Assembly (NCBI RefSeq): GCF_900109705.1
Contig: NZ_FOAI01000007.1
Span: 62,001 to 126,000, forward strand
Direction: 5' to 3'
DNA length: 64,000 nucleotides
Origin: Roseivivax marinus
GTDB lineage: Bacteria > Pseudomonadota > Alphaproteobacteria > Rhodobacterales > Rhodobacteraceae
The notes under the pieces were generated by a model, which was not told the DNA's origin, did not search any database, and saw only the letters and a list, made by a program, of their open reading frames with translations. Shown in pieces: positions 1 through 64,000 of this stretch. Numbering within the stretch: the first letter of the stretch is position 1; every line of letters begins with the position of its first letter. The position numbers and the translations under genes are program-made.

Positions 1-1
1 G

Positions 2-157
2 ATCCTCGGCTACGTGGTCTTCGGCGACGTGCCGACGGTCTGGATGCTGTGCGGCGCGGCCATCGTCATCGCGTCCGGCGTGGCGATCATCCTGCGCGAG
101 CGTCACCTTGGCCTGAAGCGTGGACGCACCCGCGCCGGTATGACGCCGCAGGGCTGA
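2..157 (+). CDS. EamA/DMT-family transporter, C-terminal end (partial)
   Basis: The window opens inside this gene; 51 codons and a TGA stop remain. The tail contains one hydrophobic segment (GAAIVIASGVAIIL) followed by a basic cytoplasmic end (RERHLGLKRGR). A phrase of the type GYVVFGDVPT just before the last helix is typical of the C-terminal repeat of drug/metabolite transporters. It converges with the amine oxidase gene only 5 nt away. The substrate cannot be inferred from this fragment. Other membrane proteins could end similarly, so the family call is moderate. Confidence 0.6.
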   Translation: MLGYVVFGDVPTVWMLCGAAIVIASGVAIILRERHLGLKRGRTRAGMTPQG

Positions 158-162
158 GCCCC

Positions 163-1509
163 CTACAGGTCGAAGAGTTCCGCCGCCGTGTAGGCCGGTC
201 GCAGCAGCAGGCGGCGCCAGCGGCCCAGCGGAAAGCGGGGTGGCTCGTCGCGCATCGCCGCGGGGTAGACCGTATCGGGCGTCTCGTCCCGCGCCAGCGC
301 CGCGAGGATGCGGCCCGCGTGGCTGCCCATCGCGACGCCGTTGCCGTGGTAGCCGAACCCCGCGAACACGCCCGCCATGTCGGGTACCGGTCCGACGAAG
401 GGCGTCAGCTTGGCGCTCAGGCAGACGAGCCCGGTCCAGTCGTGCTCGATCCCCACGTCCTTCCAATGCGGAAACATCGCCGCGAAGTGTGCGCGGATGC
501 GCTTGCGGTTGGTCGCGGCCTCGCCCGGGCGCGCCGACAGCCCGCCGCGCATCCCGAAAAGGAAGCGGTCGTCGGGCAGGAGCCGGAAGTAATGCAGCAG
601 CTTGCGCGTGTCATAGGCCATCTGGCGCGATGTCCAGCCCTGCGCCGCGCGCTCGTCTTCGGTGAGCGGGCGGGTGACGATCACGTTCGAGAAGGCGGGC
701 AGCGTCCGGCCCCGGATCCACGGCGGGATGTCCTCGGCTCCGTAGCCGTTGGTGGCCACGATCACGCGGTCGGCGGTGACGGTGCCGCGCGGCGTCGCCA
801 GCCTCCAGCGCGGGCCGTCGGGCGTGATCGCGGTTACCGGGCTTTCCGCGTGGCAGCGCGCGCCTGCGGCGGTGGCGGCCGCGGCCAGCCCGCAATGATA
901 GCGCACCGGGTCCAGTGCGAAGCCGATGGGGATCGTGACCGCGCCGTGGAACGGTCCGCCCAGCCCCGCCTGCCGTAGCGCGTCGCGTTCGATCACCCGC
1001 GCTGTGACGCCATAGGTCTCGGGCGCGGCGGCAGCCTCGGCGCGGAGGCGCTGCATCGCGCGGGCGGTGTGGGCGACCTGCGTTTCACCCTCGCTGTGGG
1101 TATCCGCGTCGATGCCGTGCCGGGCGATGAGGCCGGTGGCGGTCTGCACGGCGGCGACCTCGGCGCGGTGCCATTCGGCCAGCCCATCCGCGCCATAGCG
1201 CCGCCGCATCAGCGCCGCGCCGGCCTTGGCGCCGCCGAGACAGCAGAACCCGCCGTTGCGACCGGACGCGCCGAACGCCGGGTCGGCGGCTTCGAGCAGG
1301 ACCGTGTCTACACCCGCCTCGGCGAGGTGCAGCGCGGCGGAGGTGCCGGTGAAGCCGCCACCGATCACGGCGACCTCGGCCCGGGTATCGCCGTCCAGCG
1401 CGGGCCACACGGGCGGTGCCGTGCGCGCCCAGAAGCGCCCCGGCTCGTCGACGAAGGCGGCGGGTTCGTGCAGGCGGGGACCGGTGAGGCGCGGCGAAAG
1501 GCGTGTCAT
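163..1509 (-). CDS. FAD-dependent amine oxidase (DadA/PuuB-like)
   Basis: 448 aa, the usual length for D-amino-acid-oxidase-fold FAD enzymes. A dinucleotide-binding motif VIGGGFTG near residues 48-55 is followed by ASGRNGGFC at about 81-89, the FAD-contact segment of the DadA/PuuB group. A C-terminal stretch with FAGFGYHGNGVAMG closes the FAD site. PuuB oxidises gamma-glutamylputrescine, while relatives act on other secondary amines or amino acids. It is transcribed divergently from a GntR regulator whose downstream neighbour is a SpuC-like aminotransferase, so an amine or polyamine substrate is the best inference. The enzyme class is firm; the substrate is not. Confidence 0.85.
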   Translation of the reverse strand: MTRLSPRLTGPRLHEPAAFVDEPGRFWARTAPPVWPALDGDTRAEVAVIGGGFTGTSAALHLAEAGVDTVLLEAADPAFGASGRNGGFCCLGGAKAGAALMRRRYGADGLAEWHRAEVAAVQTATGLIARHGIDADTHSEGETQVAHTARAMQRLRAEAAAAPETYGVTARVIERDALRQAGLGGPFHGAVTIPIGFALDPVRYHCGLAAAATAAGARCHAESPVTAITPDGPRWRLATPRGTVTADRVIVATNGYGAEDIPPWIRGRTLPAFSNVIVTRPLTEDERAAQGWTSRQMAYDTRKLLHYFRLLPDDRFLFGMRGGLSARPGEAATNRKRIRAHFAAMFPHWKDVGIEHDWTGLVCLSAKLTPFVGPVPDMAGVFAGFGYHGNGVAMGSHAGRILAALARDETPDTVYPAAMRDEPPRFPLGRWRRLLLRPAYTAAELFDL

Positions 1510-1560
1510 GGGCGGACGTTAGGCCGCGCCGGCGGGAAGGGCCAGAGCCCTCGGTCGCGG

Positions 1561-1588
1561 TTGTGCCGCCGCGCAGCATCGGCATACT
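1561..1588 (+). promoter_or_regulatory. Possible sigma70-type promoter of the GntR gene
   Basis: TTGTGC at 1561-1566 and CATACT at 1583-1588 are separated by 16 nt. The match to consensus is weak (3/6 and 4/6). The -10 box ends only 6 nt before the ATG at 1595, so transcription from it would start at or next to the start codon and give a leaderless mRNA. No Shine-Dalgarno sequence is visible upstream of that ATG, which fits. Confidence 0.3.
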
Positions 1589-1594
1589 CGGCAC

Positions 1595-2317
1595 ATGGCA
1601 GATCACGGTGCAGCCCGCTCGGTCCACGCGGACCTCGTTTCCTCCGACACCGGCGCGTTCACGCGCCTGCCGGTGCACGAACAGGTCTATCGCCGCCTGC
1701 GCGAGATGGTGCTGTTCGGAGAACTGGAGCCCGGCCAGCCGGTCACGATCCAGGGCCTGACCGACACGCTCGGCACCGGCATGACGCCCGTTCGCGAGGG
1801 ACTGCGGCGCCTGACCGCCGAGGGCGCGCTCGAGTTTCGCGGCAACCGCCGGATCACCGTGCCGGTGCTCGACGCAGGTGCGGTGGACGAGTTGAACGTC
1901 GCCCGCCTTGCGATCGAGCCCGAGCTTGCGCGGCGGGCGGTGGGGCGCCTCGACGCCGAGGCGCAACGCGCGCTGCGCGACACAGATGCCCGCCTCGACG
2001 CCGCGATGGAGAGGCGAGACGTGCCGGCCTACCTGCGCGAAAACCACCGCTTTCACGCGATGCTCTACGCCGGGGCGAAGGCCCCGATCCTGTCGGCGCT
2101 GGCGGACGGTCTGTGGCTGCGCTTCGGGCCGTCGCTGCGGGTGGTCTGCGAGGGCGCCGAGGCGCTGGGCCTGCCCGACCGCCACAAGGAGATGCTGGAG
2201 GCCATCGCGGAGCAGGACGCCGACGCGGCGGCGCGGGCGATGGCCGAGGACGTGTCGCAGGGCATGGCCCGCATCGCGGCCCATCTGCGGGGCCCGCGCG
2301 AGATTGACATCGGCTAA
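1595..2317 (+). CDS. GntR-family transcriptional regulator, FCD subfamily
   Basis: 240 aa. The N-terminal winged helix-turn-helix spans about residues 24-90 (VHEQVYRRLREMVLFGEL, then GMTPVREGLRRL). A helical FCD effector domain covers about 95-230, with the ENHRFH and RHKEMLEAI segments that carry the usual metal-ligand histidines. FCD regulators generally repress catabolic operons and release DNA when a small carboxylate or amine binds. It lies between a divergent amine oxidase and a co-directional aminotransferase and probably controls both. The ATG is the only early start; no ribosome binding site is seen before it. Confidence 0.9.
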   Translation: MADHGAARSVHADLVSSDTGAFTRLPVHEQVYRRLREMVLFGELEPGQPVTIQGLTDTLGTGMTPVREGLRRLTAEGALEFRGNRRITVPVLDAGAVDELNVARLAIEPELARRAVGRLDAEAQRALRDTDARLDAAMERRDVPAYLRENHRFHAMLYAGAKAPILSALADGLWLRFGPSLRVVCEGAEALGLPDRHKEMLEAIAEQDADAAARAMAEDVSQGMARIAAHLRGPREIDIG

Positions 2318-2331
2318 TTTGATCATATTTT
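2316..2331 (+). promoter_or_regulatory. Candidate GntR operator (TTTGATCA-type palindrome)
   Basis: An AT-rich island in GC-rich DNA contains TTTGATCATATTT at 2318-2330, centred on the palindrome TGATCA. It sits just after the regulator's stop codon and about 62 nt before the aminotransferase start. The same 13-mer with one base changed (TTTGATCAGATTT) occurs 18 nt upstream of the second class III aminotransferase, at 53323-53335. FCD-type GntR proteins bind short AT-rich palindromes, so an operator role is inferred and unproven. Confidence 0.45.
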
Positions 2332-2392
2332 GGCGCGCAACCGGGCGGCGGTCGTGCCGCCCCTTTCCCATGCCAGTCCGAAAGAGGTGCTC

Positions 2393-3793
2393 ATGACCGC
2401 TCTGACCAACCTGCCGCCCACCGCCGAGCTTCAGCGCCTCGACGCCGCGCACCACCTGCATCCGTTCACCCACGGCGCGGGCCTGCGGGACAAGGGCGTC
2501 CGGGTCATCACATCGGCCGACGGCGTGTGGCTGACCGACAGCGAGGGCAACCGCATCCTCGACGCGATGGCGGGCCTGTGGTGCGTGAACATCGGCTACG
2601 GCCGGCAGGAACTGGTCGAGGCCGCCGCGGCGCAGATGGCGGAGCTGCCGTTCTACAACACCTTCTTCCAGACCAGCCACGTGCCGGCGATCAAGCTGGC
2701 CGAGCGGCTCGCGCAACTGGCGCCCGACCACCTGAACCACGTGTTCTTCGCATCCTCGGGGTCCGAAGCGAACGACACCAACATCCGTCTCGTGCGCACC
2801 TACTGGGAGATGAAGGGCCAGCCGCAGAAGAAGGCGATCATCTCGCGCTGGAACGCCTATCACGGCTCGTCCGTGGGGTCGGGTTCGCTCGGCGGCATGA
2901 AGGGGATGCACGCGCAGGGCGGCATGCCGATCCCCGACATCCACCACATCGACCAGCCCGACTGGTGGTCCGAGGGCGGCGACATGACCCCCGAGGACTT
3001 CGGCCGCGCCCGCGCGAAGCTGCTCGAGGACAAGATCCTCGAGATCGGCGCCGACAACGTGGCGGCCTTCATCGCGGAGCCGGTGCAGGGTGCCGGTGGC
3101 GTGATCGTCCCGCCCGAGACCTACTGGCCCGAGGTGCAGAAGATCGTCGACAAGTACGGCATCCTGCTGATCGCCGACGAGGTCATTTGCGGCTTCGGGC
3201 GCACCGGCAACTGGTTCGGCTCCGAGACCGTGGGCATCCGCCCGGACATCATGACGGTCGCCAAGGGCATGTCCTCGGGCTACCAGCCGATCGGTGGCTC
3301 GATCGTGTCCGACGAGATCGCTGACGTGATCGGCGGCGGCGAATTCAACCACGGCTACACCTATTCGGGCCACCCGGTGGCCTGCGCCGTGGCGCTCGAG
3401 AACCTGCGCCTGCTCGACGAGGAGGGGATCGTGGACCGCGTGCGCGACCACACCGCGCCCTACCTGAAGCAGAAGTTCGAGAGCCTGACGGATCACCCGA
3501 TGGTGGGCGAGGCCAAGATCGTCGGCATGATGGGATCGATCGCGCTGACACCGCACAAGGAAAGCCGTGCGGCGTTCAAGGCGGATGCCGGGACCGTCGG
3601 CCTGATCTGTCGCGAGCGGTGCTTCGCCAACAACCTTGTGATGCGGCACGTGGGTGACCGCATGATCGTGTCGCCCTCGCTGACGATTTCCGATGACGAG
3701 ATCGACACGTTGATCGAGCGTGCGCGCACCTCGCTCGACGAGGCGATGGCGGAGGTCGAGAAGCAGGGCCTCATGGAGCTGGCAGAGGCCTGA
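2393..3793 (+). CDS. Class III PLP-dependent aminotransferase (SpuC-like)
   Basis: 466 aa, cytoplasmic. It shows the hallmarks of omega-amino acid/polyamine transaminases: SSGSEAND at 121-128 (phosphate contact), ADEV with Asp262, and the PLP lysine Lys291 in VAKGMSSGY. Known relatives move an amino group from putrescine, taurine or beta-alanine to pyruvate. The ATG at 2393 follows AAAGAGGTG, a reasonable ribosome binding site; an in-frame ATG at 2330 would give an unconserved extension through the operator-like region. The GntR gene lies 75 nt upstream and the amine oxidase is divergent, which together suggest an amine-degradation unit. Exact substrate unknown. Confidence 0.9.
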   Translation: MTALTNLPPTAELQRLDAAHHLHPFTHGAGLRDKGVRVITSADGVWLTDSEGNRILDAMAGLWCVNIGYGRQELVEAAAAQMAELPFYNTFFQTSHVPAIKLAERLAQLAPDHLNHVFFASSGSEANDTNIRLVRTYWEMKGQPQKKAIISRWNAYHGSSVGSGSLGGMKGMHAQGGMPIPDIHHIDQPDWWSEGGDMTPEDFGRARAKLLEDKILEIGADNVAAFIAEPVQGAGGVIVPPETYWPEVQKIVDKYGILLIADEVICGFGRTGNWFGSETVGIRPDIMTVAKGMSSGYQPIGGSIVSDEIADVIGGGEFNHGYTYSGHPVACAVALENLRLLDEEGIVDRVRDHTAPYLKQKFESLTDHPMVGEAKIVGMMGSIALTPHKESRAAFKADAGTVGLICRERCFANNLVMRHVGDRMIVSPSLTISDDEIDTLIERARTSLDEAMAEVEKQGLMELAEA

Positions 3794-4196
3794 TCCGGCG
3801 GAGCGGCGCTGATGCGCCGCGCCGGTCATCTCGCCCCGGCAGGCCGGGGCTCGGGCGGGCGCCTTCCGGGTACGGAGGCGCTCGCACTGCGTTCGGGGTG
3901 CGTCTTCGAGCGAAGCACAGCGCCGTGTGGTGGCGCTGGACCTGTCGATGCGACAGCTGAACACGCGGTTAAGGCGAGCAGAAGCCGTTGCCGTTGCGCC
4001 TCGGCTTGACCGGTGAGCAAAGGCGTTGCCCGGGGCCGGATGCTTTCAGCGAATCCCGCGTCGCGCTCTTGAGTTGCGTGTACCGGGGAAGGCGTCGGCT
4101 AGAGGTGGCGTTTCGCCTCTTCGCAGGCTATCTTCGTCGGGCTCGAAACAGGTGGCGGGCAATGGGCCCGTCTTCCATTCCGATCACCTTCGCGCC
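3794..4196. other. 403-nt intergenic region without a supported gene
   Basis: It lies between the aminotransferase and the 3' end of moaE, which is on the opposite strand, so it is a convergent gap. Two GC-rich hairpins occupy 3803-3850. The remainder has no conserved reading frame, no tRNA-like fold and no RNase P, tmRNA or SRP signature that I can recognise. Short reading frames exist on both strands but lack a plausible ribosome binding site or any recognisable protein. A small RNA cannot be excluded. Confidence 0.5.
3803..3850 (+). terminator. Two consecutive GC-rich hairpins after the aminotransferase
   Basis: GCGGCGC/GCGCCGC (3803-3809/3814-3820, loop TGAT) is followed by GCCCCGG/CCGGGGC (3833-3839/3844-3850, loop CAGG). 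Both are perfect 7-bp stems right after the stop codon. Neither has a U-tract, so this may be a weak or Rho-assisted end, or a 3' stabiliser. Confidence 0.35.
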
Positions 4197-4634
4197 TCAC
4201 CAGCGCGACAGCGCGTCCTCGTCGGTCGCCTTCGCCTCGACCCACGACTCACCCTGCGGCCCGTGCTCCTTTTTCCAGAACGGGGCGCGGGACTTGAGGT
4301 AGTCCATCAGGTATTCCGCCGCCTCGAACGCGTCGCGCCGGTGCGGGGCGGCGGTGGCGATCATCATGATGCGCTCACCCGGCCGCATCGGGCCGACGCG
4401 GTGAATCACCAGAACGTCCTGCAGGGACCAGCGCCGCGCGGCCTCCTCGGCGATGGCGGTGAGCGCGCTCTCGGTCATGCCGGGGTAGTGCTCGATCTCC
4501 ATCCGGTCGAGGTCGGCATCCGTGCGCACGAGGCCAGCGAAGGTCACCACGGCCCCGACGTCGGTCCGGCCCGTCGCGAAGCCGTCGCACTCCGCGCCGT
4601 AGTCGAAGGGCGCCTCCTGCACGACAATCCGCAT
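4197..4634 (-). CDS. moaE: Molybdopterin synthase catalytic (large) subunit
   Basis: 145 aa, normal MoaE length. With thiocarboxylated MoaD it converts cyclic pyranopterin monophosphate (precursor Z) to molybdopterin in the cytoplasm. Diagnostic features are HRVG at 78-81 and the KSRAPFWKKE segment, in which Lys114 and Lys121 correspond to the active-site lysines of E. coli MoaE. It starts 1 nt after the moaD stop, so the two subunits are co-translated in a pgsA-moaD-moaE operon. The call is secure. Confidence 0.96.
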   Translation of the reverse strand: MRIVVQEAPFDYGAECDGFATGRTDVGAVVTFAGLVRTDADLDRMEIEHYPGMTESALTAIAEEAARRWSLQDVLVIHRVGPMRPGERIMMIATAAPHRRDAFEAAEYLMDYLKSRAPFWKKEHGPQGESWVEAKATDEDALSRW

Positions 4635-4635
4635 C

Positions 4636-4881
4636 TCAGCCCCCGGTCATCGGCGGGAAGAAGGCGACCTCGCGCGCGCCGGCGAGCGGCGCGTCGAAGT
4701 CGGTCAGTTCCTGGTCCACGGCCACGCGCAGCGCCGAAAGGTCGGCGAAGGCGGCATCATAGCGGTCCTCGCGCGCGCGCAGTTCCGACACGAGGTCGGC
4801 CACGGTGGCGGCATCGGTCTCGACCCGTTCCTTCGGCAGGCCGATGCGCTCGCGGACCCAAGCGAAATAGAGAACGTCCAT
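4636..4881 (-). CDS. moaD: Molybdopterin synthase sulfur carrier (small) subunit
   Basis: 81 aa ubiquitin-like protein ending in Gly-Gly (MTGG). The C-terminal glycine is adenylated by MoeB and thiocarboxylated to donate sulfur to molybdopterin. The beta-grasp start MDVLYFAWVRERIG is typical. The ATG overlaps the pgsA stop by 1 nt, and moaE follows immediately. A longer frame running through the pgsA region is a shadow. Confidence 0.95.
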   Translation of the reverse strand: MDVLYFAWVRERIGLPKERVETDAATVADLVSELRAREDRYDAAFADLSALRVAVDQELTDFDAPLAGAREVAFFPPMTGG

Positions 4882-5546
4882 CACGCGGTCTCCTTGAGGT
4901 GGGGCGTCGCCTTGCGGAAGTAGTCCCAGCCGGTGATCAGCGTCAGCGCCGCGGCGATCCACAGAAGAGCGATGCCGATATTGCCGGTCCAGACCATGCC
5001 GCGCAGCTTCCAGTGCAGACCCTGCACGTCCTCTTCGCGGCCCTCGAGAATGTCGGCGATCATGCTCGAATCCATGCCCCAGCTGGCGACGCCGAGGTAG
5101 TGCTCCCAGACGCCCTGGGCGAAGAGCACGGCGATGGCGATCATCTGCAGGGTCGTCTTCCACTTGGCCAGCGATGTGACCTTGAGCGTGCCTGCGGTGT
5201 CGCCGAGATATTCGCGCAGGCCTGACACGAACACCTCGCGGAAGAGGATGAAGGTCGCGGGCAGCACCAGCCACGGCGACATCGACGAATAGCCGACGAT
5301 GACCATCAGCGCTATCACCACCATCGCCTTGTCGGCGATCGGGTCGAGCATGGCGCCGAGCTTGGTCTCCTGCTTCCAGCTCCGGGCGATGTGCCCGTCG
5401 AACCAGTCGGTCACAGCGGCGCCGACAAATAGGATCAGCGCGAGCCAGTCCGCGAACGGCCGCGTGAAATACAGGAACATGATCGCGACGCCCGGCGCGG
5501 CGAGCAGGCGCAGGACCGTCAGGAGGGTCGGCAGGTTCAGCGTCAT
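4881..5546 (-). CDS. pgsA: CDP-diacylglycerol-glycerol-3-phosphate 3-phosphatidyltransferase
   Basis: 221 aa inner-membrane enzyme that commits CDP-diacylglycerol to phosphatidylglycerol synthesis. The CDP-alcohol phosphotransferase signature DG-x2-AR-x8-G-x3-D-x3-D is complete (DGHIAR...GAMLDPIAD, about residues 48-70). Several hydrophobic helices follow. It is the first gene of a pgsA-moaD-moaE group, an arrangement seen in other Rhodobacteraceae. The recO stop lies 39 nt upstream, so read-through from recO is possible. Confidence 0.95.
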   Translation of the reverse strand: MTLNLPTLLTVLRLLAAPGVAIMFLYFTRPFADWLALILFVGAAVTDWFDGHIARSWKQETKLGAMLDPIADKAMVVIALMVIVGYSSMSPWLVLPATFILFREVFVSGLREYLGDTAGTLKVTSLAKWKTTLQMIAIAVLFAQGVWEHYLGVASWGMDSSMIADILEGREEDVQGLHWKLRGMVWTGNIGIALLWIAAALTLITGWDYFRKATPHLKETA

Positions 5547-5585
5547 GTCAGCGTCCTAGCGGGATTCCGGGGGTTGCGGAAGGTC

Positions 5586-6350
5586 TCATCCGCCCAACGC
5601 GGGGCCAGCGCCCGCGGGTCCGTCGCCTGCCGCACGGCGCAATCGGTCGAGCAGGAGCGCGCGGGCGGTGGGCAGGGGTTTCTCGCCGAGCGACGGGGCC
5701 AGGTGATGGGTGAGGAAGTGACCGGTGGTCTCGAGCGCGGTGACGATGTCCGAAGGAGCGGCGTTGCCCGACCCTGCCAGAACCGGGGGCAGCGGCAGAA
5801 GCCGGTCGGCCCAGGCGCCGGCGCCCTCGGCTGTCACGGCGCGGCCGGTGCGGGGCGAGACGTAGGCCAGCCCCTCGGTCCGACCGGTGACAGCGCATTC
5901 GCCGAGGTCGAGGGCGAAGCCGGTCTGTTCGAGCAGCAGCACCTCCCACCGCAGATACGCCAGCGGCCAGAGGTCGCGGTTCCCGAGGGTATCGAGCACG
6001 ATCCCGGTGCCGCGGTAGAGGTCCGCGTGGGCCTGTCGTTCGGGCAGGGCGAAGGACAGTAGCGAGGTGACTGCGTTCAGCCCGGCCAGCGCCACCGGGT
6101 CCGCCATCGCCTGCGCGGCACGCGAGCGACGCGGTTCGGCATGGTAGGTGCCGATGTGGTCCTCGAGCCGCGCCCGCCAGTGGAGGTCCAGCTCGGAGCC
6201 GGGCTGAAGCGTGGGCGCGATCTTGCGTGACGTGGCGCCGCGCAGCACGCCGGCATGGCGCCCGCGCGTCTCGGTGAAGACGTCGAGTATCGCCGAGCTT
6301 TCGCCGTGACGCCGCACGGAGAGCAGGATGCCGGTGTCACGCCAGTCCAT
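5586..6350 (-). CDS. recO: DNA repair protein RecO
   Basis: 254 aa. RecO works with RecR to load RecA on SSB-coated single-stranded DNA in gap repair. It has an N-terminal OB-fold ([27 protein letters not shown] is the typical opening) and a helical C-terminal domain with LPLAYLRWE-like wording near 137. The tail ([11 protein letters not shown]) is low complexity. It lies at the end of the pdxJ-acpS-lepB-rnc-era chain, separated from DUF1491 by a palindrome-rich 125-nt gap. Confidence 0.94.
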
Positions 6351-6397
6351 GAGATGAAGCTTCGTCGGAGAACGGCGGGAGGCAAGACCGCCGGGCG

Positions 6398-6470
6398 GAA
6401 ATTCTTTATATAAAGAATTTCGGCTGCCGCGCGGGCCCGCGCAATCTTTTTAGATAAAAAGATCGCGCGC
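6398..6470. repeat. Cluster of three palindromes between DUF1491 and recO
   Basis: Three inverted repeats lie back to back. First is a perfect AT-rich palindrome at 6398-6421 (24 nt, centre TTTATATAAA). Next is GCGCGGGCCCGCGC at 6429-6442, perfect over 14 nt. Last is ATCTTTTTA/TAAAAAGAT at 6444-6452/6455-6463 with a 2-nt GA loop, whose flanks extend the stem (GCGC/GCGC with one mismatch). The AT-rich arms contrast strongly with the GC-rich surroundings. It could end DUF1491 transcription, act as a protein-binding site, or belong to a dispersed repeat family. Confidence 0.8.
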
Positions 6471-6475
6471 GGGGA

Positions 6476-6811
6476 TCAGGCGAGGCCCGGCTCGTCCAGC
6501 AGGTGGCGGCCGTGGCGGTCCTCGATCTCGACCACCCAGAGGTCGGGATCGGTGCTGCGGTCTCGGGCGATGCGGGTGTCGATCTCGGCCTCGGGGCCTT
6601 GGGCGATGCTTTCCCACTTGCGGGTGTCTGTCATCAGGTCGAAGCGGCGGCTGAACAACTCCGCCGTGCCGTCCATGCGCGCCACCTTCACGAGAACCGC
6701 GCCCGCGGTCGTGTCACCCTTGGCCGTGACGAAGGCGGGAATGCCCGCGAGGTCGAGTCGCTTGCGGTAGGCCGCGACCCAGACCTCGGTGGCAAGGCGG
6801 GGCTCAGCCAT
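6476..6811 (-). CDS. DUF1491 family protein
   Basis: 111 aa, small soluble protein matching the DUF1491 pattern: MAEPRLATEVWVAAYRKRL start, central RKWESI and C-terminal DPDLWVVEIEDRHGRHLLD. Its function is unknown. It follows era, with 8 nt of overlap between the end of era and its start, so it is probably translationally coupled to era. In related genomes it also sits beside era and recO. Confidence 0.85.
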   Translation of the reverse strand: MAEPRLATEVWVAAYRKRLDLAGIPAFVTAKGDTTAGAVLVKVARMDGTAELFSRRFDLMTDTRKWESIAQGPEAEIDTRIARDRSTDPDLWVVEIEDRHGRHLLDEPGLA

Positions 6812-7712
6812 CGCCGTCGCGGAATTCGAGGCCCATCTCGGAATAGCGTTCGGCCTCTTCCAGCCACCCCTCGCGGACCTTCACCTGCAGGAACAGGTGC
6901 ACGCGACGGCCGAGGAACTCCTCGATCTCGGTGCGGGCGGCCTGTCCGATTGCCTTGACGGTCTCGCCCTTGTGGCCGAGCACGATGCCCTTGTGACCGT
7001 CGCGCGCCACGTAGATCACCTGGTCGATCCGCGCGGAGCCGTCCTTGCGCTCTTCCCAGGCCTCGGTCTCCACGGTCAGCTGGTAGGGCAACTCCTGGTG
7101 GAGGCGCAGGGTGAGCTTCTCGCGCGTCATCTCGGCGGCAATCATCCGCATGGGCAGATCGGCGATCTGGTCCTCGGGGTAGAGCCACGGGCTTTCGGGC
7201 AGGCTCTCGGCCAGCCAGCGGCGCAGATCGTCGCAGCCATATCCCTTCTCGGCGGAGATCATGAAGGTCTCGGCAAAGCCGTAAGCCTCGTTCAGCTTCG
7301 CGCTGAGGGCCAGCAGTGTCTCGGCCTTCACGCGGTCGATCTTGTTGATGGCGAGCGCCACGCGGCGGCCTTCGCCGATTTCGGGCAGGCGTTCGAGGAT
7401 CGCTTCGACGCCTTCGGTCAGGCCGCGATGGGCCTCGATCAGCAGGACCACCACATCGGCATCCGCGGCCCCGCCCCAGGCGGCCGCGACCATGGCGCGG
7501 TCGAGCCGGCGGCGTGGCTTGAACAGGCCCGGCGTGTCCACGAAGACGATCTGGCTGTCGCCCTCCAACGCGACGCCGCGCACGCGGGCGCGTGTGGTCT
7601 GGACCTTGTGGGTGACGATCGACACCTTCGCTCCGACCATCCGGTTGAGGAGCGTGGACTTGCCCGCGTTGGGCTCTCCGATCAGGGCGACGAATCCGGC
7701 GCGGGTGGTCAT
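6804..7712 (-). CDS. era: GTPase Era
   Basis: 302 aa. Era is a GTPase that binds the 3' end of 16S rRNA and helps mature the 30S subunit. The G1 loop is GEPNAGKST (12-20), G3 is DTPG (59-62) and G4 is NKID. The C-terminal KH domain contains GHKGIVLGHKGETVK. The ATG at 7712 overlaps the TGA of the upstream permease gene (ATGA). The expected partner rnc lies one gene further upstream, with a permease inserted between them. Confidence 0.97.
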   Translation of the reverse strand: MTTRAGFVALIGEPNAGKSTLLNRMVGAKVSIVTHKVQTTRARVRGVALEGDSQIVFVDTPGLFKPRRRLDRAMVAAAWGGAADADVVVLLIEAHRGLTEGVEAILERLPEIGEGRRVALAINKIDRVKAETLLALSAKLNEAYGFAETFMISAEKGYGCDDLRRWLAESLPESPWLYPEDQIADLPMRMIAAEMTREKLTLRLHQELPYQLTVETEAWEERKDGSARIDQVIYVARDGHKGIVLGHKGETVKAIGQAARTEIEEFLGRRVHLFLQVKVREGWLEEAERYSEMGLEFRDGDG

Positions 7713-8629
7713 GGTGTGCTGTCCTTCCTGGCGACCGCGGCATCTACCGCGCCCGGGGCCATTTGGCCAGAGGTCCGGCGCGCGCGCCAGAGGGTGTAGA
7801 GGCCCGAGCCCACGATCAGCGCCGCGCCGGCGAGCGTGGGCCAGTCGGGGCGCTCTCCGAACACGACGAAGGCGAGGATCAGCGCGGCCAGAAGCCGGGC
7901 GTAGCGGAAGGGCGCGACCACGGAGACCTCGCCCGTCCGCATGGCAAGCGTCAGGGCGAAGTAGGCCGACACCCCGCAGAGCGCGGTGGCGCACAACAGC
8001 CCCGCCGCGCGCGCGTCCGGCGGACCGGGCCAGCCGCCTTCGGCGATCAGAATCACCGCACCCGCCAGCGTGACGGTGGCGAAACCGGGAATGCCGAGCT
8101 GCGTGGCCGAGATCTCGGGCGGGCTGGCGCGCGTGGCGAGGTCTCGGGCCGCGAAGCCGATCATGCCGAGAAGCGCGAAGAGCGCGCTTGGCGCCACGCC
8201 GTCGAGGCCGGGTCGCAGGATCATGAGCACGCCGCCGAATCCCACGCCCATCGCGATCCAGCGGCGCGGTCCGACGGGTTCGGCGAGAAACAGCGCCGCG
8301 CCGAGCGTGACCACCAGGGGCGCCGCCTGAAGGATCGCCGAGGTCACGGACAGGGGCGCGTAGGCCAGCGCGAGCGCGAAGAACAGCCGCCCCATGACCT
8401 CGAAGCCCGAGCGCACCAGCATCGTCTTCCCGAGATAGCCGCGCGTCCACACCGGCAGGCCCGCCCGCCGCACCAGCGCCGCGTAGATCGTGAGGCCAAG
8501 CAGCCCGAAGATCAGCGTGCCGAGGCCGGGAGAGACCCCTGTCGTCGCCGCCTTGAACAGCGCATCCTCCACTGCGAACCCCATCATCGCCGCGACCATA
8601 AGGGCGCTGCCGCGAAGGTTGGGGGTCAC
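7709..8629 (-). CDS. EamA/DMT-family transporter inserted between rnc and era
   Basis: 306 aa with about ten hydrophobic segments in two EamA repeats, for example [20 protein letters not shown] and the C-terminal [21 protein letters not shown]. The inferred start is GTG at 8629, which overlaps the rnc TGA by 4 nt (GTGA); an internal ATG ten codons later is possible. Its end overlaps the era start. Substrate unknown; DMT members export amino acids, purines or drugs. Its position splits rnc from era, which usually adjoin. Confidence 0.87.
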
Positions 8630-9312
8630 TGCCGCCCCTCGAGCCGGTCCAGCAGCTCGGCGGCGGCGGCCTGTTCGGCCTGGCGCTTGGACGAGGCTAC
8701 GGCCGAGGCGCTTTCGCCCGTGGTCAGGCGGGCCTCGATGGTGAAGACGGGCTGGTGATCGGGGCCCTCGCGGCCGGTCTCGACATAGGCCGGCGGCGAG
8801 AGGCCGCGGCCCTGCGCCCATTCCTGCAGCGCGGTCTTGGGGTCGCGGGCATCGCGCTCGACCCGGTCGATGCGGTCGCCCCAGAGCCGCAGGATCAGCG
8901 CTTTCGCGGCGTCGAAGCCGCCGTCGGCGTAGACCGCGGCGATCACCGCCTCCATCGCGTCGCCCAGAAGCGCCATCTTGCGCCGGCCCCCGGACATCCG
9001 CTCGGACCGGCCGAGGCGCAGCGCCTCCCCGATGCCGCAGGCGGCGGCCACCTCGGCGCAGGTCTCCTTGCGGACGAGGGCGTTGTAGCGCGGCGCCAGC
9101 GCGCCTTCGGCGGCAGAGGGGTCGCGGTCCAGCAGCGCCTCGGCCATGACAAGGCCCAGCACGCGATCGCCTAGGAACTCCAGCCGCTGGTTGTCCTCGC
9201 GGCCGGGGCCGGACATGGAGGAATGCGTCAGCGCGCGCGCCAGAAGCTCCGGTCGGTCGAAGCGGTGGCCCAGCCGGGCCTCGAGGTCATTGAGCGCCGC
9301 CGAGCGCTTCAC
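8626..9312 (-). CDS. rnc: Ribonuclease III
   Basis: 228 aa. It cleaves double-stranded RNA, including rRNA precursors and sRNA-mRNA duplexes. The signature [13 protein letters not shown] (41-53) supplies Glu45 and Asp49. [16 protein letters not shown] supplies the second acidic pair. A C-terminal dsRNA-binding domain ([10 protein letters not shown] ... [11 protein letters not shown]) is complete. The start is GTG at 9312, overlapping the lepB stop as GTGA, and the stop overlaps the next gene's GTG in the same way. Confidence 0.97.
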
Positions 9313-10151
9313 TCGATCTTCTCGAAGAAGCGGTCGCCGCGCCAGGTCCAGAAGAACAGCATCGAGCTGCCTGCCGACGAGAACACCACCCGCGAGGCGC
9401 GGCCCACGAGGTTCTCGAACGGCACGAAGCCGACGCCGCCCGCGACGGCCGGCACGCGGCTGTCCGACGAGTTGTCCCGGTTGTCGCCCATCATGAAGTA
9501 ATGCCCCTCGGGCACCTCGTAGACCGGTGTGTTGTCCGAGCCCTGGTTCGAGATGTTGAGGATCGAATGGGCGACGCCGTTCGGCAGGGTCTCGACCAGC
9601 TTTTCCTTCTCGCAGGCGCCACCGTCGCCGACGGGCCCGTTGGCGCAGCGCGGCCGCAGACGCTGTGGCCCTTGCGGCTCGGCGATTTCGGTGAAGGTGC
9701 CGTCGTCCTGGATCTCGACCGGCTCGTCGTTGATATAAAGCAGGCCCTCGCGGACCTGGATGCGCTCGCCCGGCAGGCCGATCACGCGCTTGATGAAGTC
9801 GCGGCCGGTGACCGGGTGGCGGAACACGACGACGTCGCCGCGTTCGGGCGCCGTGCCGAAGAGACGCGTGTTGTCGCCGTCGAGGAAGCCGCAGAGGTCC
9901 GAGGCGTCGATGTCGATGCCGATCCCGGGCAGGTAGAGCGACGGGCACGAGGCGTAGGAATAGCCGTAGGCCATCTTGTTCACGAAGAGGAAGTCGCCGA
10001 TCAGCAGCGTGTCCTTCATCGAGCCGGACGGAATCCAGAACGGCTGGAAGAACAGGGTGCGGAAGATGCCGGCGATCAGAAGCGCGTAGACGACGGTCTT
10101 GATCGTCTCGAGAATGCCGCCGCCGGACGACGTCTTCTTGTCCTTCGCCAT
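9309..10151 (-). CDS. lepB: Signal peptidase I
   Basis: 280 aa membrane protease that removes signal peptides from exported proteins. A transmembrane helix spans about 15-35. The catalytic serine is Ser44 in PSGSMKDTL and the general-base lysine is Lys121 in [11 protein letters not shown]. The conserved [11 protein letters not shown] box is present near 228. A loop with several cysteines (CPSLYL, DLCGF, RCANG, ACEKE) may carry periplasmic disulfides. Gene order lepB-rnc is typical of the lineage. Confidence 0.97.
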
Positions 10152-10183
10152 GGGGCTGCCTTCCTGCCTGCGCCTGCCGGGGC

Positions 10184-10212
10184 TTCATGGGCGCGGGGGG
10201 GCGACAAGTCAA
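10184..10212 (-). promoter_or_regulatory. Possible lepB promoter
   Basis: On the minus strand TTGACT (10207-10212) is followed after 17 nt by CATGAA (10184-10189). The -35 is close to the alphaproteobacterial CTTGAC consensus and the -10 is weak. It lies in the only sizeable gap (89 nt) inside the pdxJ-to-era chain, so lepB-rnc-era may have its own start. Confidence 0.35.
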
Positions 10213-10240
10213 GCAAGCGGGGGTGCGGCGGGGTGGCGCC

Positions 10241-10642
10241 TCAGGGGCGCGGGCGGGCCTCGATGACCACGAACGCCTGCGCCCACGGATGGTCGTCGGT
10301 GAGCGTGACATGGATGATCGCCTCGTGCCCCTCCGGAGTCATCTCGGCCAGCCGGTCGCGCGCCCAGCCGGTCACCTCCATCACCGGCTGGCCGGTGTGC
10401 AGATTGGCGACGGCCATGTCCTTCCACGCGATGCCCATACGGAGGCCCGTGCCGAGGGCCTTGGAACAGGCCTCCTTGGCGGCCCACCGCTTGGCGTAGG
10501 TGCCCGGCGTGTCGGCGCGGCGTTCGGCCTTGCGCTGCTCGACCTCGGTGAACACGCGGTTGCGGAAGCGGTCGCCGAAGCGCTCGAGCGTCCTGGCGAT
10601 ACGCTCGATGTTGCACAGGTCGGTGCCGACGCCGAGGATCAT
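10241..10642 (-). CDS. acpS: Holo-[acyl-carrier-protein] synthase
   Basis: 133 aa, standard for AcpS. It transfers 4'-phosphopantetheine from CoA to apo-ACP. The two metal/CoA motifs are present: [10 protein letters not shown] with Asp8, and [16 protein letters not shown] with Glu57. The start overlaps the upstream deaminase stop as ATGA. Its neighbours lepB and, two genes away, pdxJ match the conserved pdxJ-acpS-lepB order. Confidence 0.95.
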
Positions 10643-11100
10643 GCGCCGTCCTCGTAGATATGCGCCACCCGGTCGGCGCCGTGCCCGCCCGACCAGTCGA
10701 ACCCGTCATCGGCCGCGCGGGCGAAATCGTCGATCGAGAGCTGCGGGAACTGGAAGAAGGCCGGGGCGCGCTCCTGCGTCATGGCGAACACCAGACGGTC
10801 GATCCCAGCCCACCGCATCGCCGACAGGCACATCTCGCAAGGCTGCATCGACGCGATGAGCGTGGCGCCTGACAGGTCAGTGCGCCCCAGCGCCTGCTGC
10901 GCGCGAGCCATGGCCACGATCTCGGCATGGCGCGAGGCGTCGCAGTCCTGCGCGCTTTCGTTGTCGCAAAGCGCGAGCGTCTCGCCGTCCATCACCACGG
11001 CGGCGGTGAACAGGATGCCGCCGCCCTCGTCGGCATGGCGCTGCACGGCACGGTCGATCACCGCGTCGAGGGCGCGAAGTTCGGCGTCGGTCGGGGTCAT
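10639..11100 (-). CDS. CMP/dCMP-type zinc deaminase (nucleoside/guanine deaminase-like)
   Basis: 153 aa. The zinc site of the cytidine deaminase fold is intact: His58-Ala-Glu60 and PCEMC with Cys88 and Cys91. Length and the [13 protein letters not shown] tail resemble guanine deaminase or nucleoside deaminase proteins more than TadA, but the base specificity cannot be read from sequence. It is joined by ATGA overlaps to a small secreted protein upstream and acpS downstream, inside a chain of cofactor and lipid genes. Confidence 0.85.
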
Positions 11101-11549
11101 GGCATGTCCTCCTGCGTGGCGTCGACCACCCCGGTCTGCTGGTTGATCCGGAGGCGCAGGCGCCGCGGCGTGCTGGCCGTGCCGTCGTGAAGCGCCACCG
11201 GCACCTCGAGCGATAGCCCCGTGGCCGGGTCGTAGGCCGCCTTCGTGCCGGGGAGGTCGATGGCGTAGAAGCCGCTGCGGTCGTCGGCCGAGATCAGCAC
11301 GCAGACCTGTCCCGGAAGCTCCGGGTCCGGCAAAAGCACCATGAGGTGCGCCGAGCAGCAGGCAGGTTCGCCGCCGGTGTCGAGGTGCAGCAGCCGCACG
11401 TTGCCGTTGGCGAAGGTGCGCACACCCTCCTCGACCGGGAGGACGAGGTTGCGGGCATTGGCCTCGAACGTGTCGCAGTCCCGGACCGCCGCTGCCTGCG
11501 CCCCGGTCGCGGTGGTCAGGGCCGCCGTCAGGAGCGCCGCCCGGATCAT
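11097..11549 (-). CDS. Small secreted protein of unknown function
   Basis: 150 aa. A clear Sec signal peptide ([19 protein letters not shown]) is followed by a mature protein of mostly beta character with cysteines near 24, 62, 63 and 82 (RDCDTF, PACCSAH, QVCVL). I do not recognise a family. The ATG lies in an ATGA overlap with the pdxJ stop, and its own stop overlaps the deaminase start, so it is embedded in the operon. Adjacent Cys-Cys suggests disulfides or metal binding in the periplasm. Confidence 0.75.
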
Positions 11550-12298
11550 CCGCGCGCGCTGTCCATCAGGCGCCGCATCTCGGCGATGGCGGGTTTGAGG
11601 CCCACGAAGACGGCCTCGCCGATCAGGAAGTGGCCGATGTTCAGCTCGACGATCTGCGGCAGGCCGGCGATGGGACCGACGGTGTCGTAGGACAGACCGT
11701 GACCGGCATGGACCTCGAGCCCGGCCTCGGTCGCGACGGCGGCCATGTCCCGCAGGCGGGCCCACTCGGCGTCGCGCGCCTCGATGTGGCCTTCCGCGTG
11801 GTAGTCGCAATAGGCCCCGGTGTGCAGCTCGATCACGTCGGCGCCGATCTCGGCGGCGGCGGCGACCTGCGCCGGATCGGCCGCGATGAACAACGACACC
11901 CGCGCGCCTGCGTCCCGCAGCGGCGCGATGTAGTCGCGGAGCCGGTCGGCGTCGCCCGCCACGTCGAGCCCGCCCTCGGTGGTGCGCTCCTCGCGCTTTT
12001 CCGGCACCAGGCAGACGGCGTGCGGCCGATGCTTCAGAGCGATCCTCTGCATCTCTTCGGTGGCGGCCATCTCGAAATTCAGCGGCACGGTCAGCATCGC
12101 GGCGAGGGTCGCGATGTCCTCGTCACGGATGTGGCGGCGGTCCTCGCGCAGGTGCGCGGTGATGCCGTCTGCGCCGGCCTCTTCTGCCAGGCGCGCGGCG
12201 CGCATGGGGTCGGGCACGGCCCCGCCGCGCGCGTTGCGCAGGGTGGCGACGTGGTCGATGTTGACGCCGAGGCGCAGGCGGCCCTGGGGCTGGGTCAT
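11546..12298 (-). CDS. pdxJ: Pyridoxine 5'-phosphate synthase
   Basis: 250 aa TIM-barrel enzyme that condenses 1-deoxyxylulose-5-phosphate with 3-amino-2-oxopropyl phosphate in the DXP-dependent vitamin B6 route. Typical motifs are [17 protein letters not shown] at 10-26, [12 protein letters not shown] and [10 protein letters not shown]. The start ATG at 12298 gives the expected length. It heads the chain that runs through acpS, lepB, rnc and era. Confidence 0.96.
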
Positions 12299-12363
12299 GG
12301 TGGTCTCCGGATGCGGGCGGGCGCGTGTGTCTGGCGGCAACCTAGGGCGCCGGCCGGCCCGCG

Positions 12364-13014
12364 TCAGCCATGATCTTCGCTCTTGCGTCCGGGCTTTTTC
12401 GCCTTGAGTGCCGCGAGCTTGGCGGCCAGCACGCCACGGCGGCGGTTCTGGTAGGCGCGGATGATCGGCACGGTGATGTAGTAGGCCACCAGCCCGCACA
12501 CGATGCCCGGCACGATGCCGCCCACGAGATAGGGATAGAAGACCTGGTCGTAGAACAGCGCCAGCCCCTCCCATTGCGGGTGAGCCGGTGTGAAGAGCGC
12601 GACGAAGTTCGCCCAGAGGTCGTCGCCCGCGTCCATGAACTTGCCCCCGAGCGACGTGTGATCGGCCGGGTCGGTCCGGATGCCGAGCATCCAGTAGCCC
12701 GTGGTCATCGAGATCACACCGATGGGCAGGTAGGTCAGCGGGTTACCGAAGAAGGTGCCGAGAAGCGCCGCGATCACGTTGCCGCGCAGGATCACGGCGA
12801 GCGCCGCCGAGATGAAGAAGTGCAGACCGTAGAACGGTGAAAACGTGGTGAAGACCCCGGCAAAGACGCCGCGGGCGATCTTTTCGGGGGTGTCGGGCAG
12901 CCGGTTCACCCGGTGTTGGACGTAGCGTGCTGCGCGCGCCCATCCGCCTCGTGGCCAGACGGTCTGGGAGACGATCTTCCAGACCGGCCGTTTGTCCCGT
13001 CGCTTGAAGACCAC
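12364..13014 (-). CDS. DUF2062 domain membrane protein
   Basis: 216 aa. The DUF2062 core is clear: [24 protein letters not shown], then hydrophobic helices with [15 protein letters not shown] further pair of helices lies near 165-190 and the C-terminal tail is lysine-rich ([11 protein letters not shown]). The family is uncharacterised; some members adjoin glycosyltransferases, but here the gene follows the RelA/SpoT gene by 33 nt on the same strand. Confidence 0.85.
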
Positions 13015-13047
13015 TGTCGTTCCCCGGTGTCGTCCGTTCCTAGCGCG

Positions 13048-15186
13048 TCACTCCGCGGCCGCGGCGCCCTCGGCCAGAGCGGCCTCCCTGCGCCGTTCGA
13101 CCGTGGCGACATCGGCCTCGGCGTCAAGGGCGGCCATCACGCTGTGGAGATGCTCCGCGTCACGCAGGTCGATGTCGATGAACAGCCGGAAGAAGTCGGG
13201 CTTGCGGTCCATGAAGTGCAGGTCCGAGATATTGGCACTTCGCTCACCGATCAATGTGCAAATCCGTCCCAGAACTCCCGCGTCGTTCCCGATCGTGAGA
13301 TCAAGCGTGACGGTGTAGACCGCAGGGTGGTTGCCGCCGGCCCAATGCAGGTCGATCCAGCGGTCCGGCTCGTTCTCGACAAGGGCCAGAGCGGTGCAGT
13401 CGATGGCGTGGACGATCACGCCCCGGCCGCGCCGTGCGATACCGACGATGCGCTCGCCCGGCAGCGGCTGGCAACACGGCGCGCGGGTGAAGCCCTGATC
13501 GTGATCCAGACCGATGACCGCACGCTTCTGGTCGACGGTGCTGTTCTCCTTGGGGCGCAGGTCGGGGTAGATCGCGTGCACCACCTCGCGCGCCGACAGC
13601 TCCGCGGAACCGAGCCGCGCGAGCAGGGTCTCGGAATCCGGCAGGCGCAGGATCTCGGCGGCCTTGGACAGGGCCTTGTCCGATGCCTTCTTGCCCATGC
13701 CCTCGAACGCCGAGCGGGCAAGTTCGCGCCCGAGCTTGATGAAACGGTCTCGGTTGGCCTCCCGCAGGCTGCGCCGGATCGCCGAGCGCGCCTTGCCGGT
13801 CGTCGCGATCTCGAGCCACGTGGCCTGCGGCGACTGGCCCTCGGCGGTGATGATCTCGACCGACTGGCCGTTCTTGAGCCGCGTCCACAGCGGTACGCGC
13901 AGACCGTCGACCTTGGCGCCCACGCAGGCGGCCCCGATCCGCGTGTGGATCGCGTATCCGAAATCGAGCGGCGTTGCGCCCTTGGGCAGCTTCACCACGT
14001 CGCCCTTGGGCGTGAAGCAGAACACCTGGTCGGAATACATCTCGAGCTTCACGACCTCGAGGAACTCGTCGTGGTCGTCCTCGCCGTCGAACTGCTCGGT
14101 CAGCTGGCTGATCCACTTGGCCGGGTCCACGGCGAAGGGGTTCTGCGCGCGCACGCCGTCGCGGTAGGACCAGTGCGCCGCGACGCCGGTCTCGGCGACC
14201 TCGTGCATCTGGCGGGTACGGATCTGCACTTCGACCCGCTTGCCGTCGCGCCCGGACACCGTCGTGTGGATCGAGCGGTAGCCGTTGGTTTTGGGCTGGC
14301 TGATGTAGTCCTTGAACCGGCCCGGCACCGCGCGCCAGCGCTGGTGGATCGCGCCGAGCGCGGCGTAGCACTCGGCCTCGGTTCGGGTGATGACGCGGAA
14401 GCCGTAGATGTCCGACAGCCGCGAGAAGCCCATCTCCTTCTCCTGCATCTTGCGCCAGATCGAGTAGGGCTTCTTGGCGCGGCCGAAGACCTCGGCGTCG
14501 ATGCCCACCTTGTCCAGCTCGTGGCGCATGTCCGAGGTGATGCGGTGGATGACGTCCCCGGTTTCCTTCTGGAGGTTGATGAACCGCCGGATGATCGAGG
14601 CGCGACCCTCGGGCTGAAGCACGCGGAAGGCCAGGTCCTCGAGCTCCTCGCGCATCCACTGCATGCCCATCCGCCCCGCGAGGGGGGCGTAGATGTCCAT
14701 TGTCTCGCGCGCCTTCTGGATCTGCTTGTCCTGCCGCATGGCGCGGATCGTGCGCATGTTGTGGAGACGGTCGGCGAGCTTCACGAGGATCACCCGCAGG
14801 TCCTTGGACATCGCCATGAACAGCTTGCGGAAATTCTCGGCCTGCTTCGTCTCGGAGGACGACAGTTGCAGGTTTGTCAGCTTGGTCACGCCGTCGACCA
14901 GGCGCGCGACCTCGGGGCCGAAGGTCTTGTCGATCTCGGAATAGGTGGACTTGGTGTCCTCGATCGTGTCGTGCAGGAGCGCGGTCACGATCGTCGCGTC
15001 GTCGAGCTGCTGCTCGGTCAGGATGGCGGCGACGGCGACGGGATGAGTGAAGTAGGGCTCACCCGACTGGCGGGTCTGGCCCTCGTGCATCCGGGCGCCG
15101 TAATCGTAGGCCGCCCGGATGAGGTCCGCATTGGTCCGCGGATTGTAGTTGTGCACCAGCGCGATCAGATCTTCGGCCGCGATCAT
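13048..15186 (-). CDS. RelA/SpoT-type (p)ppGpp synthetase/hydrolase
   Basis: 712 aa with full RSH architecture. The N-terminal HD hydrolase has His48 (FTHPV) and His72-Asp73 (LLHDTIEDT). The synthetase domain follows (DIYGFRVI, QPKTNGYRSIHTT, EVQIRTRQMHE), then TGS (DVVKLPKGATPLDFGYAIH), a helical region and a C-terminal ACT domain. An intact HD motif points to a bifunctional enzyme that both makes and degrades the alarmone, as in other alphaproteobacteria with one long RSH. It lies 31 nt downstream of rpoZ, whose product carries part of a ppGpp site on RNA polymerase. Confidence 0.95.
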   Translation of the reverse strand: MIAAEDLIALVHNYNPRTNADLIRAAYDYGARMHEGQTRQSGEPYFTHPVAVAAILTEQQLDDATIVTALLHDTIEDTKSTYSEIDKTFGPEVARLVDGVTKLTNLQLSSSETKQAENFRKLFMAMSKDLRVILVKLADRLHNMRTIRAMRQDKQIQKARETMDIYAPLAGRMGMQWMREELEDLAFRVLQPEGRASIIRRFINLQKETGDVIHRITSDMRHELDKVGIDAEVFGRAKKPYSIWRKMQEKEMGFSRLSDIYGFRVITRTEAECYAALGAIHQRWRAVPGRFKDYISQPKTNGYRSIHTTVSGRDGKRVEVQIRTRQMHEVAETGVAAHWSYRDGVRAQNPFAVDPAKWISQLTEQFDGEDDHDEFLEVVKLEMYSDQVFCFTPKGDVVKLPKGATPLDFGYAIHTRIGAACVGAKVDGLRVPLWTRLKNGQSVEIITAEGQSPQATWLEIATTGKARSAIRRSLREANRDRFIKLGRELARSAFEGMGKKASDKALSKAAEILRLPDSETLLARLGSAELSAREVVHAIYPDLRPKENSTVDQKRAVIGLDHDQGFTRAPCCQPLPGERIVGIARRGRGVIVHAIDCTALALVENEPDRWIDLHWAGGNHPAVYTVTLDLTIGNDAGVLGRICTLIGERSANISDLHFMDRKPDFFRLFIDIDLRDAEHLHSVMAALDAEADVATVERRREAALAEGAAAAE

Positions 15187-15217
15187 CGCAGAGCCTCCAT
15201 CGCGCCGGTCAGGGACC

Positions 15218-15571
15218 TCAGCCCTGGCCCTGCGCCTCCATCAGCGCGCGCAGCAGCTTCTCTTCGGACATGTCGTCCTCGGCCGGCTTGTCCGGCTCCG
15301 CGCCCATGAGCAGCGCCATCGCGTCGTCCTCAGGCTCGTCGACCTCGATCTGGGTCTGGTTCGACTCGATCATCCGTTCGCGAAGCTCGTCCGCCGACTG
15401 GGTTTCTTCGGCGATCTCGCGCAGGGCGACGACGGGGTTCTTGTCGTTGTCGCGCTCAACGGTGATCGGAGCGCCCGACGACACTTCACGCGCCCGGTGT
15501 GCGGCGAGCAGCACCAGATCGAAGCGGTTGGGAACCTTGTCGACGCAGTCTTCCACGGTCACGCGGGCCAT
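15218..15571 (-). CDS. rpoZ: RNA polymerase omega subunit
   Basis: 117 aa. [24 protein letters not shown] is the standard omega opening, and the N-terminal MAR residues contribute to ppGpp site 1 in E. coli. VALREIAE is also conserved. The C-terminal half is an acidic extension ([13 protein letters not shown]) common in alphaproteobacterial omega. Pairing with the RelA/SpoT gene is ancient and functionally sensible. The frame extends much further upstream, but only this ATG gives a conserved protein. Confidence 0.95.
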
Positions 15572-15681
15572 GATGCCTCCAAACTCGGGAGTTTCCTCGA
15601 AAGCCGGACGTCTAACGCGGATCGCGGGGCTTGACAAGAGTGAAGGATCGCGCATCGGCGCCCGTCGGGCGCTGCGCGGCA

Positions 15682-16278
15682 TCAGAGCGGAACGATCCCC
15701 GCGCGCGCCTCCGGGGGCAGGGCGTCCAGCATCTCGCGCACCGTGCGATCGAGGGTCGGATGCCGCCATCCGGGCGCCACGTCGGCCAGCGGAACGAGGA
15801 CGAAGCCGCGATCCTGGATGCGCGGATGCGGCAGGATGAGTCGGTCCGGCGCCTCGACCGCCTGTCGCTCGGCGGCCAGATCTCGCCAGCGCTCGTGCGT
15901 CTTTTCGTCCGGAAGCGTCTTTCCGCCTATCGCGAGAAGGTCCAGATCGAGGGTCCGGCCGGCCCATCGCGCGGACCTCTCGCGACCCGCCTCGGCCTCC
16001 ACCGAATGCAATATCTCGAGCACTCTCTCGGGGGCGCAGGGCACCGTGACCAAAGCCGCCGCATTGACATAATCCGGCCCGGCTCCGGCGGGAAAACAGG
16101 GGGTTGCGTAGAAACGGCTGAGCCTGCGCAGCCGCAATCCGCGCTCCGCGAGATGCCGCAGCGCGGCGCCAAGCGCCTTCTCCGGGCGGCCGAAACGCCC
16201 CGGCAGATTGGCTCCTAGTGCAATCAGCCCATCTTGTCCGATTTGGGTAATGGTCGTATCCTTTTGGGATATGTTCAT
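15682..16278 (-). CDS. folK: 2-amino-4-hydroxy-6-hydroxymethyldihydropteridine pyrophosphokinase
   Basis: 198 aa from the ATG at 16278; an ATG 30 nt earlier would add ten residues. FolK transfers pyrophosphate from ATP to hydroxymethyldihydropterin in folate synthesis. Motifs are [10 protein letters not shown] near 18-27, the HPPK signature RTLDLDLL and [16 protein letters not shown]. The residues before [10 protein letters not shown] ([16 protein letters not shown]) are unusual, so the true start could be internal and use a rare codon. No folP or folB is adjacent. Confidence 0.93.
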
Positions 16279-16287
16279 CTTGGGTGT

Positions 16288-16316
16288 TTGGCTTGAAGCC
16301 TGACCCAATCTATCTA
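16288..16316 (+). promoter_or_regulatory. Possible promoter of the NYN-domain gene
   Basis: TTGGCT (16288-16293), a 17-nt spacer and TATCTA (16311-16316) followed by TTTT. The AT-rich stretch lies in the folK/NYN divergent gap, about 75 nt before the NYN start. The -10 is a partial match only. Confidence 0.35.
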
Positions 16317-16390
16317 TTTTTCAGCGCTCAGGGTGCCACCCCTCACACTCACGGCCTACCGGCACCCGATATTCCACGAAGGGACTTTTA

Positions 16391-16957
16391 ATGTTTTACA
16401 AGGACGAACGGCTGGCGCTGTTCATAGATGGATCGAATCTCTACGCCGCTGCCAAGGCGCTGGGCTTCGACATCGACTACAAGCTCCTGCGACAGGAATT
16501 CGTTCGCCGCGGCAAGATGTTACGGGCGTTCTACTACACCGCGCTTCTTGAGAACGACGACTATTCCCCCATCCGCCCCCTGGTCGACTGGTTGCATTAC
16601 AACGGGTTCACCATGGTCACCAAACCGGCCAAGGAATACACCGACAGCCAGGGCCGCCGTAAGGTGAAGGGCAACATGGATATCGAACTGACCGTCGATG
16701 CCATGGAGCTTGCCCCGCGAATCGATCATGTGGTCCTGTTCTCCGGCGACGGGGATTTCCGTCCGCTGGTCGAAAGCCTGCAGCGCCAGGGCGTGCGTGT
16801 GTCCGTCGTCTCGACGATCCGCAGCCAGCCCCCGATGATCGCCGACGAACTGCGCCGCCAAGCCGACAACTTCATCGAACTCGACGAGCTGCGTGAAGTG
16901 ATCGGACGTCCGCCGCGCGACCAGTCCGACCGCAACGTCGAAGCCGTGAACAGCTAA
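16391..16957 (+). CDS. NYN (LabA/DUF88) domain protein, PIN-like nuclease fold
   Basis: 188 aa. The NYN domain covers most of the protein: LALFIDGSNLYAAAK with Asp13, GNMDIELTVDAM with Asp97 and Asp103, and LFSGDGDFRPLV with Asp120 and Asp122. These acidic residues form the metal site of the PIN/FLAP-like nuclease fold, so an RNase role is plausible; LabA relatives influence gene expression in cyanobacteria. The polar C-terminal tail (RPPRDQSDRN) is disordered-looking. A DedA-like gene follows 19 nt downstream. Confidence 0.88.
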   Translation: MFYKDERLALFIDGSNLYAAAKALGFDIDYKLLRQEFVRRGKMLRAFYYTALLENDDYSPIRPLVDWLHYNGFTMVTKPAKEYTDSQGRRKVKGNMDIELTVDAMELAPRIDHVVLFSGDGDFRPLVESLQRQGVRVSVVSTIRSQPPMIADELRRQADNFIELDELREVIGRPPRDQSDRNVEAVNS

Positions 16958-16976
16958 GGGCGGACCAGCCAGCGCA

Positions 16977-17414
16977 ATGTGGCCCGATCTCGCCGCGCTG
17001 GGCGGCCTCTTCGCGGCGGCTTTCGGCGCAGCCACGATCCTGCCCTTCCAATCCGAAGTTGTCTTCGTCGCCCTGCAGCTGCGTGACGCGGCAGCAATCG
17101 GCACGCTCGTTGCCGTAGCGAGCCTCGGAAACGTCCTCGGAGCGGTGGTGAACTATGTCCTCGGGCTTTCGTTCGAGCGGTTCCGCCACCGCCGCTGGTT
17201 CCCGGCCACCGACCGCCAGCTCGACCGAGCGCAGGGCTGGTGGAGCCGCTGGGGTGTCTGGACTCTCCTGCTCAGCTGGGCGCCTTTCGGCGACGCCTTC
17301 ACCGTCATCGCCGGCATCATGCGCACGCCGGCGTGGCTGTTCGTTCTGCTCGTCACCCTCGCCAAGACCGGTCGCTACGCGCTGCTCGCCTGGGGCACGG
17401 CCGCGGCCGCCTGA
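16977..17414 (+). CDS. YqaA-like DedA/SNARE-associated family membrane protein
   Basis: 145 aa with about four hydrophobic segments. LPFQSEVVFVALQL and ASLGNVLGAVVNYVLG near 22-65, then SWAPFGDAFTVIAG, match the short YqaA branch of the DedA superfamily. DedA proteins affect membrane homeostasis and lipid carrier transport, but YqaA proteins are uncharacterised. It follows the NYN gene closely and is probably co-transcribed with it. Confidence 0.82.
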   Translation: MWPDLAALGGLFAAAFGAATILPFQSEVVFVALQLRDAAAIGTLVAVASLGNVLGAVVNYVLGLSFERFRHRRWFPATDRQLDRAQGWWSRWGVWTLLLSWAPFGDAFTVIAGIMRTPAWLFVLLVTLAKTGRYALLAWGTAAAA

Positions 17415-17502
17415 ACGCGCCCCGGCCTGCGAAATCGTGCGCCGCCCCCCACTGGATCCACTCCCGCCGATGGCTTAGCTCTGGGGCCGAAGGAGACCGA
17501 CC

Positions 17503-18453
17503 ATGACGCTGCCGCCGCTCACGCTCTATCTCGCCGCGCCACGGGGCTTCTGTGCCGGCGTGGACCGCGCCATCAAGATCGTCGAGATGGCCCTCCAGAA
17601 ATGGGGCGCGCCGGTCTACGTGCGCCACGAGATCGTCCACAACAAGTACGTGGTCGACAGCCTGCGCGAGCAGGGCGCCGTCTTCGTCGAGGAACTGGAC
17701 GAGTGCCCGCCCGACCGCCCGGTGATCTTCTCGGCCCACGGCGTGCCCAAGGCCGTCCCGGCCGAGGCCGCCGAGCGCGAGATGGTCTACGTCGACGCCA
17801 CCTGTCCGCTCGTCTCCAAGGTCCATATCGAGGCCGCGCGCCACAGCGAGAACGGCCTGCAGATGGTGATGATCGGCCATGCCGGCCACCCCGAGACCGT
17901 GGGCACCATGGGGCAGCTTCCCGAGGGCGAGGTCCTGCTGGTCGAGACGCCCGCGGACGTGGCCACCCTGAGCGTGCGCGATCCCGACAAGCTCGCCTTC
18001 GTGACGCAGACGACCCTTTCGCTGGACGACACCGCCGAGATCGTCGCCGCGCTCAAGGCTCGGTTCCCCAACATCGTCGGCCCCCACAAGGAAGACATCT
18101 GCTACGCCACCACCAACCGGCAGGAGGCGGTCAAGGCGATGGCACCGGATTGCGACGCGCTGCTGGTGGTGGGTGCGCCCAACTCGTCGAACTCCAAGCG
18201 TCTGGTCGAGGTCGGCGCCCGCGCCGGGTGCCGCTACGCCCAGCTGGTGCAGCGCGCCGCCGACATCGACTGGCGCGCGCTCGAGGGCATCCGCTCGCTC
18301 GGCCTGACAGCAGGCGCCTCCGCCCCCGACGTGCTGATCGAGGAGGTGATCGACGCCTTCCGCCAGCACTACGACGTGACGCTCGAGACGGTGACCACCG
18401 CCGAGGAACACGTCGAGTTCAAGGTCCCCCGGGTCCTGCGCGAACCTGCCTGA
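17503..18453 (+). CDS. ispH: 4-hydroxy-3-methylbut-2-enyl diphosphate reductase
   Basis: 316 aa. It performs the last MEP-pathway step, making IPP and DMAPP with a [4Fe-4S] cluster. The three cluster cysteines are Cys17 (RGFCAGV), Cys101 ([11 protein letters not shown]) and Cys200 ([10 protein letters not shown]). His42, His79, His129 and Glu131 complete the substrate pocket. GAGGAGACC precedes the ATG by a good spacing. It is followed on the same strand by LysE, DUF3429 and rnhA genes. Confidence 0.97.
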
Positions 18454-18520
18454 GGCCGCGGGCGTTGCCTCGCGGTCGGAGCCGGGGCAGTCTGGCCCGG
18501 TCCAGCCCGAGGTATCGTCC

Positions 18521-19135
18521 ATGTCCCTGCAGTTTCTTCTGACCGCCTTCGTGGTGGTCATCGCGCCCGGCACCGGCGTCCTCTACACGCTCGCGATCTC
18601 GCTCGGGCAGGGGCGGCGCGCCGGCCTCTGGGCCGCGCTCGGCTGCACCGCGGGGATCGTGCCGCACCTCGCCGCCGCGACCGTGGGCCTTGCGGCGCTG
18701 TTGCACACGTCGGCGTTGCTTTTCGCCGTAGTGAAGTGGGCAGGGGTGGCCTATCTCTTGTGGCTCGCCTGGCAGTCGGTCGGGCAGGGCGGCGCGCTGG
18801 CCGTCGGGGCGGACACGACGCGCGAGCGCGGGATCCGCATCGCCCGCCGGGGCGCGCTCATCAACATACTGAATCCCAAGCTCTCGGTGTTCTTCCTCGC
18901 CCTGTTGCCTCCGTTCCTGAGCGGCGCGCCCGAAACCGCCACCGCCGAGATGTCGGCGCTAGGCGGCGTCTTCATGCTGATGACCTTCGCCGTGTTCGCG
19001 GGCTACGCGAGCCTCGCCGCTGCCGCGCGCGACCGGCTCCTGGCCTCGGCCCGGGCGATGCGCTGGCTGAACCGCAGCTTCGCGGCGCTCTTCGCCGCGC
19101 TGGCAGTGCGACTCGCGGCCGAACGCGCCGCCTGA
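18521..19135 (+). CDS. LysE/RhtB-family amino-acid exporter
   Basis: 204 aa with about six transmembrane segments. The opening FLLTAFVVVIAPGTGVLYTLAISLGQGRR, containing the PGPG-like APGTG turn, is diagnostic, as is RRGALINILNPKLSVFFLALLPPFL near 109-133. Members export amino acids or homoserine lactones; the substrate here cannot be set. It sits between ispH and rnhA with no obvious metabolic link. Confidence 0.9.
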   Translation: MSLQFLLTAFVVVIAPGTGVLYTLAISLGQGRRAGLWAALGCTAGIVPHLAAATVGLAALLHTSALLFAVVKWAGVAYLLWLAWQSVGQGGALAVGADTTRERGIRIARRGALINILNPKLSVFFLALLPPFLSGAPETATAEMSALGGVFMLMTFAVFAGYASLAAAARDRLLASARAMRWLNRSFAALFAALAVRLAAERAA

Positions 19136-19193
19136 GCGCGTGACCCGACCGCGCGCCGCGCTACCCTGCCGGGTGCAGAAGGAGACCCGGCCA

Positions 19194-19643
19194 ATGACCC
19201 AGATCCCCCGCTCCGCCCTGATCCTCGGCCTCGCCGGAGTGATCCCGTTCGCATGGGGCGCTCTCACGCTGCTCGTGCCCGCTCTGGCGGCCTGGGGGCA
19301 GGCGACGCTCGGACCGCGGTTCATCGGGCCCTACGTGCAGCTCTACTACGGCGCGGTAATCCTGTCGTTCATGTCCGGCGTGCTCTGGGGCTTCGCCACG
19401 AAGGCGGAGGGCGGACGCGCGGCCACGGGCTACGCGTTGTCGGTGATCCCGGCGCTCTGGGCCTTTTTCATGACGGGCGGCGGCCCCGTGTCGGCGGCCA
19501 TGAACCTGATCTTCGGCTACGCGGGACTTCTGGTTCTCGACTTCGCCTTCTGGCGGTGGGGCCTCGCTCCGCGGTGGTGGATGCAGCTGCGCGTCCTGCT
19601 CACCGGCCTCGTGGTCCTCTGCCTCGCCGTCGTCGTCCTCTGA
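19194..19643 (+). CDS. DUF3429 family membrane protein
   Basis: 149 aa with four or five hydrophobic segments (LILGLAGVIPFAWGALTLL, YYGAVILSFMSGVLWGF, YALSVIPALWAFF). The LSFMSGVLWG wording marks the DUF3429 family, whose function is unknown. The ATG at 19194 follows AGAAGGAGACCCGG, a strong ribosome binding site; an earlier in-frame ATG at 19140 lacks one. Confidence 0.82.
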   Translation: MTQIPRSALILGLAGVIPFAWGALTLLVPALAAWGQATLGPRFIGPYVQLYYGAVILSFMSGVLWGFATKAEGGRAATGYALSVIPALWAFFMTGGGPVSAAMNLIFGYAGLLVLDFAFWRWGLAPRWWMQLRVLLTGLVVLCLAVVVL

Positions 19644-19755
19644 GGTCGCACACCCGTCTTCCTGGCCGGAATATCCCGGAGGTCCGGCGGCAGCGCCCCC
19701 GGCTTGACCGACGATCCCCTTGACGAGGGCACCCGGGAACGCGACAGACGCCGCC

Positions 19756-20220
19756 ATGACCAAGCTCTACGCCTTCACCGACGGTGCCTGTTCCGGCAAT
19801 CCCGGCCCCGGGGGGTGGGGCGTGCTCATGCGGGCGATGGACGGCGAGACCGTGGTGAAGGAGCGTGAGTTCTCCGGCGGGGAAGCGCAGACCACCAACA
19901 ACCGGATGGAGCTGCTGGCCGCGATCACCGCGCTCGAAGCGCTGAAGCAGCCCTCCCAGATCACGGTGGTCACCGACTCGGCCTACGTGAAGAACGGCGT
20001 CACCAGCTGGATCCACGGCTGGAAAAAGAACGGCTGGAAGACGGCGGCGAAGAAGCCGGTCAAGAACGAGGAGCTCTGGCGTCGGCTCGACGACGCGCAG
20101 AAGACCCACGAGGTGCGCTGGGAATGGGTCAAGGGTCACGCCGGCCACCCCGAGAACGAGCGCGCCGACGAGCTGGCGCGCGCGGGCATGGCCCCGTTCA
20201 AGGGGCGAGGGTCGTCGTGA
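19756..20220 (+). CDS. rnhA: Ribonuclease HI
   Basis: 154 aa. It cleaves RNA in RNA-DNA hybrids. The four catalytic acids are Asp9 ([16 protein letters not shown]), Glu52 (NNRMELLAA), Asp74 (VTDSAYV) and Asp138 (NERADELA), with His128 in the flexible loop. The basic protrusion ([16 protein letters not shown]) is present. The ATG at 19756 gives normal length. The stop overlaps the GTG of the next gene. Confidence 0.96.
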
Positions 20221-20843
20221 ACCTCGTCCCGCTGCTCGACTATGCGGCGGTCACTGTATTCGCGCTGACCGGCGCCCTGGTCGCCAGCCGGGAGCAACTC
20301 GACATCGTGGGCTTCGCGTTCCTCGCCTGCCTGACCGGGATGGGCGGCGGGTCGCTGCGTGACATCCTGCTCGACCGTCCGATCTTCTGGATCGCGGATC
20401 CCGTCTACCTGATCGTGGCGACCGCGGCGGCGGTGACCGTGTTCTTCCTCGCCCACAGGCTCGAGTCGCGGTGGGAGACGCTGACCTGGCTCGACGCCGC
20501 GGCCCTGTCGATCGCGGTGGCGGCAGGCGCGCTGATCGCGGCCGAAGACGGACAGCCGCTGCCGGTCGTCGTCGTCATGGGCATGATCACCGGCTGCGTC
20601 GGCGGCCTTGCCCGCGACGTGGTCAGCAACGAGGTGCCGCTGCTGCTGCGCCCTGGCCAGCTTTACGTCACCTGTGCCTTCTCGGGGGCGTTGTCTCTGG
20701 CGCTGCTACACATGGTCGGCGTTGGCGCGGTGCCCGCCGCGATCCTGTGCTGCGCGACGTGCTTCATCCTGCGGGCCGGCGCGATCAAGCGCGGCTGGGA
20801 GCTGCCGATCTACAAGCCGCGCCCCAAGAGCGACGACCACTAG
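20217..20843 (+). CDS. TRIC-type cation channel / YadS-YicG (UPF0126) membrane protein
   Basis: 208 aa with about seven hydrophobic segments in two repeats. Each repeat carries the family turn: [12 protein letters not shown] near 41-52 and [13 protein letters not shown] near 125-137. Bacterial TRIC homologues are trimeric K+ channels, and some members are annotated as glycine transporters. The GTG start overlaps the rnhA stop by 3 nt, so the two are probably coupled. It converges with the PatB-type gene 18 nt away. Confidence 0.88.
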
Positions 20844-20861
20844 ACCGGCAGCCCACATCGA

Positions 20862-22037
20862 TCACTGCAGGTCGCCGAACGCCCGCTGGAGCCGCGCGCC
20901 GGCCTCGGCCACCCGCGCCCGCGGCGTGGCGACGTTGAAGCGCAGGAACGCGCCGCCGCCGGTGCCGAACGTGTCGCCGTGGTTCACCGCGATCTTCGCG
21001 TCCTTCTCGACCCGCCGGGTGAACTCGCGCGGCTCCATGCCGGTGCCCGAGAAGTCGACCCAGGCGAGGTAGGTCGCCTGCATCGGCATCGAGCGGACGC
21101 CGGGGATGGTGTTCACCGCCTCGTCGAAGAGCCGTCGGTTGCCGTCGAGATAGCCGGTCAGTTCGTCGACCCACGCCGCGCCCTCGGGCGAGTAGGCCGC
21201 CGTCGCCATGTGCATCCCGAACGAGTTCGGCGACATGCCCATCGCGCCCATGCGCGCGGCGAAGCGGCAGCGCAGTTCGGGGTCGGCGATGGTGACGTTG
21301 CCGATATGGGCGCCAGCGATGTTGAAGGTCTTGGTGGTCGCCGTCAGCATCACCAGCCGGTCGGCGATGTCCGGCGCCGCCAGCGGCATCGGCGTGTGGC
21401 TCTCGCCGGGCATGACGAGATCGTGGTGAATTTCGTCGGACACCAGAACGAGGTCGTGGCGCACGGCGAAGTCGGCGACGGCGCGCAGCTCCTCCGCCGA
21501 CCAGACCCGGCCGCCGGGATTGTGCGGAGAGCACAGGATCACCATGCGCTCGGACCCGGTCATCGCCGCGTCGTAGGCGTCGAAGTCCATGCGGTAGGTG
21601 CCGGCCTCGTCCTGCACCAGCGGGCATTCCACCACCGTGCGGCCCGCGGCGCGGATCACGCGGGCGAAGGCGTGGTAGACCGGAGTGAAAAGCACCACGC
21701 CGTCGCCCGGCTCGGTGAACGCGTCGAGGCAGAGACCGGTCCCGTTGACCAGCCCGTGCGTCGTGAAGACGCCGTCGCGTGGCACGTCCCAGCCGTGTCG
21801 CTCGCGCATCCACCATTCGATCGCGTCGAGATACGGCCCTTCGTTACCGAAATAGCCATAGACGCCATGATCGGCCATGCGCTGCACGGCGGCCTGCACC
21901 ACCTCGGGAGGGCGGAAGTCCATGTCGGCGACCCACATCGCCAGCCCGTCCTCGGGCGAGACGCCGTAGATCCCCTCCATCTTGTCCCATTTGGCACTGT
22001 GCGTGCCCACGCGGTCGATCTCTTCGTCGAAGTTCAT
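20862..22037 (-). CDS. PatB/MalY-type PLP-dependent C-S lyase/aminotransferase
   Basis: 391 aa fold-type I enzyme. WVADMDFRPP near 35-44 and HGVYGYFGNEGPY near 57-69 are hallmarks of the MalY/PatB branch. The PLP site includes Asn173 (PHNPGG), Asp201 (SDEIHHD) and Lys236 (TATTKTFNIAGAH). Relatives cleave cystathionine or other cysteine S-conjugates; some act mainly as aminotransferases. It stands alone, divergent from the deformylase cluster, and no regulator is adjacent. Confidence 0.88.
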   Translation of the reverse strand: MNFDEEIDRVGTHSAKWDKMEGIYGVSPEDGLAMWVADMDFRPPEVVQAAVQRMADHGVYGYFGNEGPYLDAIEWWMRERHGWDVPRDGVFTTHGLVNGTGLCLDAFTEPGDGVVLFTPVYHAFARVIRAAGRTVVECPLVQDEAGTYRMDFDAYDAAMTGSERMVILCSPHNPGGRVWSAEELRAVADFAVRHDLVLVSDEIHHDLVMPGESHTPMPLAAPDIADRLVMLTATTKTFNIAGAHIGNVTIADPELRCRFAARMGAMGMSPNSFGMHMATAAYSPEGAAWVDELTGYLDGNRRLFDEAVNTIPGVRSMPMQATYLAWVDFSGTGMEPREFTRRVEKDAKIAVNHGDTFGTGGGAFLRFNVATPRARVAEAGARLQRAFGDLQ

Positions 22038-22210
22038 CTCGGTTCCTCGGTCTCGGGTCGGGCCCGACCCTCGCGCATCCGCCCGCGGGTGCAAGCCGAA
22101 AGCGGCGGGGCGGCCGCTCGGCGCAGGACGTAGCGCGCCCGCGGCCCGGTTTCGACGCAGGCCGCGCCAACGCGTTGCGCAAGACGACATGACGGCTTAA
22201 ATCCGCCGGC

Positions 22211-22729
22211 ATGAAGCGCCCGATCCTCATCCACCCCGACCCGCGCCTGAAGAAGGTCGTTCCCGCCGTGGACGACCTCTCGGACGAGCTGCGTACGCTG
22301 GCCGACGACCTGCTCGAGACGATGTACGACGCGCCGGGCATCGGCCTCGCCGCGCCGCAGGTGGGGGTTATGTCCCGCCTGATCGTCCTCGACTGCGTCA
22401 AGGAGGAAGAGGCCGAGCCGCGCCCGCTGGTGATGTTCAATCCCGAGCTGCTCAAGGCCTCCGAGGAGCTGAGCGTCTACGAGGAGGGCTGCCTCTCGAT
22501 CCCCGACCAGTATGCCGACGTGGAGCGGCCGGCGCAGGTCCGAGTCGGCTGGCTCGACCGCGACGGCAACCCGCAGGAGGAGGAGTTCGAGGGCCTTTGG
22601 GCGGTCTGCGTGCAGCACGAGATCGACCACCTGAACGGCAAGCTCTTCATCGACTATCTCAAGCCGATGAAGCGCCAGATGATCACGCGCAAGATGCAGA
22701 AGCTCAAGCGCGAGAAGGCCCGCGGATGA
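22211..22729 (+). CDS. def: Peptide deformylase 1 (canonical)
   Basis: 172 aa. It removes the N-formyl group from nascent proteins. All three motifs are intact: GIGLAAPQ (43-50), EGCLS with the metal ligand Cys94, and HEIDH with His136, catalytic Glu137 and His140. The basic C-terminal helix is long (KRQMITRKMQKLKREKARG). It is the first of three tandem paralogues, and its stop overlaps the start of the second (ATGA). Confidence 0.96.
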   Translation: MKRPILIHPDPRLKKVVPAVDDLSDELRTLADDLLETMYDAPGIGLAAPQVGVMSRLIVLDCVKEEEAEPRPLVMFNPELLKASEELSVYEEGCLSIPDQYADVERPAQVRVGWLDRDGNPQEEEFEGLWAVCVQHEIDHLNGKLFIDYLKPMKRQMITRKMQKLKREKARG

Positions 22730-23223
22730 CCGTCCGCCCGATCCTGCGCTGGCCCGACCCGGTGCTGTCGCGCGTCTGCGCGCCCGTGGGCGATCGCGAT
22801 ATCACCGGTCTGGTCGGTGATCTCTTCGAGACGATGTACGCCGCGCCGGGTCGCGGCCTGGCCGCGCCGCAGGTGGGCGAGGCGCTGCGCGTGTTCGTCA
22901 TGGATGCGACGTGGAAGGACGGGGACATGTCACCGGTCGCGTGCATCGACCCCGAGATTCTGTGGATGTCCGACGACACGGTGCCGATGGACGAAGGCTG
23001 CCTCAGCATTCCCGGCGTCGCCGCCACCATCCAGCGTCCCTCGCGCATCCGGCTGCGCTGGCGCGGACTCGACGGTGCCGTTCACGAGGCCGACCTAGAC
23101 GGGGCCGAGGCGCGGGTGGCACTGCACGAATACGACCATCTCGACGGCAAGGTGACGTTCGACCGGCTGGAGCCGGAGGCGCGCGCCGCGCTCGAGGCGG
23201 ACTACGCCGCGGTGCCGTCGTGA
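22726..23223 (+). CDS. Peptide deformylase 2 (paralogue with intact active site)
   Basis: 165 aa. The catalytic motifs remain: GRGLAAPQ (42-49; Arg for the usual Ile/Val), EGCLS with Cys92, and HEYDH with His134, Glu135 and His138. It should be a metal-dependent deformylase. The start overlaps def1 and its stop overlaps the third copy (GTGA), making a translationally coupled trio. The first eleven codons are nearly identical to those of the third copy. Confidence 0.9.
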   Translation: MTVRPILRWPDPVLSRVCAPVGDRDITGLVGDLFETMYAAPGRGLAAPQVGEALRVFVMDATWKDGDMSPVACIDPEILWMSDDTVPMDEGCLSIPGVAATIQRPSRIRLRWRGLDGAVHEADLDGAEARVALHEYDHLDGKVTFDRLEPEARAALEADYAAVPS

Positions 23224-23714
23224 CGGTCCGCCCGATCCTGCGCTGGCCCGACAAGCGCCTGCGTACGGCGGCTGCCCCGGTGGACGAGATCACCGACGAG
23301 GTCCGGACCCACTGGCAAGACATGATCGACACCATGGAGGCGATGCCGGGCGTCGGTCTCGCCGCGCCGCAGGTCGGCGTGATGCTGCGCCTCGCGGTGG
23401 TCGATGCCTCGAACGAGCGCGGACATGCCGTTCGCATGGCGAACCCGGAGGTTCTTCATGCCTCGGTCGAGTTCCGCGACCACGACGAGGCCAGCCCGTG
23501 CCTGCCGGGCGTGCACGCGACGATCTCGCGGCCGCGGGCGGTGACGGTGCGCTACCTCGACGAGACCGGATCAGTGGTGGAGCGGGATTTCGTGAAGCTC
23601 TGGGCGACGAGCGTGCAGCACCAGATCGATCACCTGGCGGGGAAGATGTATTTCGACCGGCTGTCGAAGGTGAAGCGGGACATGCTGCTGCGCCGGGCGA
23701 AGAAGTCGAGATAG
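23220..23714 (+). CDS. Degenerate peptide deformylase homologue (catalytic residues lost)
   Basis: 164 aa with a GTG start overlapping the second deformylase. Motif 1 is intact (GVGLAAPQ, 44-51). In motif 2 the canonical EGCLSIPG reads EASPCLPG, so the metal-ligand cysteine position (92) is Ser and a Cys appears two residues later. In motif 3 HExDH reads HQIDH: catalytic Glu is Gln135. The frame is open and full length, so this is a maintained protein and not an obvious pseudogene. It probably lacks ordinary deformylase activity and may bind formyl-peptides or regulate its neighbours. Confidence 0.85.
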   Translation: MTVRPILRWPDKRLRTAAAPVDEITDEVRTHWQDMIDTMEAMPGVGLAAPQVGVMLRLAVVDASNERGHAVRMANPEVLHASVEFRDHDEASPCLPGVHATISRPRAVTVRYLDETGSVVERDFVKLWATSVQHQIDHLAGKMYFDRLSKVKRDMLLRRAKKSR

Positions 23715-23754
23715 GAAGGCCCGCCGCACCAAGGGCGGCGGACCGGGAATTCGA

Positions 23755-24249
23755 TCAGCTGTCGCTGTCGCCGTCTTCCTCGGACATCGAGTCCGAATCT
23801 TCGCCGTCCGACATGGTCTCTCCGGTCTCGGCGGTCGCCTCGGACTCGTCGACCGGCACCGTGCCGTCCATGTCCATCGAGCCGTCTTCGTTGATTTCGG
23901 CGTCGGTCGCGGCATCGGCCGTGGTCGAGTCGTCCGAGCAGTTGTCGGATGCGGCCATTTCGGTGCCGTCATCCTCGGACATCTCCGAGCCCGAGTCGTC
24001 CCCCGAGGCACTCGCATCCTCGCTCATGCTTTCGTCGTCCTCGCAGTCGTCCATCATTGCGTCGGTCTCGCCTTCGGCGTCGCTTTGATCGACCGGGACA
24101 GTGCCGTCCATTTCCATTTCGCCCTCTTCGGTGATCTCGGCGTCGGTCTCGACGTCGGCGGTCGACGAGGTCTCCTGGGCGATCGCGGCGCTGCCGATCG
24201 TCATGGCGGCAAGGGCGGCAAGAACGATGGGGCTCTGGATGCGGGTCAT
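23755..24249 (-). CDS. Acidic secreted protein with an internal 80-residue duplication
   Basis: 164 aa. A signal peptide (MTRIQSPIVLAALAAMTIGSAAIAQ) precedes a mature part made mostly of Asp, Glu, Ser, Thr and Met, with no Lys or Arg. Residues 30-62 and 110-142 are homologous, sharing MDGTVPVD, and the similarity continues into SMSED/SMSEE. The period is 80 residues, or 240 bp. Cysteines at 69 and 104 could pair. No family is recognised; calcium or metal binding or a low-complexity envelope role is possible. It converges with the deformylase trio. Confidence 0.8.
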   Translation of the reverse strand: MTRIQSPIVLAALAAMTIGSAAIAQETSSTADVETDAEITEEGEMEMDGTVPVDQSDAEGETDAMMDDCEDDESMSEDASASGDDSGSEMSEDDGTEMAASDNCSDDSTTADAATDAEINEDGSMDMDGTVPVDESEATAETGETMSDGEDSDSMSEEDGDSDS

Positions 24250-24500
24250 TGGGGTCTCCTCCTGAAAGACGCGGCCTGTGGGGCCGCGCGACAGGGAGGG
24301 AAGGTATGTCGCGCACGCCGGGGTCCATGCCCTCGGGGAATGCGCGAGAATCCGCCGATTGCTGCGCGGCGGCGCGGCGGTAAATCGCCCGGCGGCCCCT
24401 TGTGCCGGTGTGCTTCGGCATACACGGGGAACCGCCACGCGCCCCTTTGAATCCGCTCCGGAAGCCCCACATCAGCGACACGACAGCCAGGAGGGCATTC

Positions 24501-24950
24501 ATGGCCGACTACACCCGCGATCCCGACCGCATCGCCCAGCTCACACCCGCGCAGTACCGCGTGACGCAGGAAAGCGGCACCGAACGTCCGGGCACCGGGG
24601 AATACCTCGGCAACAAGGAGCCGGGCATCTACGTGGACCTCGTTTCGGGCGAGCCGCTCTTCGCGAGCGCCGACAAGTACGAGTCCGGTTGCGGCTGGCC
24701 GAGCTTCACCAAGCCGATCGAGACCGCCCACGTCACCGAACTGCGCGACACCACTCACGGCATGATCCGCACCGAGGTGCGGTCCGCGCACGGTGACAGC
24801 CACCTCGGACACGTGTTCCCCGACGGCCCTGCCGACCGGGGCGGGCTGCGCTACTGCATCAACTCTGCCGCCCTTCGCTTCATCCATCGCGACGACATGG
24901 AGGCCGAAGGCTACGGCGCCTACATCGATCAAGTGGAGGACGTGGCATGA
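24501..24950 (+). CDS. msrB: Peptide-methionine (R)-S-oxide reductase
   Basis: 149 aa. It reduces methionine-R-sulfoxide. The catalytic cysteine is Cys119 in [11 protein letters not shown], and the probable resolving cysteine is Cys64 in [18 protein letters not shown] is conserved. The paired CxxC zinc motifs found in many MsrB are absent, so this is the zinc-free form. CAGGAGGGC before the ATG at 24501 fixes the start. The stop overlaps msrA (ATGA), so both stereospecific reductases are made together. Confidence 0.95.
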
Positions 24951-25456
24951 CGACCGAACGCGCCGTACTGGCCGGAGGCTGCTTCTGGGGCATGCAGGAC
25001 CTGATCCGCAAGCTGCCCGGCGTCGAGGACACCCGCGTGGGCTACACCGGGGGCGACGTGCCGAACGCGACCTACCGCAATCACGGCACTCACGCCGAGG
25101 GCATCGAGATCACCTTCGACCCCGACCGCATCAGCTATCGCCGAATCCTCGAGTATTTCTTCCAGATCCACGACCCGACGACCCGCAATCGTCAGGGCAA
25201 CGACATCGGGGTGAGCTACCGCTCGGCGATCTACTACGTGAACGAGGAGCAGAAGCAGGTCGCTCTCGAGACCATCAAGGACGTCGAGGCATCCGGCCTG
25301 TGGCCGGGCAAGGTCGTGACGGAGGTGGAGCCCGTGGGTGACTTCTGGGAGGCCGAGCCCGAGCATCAGGATTACCTGGAGCGCATCCCCAACGGCTACA
25401 CCTGCCACTTCCCGCGCGCCGACTGGGTCCTGCCGAAGCGCGACGCGGCGGAGTGA
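24947..25456 (+). CDS. msrA: Peptide-methionine (S)-S-oxide reductase
   Basis: 169 aa. It reduces methionine-S-sulfoxide. GGCFWG with catalytic Cys12 is intact, followed by GYTGG and [11 protein letters not shown]. There is no MsrA-MsrB fusion; the genes are separate but overlap by 4 nt. A good intrinsic terminator lies about 100 nt downstream. Confidence 0.96.
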
Positions 25457-25875
25457 GGTCGCTGAGCGGCCCGGGATGCGAGGCTATGCCGTCGCAGCCT
25501 GGCCGTTCCGCCTAACGACCGTTGCCTTAAGTGGCGGAATGAGTTCGTCACCAAGAAAAAGCCGGACCGCGTGACGGTCCGGCTTTCTTGTCCCGTGGAC
25601 ACGTTTTCCGGGCAGGGGCCTGTGAGCGCCGACCGACGAACCGGCGAGTTCGAGATGCCACGCGGATCGGAGGGTGTCGCTTGGGCTCCCGGACCCGCCC
25701 CGAACGGGCCAAGCCCACGCTCCGCCATCGGGTAACCCGGCCCTACCCGCAGTGAGCACATGGCGGCTATGAGGCCTCGACTGTGGTCAATGCTGCGCTG
25801 CGGCGTTTACGCTGCGCTGCAGAAGCCGGCACTCCCCCGTCGGCACGAGTCATTCGACCCGAGAGGATTTTCGCC
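25457..25875 (+). other. 419-nt intergenic region between msrA and a small secreted protein gene
   Basis: It contains the msrA terminator (25553-25590). Further on, a 10-bp direct repeat GCTGCGCTGC occurs at 25792-25801 and 25811-25820, 56 nt before the next start codon. The stretch 25640-25740 can form long imperfect GC-rich pairings (CGGAG/CTCCG, TGGGC/GCCCA). Short open frames on the minus strand lack recognisable products. A structured RNA is possible but not shown. Confidence 0.5.
25553..25590 (+). terminator. Intrinsic terminator after msrA
   Basis: AAGCCGGACCG (25559-25569) pairs with CGGTCCGGCTT (25575-25585) around a 5-nt loop and is followed by TCTTG. A run of A residues precedes the stem, so it could also stop transcription on the minus strand. 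Confidence 0.85.
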
Positions 25876-26244
25876 ATGACCACCAATCTCCTGCGCTCCG
25901 CCGCCCTGACCCTTGCCGCCCTCGCGGGCACCGCTGCCGCCGCCGAGACCGTCACGCTGGACCGTCCGCTGGCCGGTGCTACCGTGATCGAGAACGGCGT
26001 CGCCATCAGCGTCTACCGTGCACCCTCGGCCGAGGCGTCCGAGATCGTCGAGGTCGTCGCGACCTACGCCCCGCTCGCAGCGTCCGAGCGCACCGGACGC
26101 GTGGTCATGCAGATGGCGGAGGGCGATTCGGCCTCCTTCGGTCTGCCGGGCCTGCCGGGCCTGAAGCTCGACTTCAACCGCGACGCCGAAACCGTGTCCT
26201 TCGGTGCGGACACCCTGCCGGTCGTCTACGCAGCCGGCTACTGA
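25876..26244 (+). CDS. Small secreted protein of unknown function
   Basis: 122 aa. The signal peptide MTTNLLRSAALTLAALAGTAAAA is clear. The mature domain is about 100 residues, beta-rich, without cysteines, and includes GLPGLPGLKLDF. No family recognised. GAGAGGATTTTCGCC gives a ribosome binding site for the ATG at 25876; the longer in-frame start at 25783 lacks a signal peptide. The radC gene begins 70 nt later on the same strand. Confidence 0.75.
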   Translation: MTTNLLRSAALTLAALAGTAAAAETVTLDRPLAGATVIENGVAISVYRAPSAEASEIVEVVATYAPLAASERTGRVVMQMAEGDSASFGLPGLPGLKLDFNRDAETVSFGADTLPVVYAAGY

Positions 26245-26274
26245 AACACGGGTCCTGCCTCCTTCCGCGCCGGC

Positions 26275-26292
26275 GTTAACCGCACGGTTACC
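26275..26292 (+). promoter_or_regulatory. TTAACC inverted repeat upstream of radC
   Basis: GTTAACC (26275-26281) and GGTTACC (26286-26292) form an imperfect inverted repeat with a 4-nt centre, 22 nt before the radC start. TTAACC resembles a CtrA half-site (TTAACCAT), but the full TTAA-N7-TTAA spacing is not present. A binding role is conjecture. Confidence 0.3.
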
Positions 26293-26314
26293 GTCGCCGG
26301 CGCAAAAGGGGGAC

Positions 26315-27112
26315 ATGACACGGGGCCATCAGTTCGACGACGCGCAGGCCAGCCTGTTCCCCTGTGCCCCTGCACGCGACGTGCCCCGCGCCGGGGCCGC
26401 CCGGCGCAACCCGGAGGCGGCCCCGGCGACCAGGCCGCCCTCGTACATCCGCGATCACCGCAAGCGCCTGCGCGAGCGTTTCATGGCCGGCGGCGCCGAT
26501 GCGCTGCCGGACTACGAGATGCTGGAGCTGGTCCTGTTCGGTGCTGTCCCGCGCGTCGACATGAAGCCGCTGGCACGCCTGCTGCTCGAGACGTTCGGCG
26601 ACTTCAACCGGGTGCTCTCGGCGCCGCCCGCCCGCCTGAAGGACGTCGACGGTGTGGGCGAGGCCGTGATCTGTCAGCTCAAGCTGGTGGAGGCCGCGGC
26701 CCATCGCCTCAGCCGCGCCCGCGTGATACAGCGCCCGGTGGTCTCATCCTGGGATGCACTGCTGGAGTATTGCCGGACCGCCATGGCGCATGGCGAGATC
26801 GAGCAGTTCCGTGTCCTCTACCTTGACCGCAAGAACGTGCTGATCGCCGACGAACCGCAGGCCCGCGGCACCGTCGATCACGTGCCGGTCTATCCGCGTG
26901 AAGTGGTGAAGCGCGCGCTGGAGCTGAACGCATCCGCGCTGATCCTCGTGCACAATCATCCCTCGGGTGACCCTACGCCGTCGGCCGCCGACATCGAGAT
27001 GACCGGTCAGATCGCCGGCGCGGCCGAGGCGCTGGGCCTTGCGCTGCATGATCATCTGGTGATCGGGAAGGCCCGCGAACTCAGCTTCCGGGCCGAGGGC
27101 CTGCTGACGTGA
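26315..27112 (+). CDS. radC: RadC/JAB1-type (UPF0758) protein
   Basis: 265 aa. A helix-hairpin-helix region (PPARLKDVDGVGEAVICQLK) precedes the MPN/JAMM domain with HNHPSGDPTPSAAD near 213-226, the metal-binding HxH...D set. The old assignment to DNA repair is not supported in E. coli, and the biochemical role is unknown; radC is often induced with competence genes. The ATG at 26315 after AAAAGGGGGAC is preferred over an in-frame start inside the preceding gene. It converges with the PBP-OmpA gene, 12 nt away. Confidence 0.92.
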   Translation: MTRGHQFDDAQASLFPCAPARDVPRAGAARRNPEAAPATRPPSYIRDHRKRLRERFMAGGADALPDYEMLELVLFGAVPRVDMKPLARLLLETFGDFNRVLSAPPARLKDVDGVGEAVICQLKLVEAAAHRLSRARVIQRPVVSSWDALLEYCRTAMAHGEIEQFRVLYLDRKNVLIADEPQARGTVDHVPVYPREVVKRALELNASALILVHNHPSGDPTPSAADIEMTGQIAGAAEALGLALHDHLVIGKARELSFRAEGLLT

Positions 27113-27124
27113 ACGGCCTCGCGG

Positions 27125-28690
27125 TCAACGCACCCAGACCTCGACGCGCCTGTTGGCCTGCCGCCCCCACGAAGTGTCATCGCAGGCCATGGGCATCGCC
27201 TCGCCGAAGGCGTCCGTGCCGATGGTGACCTGCTCCAGATCGGCCGTCTCGGCGGCGGCGATCACGGCGTCCCGGACCGCAGCAGCGCGCTGGCGCGCGA
27301 TGTCGAGGTTGGCCGAGGCCGGCCCCACGCCGTCCGAGAACCCGACAAACATCAGCCGGCGCGTGTCGTAGCGCCCGGCCTCGATGGCATGGGCCAGCTG
27401 GTAGACGTTTGACCGGGATTGCGCATCGAGCCGCGCCGACCCCGGCTCGAACCGGAAGGAGGTGGACAGACGCTGCATCGGTCGCAGCGTGGCAACCATG
27501 CGCTTGAGCTCTGACAGCCCGGCGTCGCCCTCGGCCACAGAGATCGCGTTCGCGAAGCGGTCACCCTGATCGCCCAGCGGCACCTCCTCGGGTGACTGGT
27601 CGACGAAACCGGCCCGGCGGATCACGATCTGCGCCGCGTCCGAGCGGGTGAAGGACAGGAACTCACGCACCAACGCCGGCATCCGCCGCGCCGGGAGGTA
27701 GAGGAACATCGGCGCGGTCAGCGGATAATCCTCGGTCTTGACCGCCAGGCGGTCGGCCTCCAGCTCGAAACCGCAGGGACCGGCGATGGGCAGGACGCGC
27801 GCGAAGCCGGTCTCGGACACGCTTGCGATCCCGAAGGCGAAGGGGTCTTCGGCCACAGCATCAGCCAGCGCGGCCGTCGTCTCGTGCCGCACCGCGGTCT
27901 CGGGCAGGGACAGCCCGGCCGGGGCGAGGATCCGATCCTCGATCCCCTGCGCGAGGCCCGAACGGGCGTCGGGCACGTGCACCACCACCGGCGCGTCCGG
28001 TCCGCCGAGCTGGGACCAGTTGCTGATGCGCCCGCCCAGAAGTCGCGCGAGCTGGCGCAGCGACAGGTCCGCCACCGGGTTGGACGGCGCCACCACGGGC
28101 ACCATCGCATCGAGCGCGATGACCCGGCTGCGGTTGGCCTCGTCCAGCACGCCCATCCCCGCCTGGCGGGCGATCTCGACCTCTGCGGGCCGGATCTCGC
28201 GCAGGGCCATCACGGCGTCGGCATCATCGGCCATGAGGTCGGCGAAGCCCTCGTCGGTGGTGGTCAGGTGGAACGAGAACCGGCCCACGGGCTGGCCTTC
28301 GTTGGGATCGAGCAACGCGTAGGTGAAGCGGCGCGGGCCGGTTTCCTCACGGACCGCCTCCAGTTCGCGGCGCAGGGCGAAGGCTTCGACCAGGGCGGGC
28401 ATCAGGACCCGGCCCAGCGTCGTCGACCCCGAGATTGTCATCTCGGCCACGAAGTCGGTGAGGGACGGGCAGCCTGCACCGTCGCAAAGCACGCCGGAGC
28501 CGTCCACGGTCAATTCCCCGTAAGCAGTGTCGACGCGGTAGAATTCACCGTCGAAGCCCAGCAGGGTGCCAGACAGCTCGATTGCACCGTCGCGGGAGGT
28601 CAGGGTCACGTCCTGCGCCGCCGCCGGGCCGCCCGCCGCGAAGAGCGCACTGAAAAGTGCGGCGCGAAACGCCGCACATCGCTGTATCAT
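27125..28690 (-). CDS. Periplasmic PstS-like substrate-binding domain fused to an OmpA C-terminal domain
   Basis: 521 aa. A signal peptide (about 1-25, ending PAAAQ) is followed by a short beta region with CDGAGC. A phosphate-type periplasmic binding domain covers about 85-370 (MTISGSTTLGRVLMPALVEAF, VPVVAPSNPVADLSLRQLARLLGG, ISNWSQLGG). Residues about 400-521 form an OmpA-like peptidoglycan-binding domain (FRFEPGSARLD, GFSDGVGPASANLDIARQRA, NRRVEVWVR). This would tether a ligand-binding domain to the cell wall. No ABC permease or ATPase is nearby. It follows, 30 nt downstream, an anchored cysteine-containing protein, probably in one operon. Confidence 0.85.
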   Translation of the reverse strand: MIQRCAAFRAALFSALFAAGGPAAAQDVTLTSRDGAIELSGTLLGFDGEFYRVDTAYGELTVDGSGVLCDGAGCPSLTDFVAEMTISGSTTLGRVLMPALVEAFALRRELEAVREETGPRRFTYALLDPNEGQPVGRFSFHLTTTDEGFADLMADDADAVMALREIRPAEVEIARQAGMGVLDEANRSRVIALDAMVPVVAPSNPVADLSLRQLARLLGGRISNWSQLGGPDAPVVVHVPDARSGLAQGIEDRILAPAGLSLPETAVRHETTAALADAVAEDPFAFGIASVSETGFARVLPIAGPCGFELEADRLAVKTEDYPLTAPMFLYLPARRMPALVREFLSFTRSDAAQIVIRRAGFVDQSPEEVPLGDQGDRFANAISVAEGDAGLSELKRMVATLRPMQRLSTSFRFEPGSARLDAQSRSNVYQLAHAIEAGRYDTRRLMFVGFSDGVGPASANLDIARQRAAAVRDAVIAAAETADLEQVTIGTDAFGEAMPMACDDTSWGRQANRRVEVWVR

Positions 28691-28720
28691 CGAGGTTCCC
28701 TGCCGGTGCCGTCCGTCGTC

Positions 28721-29692
28721 TTATCTGGCGGCGATCTTCAGGTCTGCGATGAGATTGTTCAACACCAGATAGTCGCCGACGCTGTCACAGCCCGGAAACG
28801 CGAGGTCGATGTCACGCACCGTCGGGGCGCCCCCGTCACGCAGCTCGAGTGTCTGAGCGGAGATGTCTGTCTCGCAGGTGGCTTCGGTCACTGCGGCCTC
28901 GACGCTAACGTCGATGAGCCCGCCCCGCGCCGCGGTCCCGGCGGGAAAGCTGTAGACCTGCGCGCGCCGGGCCTCGGGGGCCTCGTCGTCGCCGAGGTTC
29001 AGAAGGAAACCGCTTTCTCCCCGCGCGGCCGCCTCAAGGGTGCCTGCGGCGCCCGTCCAGACGTGCCCCTCGGAAAAGTAGTCCGCCTCCCATTCGCGGG
29101 CGTGCAGCTCGAGGTCGCCCTCGCCCTGCCATTGCAGGACGATGCGGTCGTAGAACGCGAGGGAGGACACGGTGGCCTGAGCGACGGCGCCGGAATCGTC
29201 GGAGAAGGATGCGATGAAGACCGCGCCTTCGGTCAGGGCGGGGAAGTCCAGCACGAGCGAGCCGTCGGGCTGTGTCGTCTCGGTGATCATCAGGCCGCTG
29301 TGGTGCAGGCTCACGCGCTCGGATGCGTGGCAGGGCGCGGTCAGCTTCAGGCGCACCAGGGCCCCGGCAATCGGTGTGGCGGACAGCTCGGGATCGCACC
29401 CGAAGCCCGCCACGGGGGCGGATTCGGTTGGCATCGTGGGGATCGTGCTGCTGTCGGCCGCGGCGAGGCGAACCATGCCAAAGGGCAGTTGGGGCAGCGC
29501 GGCGCTGCCGATAGGCATTGCCTTCGGCAGATCGCGCAGCCCGGTCGCGGCGGATGTGTCCTGAATATCGGTGACCTCGACCTGCGGAGCCGGCGCGCCC
29601 GCCCGGAGAAAGCCATATTGCATCACGAAGCCGATCCCGAGCGCACAGAACAGGGTGCCGCCGGCCAATCCGAGCGTTTTCGGGGAAATCAT
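28721..29692 (-). CDS. Membrane-anchored periplasmic protein of unknown function
   Basis: 323 aa. One N-terminal hydrophobic helix (about 8-28) looks like an uncleaved anchor. The rest is probably periplasmic, beta-rich and acidic, with Cys99, Cys121, Cys273 and Cys302 available for two disulfides. GGAGGCAGAC precedes the ATG. I do not recognise a domain. It is the first gene of a pair with the PBP-OmpA fusion, with secA upstream on the same strand; whether it takes part in secretion or envelope function is unknown. Confidence 0.75.
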   Translation of the reverse strand: MISPKTLGLAGGTLFCALGIGFVMQYGFLRAGAPAPQVEVTDIQDTSAATGLRDLPKAMPIGSAALPQLPFGMVRLAAADSSTIPTMPTESAPVAGFGCDPELSATPIAGALVRLKLTAPCHASERVSLHHSGLMITETTQPDGSLVLDFPALTEGAVFIASFSDDSGAVAQATVSSLAFYDRIVLQWQGEGDLELHAREWEADYFSEGHVWTGAAGTLEAAARGESGFLLNLGDDEAPEARRAQVYSFPAGTAARGGLIDVSVEAAVTEATCETDISAQTLELRDGGAPTVRDIDLAFPGCDSVGDYLVLNNLIADLKIAAR

Positions 29693-29773
29693 GTCTGCCT
29701 CCGGTCACGGAATCCGTCTTGAAGGCAGTTTCGTCTGCGAGTCGGGCGCCCATTGGGCGGGGAGCCGGACTCT

Positions 29774-29837
29774 TTCGGGCGATTGCGCCCGAATCTCAAA
29801 CCGTCGTCACATTGGGGCGCCGGAATGCCCGGCGCCC
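29774..29837 (-). terminator. Two perfect hairpins after secA
   Basis: GGGCGCCGG/CCGGCGCCC (29815-29823/29829-29837, 5-nt loop) and TTCGGGCG/CGCCCGAA (29774-29781/29786-29793, loop ATTG). Both lie between the secA stop and the next gene. There is no U-run after either, so Rho-dependent ending or 3'-end protection is as likely as intrinsic termination. Confidence 0.4.
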
Positions 29838-29856
29838 GCCATGTTTCGATCCGGCC

Positions 29857-32592
<2,736 letters not shown>

Positions 32593-32700
32593 TCGGGCTT
32601 CCTTGCCTGTCACCTGTGTCCTGTGCGGCCGCGGCTTGCCCGTCGCGCACAGAGCCCATAAGACACGGGGGAACGACCGGCTCGCGCCGCCAACGGTGGC

Positions 32701-32729
32701 GATGTAAGGGTCGGGTGCAAAAGTGTCAA
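32701..32729 (-). promoter_or_regulatory. Probable secA promoter
   Basis: On the minus strand a perfect TTGACA (32724-32729) is followed after 17 nt by TACATC (32701-32706). The -10 matches 3 of 6 bases, which is common in alphaproteobacteria. The predicted leader before secA is about 100 nt. Confidence 0.55.
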
Positions 32730-32765
32730 CGCCGCCTCGGGGAGGGTGGCAGAGAGGACGAGATC

Positions 32766-33692
32766 ATGATCATTCGCGCGCCCTACCTGGCCGCTTCGCT
32801 CGTCGCGGTCATCGCCGCGATGCCCGCCTTCGCCCAGGACACCACGCAGAGCGACGCAGCGCCTGCCGACAGCGCTTCCGAAACGGCCGAGCAGCCCACA
32901 GCGGAGAGCACCGCGCCTGACGCCTCGCTCGACACCGTGGTCGCCACGGTCAACGGGGAGGACATCACCCTCGGCCACATGCTGATGGTCCGCACCGGCC
33001 TGCCCGACCAATACCAGCAGCTGCCGGACAACGTGCTTTGGGAGGGTATCCTCGACCAGCTCGTGCAGCAGGAGGTGCTTGCCCAGTCCGACGCCGCCGA
33101 GGAAACGCAGCGCGTGACCCTCGCGCTCGACAACGAGCGCCGCGCGCTCACTGCCTCCGAGGCCGTGGCCAATCTCGGCGCCGACGCGGTGTCCGACGAG
33201 GACATCCAGGCCGCCTATGACGAGCAGTTCGGCTCGGGCGGCGGCACGGAATACAACGCAGCGCACATCCTCGTTGAGACCGAGGCCGAGGCGCAGGAAG
33301 TCATCAGCGCGCTCGACGACGGCACCGAGTTCGCCGAGCTCGCGCGCGAACGTTCGACCGGTCCGTCGGGCCCCAACGGCGGTGATCTCGGCTGGTTCGG
33401 TCAGGGCCAGATGGTCGCGCCGTTCGAGGAAGCCGTGGCAGAGCTCGAGCCGGGCGAGGTGTCCGATCCCGTCGAGACGCAGTTCGGCTGGCACGTCATC
33501 CGCCTGAACGAGACCCGCGAGCAGGAGGCCCCGGCCCTGGACGAGGTCCGCGACCAGATCGCCCAGACCCTGCAGCAGCAGGCGGTGCAGTCCCGGATCG
33601 AGGAGCTCGTGACCGGCGCCGAGGTCGAGCGCATGGGTGCAGACGCCGTCGACCCGGCCGCGCTGAGCCGGACCGACCTTCTGGAGAACTGA
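32766..33692 (+). CDS. Periplasmic peptidyl-prolyl isomerase, parvulin type
   Basis: 308 aa. The signal peptide ends at about 23 (MPAFA). An acidic, Ala/Thr-rich linker (24-55) precedes a SurA/PrsA-like helical chaperone region. The parvulin domain (about 155-255) contains YNAAHILVETEAEAQEVI, NGGDLGWFGQGQMVAPFEEA and TQFGWHVIRL. It likely folds exported proteins and is divergent from secA. Start ATG 32766 follows GAGAGGACGAG. argJ follows 2 nt after the stop. Confidence 0.93.
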   Translation: MIIRAPYLAASLVAVIAAMPAFAQDTTQSDAAPADSASETAEQPTAESTAPDASLDTVVATVNGEDITLGHMLMVRTGLPDQYQQLPDNVLWEGILDQLVQQEVLAQSDAAEETQRVTLALDNERRALTASEAVANLGADAVSDEDIQAAYDEQFGSGGGTEYNAAHILVETEAEAQEVISALDDGTEFAELARERSTGPSGPNGGDLGWFGQGQMVAPFEEAVAELEPGEVSDPVETQFGWHVIRLNETREQEAPALDEVRDQIAQTLQQQAVQSRIEELVTGAEVERMGADAVDPAALSRTDLLEN

Positions 33693-33694
33693 TC

Positions 33695-34927
33695 TTGGCC
33701 AAGATCACCGAACGTTCGCCCCTGGCGCCGGAGTCATTTCCGGACCTTCCCGTCGTCAAGGGCGTGCGCTTCGCCGCAGCCGCGGCCGGCGTGCGCTATG
33801 CCGGCCGTACCGACGTCATGCTGGCGCATCTGGCGCCGGGCTCGACAATCGCCGGCACGTTCACCCGGTCGGCGACACGCTCCGCCCCGGTGCGGGACTG
33901 TCAGGCCAAGATCGGTGCAGAGGACGCGTCGGACGGTGCCGCGTTCCTCGTGAACTCCGGCAATTCCAACGCCTTCACCGGTCGTGCGGGCGACGAGTCG
34001 GTGGCCGCGCTGACTGCCGCCGTCGCTGCCGCGCTCGACCTGCCGCAATCGCGCGTGTTCACGTCCTCGACCGGTGTGATCGGCGAACGTCTGCCTCACG
34101 CCCGCATCACCGCCAAGCTCGACGAGCTGGCGGGCGCACTCTCCGATGATACCATCGCAGACGCGGCGAAGGCGATCATGACCACCGACACCTTCCCGAA
34201 GGGGGCGTCGGCGACGGTCCACGTCAACGGAGGCGACGTCACCATCGCGGGCATCGCGAAGGGCTCGGGCATGGTCGCGCCGGACATGGCGACGATGCTG
34301 GTCTACGTCTTTACCGATGCCGCGGTATCGCGCGCCGATCTTCAGGCGCTGGTCTCGCGGGCCACCGACCGCACCTTCAACTGCATCACCGTCGATAGCG
34401 ATACCTCGACCTCCGACACCCTCCTAATGGCCGCCACCGGCGCCTCCGGTGTGGAGGTCACGGCCGAGGACACGGCCTTCGCCACCGCGCTCGAGGACGT
34501 GTTCCGCGACCTCGCCCAGCAGGTGGTCCGCGATGGCGAGGGGGCGACCAAGTTCGTCACCGTCGAAGTGACCGGCGCGGCCTCCGACGCCGACGCCCGT
34601 ACCCACGCGCTGTCGATTGCCAACTCGCCCCTCGTGAAGACCGCGATCGCCGGCGAGGACCCGAACTGGGGTCGCATCGTCATGGCCGTGGGCAAGTCCG
34701 GCGCCGCCGCCGACCGCGATCTGCTGTCGATCCGCTTCGGCGACGTCCTTGTGGCGGAAAAGGGCTGGGTCGCCGAGAGTTATCGCGAAGACATGGGCGC
34801 CGCCCAGATGCGCCAGCCCGAGATCACCATCGGCGTGGACCTCGGCCTTGGCGAGGGCGCGGCGACGATCTGGACCTGCGACCTGACCCACGGCTACATC
34901 TCGATCAACGCCGACTACCGCTCGTGA
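33695..34927 (+). CDS. argJ: Bifunctional glutamate N-acetyltransferase / amino-acid acetyltransferase
   Basis: 410 aa. ArgJ moves acetyl from N-acetylornithine to glutamate in the cyclic arginine pathway. The autoproteolysis site KGSGMVAPDMATM is intact, with cleavage expected between Ala199 and Thr200, the new nucleophile. The start is TTG at 33695, 2 nt after the upstream stop, with GGAGAACT as ribosome binding site. No other in-frame start gives the conserved N-terminus. It is coupled to the parvulin gene. Confidence 0.95.
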   Translation: MAKITERSPLAPESFPDLPVVKGVRFAAAAAGVRYAGRTDVMLAHLAPGSTIAGTFTRSATRSAPVRDCQAKIGAEDASDGAAFLVNSGNSNAFTGRAGDESVAALTAAVAAALDLPQSRVFTSSTGVIGERLPHARITAKLDELAGALSDDTIADAAKAIMTTDTFPKGASATVHVNGGDVTIAGIAKGSGMVAPDMATMLVYVFTDAAVSRADLQALVSRATDRTFNCITVDSDTSTSDTLLMAATGASGVEVTAEDTAFATALEDVFRDLAQQVVRDGEGATKFVTVEVTGAASDADARTHALSIANSPLVKTAIAGEDPNWGRIVMAVGKSGAAADRDLLSIRFGDVLVAEKGWVAESYREDMGAAQMRQPEITIGVDLGLGEGAATIWTCDLTHGYISINADYRS

Positions 34928-34937
34928 CGTCCCGCCT

Positions 34938-34969
34938 CTTTCTTCTCGGCGAAAATGTCAGGGAGAGCG
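34938..34969 (+). repeat. Post-argJ copy of a GAAAAT...GGGAG element
   Basis: Eleven bases after the argJ stop lies CTTTCTTCTCGGCG followed by AAAATGTC and GGGAGAGCG. A similar sequence in the same orientation follows the crotonase gene (43048-43077, minus strand). TTTC and GAAA can pair into a small hairpin. It may be a dispersed 3' element of this lineage. Confidence 0.4.
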
Positions 34970-35033
34970 CGAGATGCAGCGCCTCTCGCGCGGCTCTGCG
35001 GGGCCGCTCCGGACACTGCGCGCGGGGATACGC

Positions 35034-35432
35034 ATGAAGACCGTTCTCGTATCCGCCGTGGCGCTGATCGACGTGGACGGCCGTGTCCTGCTCGCGCAGC
35101 GGCCCGAGGGCAAGTCCATGGCCGGGCTCTGGGAATTTCCCGGCGGCAAGGTCGAAACCGGCGAGACGCCCGAGGCCGCTCTGATCCGCGAACTGCAGGA
35201 AGAGTTGGGCATCGACACGTGGTCGAGCTGTCTTGCGCCCCTGACCTTCGCGTCGCATTCCTACGCCGACTTCCACCTGCTGATGCCTCTCTTCGCTTGC
35301 CGCAAATGGCAGGGCATTCCGCAATCGCGGGAAGGGCAGGCGCTGAAGTGGGTCGCCGCGCGGGACCTCGCATCGTACCCCATGCCCGAGGCGGACGTGC
35401 CGCTGGTACCGATCCTGCGCGACTGGCTCTGA
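35034..35432 (+). CDS. mutT: MutT-type Nudix hydrolase (8-oxo-dGTP diphosphatase-like)
   Basis: 132 aa. The Nudix box G-x5-E-x7-REUxEExGU is complete at 38-60 (GKVETGE ... RELQEELGI). Typical MutT wording AQRPEGKSMAGLWEFPGG precedes it, supporting a role in clearing oxidised dGTP. The ATG at 35034 gives normal length; an upstream ATG at 34974 adds a basic, unconserved stretch. It follows argJ by about 100 nt, as in other Rhodobacteraceae. Confidence 0.92.
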   Translation: MKTVLVSAVALIDVDGRVLLAQRPEGKSMAGLWEFPGGKVETGETPEAALIRELQEELGIDTWSSCLAPLTFASHSYADFHLLMPLFACRKWQGIPQSREGQALKWVAARDLASYPMPEADVPLVPILRDWL

Positions 35433-35545
35433 CGACGGTCGACGGCGCCGAAACAATTCCCGGAAGATAATCCTTAAGTGCCGCTACGGGAAACCGCCAC
35501 GCGGCCGCATACTGGTGCTGTCGATTCCATCAGGGGGATTTCCGG

Positions 35546-35695
35546 ATGCTGCGTACCATCGTCATGGGCTCGTGCGTCTCCGTGCAGGGCATTCTCGAGA
35601 AAACGCTGCCCGACGGGCGCCTTGTCGTCCGCGTCGGGCGGTCGCTGTTCACCGGTCTGCCCGTCGCCACGGCCGTTAGCGCCCGGCCTGCCTGA
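35546..35695 (+). CDS. Putative 49-aa small protein
   Basis: It starts at ATG 35546 after CAGGGGGATTT and ends at TGA 35693-35695. The product begins MLRTIVMGSCVSVQGILEK and ends SARPA, with one Cys at 10 and alternating hydrophobic beta-strand-like segments (GRLVVRVGRSLFTGLPV). The good ribosome binding site and protein-like composition argue that it is real. It sits alone between mutT and the infB terminator. No function can be proposed. Confidence 0.6.
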   Translation: MLRTIVMGSCVSVQGILEKTLPDGRLVVRVGRSLFTGLPVATAVSARPA

Positions 35696-35749
35696 TCGCT
35701 GCTGTGGTGCGCCCGGCGTGAAGAACGCCCGCCGCTCCGGGACTACGGC

Positions 35750-35780
35750 AAAAAGAAAGGGAGGCCGAAACCGGCCTCCC
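35750..35780 (-). terminator. Intrinsic terminator of the rimP-nusA-ylxR-infB operon
   Basis: Read on the minus strand, GGGAGGCCG/CGGCCTCCC forms a perfect 9-bp stem (35759-35767/35772-35780) with a 4-nt loop, followed directly by TTTCTTTTT. It lies 31 nt after the infB stop. Confidence 0.92.
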
Positions 35781-35811
35781 CGAAACTTGGGCGCGATCAT
35801 GTGCCGCGGCG

Positions 35812-38325
<2,514 letters not shown>

Positions 38326-38333
38326 GTAGTTCT

Positions 38334-38969
38334 TCATCCTTCCCGGCGGGCCGTGCCGCCGCGCTGAGCGTCGGTCGATCCGACGCGCAGGCCCTTCAGA
38401 CGTCGGGCCTCGTCTACAATACGATTCGTGAGTCCGCCAGCGCCGAGCGCGGCGTGTATCACAGTTTCACGTCCGAAGGCCAACCCGAGCTCGGTCCCGG
38501 TCAGCCATCCGATATAGGTCCCGAAGTGCGGCGTCGACAATTTCGACTTGCCGCGGGACGATCCGTCTTCCGCCTGGATCAGGACCTCGGCCTCTTCCTT
38601 CTGAAGCATGTCCTTCACCTTCTCGTAGCCCGCCACCGCATCGCCGGACTTGCGCGACAGCGAAATCAGGTTGACCACGCGGTCGGCGAGTTGGCGCTCG
38701 ATGAGGGCGACGACATTCTCCGGCGCCCGGACCGGCGCCTTGGCAGCGCGGGCGAAAAGGTTCTTCTTGACCGCCTTCTCGAGCGCGGCGCGGTCCGGGG
38801 TCACCCAGATGCCCCGGCCCGGCAATTTTCCGGCGATGTCCGGCACGACACTGGCGTCCGGGCCGACGACGAACCGGATCAGTTCATGCGCCGGGCGCAC
38901 CTCGCCCGTGGCGATGCACTTGCGCTCCGGCCCGTCGGCCCTGTCGGTATTGCGTCCGCCTCGTGTCAT
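38334..38969 (-). CDS. ylxR: RNA-binding protein: YlxR (DUF448) domain plus L7Ae-like domain
   Basis: 211 aa. The N-terminal YlxR domain (about 13-90) has [19 protein letters not shown] and [12 protein letters not shown]-terminal L7Ae/YlxQ-like domain follows ([31 protein letters not shown]). In firmicutes these are separate genes; here they are fused, as usual in alphaproteobacteria. It lies between nusA and infB, 10 nt after nusA, and probably contacts RNA or nucleoprotein. The ATG at 38969 avoids extending into nusA. Confidence 0.92.
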
Positions 38970-38979
38970 GCAGTCCGGA

Positions 38980-40626
38980 TCACGCCTCCTCGGCCTTGGG
39001 CGCGTCGTCGTCGGCGCCGGTCTCGTCGTCTTCGTCGTCGGACCCGTCCTCGGCATCGTCCTCGAGCTCGGTCGGGTCGACCCAGCCCAGCAGGACGCGG
39101 GCCGTCATGACCATCGTCTGCGCCTCTTCGAGGCCCACGTCGAAGGGTTCGAGAAGTCCGTCGTCCTTCACCCGCTGGCCGTCCACGGAGGTCCAGCCGC
39201 CGGCGAGTTCCCAATCGGCGCAGGTCGCGAAGTCTTCGAGCGTCTTGATGCCATCCTTCGCGAGTGCTTCCACCATCTGGGGTGTCAGGCCCTCGAATTC
39301 AATAAGGCTGTCCTCGGCGCCCATCGAGCGCGCGTTCTCCAGCGCCGCGGCCGCCTGCGCCTCGAGCACGTCGCGGGCCCGGGCTTGCAGTTCCTCCGCG
39401 GTTTCGTCGTCGACACCGTCGATCACGGTTAGCTCGTCGATCTCGACATAGGCCACCTCTTCGAGGTTGGTGAAGCCTTCCGAGACCAGCAGCTGGGCGA
39501 AGAACTCGTCGAGGTCGAGCGTGTCCATGAAGAGCTTGGTGCGCTCCTCGAACTCGGCCTGGCGCCGCTTCGACTCTTCCTCTTCGGTCATGATGTCGAT
39601 GTCGAGACCGGTAAGTTGCGAGGCAAGGCGCACGTTCTGGCCGCGACGGCCAATCGCCAGCGACAGCTGCTCGTCGGGGACGACAACCTCGATGCGCTCG
39701 GCATCCTCGTCGAGAACCACCTTCGAGACTTCGGCCGGCTGCAGCGCGTTCACGAGGAAGGTCGGCATGTCCTCGTTCCACGGGATGATGTCGATCTTCT
39801 CGCCCTGCAGCTCGTTCACCACGGCCTGCACGCGGGAGCCCCGCATGCCGACGCAGGCGCCGACCGGGTCGATGGAGCCGTCATAGGACACCACGCCGAT
39901 CTTCGCGCGCGACCCCGGATCGCGGGCCACGGCCTTGATCTCGATGATGCCGTCGTAGATCTCGGGCACTTCCATCTTGAAGAGCTCGGCCATGAACTCC
40001 GGCGCGGTGCGCGACAGGAAGATCTGCGGGCCGCGGGTCTCGCGGCGCACGTCCTTGATGTAGCAGCGGATGCGATCGTTCGGGCGATACGCCTCGCGGC
40101 CGATCTTCTCGTTGCGGCGCAGGATGCCCTCGCCACGGCCGATATCGACGATGACGTTGCCGTATTCCTCGCGCTTGACGACGCCGTTTATGATCGTGCC
40201 GGCGCGGTCCTTGAATTCCTCGTACTGGCGGTCGCGCTCGGCCTCGCGGACCTTCTGCAGGATCACCTGCTTGGCCGACTGCGCCGCGATCCGACCCATC
40301 TCGACCGGGGGAACTTCCTCGATGAACTGGTCGCCAACCTTGGGGTCGGCGAGGTACTGCTTCGCGGTCTCGACCGTCATCTCGGCCTGGTAGTTCTCGA
40401 GTTCCTCGTCCTCGACCACCGTCCGCACGCGGGTGAACGTCGCGCGGCCGGTCTTGCGATCGATCTTCACGCGGATGTCCATCTCGGAGCCGTAGCGGCT
40501 CTTGGCGGCACGCGAGAGGCTTTCCTCCATCGCCTCGACCACGAGTGCGGGGTCGATCATCTTCTCGCGCGCGACCGCCTCGGCGGTCTGCAGCAGCTCC
40601 AGCTGGTTGGCGGAGGTGATGGCCAT
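38980..40626 (-). CDS. nusA: Transcription termination/antitermination protein NusA
   Basis: 548 aa. The N-terminal RNAP-binding domain starts [23 protein letters not shown]1 (about 130-200) and tandem KH domains follow ([39 protein letters not shown]). Two acidic helix-hairpin-helix repeats lie near 350-500 ([31 protein letters not shown]). The C-terminus is very acidic. It follows rimP by 5 nt. Confidence 0.97.
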
Positions 40627-40631
40627 TCTCG

Positions 40632-41216
40632 TTACTCCTCTTGCGCGGCGTCGTCGGCCGCGATCTCGTCGAATTGGGTCTCGTCCAGGTCCTTGGGCAG
40701 GGTTCCGGCGGCCTTGCGGGCCTTGAGCATTTCCTTGATGAGCTCGTCGGTCATCACGAGCTTGGCGTCGGCGAGCCAGTCGAATTGCAGCCCGATGGTG
40801 CCTTCCTCGACGTTGATCAGCACCTCGGAGCCCTCCACGCCGGCAAGAACGCCCTTGAAGCGCTTGCGGCCGTCGATCAGCTCGTGCGTCTCGAGCTTGG
40901 CCTCGTAGCCCTCGAACGTGTCGAAATCCTTGAGGCGGGTCAGCGGTCGGTCGATTCCGGGCGAGCCGACCTCGAGCGTGTAGGTGTCGAGAATGGGGTC
41001 CTCGACGTCGAGCACGGCCGACAGCGCGGTGGAGATCTCGGCGCACTCGTCGACCTCGATCCCGCCCTCGGGACGCTCGGCCATGATCTGCAGAAGCGGG
41101 CTCTTGCCGCCCTGCAGGCGAATGCGCACGAGTTCGAAGCCCATGTCCTCGATCGTGGGTGTCACGATCTCGGCCAGGCGCTGGTCCATGCTTGTCTTGG
41201 CGATCAGGTCCGACAT
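40632..41216 (-). CDS. rimP: Ribosome maturation factor RimP
   Basis: 194 aa. RimP is needed for 30S assembly. Diagnostic text is [28 protein letters not shown], then [20 protein letters not shown]-terminal extension ([23 protein letters not shown]) is acidic. It is the first gene of the rimP-nusA-ylxR-infB operon and is preceded by a leader with a terminator hairpin. Confidence 0.96.
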
Positions 41217-41262
41217 GACGATCTCGCGGTCCGGTGTGGATGGAGGCCCGGCGGACCGGGCA

Positions 41263-41287
41263 CAAAAAAACGGGCGCGCGGCCCGTC
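41263..41287 (-). terminator. Intrinsic terminator in the rimP leader (possible attenuator)
   Basis: On the minus strand CGGGC/GCCCG encloses CGCGC (41271-41285) and is followed by seven T residues (41270-41264). It stands 47 nt before the rimP start and downstream of a promoter-like sequence, so transcripts heading into rimP must pass it. No gene on that strand ends here. Naville and Gautheret described a rimP-leader attenuator in gammaproteobacteria; this resembles it in position only. Confidence 0.75.
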
Positions 41288-41340
41288 GAACGTGTCCGGT
41301 GGTGCTTCGGAGCCGAGCCCGACGCGCCGCTGTTGAGGGG

Positions 41341-41369
41341 CATATACGGATTGCCGCGCGAGTCTGCAA
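41341..41369 (-). promoter_or_regulatory. Probable rimP operon promoter
   Basis: TTGCAG (41364-41369) and TATATG (41341-41346) with a 17-nt spacer, both matching 4 of 6 consensus bases. The predicted transcript starts near 41334, about 50 nt before the terminator hairpin and 119 nt before rimP. Confidence 0.5.
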
Positions 41370-41486
41370 GGGAATTGCGCACCGCCTGCACCGGCGAGGT
41401 CGGCGCACACGAGGCCGTGATGGAAACCAGAGCGCCTGCTCGTGTTTCTCCCGTCCGAAATGCCGAAGCAAAGGACAGGAGGTCCA

Positions 41487-42863
41487 ATGCCCCGCGATAT
41501 CGTCACCATCGATCCCGCCACCGAGCAGGAGATCGCAACCTACAACTACATGACCGACGCTGAAGCCGCCGACGCGGTCGAGGCCTGCCACCAGGCGTTC
41601 CTCGGCTGGAGTTCGCGCGCCCTCGAGGACCGGGCCGAGGTGATCCGCAAGGTCGGCCAGACGTTGCGCGACAACACCGAAGAATTTGCCCAGCTGATGA
41701 CTCGCGAGATGGGCAAGCTGTTGCAGGACAGCCGGGACGAGATCGGGCTCTGCGCGCAGATCTGCGACTACACGGCCGACGCCGGCCCGACCGAGTTGGC
41801 CGACGAGGAACGTGAGATCCCGCAGGGCACCGGCGTCATCACCCATGCGCCCATCGGCGTGATCTACGGCATCCAGCCGTGGAACTTTCCCTGCTACCAG
41901 GTCGTCCGCTACGCCATCGCGAACCTCATGGCCGGCAATGGTGTGCTGCTGAAGCATGCCGAGAACGTCACCGGATCGGGCCTCTTTCTGCAGGACGTGA
42001 TGGAGAAGGCCGGCCTGCCGAAAAATCTGTTCACCGTGCTCAGGATCAACCACGAGCAGTCCGACCGGGTGATCGAGAACGGCCGAGTGCGCGGTGTGAC
42101 CATGACCGGTTCCGACAGCGCGGGCAGCAAGATCGGCCAGAAGGCGGCCGAGCAGATCAAGAAGTCCGTGCTCGAGTTGGGGTCGAACGACGCTTACGTC
42201 GTGCTCGACGATGCCGATCTCGACGTAGCGGTGCAGACCTGCGTGGGCGGCCGTCTCTACAACAACGGGCAGACCTGCGTGAACGCCAAGCGCTTCATCG
42301 TCACCGAGAAGAACTACGACGCCTTCGTGGAGAAGTTCGCGGCGCAGATGGAAAAGGTCGAAACCGGCGATCCCAGGGCCGACGGTACCGGCCTTGGCCC
42401 AATGGCGCGGAAAGACCTGCGCGAAACGCTCGCCAAGCAGGTCGATCAGAGCGTCGAGAAAGGGGCCCGCGCCATCGTCGGTGGCGAGACACCCGAGGGC
42501 ACCGGGTTCTTCTACCCGGCAACTGTGCTCGTGGACGTGGCACCGGGCCAGCCGGCATATGACGACGAACTGTTCGGGCCGGTCGCCTCGGTCATCAAGG
42601 CCAAGGACGACGAGGACGCCATGCGGATCGCCAACGACAGCCGCTATGGCCTCGGCGGCGGCATCTTCTCCAAGGACGAGAAGCGCGCGCGCGAGCTGGC
42701 GTCGAAGTCCTTCGACACCGGGCAGGTGTGCATCAACGGCTTCAACGTGGCGATTCCGAACATGCCGTTCGGTGGCGTGAAGAATTCGGGCTACGGCCGC
42801 GAGCACGGCGGCTTCGGCATGAAGGAGTTCGTCAACAGCAAGTCCCTCTACGTGCACCAGTGA
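41487..42863 (+). CDS. NAD(P)-dependent succinate-semialdehyde dehydrogenase (YneI/Sad-like)
   Basis: 458 aa, the short ALDH type represented by E. coli Sad/YneI. Catalytic Cys264 sits in [12 protein letters not shown], general base Glu230 in LELGSNDAY and Asn134 in PWNFPCYQ. It likely oxidises succinate semialdehyde, the product of GABA transamination, to succinate. That would fit with polyamine or GABA catabolism elsewhere in the window, but it is 39 kb from that island. AGGAGGTCC precedes the ATG at 41487. A strong terminator follows. Confidence 0.88.
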
Positions 42864-42899
42864 CGGTGCACGCGGCTCTTGCCGCCACTTGACTGGGAG

Positions 42900-42935
42900 A
42901 TGCGCCGAACCGTGATCGCGGTCCGGCGCATTTTC
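42900..42935 (+). terminator. Intrinsic terminator after the semialdehyde dehydrogenase
   Basis: ATGCGCCGaACCG (42900-42912) pairs with CGGTcCGGCGCAT (42919-42931), one mismatch, followed by TTTC (42932-42935). Confidence 0.85.
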
Positions 42936-43047
42936 ATGTCCGGGCCCCGGGTCGCGCGCCGGAACGGCGCTGGCGCGCATCGCCCCGCCCGCCGTCCCCG
43001 GCAGTTCCGCTGGACGGACGCGGGCGCATGCGAGCGAGCCGCCCTCG

Positions 43048-43077
43048 CGCTCCCGGGATATTTTCGCGAGGAAAATG
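43048..43077 (-). repeat. Post-crotonase copy of a GAAAAT...GGGAG element
   Basis: Downstream of the crotonase stop, read on the minus strand: CATTTTCCTCGCG then AAAATATCCCGGGAGCG. It matches the element after argJ (34938-34969) in sequence, orientation and position relative to the upstream stop codon. TTTTC/GAAAA can form a 5-bp stem. Confidence 0.4.
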
Positions 43078-43089
43078 CAGCCCGCGGCG

Positions 43090-43719
43090 TCAGCCGATCA
43101 GGTGCTTGATCGCGCTCGCGTGGTCCGGTGAGGCGGCGAGCACGTCAGCGGCGAGGTTCTCGGCGGTTTGGACGAGGTCTTCGGAGGCCGCGAGGTGGTC
43201 CACGAGGCCCCAGGCCAGTGCCTCTTCGGCGGTCACCTTCTCTCCGGCCATCAGGATGCGCTTGGCGCGGGCCGGGCCGACCAGTGCGCGCAGGCGGCCC
43301 GGATCGGAGGGCTGCGGCAGGAATCCGAGCTTCATCACCGGGTAGAAGAGTTTGGCCCCGGGGGTGGCGAGCCGCAGGTCGCAGGCGAGGATCATGCCCA
43401 TCGCCCCGCCGGCGCAGGATCCGTTCAGTGCGGCGATGGTGATGCCGGAATGGCCCGCAATCGCCCCCGAGAGCCGTTCCCAGAGCGGCGAGGTGGCCAG
43501 CCCGGCGCGCGCCGCGTCGATGTCGGCGCCGGCCGAGAACACCTTGCCCGTGCCCGTCAGGACGAGGGCACGCGCACCGGTGCCCGCGGCCGCATCGTCG
43601 CGGGCGGCCTCGGCGGCCTCGGCCAGAGAGGCCAGCATTGTCTCGGTCAGGGCGTTGGCCTTGTCCGGGCGGTCGAGTGTGACCACCCGCATGAGGCCCC
43701 GGTCCTCGACACCGATCAC
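43090..43719 (-). CDS. Crotonase (enoyl-CoA hydratase/isomerase) fold protein lacking both catalytic Glu
   Basis: 209 aa, short for the family. The crotonase framework is clear: [10 protein letters not shown] (62-71) and ALNGSCAGG (97-105) shape the oxyanion hole. At the positions of the hydratase glutamates E144 and E164 of rat enoyl-CoA hydratase, the sequence has Gly108 ([11 protein letters not shown]) and Val128 (LFYPVMKLG). A simple hydratase activity is therefore unlikely; isomerase, thioesterase-like or other acyl-CoA chemistry is possible. Its start overlaps the SDR gene's stop (ATGA). Confidence 0.85.
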
Positions 43720-44468
43720 GCGACGCCGACCTTGCGCCGGATCTCGGGGTCGCGCAGCGAGATTTCATCGCCGCGCCACTGGTCGGCCTCGGGACCGCAC
43801 ATCCACAACAGCGCCTCGGCGACCCATTCCGGGGGGATGTGGTCGGACCAGTCGAGCTGGCTCACCGGGTTCACGCCCGAGGCCTTGATTTCCTTCTGCA
43901 TCTGCGTCGCCACGGTGCCCGGCGACAGCGACAGCGCGCGGATACCGGCCTCGCGGTTTTCCTTGTCGGCCATGCGCGTCAGCATCAGCGCGCCAGCCTT
44001 CGACGCGCAGTATTGCGACCAGCCCTCGACGGGACCGTGCGCCGCGCCCGAGCCGATGGTCAGGATGGTGCCGCCGCCCTGCGACAACATCGCGGGCAGT
44101 GCCGCGCGCATCCCGTGGAAGACGCCCTTGAGGTTGGTGTCCACCGCCTCGCCCCAGGCCTGCGGATCGGCCTCGGCGAGGTGCGAGATCGGCTCGATCA
44201 CGCCGGCGTTGTTCACCATCACGTCAACACGCCCGAAGGCGCGAACGGTGTTCTGCACCGCCTGTTCGACCTCCCAGAAGCGCGAGATGTCGCACGGGAT
44301 CGCGACCGCGCGGTCCTTGCCGATTTCGCCGGCAAGCTCGGCGATGGGCTCCGCGCTGCGTGCGATCAATGCCACCTTCGCCCCGGCCTCGGCGAAGCGC
44401 CGCGCCGCCGCCGCACCGATGCCGCGGCTCGCGCCCGTGACGATCGCGACCTGTCCGCTCATGTCCAT
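43716..44468 (-). CDS. Short-chain dehydrogenase/reductase
   Basis: 250 aa classical SDR. TGASRGIG (11-18) binds the nucleotide, NNAG lies at 85-88, and the catalytic set is Asn111, Ser139, Tyr152 and Lys156 (YCASK). GGAGGTGCGGGTC places the start at ATG 44468; a second ATG two codons later is possible. It overlaps the crotonase gene, so the pair may modify the same acyl or alcohol substrate. Confidence 0.92.
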   Translation of the reverse strand: MDMSGQVAIVTGASRGIGAAAARRFAEAGAKVALIARSAEPIAELAGEIGKDRAVAIPCDISRFWEVEQAVQNTVRAFGRVDVMVNNAGVIEPISHLAEADPQAWGEAVDTNLKGVFHGMRAALPAMLSQGGGTILTIGSGAAHGPVEGWSQYCASKAGALMLTRMADKENREAGIRALSLSPGTVATQMQKEIKASGVNPVSQLDWSDHIPPEWVAEALLWMCGPEADQWRGDEISLRDPEIRRKVGVA

Positions 44469-44535
44469 GACCCGCACCTCCGGTTCCTGCTGTCCCGCTC
44501 CGAGGTAAGGCCGCGCGGCGGGGCGGTCCACCCTC

Positions 44536-44564
44536 TTGACCGCCGCCGGGGCGCGGACCACGCT
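44536..44564 (+). promoter_or_regulatory. Possible promoter of the DUF2125 gene
   Basis: CTTGACC with TTGACC at 44536-44541, 17-nt spacer and CACGCT at 44559-44564. Strong -35, weak -10. Leader of about 43 nt. Confidence 0.3.
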
Positions 44565-44613
44565 TCGCCGGACCGCGCCATCGGCGCCCAAGACGTTCCG
44601 AAAGGACCTTTCG

Positions 44614-46212
44614 ATGATCCGCTCCTTCCCGCACGCGGGCCGTACCGCCGGCCTCGCGCTCGCCTGTCTCACCGCTCCGCAGGCGGTCTTTGCCGATGTC
44701 GCGCCCGGCGAGGTCTGGTCGATGTTTCGCGACTATCTCGTCCGCTCGGGCTACGAGGTCACCGCCGAGGAAGCCGAGACCGGCGGCGACCTGCGGGTGT
44801 CGGACGTGACCCTGCGGATGGAGGCTCCGGACGAGACGGGTGGCGTGCTGGCCGTGACTGTGGACGAGATCCTGTTCGAGGACGCGGGCGACGGCACCGT
44901 GTCGGTGGTCCTGCCGGGCAGCATCCCCGCCGAGATCAGCGGCATGGAGGACGACGACGTCGAAGCCGTGCGGTTCGAGATCATGCAGACCGCGCTCGAC
45001 ATCGCGGTGTCGGGCACGCCCGACGACATGGTCTGGGACTACACGGCTGATGCGGCCTCGGTGCGGCTGGCCGAGCTCGTGCGCGATGGCGCGCCGGTGT
45101 CGCGGGAGGATGCCGCGGCCACCGTGGCGCTCGAGGAGATGTCCGGGCGTACCTTGATCGCGACCGCGGGGGACGGCGGGCAGGAAATCGCGCAGACCGT
45201 CGAGGCCGCGCGGATGACCTACGATCTCGCGTTTGCGGAGCCCGCGGAGGAAGATGATGCCGAAGGCGCAGACGCCCCCACGACGGAGGACGACCAGGAC
45301 ACGGCAATCGACCGGTTCGCGCTGTCGGGGCGGGCGCAGGACGTCCGGATCACCGCCGATTCGGCGCTGCCCGAAGAGGGCGGGGCCGACGAGATGGCGG
45401 CCCTTCTCGACGACGGCTTCCGCGTCGGCTTCGACATGACCTATTCCGATGGCGAGACCGAGTTCACCGGACAGGACGCCAGTGGCACCAGCTCGGGCCG
45501 CACGGCGTCGAACGGCGGCAGCCTGTCGCTGTCGCTGGGCGAGGACGGGCTGTCCTACGACGTGCGGGCCGAGGGCATGGCCTACGCGATCACCATGGGT
45601 GACCTGCCGATCCCGTTCACGGCGGAAGCCGAGGAAATGCGGACCACGCTGCAGGTGCCGGTGATGCCGTCGGACGCACCGCAGGACTTCTCGCTCGCGC
45701 TCGCCCTGCGCGGTGTCACGGCCTCCGAGATGCTCTGGTCGATGATCGATCCGGACGAGGCGCTGCCGCGCGATCCCGCGACCGTGGCGCTCGAGTTGAC
45801 GGGCACGGCCACGCCCGAGGTCAACATGTTCGACACCGAGGCGATCGAGGCGATGCAGGCGGAGGGCCGCGCGCCCGGTACGCTCGACACGCTGGAGATC
45901 GCGGAACTGCAGGTCAGTGCCGCGGGGGCCGAGCTGACCGGCGAGGGCTCATTCACCTTCGATGAGGATGACCTCGAGACCTTCGACGGGATGCCGGCGC
46001 CCGAGGGCTCGGCCACGCTGACGCTGTCGGGGGCGACGGCGCTGCTCGACACGCTGGTGTCCATGGGGATCGTCGGTCAGGACGAGGCCATGGGGGCGCG
46101 CATGATGCTGTCGATGTTCGCGGTGCCGGGCGACGGGGAGGACACCCTGACCACCACCATCGAGGTGACGGAAGAGGGCCACGTCCGGGCCAACGGCCAG
46201 CGCATTCGCTGA
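44614..46212 (+). CDS. DUF2125-type secreted protein
   Basis: 532 aa. A signal peptide ends near 28 (PQAVFA). The mature protein is acidic and Ala/Thr/Ser-rich, with repeated beta-strand patterns such as LDTLEIAELQVSAAGAELTGEG and GSATLTLSGATALLDTL, characteristic of the DUF2125/AsmA-like group. An acidic insertion lies near 208-228 (EEDDAEGADAPTTEDDQD). Function unknown; a role in the envelope is inferred. AAAGGACC precedes ATG 44614. It converges with the UbiH-like gene. Confidence 0.78.
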   Translation: MIRSFPHAGRTAGLALACLTAPQAVFADVAPGEVWSMFRDYLVRSGYEVTAEEAETGGDLRVSDVTLRMEAPDETGGVLAVTVDEILFEDAGDGTVSVVLPGSIPAEISGMEDDDVEAVRFEIMQTALDIAVSGTPDDMVWDYTADAASVRLAELVRDGAPVSREDAAATVALEEMSGRTLIATAGDGGQEIAQTVEAARMTYDLAFAEPAEEDDAEGADAPTTEDDQDTAIDRFALSGRAQDVRITADSALPEEGGADEMAALLDDGFRVGFDMTYSDGETEFTGQDASGTSSGRTASNGGSLSLSLGEDGLSYDVRAEGMAYAITMGDLPIPFTAEAEEMRTTLQVPVMPSDAPQDFSLALALRGVTASEMLWSMIDPDEALPRDPATVALELTGTATPEVNMFDTEAIEAMQAEGRAPGTLDTLEIAELQVSAAGAELTGEGSFTFDEDDLETFDGMPAPEGSATLTLSGATALLDTLVSMGIVGQDEAMGARMMLSMFAVPGDGEDTLTTTIEVTEEGHVRANGQRIR

Positions 46213-46224
46213 GCGGAGGGGTGG

Positions 46225-46267
46225 AAAAGACCCGGCGCGCGGCTCGGACGAGGCGCGCGCCGTGGTC
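46225..46267. terminator. GC-rich stem-loop between converging genes
   Basis: GGCGCGCG/CGCGCGCC (46234-46241/46254-46261) with flanking GACC/GGTC extension. On the minus strand it is followed by CTTTTCC, so it can end the UbiH-like transcript; on the plus strand there is no U-run. Confidence 0.5.
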
Positions 46268-46335
46268 ATTGGGTGTAGCGGAATGTCTCGCGGAGCGGGG
46301 CACGGCGATCTTTCCGCGTCATTGCTCCGAAGGCC

Positions 46336-47553
46336 CTAGCCCCGCATCAGGTCCGGCAGGTCGCCGGTCAGGCCGGCGGCCTCGCGGATGAAGTTGCGCC
46401 GCAGGCCGGGCGCGGCTTGAACCGCCCGCATCCCAGCGTCGCGCAGGAGGCGCAGGCCGGGGCGGTCGGACGAGAACAGTCGATTGAAGAGGTCGGTGGC
46501 CGTCGCCAGCGTCGCCGTGTCGAAGCGCCGCCAGCGGGCATAGCGCTCGAGCACATCCGCGGCTCCGATGTCCTCGCCGCGCCGCCGTGCCTCCTCGAGC
46601 ACCTGCGCCAGCGCGGCCACATCCTTGAGCCCCGCGTTGAGTCCCTGCCCGGCGATGGGATGCACCCCGTGCGCGGCGTCGCCCACAAGCGCCAGCCGTG
46701 GCGCGGCCAGGCGGTCGGCCAGCGACAGCGACAGAGGGTAGGTGTAGCGGGCCCCCGCCAACTCGATCCGGCCGAGGAAGTCCCCGAAGCGCGGGCGCAG
46801 GACATGAAGGTAATCGGCTTCGGGCAGCGCCGCGATCTCCTCGGCGAGGCCGGTGCGCTCGGTCCAGACGATGGAAGAGCGGTTGCCCTTCAGCGGCAGG
46901 ATCGCCAGCGGCCCCGCGGGCAGGAAGAGCTGGTGGGCTGTGCCGTGGTGCGGCTTTTCGTGGGCGATGGCACAGACCAGCGCGGATTGACGGTAGGGCC
47001 AGCCGGTCCGCCGGATCCCCGCCCGCGCGGCCATGCCGCTCGCGCGGCCGTCTGCGCCGATGACGAGGCGGGCGCGGAGGCTTCCGCCGTCGGCCAGCGT
47101 CAGGGTGGCGCCGTGGTCGTCCATGTCCTGTGCCGTCACCGTCGCGGGCGCACGATGGTCGATCCGGTCATTGGCGCCGACCGCGTCGAGCAGTGCTGCG
47201 CGCAGGTGGCGATCCTCGACCATCTGGCCCATCGGGCCTTCCTCGATCTCGGCAGAGGCGAAGTGGAGCCCGAGAAGCGCGGCACCGTCGCCGACGCGGC
47301 CGTCGCTGACCTTGATCTCGTTGATCGGCTGCGCGTCGCCATGCAGCGTGTCCCACAGCCCGAGGTTCCGCAGGAGCCGCGCGGAGGCGTTGGCCAGCGC
47401 ATACGACCGCCCGTCGAAATCCGGCGCGCGGCCGGCCTCGGCGGGCCGTGTGTCGATCACGGTGACGTGGAGCGGCCCGCGCGCAAGGGCGAGGGCGAGG
47501 GTGAGGCCGTTCAGGCCGCCGCCGACGACGGCGATATCGGTATCGAAGCGCAT
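46336..47553 (-). CDS. UbiH/UbiF/Coq6-family FAD-dependent hydroxylase
   Basis: 405 aa. VVGGGLNGLTLALALA at 9-24 binds FAD. LVIGADGRAS and LVGDAAHGVHPIAGQGLNAG are the GD and ribose-binding motifs of ubiquinone hydroxylases. It probably adds a hydroxyl to the benzoquinone ring, position unknown; alphaproteobacteria often use one or two broad-range UbiH/UbiL/UbiM enzymes. The ATG at 47553 is chosen over one 12 codons earlier because MRFDTDIAVVGGG begins a typical N-terminus. Confidence 0.9.
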   Translation of the reverse strand: MRFDTDIAVVGGGLNGLTLALALARGPLHVTVIDTRPAEAGRAPDFDGRSYALANASARLLRNLGLWDTLHGDAQPINEIKVSDGRVGDGAALLGLHFASAEIEEGPMGQMVEDRHLRAALLDAVGANDRIDHRAPATVTAQDMDDHGATLTLADGGSLRARLVIGADGRASGMAARAGIRRTGWPYRQSALVCAIAHEKPHHGTAHQLFLPAGPLAILPLKGNRSSIVWTERTGLAEEIAALPEADYLHVLRPRFGDFLGRIELAGARYTYPLSLSLADRLAAPRLALVGDAAHGVHPIAGQGLNAGLKDVAALAQVLEEARRRGEDIGAADVLERYARWRRFDTATLATATDLFNRLFSSDRPGLRLLRDAGMRAVQAAPGLRRNFIREAAGLTGDLPDLMRG

Positions 47554-47642
47554 GGCCGCGACTATGGCGCGCGGCGCGGCATTGTCCATGAGGCGCGGCG
47601 CCGCTACGCCTTGGAAAACGCGGCACCACAGCGGAGGACGGC

Positions 47643-48977
47643 ATGGAAGACTGGCGATGGATGGAGGCGGGTGCCCTTGGGCAGGGCATCGCCGCGGGCG
47701 AGATCGACCCGGTGGAGCTGTTCGAAACCTACGCCGCCGCGATCGAGACGCACGAGTTGCGTGACCGCATTTACGCCCGCCTGACGCTCGAGACCGGACG
47801 CGCCGAGGCCGAAGCCGCGCGCGACCGGGCCCGCGCCGGAGCCCGGCGCTCGCCGCTCGACGGCGTACCGGTCAGCTGGAAGGACCTCTTCGACACGGTG
47901 GGCACGGCGACCGAGGCGGGATCGGGCCTGCTGAAGGGCCGGATGCCCGAGCGCGACGCCAAGGTGCTGACGGTTGGTCGGGCGATGGGCCTCGTGGGCC
48001 TCGGCAAGACGCACATGTCGGAACTGGCGTTTTCGGGGCTCGGCCTGAACCCGGTGACCGCGACACCGCCCAGCGTGAACGATGCTGACGCGGTGTCGGG
48101 CGGGTCGTCCTCGGGCGCAGCGGCGTCCGTGGCCTTTGGGCTGGCCGCCGCGGCGGTGGGCTCGGACACTGGCGGATCGGTGCGGGTGCCCTCGGCCTGG
48201 AACGACCTCGTGGGCCTCAAGACCACGGCCGGGCGGCTCTCGCTCGCGGGCACGGTGCCGCTGGCGGCGAAGTTCGACACGGTCGGGCCGCTCTGTCGCA
48301 GCGTGGCGGATGCGGCGCTGATGCTGGGCGCGCTGGAGGGCGCCCGCCCGACGGACCTCGCTGGTGCGGGCGATCTGCGCGGACGCCGATTCGCGCGGCT
48401 GACCACCATCGCCGAGGACGACCTGCGCCCCGAGCCGGCGGCGGCTTATGACGAGGCGCTCGACCGGCTGCGGGCGGCGGGGGCCGAGATCGTCGAGGTG
48501 TCGGCGCCCGAGATCGAGGGGCCGATGGGAGAGGCGGGCGTGCTCTACACCACCGAGGCCTGGGGCATCTGGGGCGAGGAGATCACGGCGCGCGGCGATG
48601 CGATGTTCCGCCCGATCCGCGAGCGGTTCGAGGCGGGCGCCAAGGTGCCCGGCGGCGTCTACGTGGCCGCGTGGCGCAGGCTGGAGGCGGCGCGCATCGC
48701 GTGGGCCGCGCGCATGGCCGGGTTCGACGCCGTGCTGTGCCCGACCACGCCGAACCTGCCGCCCAAGGTCGACCGGTTGATGGAAGAGGACGAGTACTAC
48801 GTCACCGAGAACCTGCTGACCCTGCGCAACACGCGGATCGGCAACCTGATGGGGCTGGCGGCGGTGACGCTGCCCACCGGGCGTCCGAGCTGCGGGCTGT
48901 CGCTGATGGGCACCGCGATGGGCGAGGCCCGGATCCTGCGCGTGGCCGCCGCGGCGGAGGCCGCGCTCGCCGCCTGA
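47643..48977 (+). CDS. Amidase-signature family amidohydrolase
   Basis: 444 aa. The AS triad is intact: Lys80 (VSWKDLFD), cis-Ser155 (SGGSSSGAAAS) and nucleophile Ser179 (GSDTGGSVRVPSA). It is cytoplasmic in appearance. Members hydrolyse amides ranging from Gln-tRNA to small aliphatic amides; the lack of gatC/gatB nearby argues against GatA. The substrate cannot be determined. AGCGGAGGACGGC precedes the ATG. Confidence 0.9.
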   Translation: MEDWRWMEAGALGQGIAAGEIDPVELFETYAAAIETHELRDRIYARLTLETGRAEAEAARDRARAGARRSPLDGVPVSWKDLFDTVGTATEAGSGLLKGRMPERDAKVLTVGRAMGLVGLGKTHMSELAFSGLGLNPVTATPPSVNDADAVSGGSSSGAAASVAFGLAAAAVGSDTGGSVRVPSAWNDLVGLKTTAGRLSLAGTVPLAAKFDTVGPLCRSVADAALMLGALEGARPTDLAGAGDLRGRRFARLTTIAEDDLRPEPAAAYDEALDRLRAAGAEIVEVSAPEIEGPMGEAGVLYTTEAWGIWGEEITARGDAMFRPIRERFEAGAKVPGGVYVAAWRRLEAARIAWAARMAGFDAVLCPTTPNLPPKVDRLMEEDEYYVTENLLTLRNTRIGNLMGLAAVTLPTGRPSCGLSLMGTAMGEARILRVAAAAEAALAA

Positions 48978-49072
48978 CGGGGACGCCGGGACGCCGCTCG
49001 GCTGACGCCATCGCCCCGCCCGCCGTCCCGCGGAGCCTCGCCCGCCGCGCGGCGGCACGGACAGGAGACCCC

Positions 49073-49783
49073 ATGGACCCGATCTTCGCCATCGGCGACA
49101 TCCACGGCCAGCGCGCCGAGATGGAGCGCGTGCTGGGCCTGATCGCCCGCGACCCCGAGGCTGGCGCCCCGGTGGTGTTCCTCGGGGACTACGTCGACCG
49201 CGGGCCCGACAGCCGCGGCGTGTTGCAGGTGCTGATCGACGGGCAGGCGGCGGGGCGGCCGTGGATCGCGCTCGCCGGTAACCACGACATCTATTTCCGC
49301 GACTTCCTCGACCCCGAGGGCCTCAGCTGGGCCGATGCGCGGCGGTGGCTGAGCGACAGCGTCGGGGGCAAGGACACGCTCGCCTCCTACGGGGTCGCCA
49401 CCCATGGTCGGCCGCTCGCCGACATCAGGGCCGATGCCCGCGCCGCGGTGCCGCAGGCCCACCGGAGCTTCCTTGCCGGCCTGCCGCTGCTGCACGAGAC
49501 CGCCGCGCAGATCTTCGTCCACGCGGGAGTGCGGCCGGATGTGCCCGTCGCCGAGCAGGAGCCCGACGACCTCGTGCATATCCGGGCGGCGTTCCTCGAC
49601 GACCGGCGCGATCACGGGCGCTTCGTGGTGCACGGACACACCTCGGCCGAGGGGCCGGTACATCGCGGAAACCGAGCGAATCTCGATGGTGGCGCGGGCC
49701 GTGGGGCGCCGCTCTGCGCGGCGCTGATCCTGAATCGCGACGTCTTTCTGCTCAGAGAAGGGGGCCGGACCCCGCTGATTTGA
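49073..49783 (+). CDS. Calcineurin-like metallophosphoesterase (PPP-type Ser/Thr phosphatase)
   Basis: 236 aa. The PPP signatures GDIHG, GDYVDRG and GNHD appear in order within the first 75 residues, and VVHGHTS supplies the late His pair. It resembles bacterial PrpA/ApaH-like phosphatases. ACAGGAGACCCC gives a good ribosome binding site. Target unknown: phosphoprotein or diadenosine polyphosphate are both possible. Confidence 0.88.
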   Translation: MDPIFAIGDIHGQRAEMERVLGLIARDPEAGAPVVFLGDYVDRGPDSRGVLQVLIDGQAAGRPWIALAGNHDIYFRDFLDPEGLSWADARRWLSDSVGGKDTLASYGVATHGRPLADIRADARAAVPQAHRSFLAGLPLLHETAAQIFVHAGVRPDVPVAEQEPDDLVHIRAAFLDDRRDHGRFVVHGHTSAEGPVHRGNRANLDGGAGRGAPLCAALILNRDVFLLREGGRTPLI

Positions 49784-49862
49784 CGAAAATATGACGTAAG
49801 ACTCGACGCATGGCTCGGATCGCGTAGGCTGAATGCACAACCAGACATTGCAAGGAGCCGCC

Positions 49863-50297
49863 ATGCCCGGAAAACTGATCGTCGGATACGACGGCTCCCC
49901 GGCAGCGCGCCGGGCCGTCGATTTCGCCGCCGCCGCCGCCCGCGCGCAGGATGCAAGCCTCGTCATCGCCCACGTCCTCGAATGGTCCCCCTACTCGTTC
50001 CTCACCAAGGAAGAGATCGAGGAGCGCCATGCCCGCCGCCGCGACGAACTGCGCCGCGCCGAGGATGCCGTGATCGCGCCGGTCCGCGAGCGGCTGGCCT
50101 CCACCGGCCTCAAGGTCGAGACCATGATCGCCTACGGCCACTCGGCCGAGAAGCTCTGCGCGCTGGCCGGCGAGACCGGGGCCACGCAGATCGTCGTCGG
50201 CCGCGACGGCAACGGTGGTCTCGCGTCGCGGATGTTCGGCTCCACCGCCGGCTCTCTCGTGCAGATCGCCCCGCTGCCCTGCACCATCGTCCCCTGA
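49863..50297 (+). CDS. Universal stress protein (UspA family)
   Basis: 144 aa single USP domain. LIVGYDGSPAARRAVDFA opens the fold and the ATP-binding pattern G-2x-G-9x-G(S/T) is represented by GRDGNGGLASRMFGSTAGS near 118-136. AAGGAGCCGCC precedes ATG 49863. It sits 34 nt before the symporter gene and may be co-transcribed. Confidence 0.93.
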   Translation: MPGKLIVGYDGSPAARRAVDFAAAAARAQDASLVIAHVLEWSPYSFLTKEEIEERHARRRDELRRAEDAVIAPVRERLASTGLKVETMIAYGHSAEKLCALAGETGATQIVVGRDGNGGLASRMFGSTAGSLVQIAPLPCTIVP

Positions 50298-50331
50298 CAG
50301 AAACGCCAACCACGACAGGAGGGCGATGCCC

Positions 50332-51870
50332 ATGCGCCTCTTTCATGCATTCCTCGCGGCGCTGGCCGCGTTCGTCGCCAGCGCGCTTCCCGCGGCGGCC
50401 CAGTCCATCGATGCCGCGGTGAACGCCGCCTTCGAGAACGCGACCGGCTGGTACGTGAACCTCATCTTCGCGAGCCTGCCCGGCACCAACATCCCGTGGA
50501 TCGTGGGCTGGCTGGTGATCGGCGCCTTCGTGTTCTCGTTCTACTTCGGCTTCGTGCAGTTCCGCTGGGTCGGTCACGCGATCAAGCTGGTGAAGGGCGA
50601 CTACTCTGATCCCAACGACGCGGGCGAGGTCAGCCACTTCCAGGCGCTGGCGACGGCGCTGTCGGGCACAGTGGGCCTCGGCAACATCGCGGGCGTGGCG
50701 GTTGCCGTGGGGATCGGCGGACCGGGTGCGACATTCTGGATGATCCTCGCGGGCCTTCTGGGCATGGCGACCAAGTTCACCGAGTGCACTCTGGGCGTGA
50801 AGTACCGCAACGAGTTCCCCGACGGCCGCGTCTCGGGCGGGCCGATGTACTACCTGACCCGCGGCTTCGAAGAGCGTGGCCTGCCCGGGGGCATGATCCT
50901 CGCGGTGGGGTTCTCGATCTTCACGATCCTGGGCGCACTGGGCGGCGGCAACATGTTCCAGGCCAACCAGGCGCACCAGCAGATCGCGGGCGTGGTGGGT
51001 GACTTCCCGGGCTGGATCACGGGCGTCATCTTCGCCACCGTGGTGTTCATCGTGATCGTGGGCGGCATCAAGTCCATCGCCAAGGTGACCGAGAAGGTCG
51101 TGCCCTTCATGGGCATCCTCTACGTGCTGGCCGCTCTGGTCATCATCCTTGCCAACATCGACCAGGTCGGCACCGCGTTCGCCCGTATCTTCGAAGGCGC
51201 GTTCACCGGCCTCGGGGTCGCGGGCGGCATGGTCGGCGCGCTGATCCAGGGTTTCCGCCGCGCCGCGTTCTCGAACGAGGCGGGCATCGGCTCGGCGGCG
51301 ATCGCGCATTCGGCGGTCAAGACCAAGGAGCCGGTGACCGAGGGCTTCGTCGCGTTGCTCGAGCCCTTCATCGACACGGTGGTGATCTGCACCATGACGG
51401 CGCTCGTCATCATCATCTCGGACCAGCTCGTGGTCGATCCCGAGACCGGCCTCTTCGTCACCGAGAACGGACAGATCGTCACACAGACCGGGTCGTCCGG
51501 CGTGGCGCTGACCTCGGACGCCTTCGCAACCGCGTTCTCGTGGTTCCCGGTGGTTCTGTCGATCGCGGTGGTGCTGTTCGCCTTCTCGACAATGCTGTCG
51601 TGGTCCTATTACGGCCTGAAGGCGTGGACCTTCCTGTTCGGCGAGGGAAAGACGAAGGAGCTGATCTTCAAGCTGATCTTCTGCTTCTTCGTCATCGTCG
51701 GCGCGGCAGTGTCGCTCGATCCGGTGATCGCGTTCTCGGATGCGGCGCTGTTCTCGATGGCGATCTTCAACGTGCTGGGCCTCTACTTCCTGATGCCGCT
51801 GGTGCGGAAGGAACTGCGGAGCTACTCGGCCCGCCTCAAGAGCGGGGAGATCCGACCGGTCAAGCACTGA
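50332..51870 (+). CDS. Alanine/glycine:cation symporter (AGCS family)
   Basis: 512 aa with a cleavable-looking N-terminal hydrophobic segment (ending PAAAQ) and about ten further membrane helices. HFQALATALSGTVGLGNIAGVAVAVGIGGPGATFWM and GFRRAAFSNEAGIGSAAIAHSA are hallmark Na+/alanine symporter regions. It imports small neutral amino acids with Na+. AGGAGG lies 9 nt before ATG 50332; the ATG two codons earlier is too close to it. An aminotransferase gene converges downstream. Confidence 0.93.
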   Translation: MRLFHAFLAALAAFVASALPAAAQSIDAAVNAAFENATGWYVNLIFASLPGTNIPWIVGWLVIGAFVFSFYFGFVQFRWVGHAIKLVKGDYSDPNDAGEVSHFQALATALSGTVGLGNIAGVAVAVGIGGPGATFWMILAGLLGMATKFTECTLGVKYRNEFPDGRVSGGPMYYLTRGFEERGLPGGMILAVGFSIFTILGALGGGNMFQANQAHQQIAGVVGDFPGWITGVIFATVVFIVIVGGIKSIAKVTEKVVPFMGILYVLAALVIILANIDQVGTAFARIFEGAFTGLGVAGGMVGALIQGFRRAAFSNEAGIGSAAIAHSAVKTKEPVTEGFVALLEPFIDTVVICTMTALVIIISDQLVVDPETGLFVTENGQIVTQTGSSGVALTSDAFATAFSWFPVVLSIAVVLFAFSTMLSWSYYGLKAWTFLFGEGKTKELIFKLIFCFFVIVGAAVSLDPVIAFSDAALFSMAIFNVLGLYFLMPLVRKELRSYSARLKSGEIRPVKH

Positions 51871-51887
51871 GCGACCCGTCTGTCAGA

Positions 51888-51925
51888 AAGAAGGGCCGGG
51901 CGCCATGTGGCGTCCGGCCCTTTCC
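51888..51925 (+). terminator. Bidirectional intrinsic terminator
   Basis: GGGCCGGgCGCCA (51893-51905) pairs with TGGCGtCCGGCCC (51908-51920), one G-U pair. TTTCC follows on the plus strand and TTCTTTCT on the minus strand, so it can serve both the symporter and the converging aminotransferase. Confidence 0.88.
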
Positions 51926-51955
51926 ATTCGGCGAAGGTGTCCGGCTCTACGAGGC

Positions 51956-53305
51956 TCAGGCCACCGAGAAGCCCGCGTCGAGCGCGCCGAGCACGGTGTT
52001 CACCTCGTCCTCGGTGATGGTCAGCGGCGGCGACATCAGGATGTTGTGCATCCCCAGCCGGACCATGGCGCCGGCTTCCCAGGCGGCGTCGTGGATGCGC
52101 TTCATGGTCGCCGCGTCCATCGGCGTCTTGGCGTCGCGATCCGACACCAGCTCGACCCCGGTCATCAGACCGTGGCCGCCGCGCACGTCGCCGACGATGT
52201 CGTACTTCTCGGCGAGCTTCAGGCAGCCCTCGTAAAGCTGCGCGCCGCGTGCCGCCGCGTTGGTCTTCAGGTCCAGACGCACGGTTTCGTCCAGCGTCGC
52301 GACGACCGCCGCCGCGCCGACCGGGTGGGCCGAGTAAGTGTAGCCGGTGTAGATCGCACCGTCCGCATCGGCACCCTCGAACACCTCGGCGACCTTCTCG
52401 TTGACCAGCGTGGCGCCGACCGGGAAGTAGCCCGAGCTGATGCCCTTGGCGGTGGTCATCATGTCGGGCTGCACGCCCCAGTGACGCGCCCCGGACCAGT
52501 CGCCGGTACGACCGAAGCCGGTGATGACCTCGTCCGAGATCATCAGGATGCCGTGGCGGTCACAGATGTCGCGCATCAGCGGGAAGAACGTCTCGTGCGG
52601 GACGATCACGCCGCCGGCGCCGAGGATCGGCTCGACAATCAGTGCGGCGATGGTGTCGGCGCCCTGGAACGCCATCTCGTCCTCCATCGCGGCGGCGATG
52701 CGCTGCGCGAGAGCTGCCGGGTCGGTCTCGTCGAACGGGTTGCGATAGGTGTAGGGCGCGGGAAGGTGGAAGCAGCCCGGGAGCAGCGGCTCGTAGCCGT
52801 GGCGGAAGCGCGGGTTGCCGTTGACGCTGGCGCCGCCGAAATGGGTGCCGTGGTAGCCCTTCTTGAGCGACAGGAACTTGGTCCGCGTCGGCTCGCCGCG
52901 CAGGCGGTGATACTGCCGCGCGAGTCGCAGTGCCACGTCGACCGAATCCGACCCGCCCGAAGTGAAGAAGACGCGCGCCATGCCGTCCTCGGCGAAGAAG
53001 GCGCGGACCCGCTCGGACGCCTCGATGGCGGTGGGGTTCGAGGTCCCCGCGAACGCGGAGTAATAGGGCAGGACCGACAGCTGGTCGGAGATCGCCTGCT
53101 TCACCCGGTCGTTCGAGTAGCCGAGGTTCACGCACCACAGGCCGCCGACCGCGTCGATGGCCGAATGCCCGTCGATGTCGGTGATCCGCACGCCCTCGGC
53201 GCCCGAAATGATCCGCGGCGGAGTTTCCTGCGCGGCGCCGGGGTGGCCCATCGGGTGCCACAGGTGTCGCGCGTTGTTCTCCTTCAGGAAGTTGTCGTCT
53301 TTCAT
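51956..53305 (-). CDS. Class III PLP-dependent aminotransferase (omega-amino acid type)
   Basis: 449 aa. SGGSDSVDVALRLARQYH near 116-133, SDEVITGFGRTG with Asp258, and PLP lysine Lys287 in TTAKGISSGY. Related enzymes use beta-alanine, taurine, GABA or other omega-amines with pyruvate. It is about 30-40% alike by eye to the aminotransferase at 2393-3793 and clearly paralogous. The upstream gap contains the TTTGATCA motif also found near that gene. Confidence 0.9.
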   Translation of the reverse strand: MKDDNFLKENNARHLWHPMGHPGAAQETPPRIISGAEGVRITDIDGHSAIDAVGGLWCVNLGYSNDRVKQAISDQLSVLPYYSAFAGTSNPTAIEASERVRAFFAEDGMARVFFTSGGSDSVDVALRLARQYHRLRGEPTRTKFLSLKKGYHGTHFGGASVNGNPRFRHGYEPLLPGCFHLPAPYTYRNPFDETDPAALAQRIAAAMEDEMAFQGADTIAALIVEPILGAGGVIVPHETFFPLMRDICDRHGILMISDEVITGFGRTGDWSGARHWGVQPDMMTTAKGISSGYFPVGATLVNEKVAEVFEGADADGAIYTGYTYSAHPVGAAAVVATLDETVRLDLKTNAAARGAQLYEGCLKLAEKYDIVGDVRGGHGLMTGVELVSDRDAKTPMDAATMKRIHDAAWEAGAMVRLGMHNILMSPPLTITEDEVNTVLGALDAGFSVA

Positions 53306-53322
53306 GGCAGGGCCTCAAATCG

Positions 53323-53335
53323 TTTGATCAGATTT
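53323..53335 (-). promoter_or_regulatory. Candidate GntR operator upstream of the second aminotransferase
   Basis: TTTGATCAGATTT (given on the plus strand) differs by one base from the site at 2318-2330. It overlaps an inverted repeat AAATC...GATTT (53317-53335). Only 17 nt separate it from the start codon, a position suited to repression. Confidence 0.4.
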
Positions 53336-53425
53336 CCTACGCCCGAATGTCACGTTTCGAAAGCGGTTCTTTTCGGGGGCGGATCCGGTGCGCCGGGACG
53401 ATGCGCTCGGGCGACGGACCCAGGG

Positions 53426-54409
53426 TCACCCGGCGGGCAGTAACACCGCCTCTATGCGGCGATTTTCGGTTCGGCCGGTCGCGTCGAGGTTGGACGCGAC
53501 GGGGGCAAGGTAGCCGGCCCCGGCGCTCTCGATCCGGGCGGGGTCGAGGCCGTGACGGTCGCGCAGGTAGGCCGCGGCCGATTCGGCACGAGCGCGCGAC
53601 ACGGCGCGGTTCGCATCGAGAGAGCCCGTCGCGTCGGTATGCCCGACCAGCAGAAGCCGCGTGTCCGGCCGGCCTTCGAGGAATTCGGCCAGCGCGTCGA
53701 GAGAAGCCACGGGCCCCGACCCCAGCGACGATGCGCCACTGGCGAAGGTGACGTCGGACAGGATCGCGTGGCCGTTGGCGGTCAGGCGCCCGACGAGGTC
53801 TTCGGGGGCCGCGTCGGCCGCTTGCGGCGCGGGCGGTCCCGGCATCGCGGTGGCGGGATCGGGCGGCGCTCCGCCCGCAATCACGTCCAGCCCCGCGGCG
53901 TCGTCCGCCCCGGTCAGCGTCGCCTGCACGTAGCCTGTCGCGCCGTCGCGGCTGACCAGAAGGCCGAGCGCGGCGTCGCCGTCCGCTCCCTCGGCCGACA
54001 GCCAGCGGAAGTCGGTGAGATCAACGTACATCTCGGGCGCCGGCAGGGTGTCGAGAGCGAAGCGGAAGTCGAACCCGCCGCAGGCGCGTGCCTCGCAGTC
54101 GAACACCACGTCCCATCCGGCGTTTTCCAGCGCCGCGCGCAGGGGCTTGAGGATTTGCAGCGTGGTCAGGTCGCGCCCGCCGATCCGCCAGGCGCGGCGG
54201 GTCACTGTGCCGTCGATCCGCGTCGCGGGCACGCGGCTGCCGTCCCACGGGCCGATCGGCAGGCGCCAGCTCGTGGCGGGCTCAACCGTCTCGGCGGTGC
54301 GCTGCGCGCCGGAGGGCAACGGCAGGTCGAGCGCCGGGGCGGGACCCGAAGCCAGCGCGGCGCACAGAAGGACGGCGGCGCTAGCGCGCCTGCGCGTGGT
54401 AGGCGTCAT
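53426..54409 (-). CDS. OmpA-family lipid-free envelope protein
   Basis: 327 aa. A signal peptide ends near 26 (GPAPA). The N-terminal 200 residues are unrecognised, with one CEARACGG disulfide candidate. A DUF4892-like region is possible but uncertain. The C-terminal OmpA domain (about 215-327) is complete: FASGASSLGSG, GHTDATGSLDANRAVSRARA and GRTENRRIEAVLL. It should bind peptidoglycan. The first codons overlap the end of the AhpD-like gene by 29 nt. Confidence 0.88.
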   Translation of the reverse strand: MTPTTRRRASAAVLLCAALASGPAPALDLPLPSGAQRTAETVEPATSWRLPIGPWDGSRVPATRIDGTVTRRAWRIGGRDLTTLQILKPLRAALENAGWDVVFDCEARACGGFDFRFALDTLPAPEMYVDLTDFRWLSAEGADGDAALGLLVSRDGATGYVQATLTGADDAAGLDVIAGGAPPDPATAMPGPPAPQAADAAPEDLVGRLTANGHAILSDVTFASGASSLGSGPVASLDALAEFLEGRPDTRLLLVGHTDATGSLDANRAVSRARAESAAAYLRDRHGLDPARIESAGAGYLAPVASNLDATGRTENRRIEAVLLPAG

Positions 54410-54953
54410 TCGGGACCATCGCGGTCGCCGAGGCGACCCGGTTCGTCATGTTGAAGAAGCCCGCGACGTTGGCGATGTCCCAGATATCTCTCTCCGAGAA
54501 GCCCACGCCGCGCAGGCCTTCGCGGTCAGCTTCGTCAACCTCGGCAGAGGCCCGGGTCATCTTCTCGGCGAAGGCCAGCATCGCGCGGGTGCGGGCATCG
54601 AGATCCGCGACACGCCAGTTCATCACCAGCGCCTCACCCAGCTTCGGGTCGCCGGACAGGTGCCGCACCGCCGCGCCGTGCGCGACAAGGCAGTAGAAGC
54701 ACCGGTTCCACGAGCTGACGACGACCGCGATCATCTCCCGCTCGAGCTTGGTCAGGCCCGAGTCCGCCAGCATCAGTTCGTCGTATAGGCCGGTGAAGGC
54801 GTTCAGCTTCTCGATCGAGAAGGCATGTGCACGCAGCACGTTCGGCACCATGCCCAGCTTTTCCACGCAGATGTCGAAATAGCGCTGCGTCTCTGGCGGC
54901 AGCGGATCGACCGGCGGCAGGTCGAGCGCGGTGGGTCGGTGGTCTTGGGCCAT
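54381..54953 (-). CDS. AhpD-like peroxidase-related protein
   Basis: 190 aa. The CMD/AhpD active site Cys85-x-x-Cys88 with His92 (CFYCLVAHG) is intact. LGMVPNVLRAHA and the tail ANVAGFFNMTNRVAS match peroxidase-related enzymes of about this length. It probably reduces peroxides with a thiol partner. The ATG at 54953 removes an unconserved N-terminal stretch. It overlaps the OmpA gene. Confidence 0.9.
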   Translation of the reverse strand: MAQDHRPTALDLPPVDPLPPETQRYFDICVEKLGMVPNVLRAHAFSIEKLNAFTGLYDELMLADSGLTKLEREMIAVVVSSWNRCFYCLVAHGAAVRHLSGDPKLGEALVMNWRVADLDARTRAMLAFAEKMTRASAEVDEADREGLRGVGFSERDIWDIANVAGFFNMTNRVASATAMVPNDAYHAQAR

Positions 54954-54969
54954 GGCGTCCTCGGTCAGG

Positions 54970-55701
54970 TCAGGCGGCGAGCGGGGCCGTGCGATAGTGA
55001 TACCGGGCCACCGGCGTGAACCCAAGGCTCCCATATAGCGCGACGGCGGCCGCGTTCGCGTCGACACAGAGCGCGCCGATCGAGCGCGCGCCTTCCCCGG
55101 CTGCCCAGTGCGCGGCTGCGGCGGTCATCAGCCGCCCCAGTCCCGCACGGCGGAAGTCCGGGGCGATCTCCAGCGCGTGCAACACCGCGCGCCCGTCCGA
55201 GATCGCGCAGAAGCCGGCGCCGGCGGGCTTGTCGGTGAGGCGCCCGAGGAGGGCGGTCTTGGGGGACGCCGCGCGCTCCATCACCGCGAGGCGGTCCGCG
55301 CCGACACCGGCCGCGGCCCAGAGCTCGCGCTGGATCGCCAGCGGTTCCCACAACGCGAACACGGTGACGCGCGGGATGGCGATGTCGGCAAGCAGCGCGA
55401 CCGGCGCGGCGAGGATCGTGACCAGGTCCTTCTTCGCGTAGCCCCGGGCCTCGAGCGCGACGTCGAGCGCGTCTTCCCCACCCCGGACCTGGAACAGCGG
55501 AGACTGCCCAAGCGCGCGCATCCCCGCCTCGGCGGCGGGAATGTCGGCCTCGCTCCAGCCATCGCGAGCGGTCGCGGCGGACACGCGCTGCCCGCCTCCA
55601 CGCCCCTCGCGCAGGACGAAGCCCGGGCTGTGGTGGCGGGCGGCGGCCGGCCACGTCGCCTCGGCCGCCTCGAGCCACGCGGCGGCGTCGGGATCGGTCA
55701 T
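54970..55701 (-). CDS. GNAT-family N-acetyltransferase
   Basis: 243 aa. The acetyl-CoA loop PDFRRAGLGRLMTAAA lies near 174-189, followed by VDANAAAVALYGSLGF, the usual C-terminal motif. The N-terminal 120 residues are divergent and may be a degenerate second GNAT domain. Substrate unknown. Its ATG overlaps the stop of the CinA-like gene. Confidence 0.88.
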   Translation of the reverse strand: MTDPDAAAWLEAAEATWPAAARHHSPGFVLREGRGGGQRVSAATARDGWSEADIPAAEAGMRALGQSPLFQVRGGEDALDVALEARGYAKKDLVTILAAPVALLADIAIPRVTVFALWEPLAIQRELWAAAGVGADRLAVMERAASPKTALLGRLTDKPAGAGFCAISDGRAVLHALEIAPDFRRAGLGRLMTAAAAHWAAGEGARSIGALCVDANAAAVALYGSLGFTPVARYHYRTAPLAA

Positions 55702-56417
55702 GAAAAGAGCGCGTGCAGCCGTGTCGCCGCCTCGTTCAGGCGGGCGCTGTCGGTCCCCCGGACCACCACGTTCGCACCGTAGACGCCGTTCTCGCTGAAC
55801 GGATACGATCCGAAAGCGAGGTCATCGAACTCGCGCGCGAGATCGCGCAGCGGGCCGGCGATGTCGCCCTCGGCACGCTCCACCCGGATCGACTGCGACA
55901 TCAGTGGCGTGCCCGCATTCAGCGTCGGCAGCACCCGGTCGAGCATCGAGGTGAACACCGACGGCACGCCGGCCATGACGTAGACGTTGCCGATCCGGAA
56001 GCCCGGCGCGGCCGAGACGTCGTTCTCGATCAGCTCGGCGCCGTCGGGGATGCGGGCCATGCGCAGCCGCGCCTCGTTCAGCTCGCGCCCGGTCTTGGCG
56101 TAATGCGCCTCCATCAACGCCTTGGCGTCCTCGCGCACGTCGATGTGGACACCGAAGGCCGCGGCGACCGCATCGGCGGTGATGTCGTCATGCGTGGGCC
56201 CGATCCCGCCCGAGGTCACGAGGATGTCGTGGGTCTCGCGCAGCGCGTCGACAGCGGCGACGATGGCGTCGTGGTCGTCGCTGACGATCCGCGCCTCCTT
56301 CAGGTCGATCCCGGCGGCGGTGAACTGTTGCGAGAGGTGGTGAAGATTGGCATCCCGCGTGCGTCCCGAGAGGATCTCGTCCCCGATCACGAGCATTGCG
56401 GCGGTCGGGTTGGGCAT
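55698..56417 (-). CDS. CinA-like MoCF-domain protein
   Basis: 239 aa consisting of the N-terminal molybdopterin-binding-like domain of CinA without the C-terminal deamidase. ILSGRTRDANLHHLS, TSGGIGPTHDDITADAVA and GVPSVFTSMLD are typical. Full CinA hydrolyses nucleotide adducts (ADP-ribose pyrophosphatase); the single-domain form is common in this group. It overlaps the GNAT gene by 4 nt and is divergent from sfsA. Confidence 0.88.
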   Translation of the reverse strand: MPNPTAAMLVIGDEILSGRTRDANLHHLSQQFTAAGIDLKEARIVSDDHDAIVAAVDALRETHDILVTSGGIGPTHDDITADAVAAAFGVHIDVREDAKALMEAHYAKTGRELNEARLRMARIPDGAELIENDVSAAPGFRIGNVYVMAGVPSVFTSMLDRVLPTLNAGTPLMSQSIRVERAEGDIAGPLRDLAREFDDLAFGSYPFSENGVYGANVVVRGTDSARLNEAATRLHALFS

Positions 56418-56465
56418 TGCGGTTCTCCTTCACGCGCGGTCTGGGCAGAGGTATAGGCCCGGCCC

Positions 56466-57173
56466 ATGCGCTTTCAAACCCCACTGGTTCCGGCGACCCT
56501 GATCCGCCGATACAAGCGGTTCCTCGCGGACGCGACGCTGGACGATGGCCGCGAGGTGACGGCCCACTGCGCCAATCCCGGCTCGATGATGGGGTTGGCT
56601 ACGCCGGGCTCCCGCATCTGGCTGGAGCCGAACGACGACCCGAAGCGCAAGCTCAAGTGGGCCTGGAAGCTGGTCGAACATGCGGACGGTCACTTCACCG
56701 GTGTCGATACCGGAGCGGCGAACCGGGTCGTGCGCGCAGGGCTCGAGGCCGGCGCCATTGCCGGGCTCGAGGGCTACGACACCGTGCGCCCCGAGGTTCG
56801 CTACGGCGAGAAGAGCCGCGCGGACTTCCTGCTGACCGGGGCCGACCGCGCGGAGGCGTGGGTCGAGGTGAAGTCGGTCACGCTGTCGCGGACGCCCGGC
56901 GTTGCGGAATTTCCCGACAGCGTGACGGCCCGCGGGGCGCGGCATCTCGACGAACTGGCGGCGATGGCGGGATCCGGGGCGCGGGCGGTGATGCTCTACC
57001 TCGTGCAGCGCACCGATGCCGAGCGCGTGACGCTCGCCGCGGACATCGACCCGGCCTACGCGGACCGCTTCCGGGCCGCCCGGGCAGCGGGGGTGGAGGC
57101 GCTGGCCGTGGGCTGCGCGATCTCGCCCGCGGGAATCGGGCTTGGTGCCCCCTTGCCGTTCACCGACCCCTGA
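56466..57173 (+). CDS. sfsA: SfsA-family DNA/RNA nuclease-like protein
   Basis: 235 aa, standard length. RRYKRFLADATL, CANPGSMMGLA, VEVKSVTL and FPDSVTARGARHLDEL are family landmarks. The OB-fold plus nuclease-like core suggests nucleic-acid binding; in E. coli it was found as a sugar-fermentation stimulator. GCCC precedes the ATG without a strong ribosome binding site. Confidence 0.93.
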   Translation: MRFQTPLVPATLIRRYKRFLADATLDDGREVTAHCANPGSMMGLATPGSRIWLEPNDDPKRKLKWAWKLVEHADGHFTGVDTGAANRVVRAGLEAGAIAGLEGYDTVRPEVRYGEKSRADFLLTGADRAEAWVEVKSVTLSRTPGVAEFPDSVTARGARHLDELAAMAGSGARAVMLYLVQRTDAERVTLAADIDPAYADRFRAARAAGVEALAVGCAISPAGIGLGAPLPFTDP

Positions 57174-57259
57174 ACCTGTCAAGCTGCACTGCAGCGAAGG
57201 GGTGGCATTCGGCGGTCTCTCGCACTATCTTCCGCGGCGAAACGTAAAGGTGGTTCGGT

Positions 57260-58072
57260 TTGAACGAAGAGACACGTGGCCGTCTCACGCGTGACGGCAT
57301 CCGCATCTACGAGCCCGGCGACTACGCGGGCATGCACGCCGCCGGCAAACTGGCCGCCCAGCTGCTGGACGAGGCGGCCGAACACGTGTGGCCGGGCCAG
57401 ACCACCGCGGCGATCGACGACTACATCCGTGCCCGGATCGAGGAAGAGGGCGCGACCTCGGCCACGATCGGCTACAAGGGCTACCAGCACGCCACCTGCA
57501 TCAGCGTGAACCACGTGGTCTGCCACGGCATTCCCGGGCCCAAGACGCTGAAGGATGGCGACATCCTCAACATCGACATCACCGTGATTGTCGATGGTTG
57601 GTATGGCGACACCAGCCGCATGTACGTGGCCGGCAAGCTGAGCCGCAAGGCCGAGCGCCTGATTCAGGTGACCCACGACTCGCTGATGGTGGGAATCGAG
57701 ACCGTGAAACCCGGCAACACCTTCGGTGACATCGGCCACGCCATCCAGGCCTATGTCGAAAGCCAGCGCATGTCGGTGGTCCGCGATTTCTGCGGGCACG
57801 GTCTGGGCCGCGTGTTCCACGCACCGCCGAACGTGCTGCACTACGGCCGCGCAGGCACCGGCCCGGTGCTCGAAGAAGGCATGTTCTTTACCATCGAGCC
57901 GATGGTGAACCTTGGCCGCCCCGAGACAAAGGTGCTTGCCGACGACTGGACGGCGGTGACCCGCGACAAGTCGCTCTCGGCCCAGTTCGAACACTCGGTC
58001 GGCGTGACTTCCGACGGCGCCGACATCTTCACCCTGTCCCCGGCGGGCCGGTTCCACCCGACATATGACTGA
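57260..58072 (+). CDS. map: Methionine aminopeptidase, type I
   Basis: 270 aa. It removes the initiator Met after deformylation, complementing the def genes. Metal ligands are Asp106, Asp117, His180, Glu213 and Glu244. His89 (VCHGIPG) is the substrate histidine. The start is TTG at 57260 after AAAGGTGG; no ATG gives the conserved start MNEETRGRL. The stop overlaps the MFS start by 8 nt. Confidence 0.96.
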   Translation: MNEETRGRLTRDGIRIYEPGDYAGMHAAGKLAAQLLDEAAEHVWPGQTTAAIDDYIRARIEEEGATSATIGYKGYQHATCISVNHVVCHGIPGPKTLKDGDILNIDITVIVDGWYGDTSRMYVAGKLSRKAERLIQVTHDSLMVGIETVKPGNTFGDIGHAIQAYVESQRMSVVRDFCGHGLGRVFHAPPNVLHYGRAGTGPVLEEGMFFTIEPMVNLGRPETKVLADDWTAVTRDKSLSAQFEHSVGVTSDGADIFTLSPAGRFHPTYD

Positions 58073-59273
58073 CACCGCACCCGCCGTAGAGGCGGCCACG
58101 GACTCGGACGCGCCCAGCGACGTGATCTGGACGCTGTCGGCCTGCAACTTCGTTATCGGCATGGGCGCCTTCGTGGTGATCGGGCTTCTGGACCCGGTCG
58201 CGCAGGGCTTTGACGTGCCGCGAGGCCAGGCCGGGTGGCTGATGACGGTTTACGCCATCGCCTACGCGATCCTGTCGCCCCTGCTGGTCTCGGCCACGGG
58301 CCGGATCGGCCGTCGCCGGGTGCTGGCGCTGGGCCTCGTGGTATTCGGTGCCGGGATGCTGGTCTGCGCGCTGGCGCCGACGCTCTGGACCCTGATGGCC
58401 GGGCGCGGACTGGCCGCCGCCGGGGCAGGCATGTTCACGCCCGTCTCCGCCGCAGTGGCCGCCGCCCTGAGCCGTCCCGAGGTGCGGGGCCGCGCGCTCG
58501 CCGCGGTGGTGTTCGGCCTGACGCTGGCGCAGGTGGCCGGCGTGCCCGCGGGCGGCTTCATCGCCTACACCTTCGGCTGGCGGGTGGCGTTCTGGCTGAT
58601 CCTCGCGCTGGCAGTCGTCGGCGTTGCGCTGGTCTGGACCCGCGTGCCCAAGGGCCTACGTTTCGCGCCGGTCCGCCTCGCCGACCTGGGCATCGTGCTG
58701 CGCGACGGGCTGGCGATGGGCGCGGTGCTGTTCACCTCGTCCTTCCTCGCCTCGGTCTTCATCCTTTACACCTACCTGACGCCCTTGCTGGCCGACAGCA
58801 TGGGGTGGGAGCGCAATGGCATCACGCTGATGCTGGTGATCTATGGCGTGGGCGCCGTGCTGGGGAACCTGATGGGCGGCTGGATGGCCGATCGTCTGGG
58901 TGCGATCCGGACGCTGGTCACCCTGACCGCGTGCCAGATCGTGGTGATGCCAGTGTTCTCCTTCCTGCCTTACCCGGAGGCCGCCGTGATGGTTCTGGCC
59001 TTCGTCTGGGCGCTGGTCGGCTGGTCGTTCATGGCCGCGCAGCAGGTGCGACTGCTGGCCATCGCGCCGGATGAAGCGAGCGTCGTGCTCGCCCTGAACG
59101 CTGCGGCGATCTACATCGGTGCCGCCATCGGATCGGCCGTGGGCGGGGCGGTCCTTGGTGCGTTCGGTCCGTCCGGGCTCGGCATCGCGGGCGGGCTTGC
59201 GGCGATCTGGGTGATGACGCACATCCTGCTGTCGCACCGCGCAGCGAGGGCGTCGGGCCGCGAGGTCGGCTGA
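58065..59273 (+). CDS. MFS transporter, DHA1-type
   Basis: 402 aa with about twelve hydrophobic segments. SATGRIGRRRVLALG lies in loop 2-3 and RGRALAAVVFGLTLAQVAGVPAGG in TM4-TM5 region, as in DHA1 drug:H+ exporters and arabinose-efflux (Ara-J) relatives. It begins inside the end of map (8-nt overlap). Substrate unknown. It converges with rsmD. Confidence 0.88.
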   Translation: MTDTAPAVEAATDSDAPSDVIWTLSACNFVIGMGAFVVIGLLDPVAQGFDVPRGQAGWLMTVYAIAYAILSPLLVSATGRIGRRRVLALGLVVFGAGMLVCALAPTLWTLMAGRGLAAAGAGMFTPVSAAVAAALSRPEVRGRALAAVVFGLTLAQVAGVPAGGFIAYTFGWRVAFWLILALAVVGVALVWTRVPKGLRFAPVRLADLGIVLRDGLAMGAVLFTSSFLASVFILYTYLTPLLADSMGWERNGITLMLVIYGVGAVLGNLMGGWMADRLGAIRTLVTLTACQIVVMPVFSFLPYPEAAVMVLAFVWALVGWSFMAAQQVRLLAIAPDEASVVLALNAAAIYIGAAIGSAVGGAVLGAFGPSGLGIAGGLAAIWVMTHILLSHRAARASGREVG

Positions 59274-59283
59274 GACCCCTGGT

Positions 59284-59844
59284 CTAGCCCACGGCCTCGA
59301 ACAGCGTGACGTGGGTGTCGCCGTAGCGCCGCGTCTCGAGCAGCGTGAACCCCTCGGGCGGGTCCTGCGGCGCGCTGTCTTCCCACACCACCAGCGCACC
59401 GGGCGCGACCCAGCCGGCGGCGCGGGCGGCGGCCAGCGCCGGAGCGCCGAGGCCCTTGCCGTAAGGCGGGTCCAGAAAGACCAGCGTGGTCGCTGCTTCG
59501 GCCGGGGGCAGGCGAGCGGCGTCGTGACCGATGATCCGCACCTCGTCCGCCACGCCCAGTGTCTTCACGTTCTGCCGCAGCAGACCCTGCGCCGCGCGGC
59601 CCTTGTCCACGAACGTCACATGGGCCGCGCCGCGCGACAGCGCCTCGAGCCCCAGCGCGCCGGTCCCGGCGAAAAGGTCCAGCACCCGTGCCCCTTCGAT
59701 CGGATCACCGAAGCGGCCGCCCTCCAGCACGTTGAACAGCGCCTCGCGCGTTCGGTCGGTCGTCGGCCGCAGATGGCCGCCGGGGTCGCCTTTGCCGACA
59801 GCGGCAAGCGGCCGTCCCCGGAAACGTCCGGCCACGATCCTCAT
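59284..59844 (-). CDS. rsmD: 16S rRNA (guanine966-N2)-methyltransferase
   Basis: 186 aa. MRIVAGRFRGRPL and LRPTTDRTREALFNVLE open the protein. The SAM site is DLFAGTGALGLEALSRGA, and the N6/N2 methyltransferase motif is LDPPYGKG. It methylates G966 of 16S rRNA during 30S assembly. Its start overlaps the stop of the flavin reductase gene (ATGA). Confidence 0.95.
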   Translation of the reverse strand: MRIVAGRFRGRPLAAVGKGDPGGHLRPTTDRTREALFNVLEGGRFGDPIEGARVLDLFAGTGALGLEALSRGAAHVTFVDKGRAAQGLLRQNVKTLGVADEVRIIGHDAARLPPAEAATTLVFLDPPYGKGLGAPALAAARAAGWVAPGALVVWEDSAPQDPPEGFTLLETRRYGDTHVTLFEAVG

Positions 59845-61046
59845 GCCAGAAGCTCCTTGAGATCGGTTTCGGGGTCGGCAACCGCGTCCGGGTCCGGAGA
59901 GCGTCCGGCCTCGATAAGGCGCTTGGCGACCATGTAGGCGCGCGGGTCGTTCATCGCGTCCACCGCCAGAAGCCGGTCGCCGGCGAAGTACCAGAACGAG
60001 ACGGACCCGGCCTTGCCCGCGCGGCGCACCACGCGATCGTGCCCGGCGTTCAGTCCGGCTATCTGCAGCTTGGTGTCGTACTGGTCGGACCAGAACCACG
60101 GCTTCGCCACGTAGGGGGTGCCCGCGCCCAGCATGTTGTCGGCCACCGCCTCGGCCTGGTCTATGGCGTGCCCCACGCTTTCCAGCCGCAGGCGGCCACC
60201 GTTCCACGGGAAGGAGGCGCAGTCGCCCGCCGCCCAGATGTTCGGATCCGAGGTGCGTCCCATCTCGTCGGTGGCGATGCCGTCGGCCATCTTGAGGCCC
60301 GCCGCCTCGGCCAGATCGGTCGCAGGGGCGATGCCGACGCCGGCGATCACGAAGTCCACGGGGATCTCGGTGCCGTCGGTCAATCGCGCAGCCTCCACGC
60401 GGTCCTCTCCGAGCAGCCGATCGAGGCCCACGCCCTCGCGCAGGTCGACGCCGGCGTCGCGGTGCAGGGTCCGGAGCACCTCGGCCGTCTCGGGCGCTGC
60501 CACCCGTCCGAGGATACGGTCGTTCATCTCGACCAGCGTGACATGCAGCCCCCGCTTGGCGGCCACCGCCGCGGCTTCGAGCCCGATATAGCCGCCGCCC
60601 ACGATCAGCACGCGCGCGCCCTCCGCGAAGCGCGGGGCCATGTCGTCCACGTCCGCCAGTGTGCGGACGGTCGCGACGCCGTCGAGACCGCCGCCGATGG
60701 CTGCAGGCAGGCGACGCGGCGCGGACCCCGTCGTCAGCGCCAGCGCGTCCCAGTGCAGCACCTCGTCGCCCACCGTCACCGTGCGAGAATCACGGTCGAT
60801 CCCGGTCACAGGCGCGCCGAGGCGCAGATCGATTCCCTGGTCTGCGTAGAAGCTTTCCGGGCGCAGGTAGAGCCGTTCGACCGGCATCTCGCCCAGGAGA
60901 TAGGCCTTGGAGAGCGGCGGACGCTGGTAGGGCGGCACCGGCTCCGCGCCGATCAGCGTCAGTGCACCGGTGTAGCCCTTCGCCCTCAGCCGCGCGCAAA
61001 GAGATGCGCCGGCCTGGCCTGCGCCCACGACCACGATCCTGTCCAT
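59841..61046 (-). CDS. FAD/NAD-dependent ferredoxin reductase-like oxidoreductase
   Basis: 401 aa. Two Rossmann motifs, VVVGAGQAGASL (5-16) and LIVGGGYIGLEAAAVA (about 146-161), bind FAD and NAD(P). PPYQRPPLSKAYL and WAAGDCASFPW plus a reductase C-terminal domain (WFWSDQYDTKLQIAG) match putidaredoxin/rubredoxin reductases of mono- or dioxygenase systems. No ferredoxin or oxygenase is adjacent. The start is ATG 61046. It is divergent from the peroxiredoxin gene. Confidence 0.9.
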   Translation of the reverse strand: MDRIVVVGAGQAGASLCARLRAKGYTGALTLIGAEPVPPYQRPPLSKAYLLGEMPVERLYLRPESFYADQGIDLRLGAPVTGIDRDSRTVTVGDEVLHWDALALTTGSAPRRLPAAIGGGLDGVATVRTLADVDDMAPRFAEGARVLIVGGGYIGLEAAAVAAKRGLHVTLVEMNDRILGRVAAPETAEVLRTLHRDAGVDLREGVGLDRLLGEDRVEAARLTDGTEIPVDFVIAGVGIAPATDLAEAAGLKMADGIATDEMGRTSDPNIWAAGDCASFPWNGGRLRLESVGHAIDQAEAVADNMLGAGTPYVAKPWFWSDQYDTKLQIAGLNAGHDRVVRRAGKAGSVSFWYFAGDRLLAVDAMNDPRAYMVAKRLIEAGRSPDPDAVADPETDLKELLA

Positions 61047-61123
61047 GCCTCGTCCCCGGATTGTCTTTCCCGGGCGCAACCTACATGGCGCCCGGATACA
61101 ATGACAATCGACGGAGAGCTGAC

Positions 61124-61612
61124 ATGCCGATTTCCAAGGGCGATACGCTGCCGGGCGCGACGCTGGCGCGGCTGGGCGAGGACGGACCCGAGACCGTGGA
61201 CCTGGGCGAAAAGCTCAAGGGCCGCCGCGTGGTGATCTTTGCGGTGCCGGGGGCCTTCACGCCCACCTGTCACTCGGCCCACGTGCCGAGCTTCATCCGC
61301 ACCAAGGAGAAGTTCGACGAGAAGGGCGTGGACGAGATCATCTGCCTCGCGGTGAACGACGTCTTCGTGCTCAAGGCCTGGGCCGAGGCGACCGGCGCGG
61401 ACAAGGCGGGGCTGACCATGCTGTCGGACCCCGAGGGCAGCTTCACGCAGGCGATCGGCATGGATTTCACCGCGCCGCCCGTGGGCATGATCAACCGCTC
61501 CAAGCGCTACGCGATGGTGGTCGAGGACGGCATGGTCAAGTCGCTCCACGAGGAAGAGAACCCCGGCCAGTGCGACACCTCGGCAGGCGAGGCCCTGCTC
61601 GAAACGCTCTGA
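61124..61612 (+). CDS. Peroxiredoxin (Prx5/AhpC-TSA type)
   Basis: 162 aa. The peroxidatic cysteine is Cys49 in PGAFTPTCHSAHVP, the Prx5 pattern. A second cysteine near the C-terminus (PGQCDTSAGEALL) might resolve it; many homologues use glutathione/glutaredoxin. CGGAGAGCTGAC precedes the ATG. Cytoplasmic peroxide detoxification is expected. Confidence 0.95.
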   Translation: MPISKGDTLPGATLARLGEDGPETVDLGEKLKGRRVVIFAVPGAFTPTCHSAHVPSFIRTKEKFDEKGVDEIICLAVNDVFVLKAWAEATGADKAGLTMLSDPEGSFTQAIGMDFTAPPVGMINRSKRYAMVVEDGMVKSLHEEENPGQCDTSAGEALLETL

Positions 61613-61811
61613 GACGGACACCGCCCCGGTCCGTGCCCAGCGGGACCGGACCGGTGGCGTTTCGCGTCCGACTCCAAGGCACCACGCTCTCGCAGTCATC
61701 TGCGGGGGCGTTTTCGTCCGCTGTTTGTCATTGGGCAAACGGTCTAGCCACGGCTCGCGCTCTTGGACCAGACACCCGATGCGCCGTCCGTCTACCCGAT
61801 CCCGAAACCGC

Positions 61812-62198
61812 TCAAAGCTGGGCGTCTATGGCGGCCTTGTCGATCACGGACCAGACACGAGCGATCCGGCCTTCCTCGAACTCGTAGAAGACGTTCTCCG
61901 TAAAGTGCACCTGCCTGCCGTTCACCGGCATGTCGAAAAGCAGAGCCTGCGGCGTGCAGTCGAAGGCGAGGCCAGCGGCAACAAGCGGTGGGTCGCAGGC
62001 GAGACGCTCGATGTGGAAGGACAGGTCGGGGATCGCCGCGAAGTCTTCGACGAGCATGTCTCGGTAGCCCGCGAGGCCGATGACGGCCCCGTTGTAGGTC
62101 ACGTCTTCGGCGACGAACCGGTGAAGGTTCGGCCAGTCCTGGGCGTTCAGGCAGGCGATGTAGCCACGATAGGCCGCGACGATGTCGTCCCGAGTCAC
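61812..62198 (-). CDS. SnoaL/NTF2-like ester cyclase family protein
   Basis: 128 aa. The NTF2-like cone fold is suggested by FVAEDVTYNGAVIGLAGYRDMLVEDF, followed by PDLSFHIERL and ENVFYEFEEGRIARVWSVIDKAAI. Such proteins include polyketide cyclases and limonene epoxide hydrolase-like enzymes, but many have no known substrate. It follows the PCD gene on the same strand, separated by 75 nt and a terminator. Confidence 0.82.
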   Translation of the reverse strand: MTRDDIVAAYRGYIACLNAQDWPNLHRFVAEDVTYNGAVIGLAGYRDMLVEDFAAIPDLSFHIERLACDPPLVAAGLAFDCTPQALLFDMPVNGRQVHFTENVFYEFEEGRIARVWSVIDKAAIDAQL

Positions 62199-62227
62199 TG
62201 CGTCGCCTCCGGCGTTCCCACATGCGA

Positions 62228-62256
62228 AAGGGGCGGCCGCGCGGACCGCCCCTTCC
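62228..62256 (-). terminator. Intrinsic terminator after the PCD gene
   Basis: On the minus strand AAGGGGCGG/CCGCCCCTT (62246-62254/62228-62236) forms a perfect 9-bp stem with a 9-nt loop, then TTTCGC. The U-tract is short. Confidence 0.6.
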
Positions 62257-62273
62257 CGATCAAAGCAAAGTCT

Positions 62274-62560
62274 TCAGATCGCGTCCATCTTCCGCGCGAG
62301 CTTGGCGTCGCGCGAAGACAGTCCGCCGACGTCATGGCTGGTCAGCGTGACCTCGACGGTGTTGTAGGTGTTCGACCACTCGGGGTGGTGGTCCCACTTC
62401 TCGGCCCACATCGCGGCCGAGGTCATCCAGCCGAAGGCTTCGGTGAAATCCTCGAACTTGTAGGTCTTGGTGATCGCGTCGCGCCCCTCGGCCATGGCCC
62501 AGCCGGTCTCGAAGAGCGGCGCCAGCATGGTTTCTCGGGCGGTGTCGCTCAGCTTCTCGC

Positions 62561-62564
<4 letters not shown>
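62274..62564 (-). CDS. phhB: Pterin-4a-carbinolamine dehydratase
   Basis: 96 aa, typical PCD length. The active-site motif [16 protein letters not shown] with the His pair and the following SHDVGGLS are conserved. It dehydrates pterin-4a-carbinolamine after phenylalanine hydroxylase, and doubles as DCoH in animals. No phenylalanine hydroxylase is in view. The ATG overlaps the stop of the DUF482 gene. Confidence 0.94.
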
Positions 62565-63760
<1,196 letters not shown>

Positions 63761-63899
63761 GGAGGCTCCCTGTTCCGGAGCAGGATGTGTGTCCTGCACG
63801 GTCCGGATCAAGCCGGGGGCGCCGACGGGTCGCGGGGCCGTGAGGTTCCGCCGCGCCACGCGCTGTGAGATGCCCGCGCGGCAGGCAGAGGTGCCGTGC

Positions 63900-64000
63900 T
63901 CAGGGGCGGTAGCCCTCGAACGTCACGGTGTCGGCGACGGCGCGGGATCGTGCCTCCTCCTCGGACGAGCGGATGGTCCAGCACAGGATCGGCAGGCCCT
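63900..64000 (-). CDS. Glycerophosphodiester phosphodiesterase, C-terminal end (partial)
   Basis: Only the last 33 codons are inside the window; the 5' part lies beyond the right edge. The visible product ends with LPILCWTIRSSEEEARSRA, then a GYRP tail before TGA. The pattern P-I-L-x-W-T-I-R...ADxVTFEGY is typical of the end of GDPD (UgpQ-like) proteins. It would cleave glycerophosphodiesters to glycerol-3-phosphate and an alcohol. Confidence 0.75.
   Translation of the reverse strand, partial: GLPILCWTIRSSEEEARSRAVADTVTFEGYRP

Follow-up and report, generated by a model that had tools for sequence, protein, structure and literature searches.

Beside secA in Roseivivax marinus, two genes form a two-gene unit that has its own conserved upstream element and is built of known kinds of domain. 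The first gene, P2, encodes a membrane-anchored protein with four conserved cysteines, and the second, P1, encodes a PstS-fold domain fused to an OmpA domain. Our leading interpretation, which we hold tentatively and rate somewhat below an even chance, is that the pair is an envelope unit timed through GANTC sites, with the PstS fold used as a docking surface and the inner membrane tied to the wall. Within the window, that is, the whole 64,000-nucleotide stretch of contig NZ_FOAI01000007.1 that was analysed, the list of open reading frames and their translations confirmed the position and strand of both genes:

27125–28690, minus strand: P1, PBP-OmpA protein of 521 aa (ORF, translation, PBP_like_2 and OmpA matches, AlphaFold2 model)
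28721–29692, minus strand: P2, membrane-anchored protein of 323 aa (ORF, translation)
29857–32613, minus strand: secA, the neighbour (SecA domains found by family scan; ATG start at 32589 likely)

The minus-strand order is secA, P2 and P1, with 30 bp (28691–28720) between the P2 stop and the P1 start, and radC lies past P1 on the plus strand. The genes adjoining the pair are radC and secA, with no transporter gene among them, which bears out the earlier remark that P1 lacks a transporter partner here. The names secA, radC and prsA (the PpiC gene) are backed by the family scan; argJ, msrA, msrB, def and dnaK are named from sequence reading or short motifs. Elsewhere in the window, three tandem peptide-deformylase-like genes, recognized by eye, precede msrB- and msrA-like genes (22211–23714, plus strand), and the deformylase-like triplet also has matches in the relative L063. 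The gene at 23755–24375 (minus strand) encodes a very acidic, repetitive, secreted-looking protein, for which a scan of 206 aa gave no Pfam match at 1e-3. Among other secA genes, those at G009:C1:432760-435570 and G415:C3:141521-144295 each give two match pieces about 90–115 bp apart in one open frame, suggesting, from sequence, an in-frame insertion near residue 460.

P1 begins with a signal peptide and a small domain of five strands, followed by the PstS-fold and OmpA domains, and its AlphaFold2 model has a mean pLDDT of 90:

28613–28690, minus strand: P1 signal peptide, about residues 1–26 (sequence; first helix at 2–18 in the model; putative cleavage point)
28457–28612, minus strand: P1 N-terminal five-stranded domain, about residues 27–78, with a CxGxxC motif (strands in the model)
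27590–28450, minus strand: P1 PstS-fold domain, about residues 81–367 (Pfam match, fold searches)
27128–27457, minus strand: P1 OmpA domain, about residues 412–521 (Pfam match; D453 and R468 conserved)

We infer that the N-terminal domain is an SH3/LSM-like barrel; weak LSM and RimP-SH3 matches, below cut-off, fall on the N-terminal domain of the PBP-OmpA paralogue L093, in which this domain is repeated. The PstS-like domain claimed at the outset is upheld, and the model and the fold searches agree on a PstS fold: Pfam places PBP_like_2 at residues 143–351 (E 6e-14, 52.8 bits, cut-off 27), Foldseek returned 4q8r with a TM score of 0.89 (by target) and 1twy_B with an E of 1e-18, and a second fold comparison aligned 242 residues with 4gd5 (Z 29.6, rmsd 1.9). 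P1 thus shares the fold of PstS-type proteins (TIGR02136, PF12849; 4gd5, 4q8r, 1twy) over residues 81–367, but it differs from them in scoring 78.5 bits against the TIGR02136 cut-off of 206.6, in its mostly changed phosphate-site signature, in having no transporter gene adjacent and in its fusion to an OmpA and an N-terminal domain. Three other PBP_like_2 genes of the genome score 147–193 bits, against 54 for P1, and could have a role in phosphate uptake.

The OmpA domain of the original prediction was likewise found, at residues 413–514 (E 3e-10; 40.7 bits against a Pfam cut-off of 27.2). Its Asp and Arg, D453 and R468, which we take to be the residues that bind the peptidoglycan peptide, occur in all 79 close P1 copies and in all 36 secA-linked copies with P2, and this conservation makes a scaffold plausible. 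Among the 13 secA-linked copies without P2, a set that omits L199 (beside radC but not secA), D453 is present in 10 and R468 in 9. Compared with the OmpA-family wall-binding proteins (PF00691; Pal, YiaD, YfiB), P1 exceeds the OmpA cut-off and keeps the Asp/Arg pair, but it falls far below the cut-offs of those proteins (20.9 bits against 125.35 for Pal), and neither a lipobox, sought by eye in the sequence, nor a barrel was seen.

P2 has a single membrane helix and, beyond a disordered linker, two beta domains, the first of them probably Ig-like; its model has a mean pLDDT of 86, with low confidence in the linker up to about residue 97:

29615–29683, minus strand: P2 membrane helix, residues 4–26 (helix in the model)
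29153–29401, minus strand: P2 Ig-like domain, residues 98–180, with C99 and C121 (fold comparison)
28724–29149, minus strand: P2 second beta domain, residues 182–323, with C273 and C302 (model)

In the fold comparison of residues 98–180, where middling Z scores are common, the best match had Z 8.9 and rmsd 2.3 over 80 residues, and the top rows (Z 8–9) were mostly Ig-like and related beta sandwiches. At the limits used, Pfam gave P2 no match above cut-off, searches of NCBIfam, PHROGs and the PDB sequences found nothing, and a viral fold library gave only diffuse matches. Versions of P2 lie in long ORFs at L080, L085 and L087 (644, 771 and 935 aa), with Big_9 above its cut-off in one and below it in two; the extra Ig-type repeats fused to P2 in L080 and L085 score 23.5 and 27.8 bits (cut-off 23.6), and such fusions in relatives suit a periplasmic protein.

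A membrane anchor with four periplasmic cysteines, as first proposed for P2, agrees with the single helix and the four cysteines outside it. C99, C121, C273 and C302 are present in all 76 homologous ORFs from named genomes, with C99 and C121 spaced by 22 residues and C273 and C302 by 28 or 29. P1 has its own set: C69, C74, C306 and C503 are found in 79 of 79 close copies and 30 of 30 copies in the wider set, and in 22, 21, 22 and 23, respectively, of 23 unlinked paralogues. We predict disulfides C99–C121 and C273–C302 in P2, and C69–C74 and an inter-domain C306–C503 in P1.

The two genes were surveyed in one genome per genus for 149 genera of Rhodobacteraceae. P1 was found in 107 genera and P2 in 102; 89 genera had both and 29 had neither, at survey limits that differed between P1 and P2 (1e-5 and 1e-40). 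Another 18 genera had P1 only and 13 P2 only, some of these single-gene cases perhaps reflecting the limits of the search, fragmented contigs or disrupted genes (G029). Co-occurrence is significant when kinship among the 149 genera is ignored (Fisher p 2e-9). The genes are adjacent, in the same order and on the same strand, in 87 of the 89 genera with both. In 82 of these 87 the pair follows secA at a distance of no more than 4 kb; among the remaining five, three have the pair and the secA hit on different contigs and two have them on one contig, 6–12 kb apart (G012, G328). The 80 named P1 loci, the best 80 of at least 482 confirmed and mostly close relatives, give a similar picture, with P2 directly upstream in 78, secA in 72 and a pair without a secA hit in seven, one of them on a short contig. 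Linkage to secA is strong, and independent occurrence in most genomes, the outcome that would have spoken against the original prediction, is not what the survey found; yet either gene can be found by itself, and the pairing, though strong, is not obligate. We take P1 and P2 to be a functional pair that is common without being obligate.

The pair also has a narrow taxonomic range. Among 61 genomes, 37 of them from the same family, P2 matched in 28 and near full-length P1, among the matches listed, in 30, all Rhodobacteraceae. Across the class, a P1 profile without the OmpA part matched in 34 of 289 genomes: the four listed family members did so from the N-terminus, and the other 30 only from position 93, that is, in the PBP part. 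Because genomes outside the family match only this part of the profile, the full P1 architecture looks restricted to the family in these samples. A plasmid-borne origin was considered and rejected, since neither P1 (limit 1e-30) nor P2 (limit 1e-5) had a match among 72,556 plasmid records.

The pair had been described as a secA-adjacent operon. Its adjacency to secA holds for most pairs, but a secA operon is too strong a term, because hairpins often lie in the gap between secA and P2, P2 has a conserved upstream element of its own and some pairs lie away from secA. The gap contains the following features:

29815–29837, minus strand: 9-bp G+C-rich hairpin 3′ of secA, without a T run (sequence, hairpin scan)
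29710–29795: four GANTC sites upstream of P2, starting at 29710, 29739, 29768 and 29791, of which 29768 is at the conserved position

The hairpin is possibly the end signal of secA, and hairpins occur between secA and P2 in 54 of 70 gaps, a raw count from a hairpin scan without shuffle control. With these hairpins and the separate element upstream of P2, co-transcription with secA was rejected as the default. A terminator-like hairpin with a T run also lies within the first P1 codons (28657–28677, minus strand) and might lower P1 relative to P2; with 2 found in the scan against 1.4 expected, such sites are no commoner than chance would give.

Of 77 P2 genes (the R. marinus window and 76 named loci), 56 have GANTC within the 110 bp ahead of their start, against a mean of 25 and a maximum of 36 in 200 shuffles that preserved base make-up only, with start codons chosen by rule. 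In 46 of the 77 the site lies at −74 to −92 of P2 (29 GACTC, 10 GAGTC, 5 GAATC and 2 GATTC), where GANTC ranks first of 256 XXNXX patterns; the other 31 lack a site at this position. Among control genes whose start the rule found, GANTC was upstream of secA in 1 of 69, prsA in 7 of 53, argJ in 10 of 56 and P1 in 4 of 79, each below its shuffle mean, and of radC in 26 of 60, above the shuffle mean of 19.5 and below the maximum of 31. P1 genes without P2 had the site in 2 of 13 readable cases (14 tried). The window as a whole holds 78 GANTC sites against 184 expected from base make-up, and its sole 110-bp stretch with four is that upstream of P2. Three sites within 110 bp also occur at 57588–57770 of the window, and a three-GANTC cluster lies near the 3′ end of the acidic-protein gene at 23755–24375. 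CcrM methylates GANTC, and GcrA acts at such promoters. The genome encodes GcrA and a protein with a RAMA domain, a domain that CcrM bears. Cell-cycle timing of P2-P1 of the CcrM/GcrA type may thus be indicated by these upstream sites.

The original prediction suggested a cell-wall-tethered sensor or scaffold. The scaffold half gains from the conserved D453 and R468; the sensor half, in which P1 would bind a small anion or other ligand and relay its state via P2, is weakened because the phosphate-site signature is mostly gone from the secA-linked copies, and we consider it unlikely. We take that signature to be the RxxxSGT and MSSR-type segments, with residue roles as in E. coli PstS. Against solved PstS proteins, the RxxxSGT segment of R. 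marinus P1 reads PDARSGL and the MSSR segment MALR. In the 36 secA-linked copies with P2 (a set omitting a duplicate genome, L061/L099, and two loci without secA, L139 and L171), Ser163-Arg164 of the MSSR-type segment is found in none, Thr246 in two (Leu in 32) and Arg240 in 10, against 10, 10 and 12, respectively, of 23 unlinked paralogues, which include five from G288, five from G358 or G353, three from G011 and three from G030. The MALR segment is itself partly missing from several distant secA-linked copies, and P2 has only about three residues ahead of its helix and therefore no cytoplasmic domain to signal with. The PBP domain of P1 here is probably not a phosphate receptor, judging from its residues, and a phosphate receptor or sensor was rejected as first choice. 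A ligand is nevertheless favoured by the true PstS fold of P1 and by pocket-side positions that are kept (residue 244 is Ser or Thr in 78 of 79 close copies, and residue 245 is Gly in all 79). L080 and L087, which are paired with P2 away from secA and are the only such two read, keep MSSR and SGT/TGT; the pair as such therefore does not need signature loss, and an older form of it may have bound ligand. Because of these two loci, we trimmed our confidence in a tether and raised that in a sensor. Scattered PBP-OmpA paralogues occur in some genomes (L092, L093, L094, L096, L192-L197, L211-L215), with five unlinked copies in G288 and four P1-type copies in G011. Those at L092 and L096 have the N-domain/PBP/OmpA order of P1 and, among the matches listed, are about 30–36% identical to it where measured, but they are not beside secA or P2 and such paralogues keep the MSSR and SGT-type signature more often; both adjoin PilJ-domain proteins, a neighbourhood that would also suit a sensor.

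The position beside secA raises two further possibilities. A helper of export or periplasmic folding, working with SecA and the neighbouring PpiC isomerase, would explain why 82 of 87 pairs are beside secA and why the divergent PpiC gene is conserved at the locus too; the available excerpts of PMC9275681 name this PpiC gene and secA among the direct targets of CenR in Rhodobacter sphaeroides and mark secA as essential, and those of PMC3441632 list secA in the RpoHI regulon of the same species. But some pairs stay together away from secA, no chaperone family was matched in Pfam or NCBIfam, and radC and argJ are also conserved neighbours, so the synteny may be old and not functional; we regard such a helper as improbable. 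In the numbering of R. sphaeroides, as given in the excerpts of PMC3413700 and PMC4344238, secA is RSP_1169 and dnaJ is RSP_1172, which leaves RSP_1170 and RSP_1171 as candidates only for P2 and P1; no paper on either was found in the literature searched. The second possibility, which we think rather unlikely, is that P1 and P2 act separately in the envelope and that their genes have only an old syntenic slot between secA and radC in common. The slot may indeed contain both, just one of the two (P1 or P2) or neither. On a secA tree of 53 loci, enriched for singles, at least 9 changes fall to P1 and at least 13 to P2, and an independent-pairs test on that tree had too few informative pairs to show paired change. 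Against this, pairs away from secA stay together with gene order unchanged, and the P1–P2 distance correlation is the highest of 15 gene pairs across 77 loci (raw 0.74, partial 0.44), although these distances are non-independent and some genomes are counted twice.

On our preferred reading, that of a membrane-to-wall tether, P2 would be held in the inner membrane by its single helix, and its flexible linker would present two disulfide-bearing beta domains in the periplasm. P1 would be exported and folded with disulfides, and its OmpA domain would hold peptidoglycan. In the secA-linked lineage the PstS-fold domain, no longer a phosphate receptor, would instead offer a surface for docking, with P2 the likeliest partner, and the pair would thereby tie the inner membrane to the wall. 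Cell-cycle timing would come from the pair's own promoter region with its GANTC sites, on which CcrM and GcrA would act. A more specific version, a Rhodobacteraceae-specific tether timed by CcrM/GcrA in which a ligand-less PBP docks the Ig-like anchor to the OmpA wall anchor, possibly locked by C306–C503, seems to us on the unlikely side. The pair would work in the manner of TolR, MotB and TssL, tethers between inner membrane and wall that combine a membrane anchor with OmpA-type wall binding. In contrast to these, the anchor and the wall-binding domain here are in two proteins, P2 and P1, and neither a motor nor a channel partner lies next to them.

No description of the PBP-OmpA fusion or of the P1-P2 pair was found in the literature searched, including the available excerpts of PMC10470522 and PMC7901474, and the suggestion of an undescribed envelope system agrees with these searches and with the linkage of the two genes. 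Most alphaproteobacteria lack Braun's lipoprotein and hold their envelope together by other means, according to the excerpts of PMC10470522 and PMC9275681. For envelope research, this conserved pair, with its predicted wall binding and an upstream element of the cell-cycle type, offers a tangible new candidate; if our reading is true, it would also clearly exemplify a solute-binding fold retained after the decay of its ligand site.
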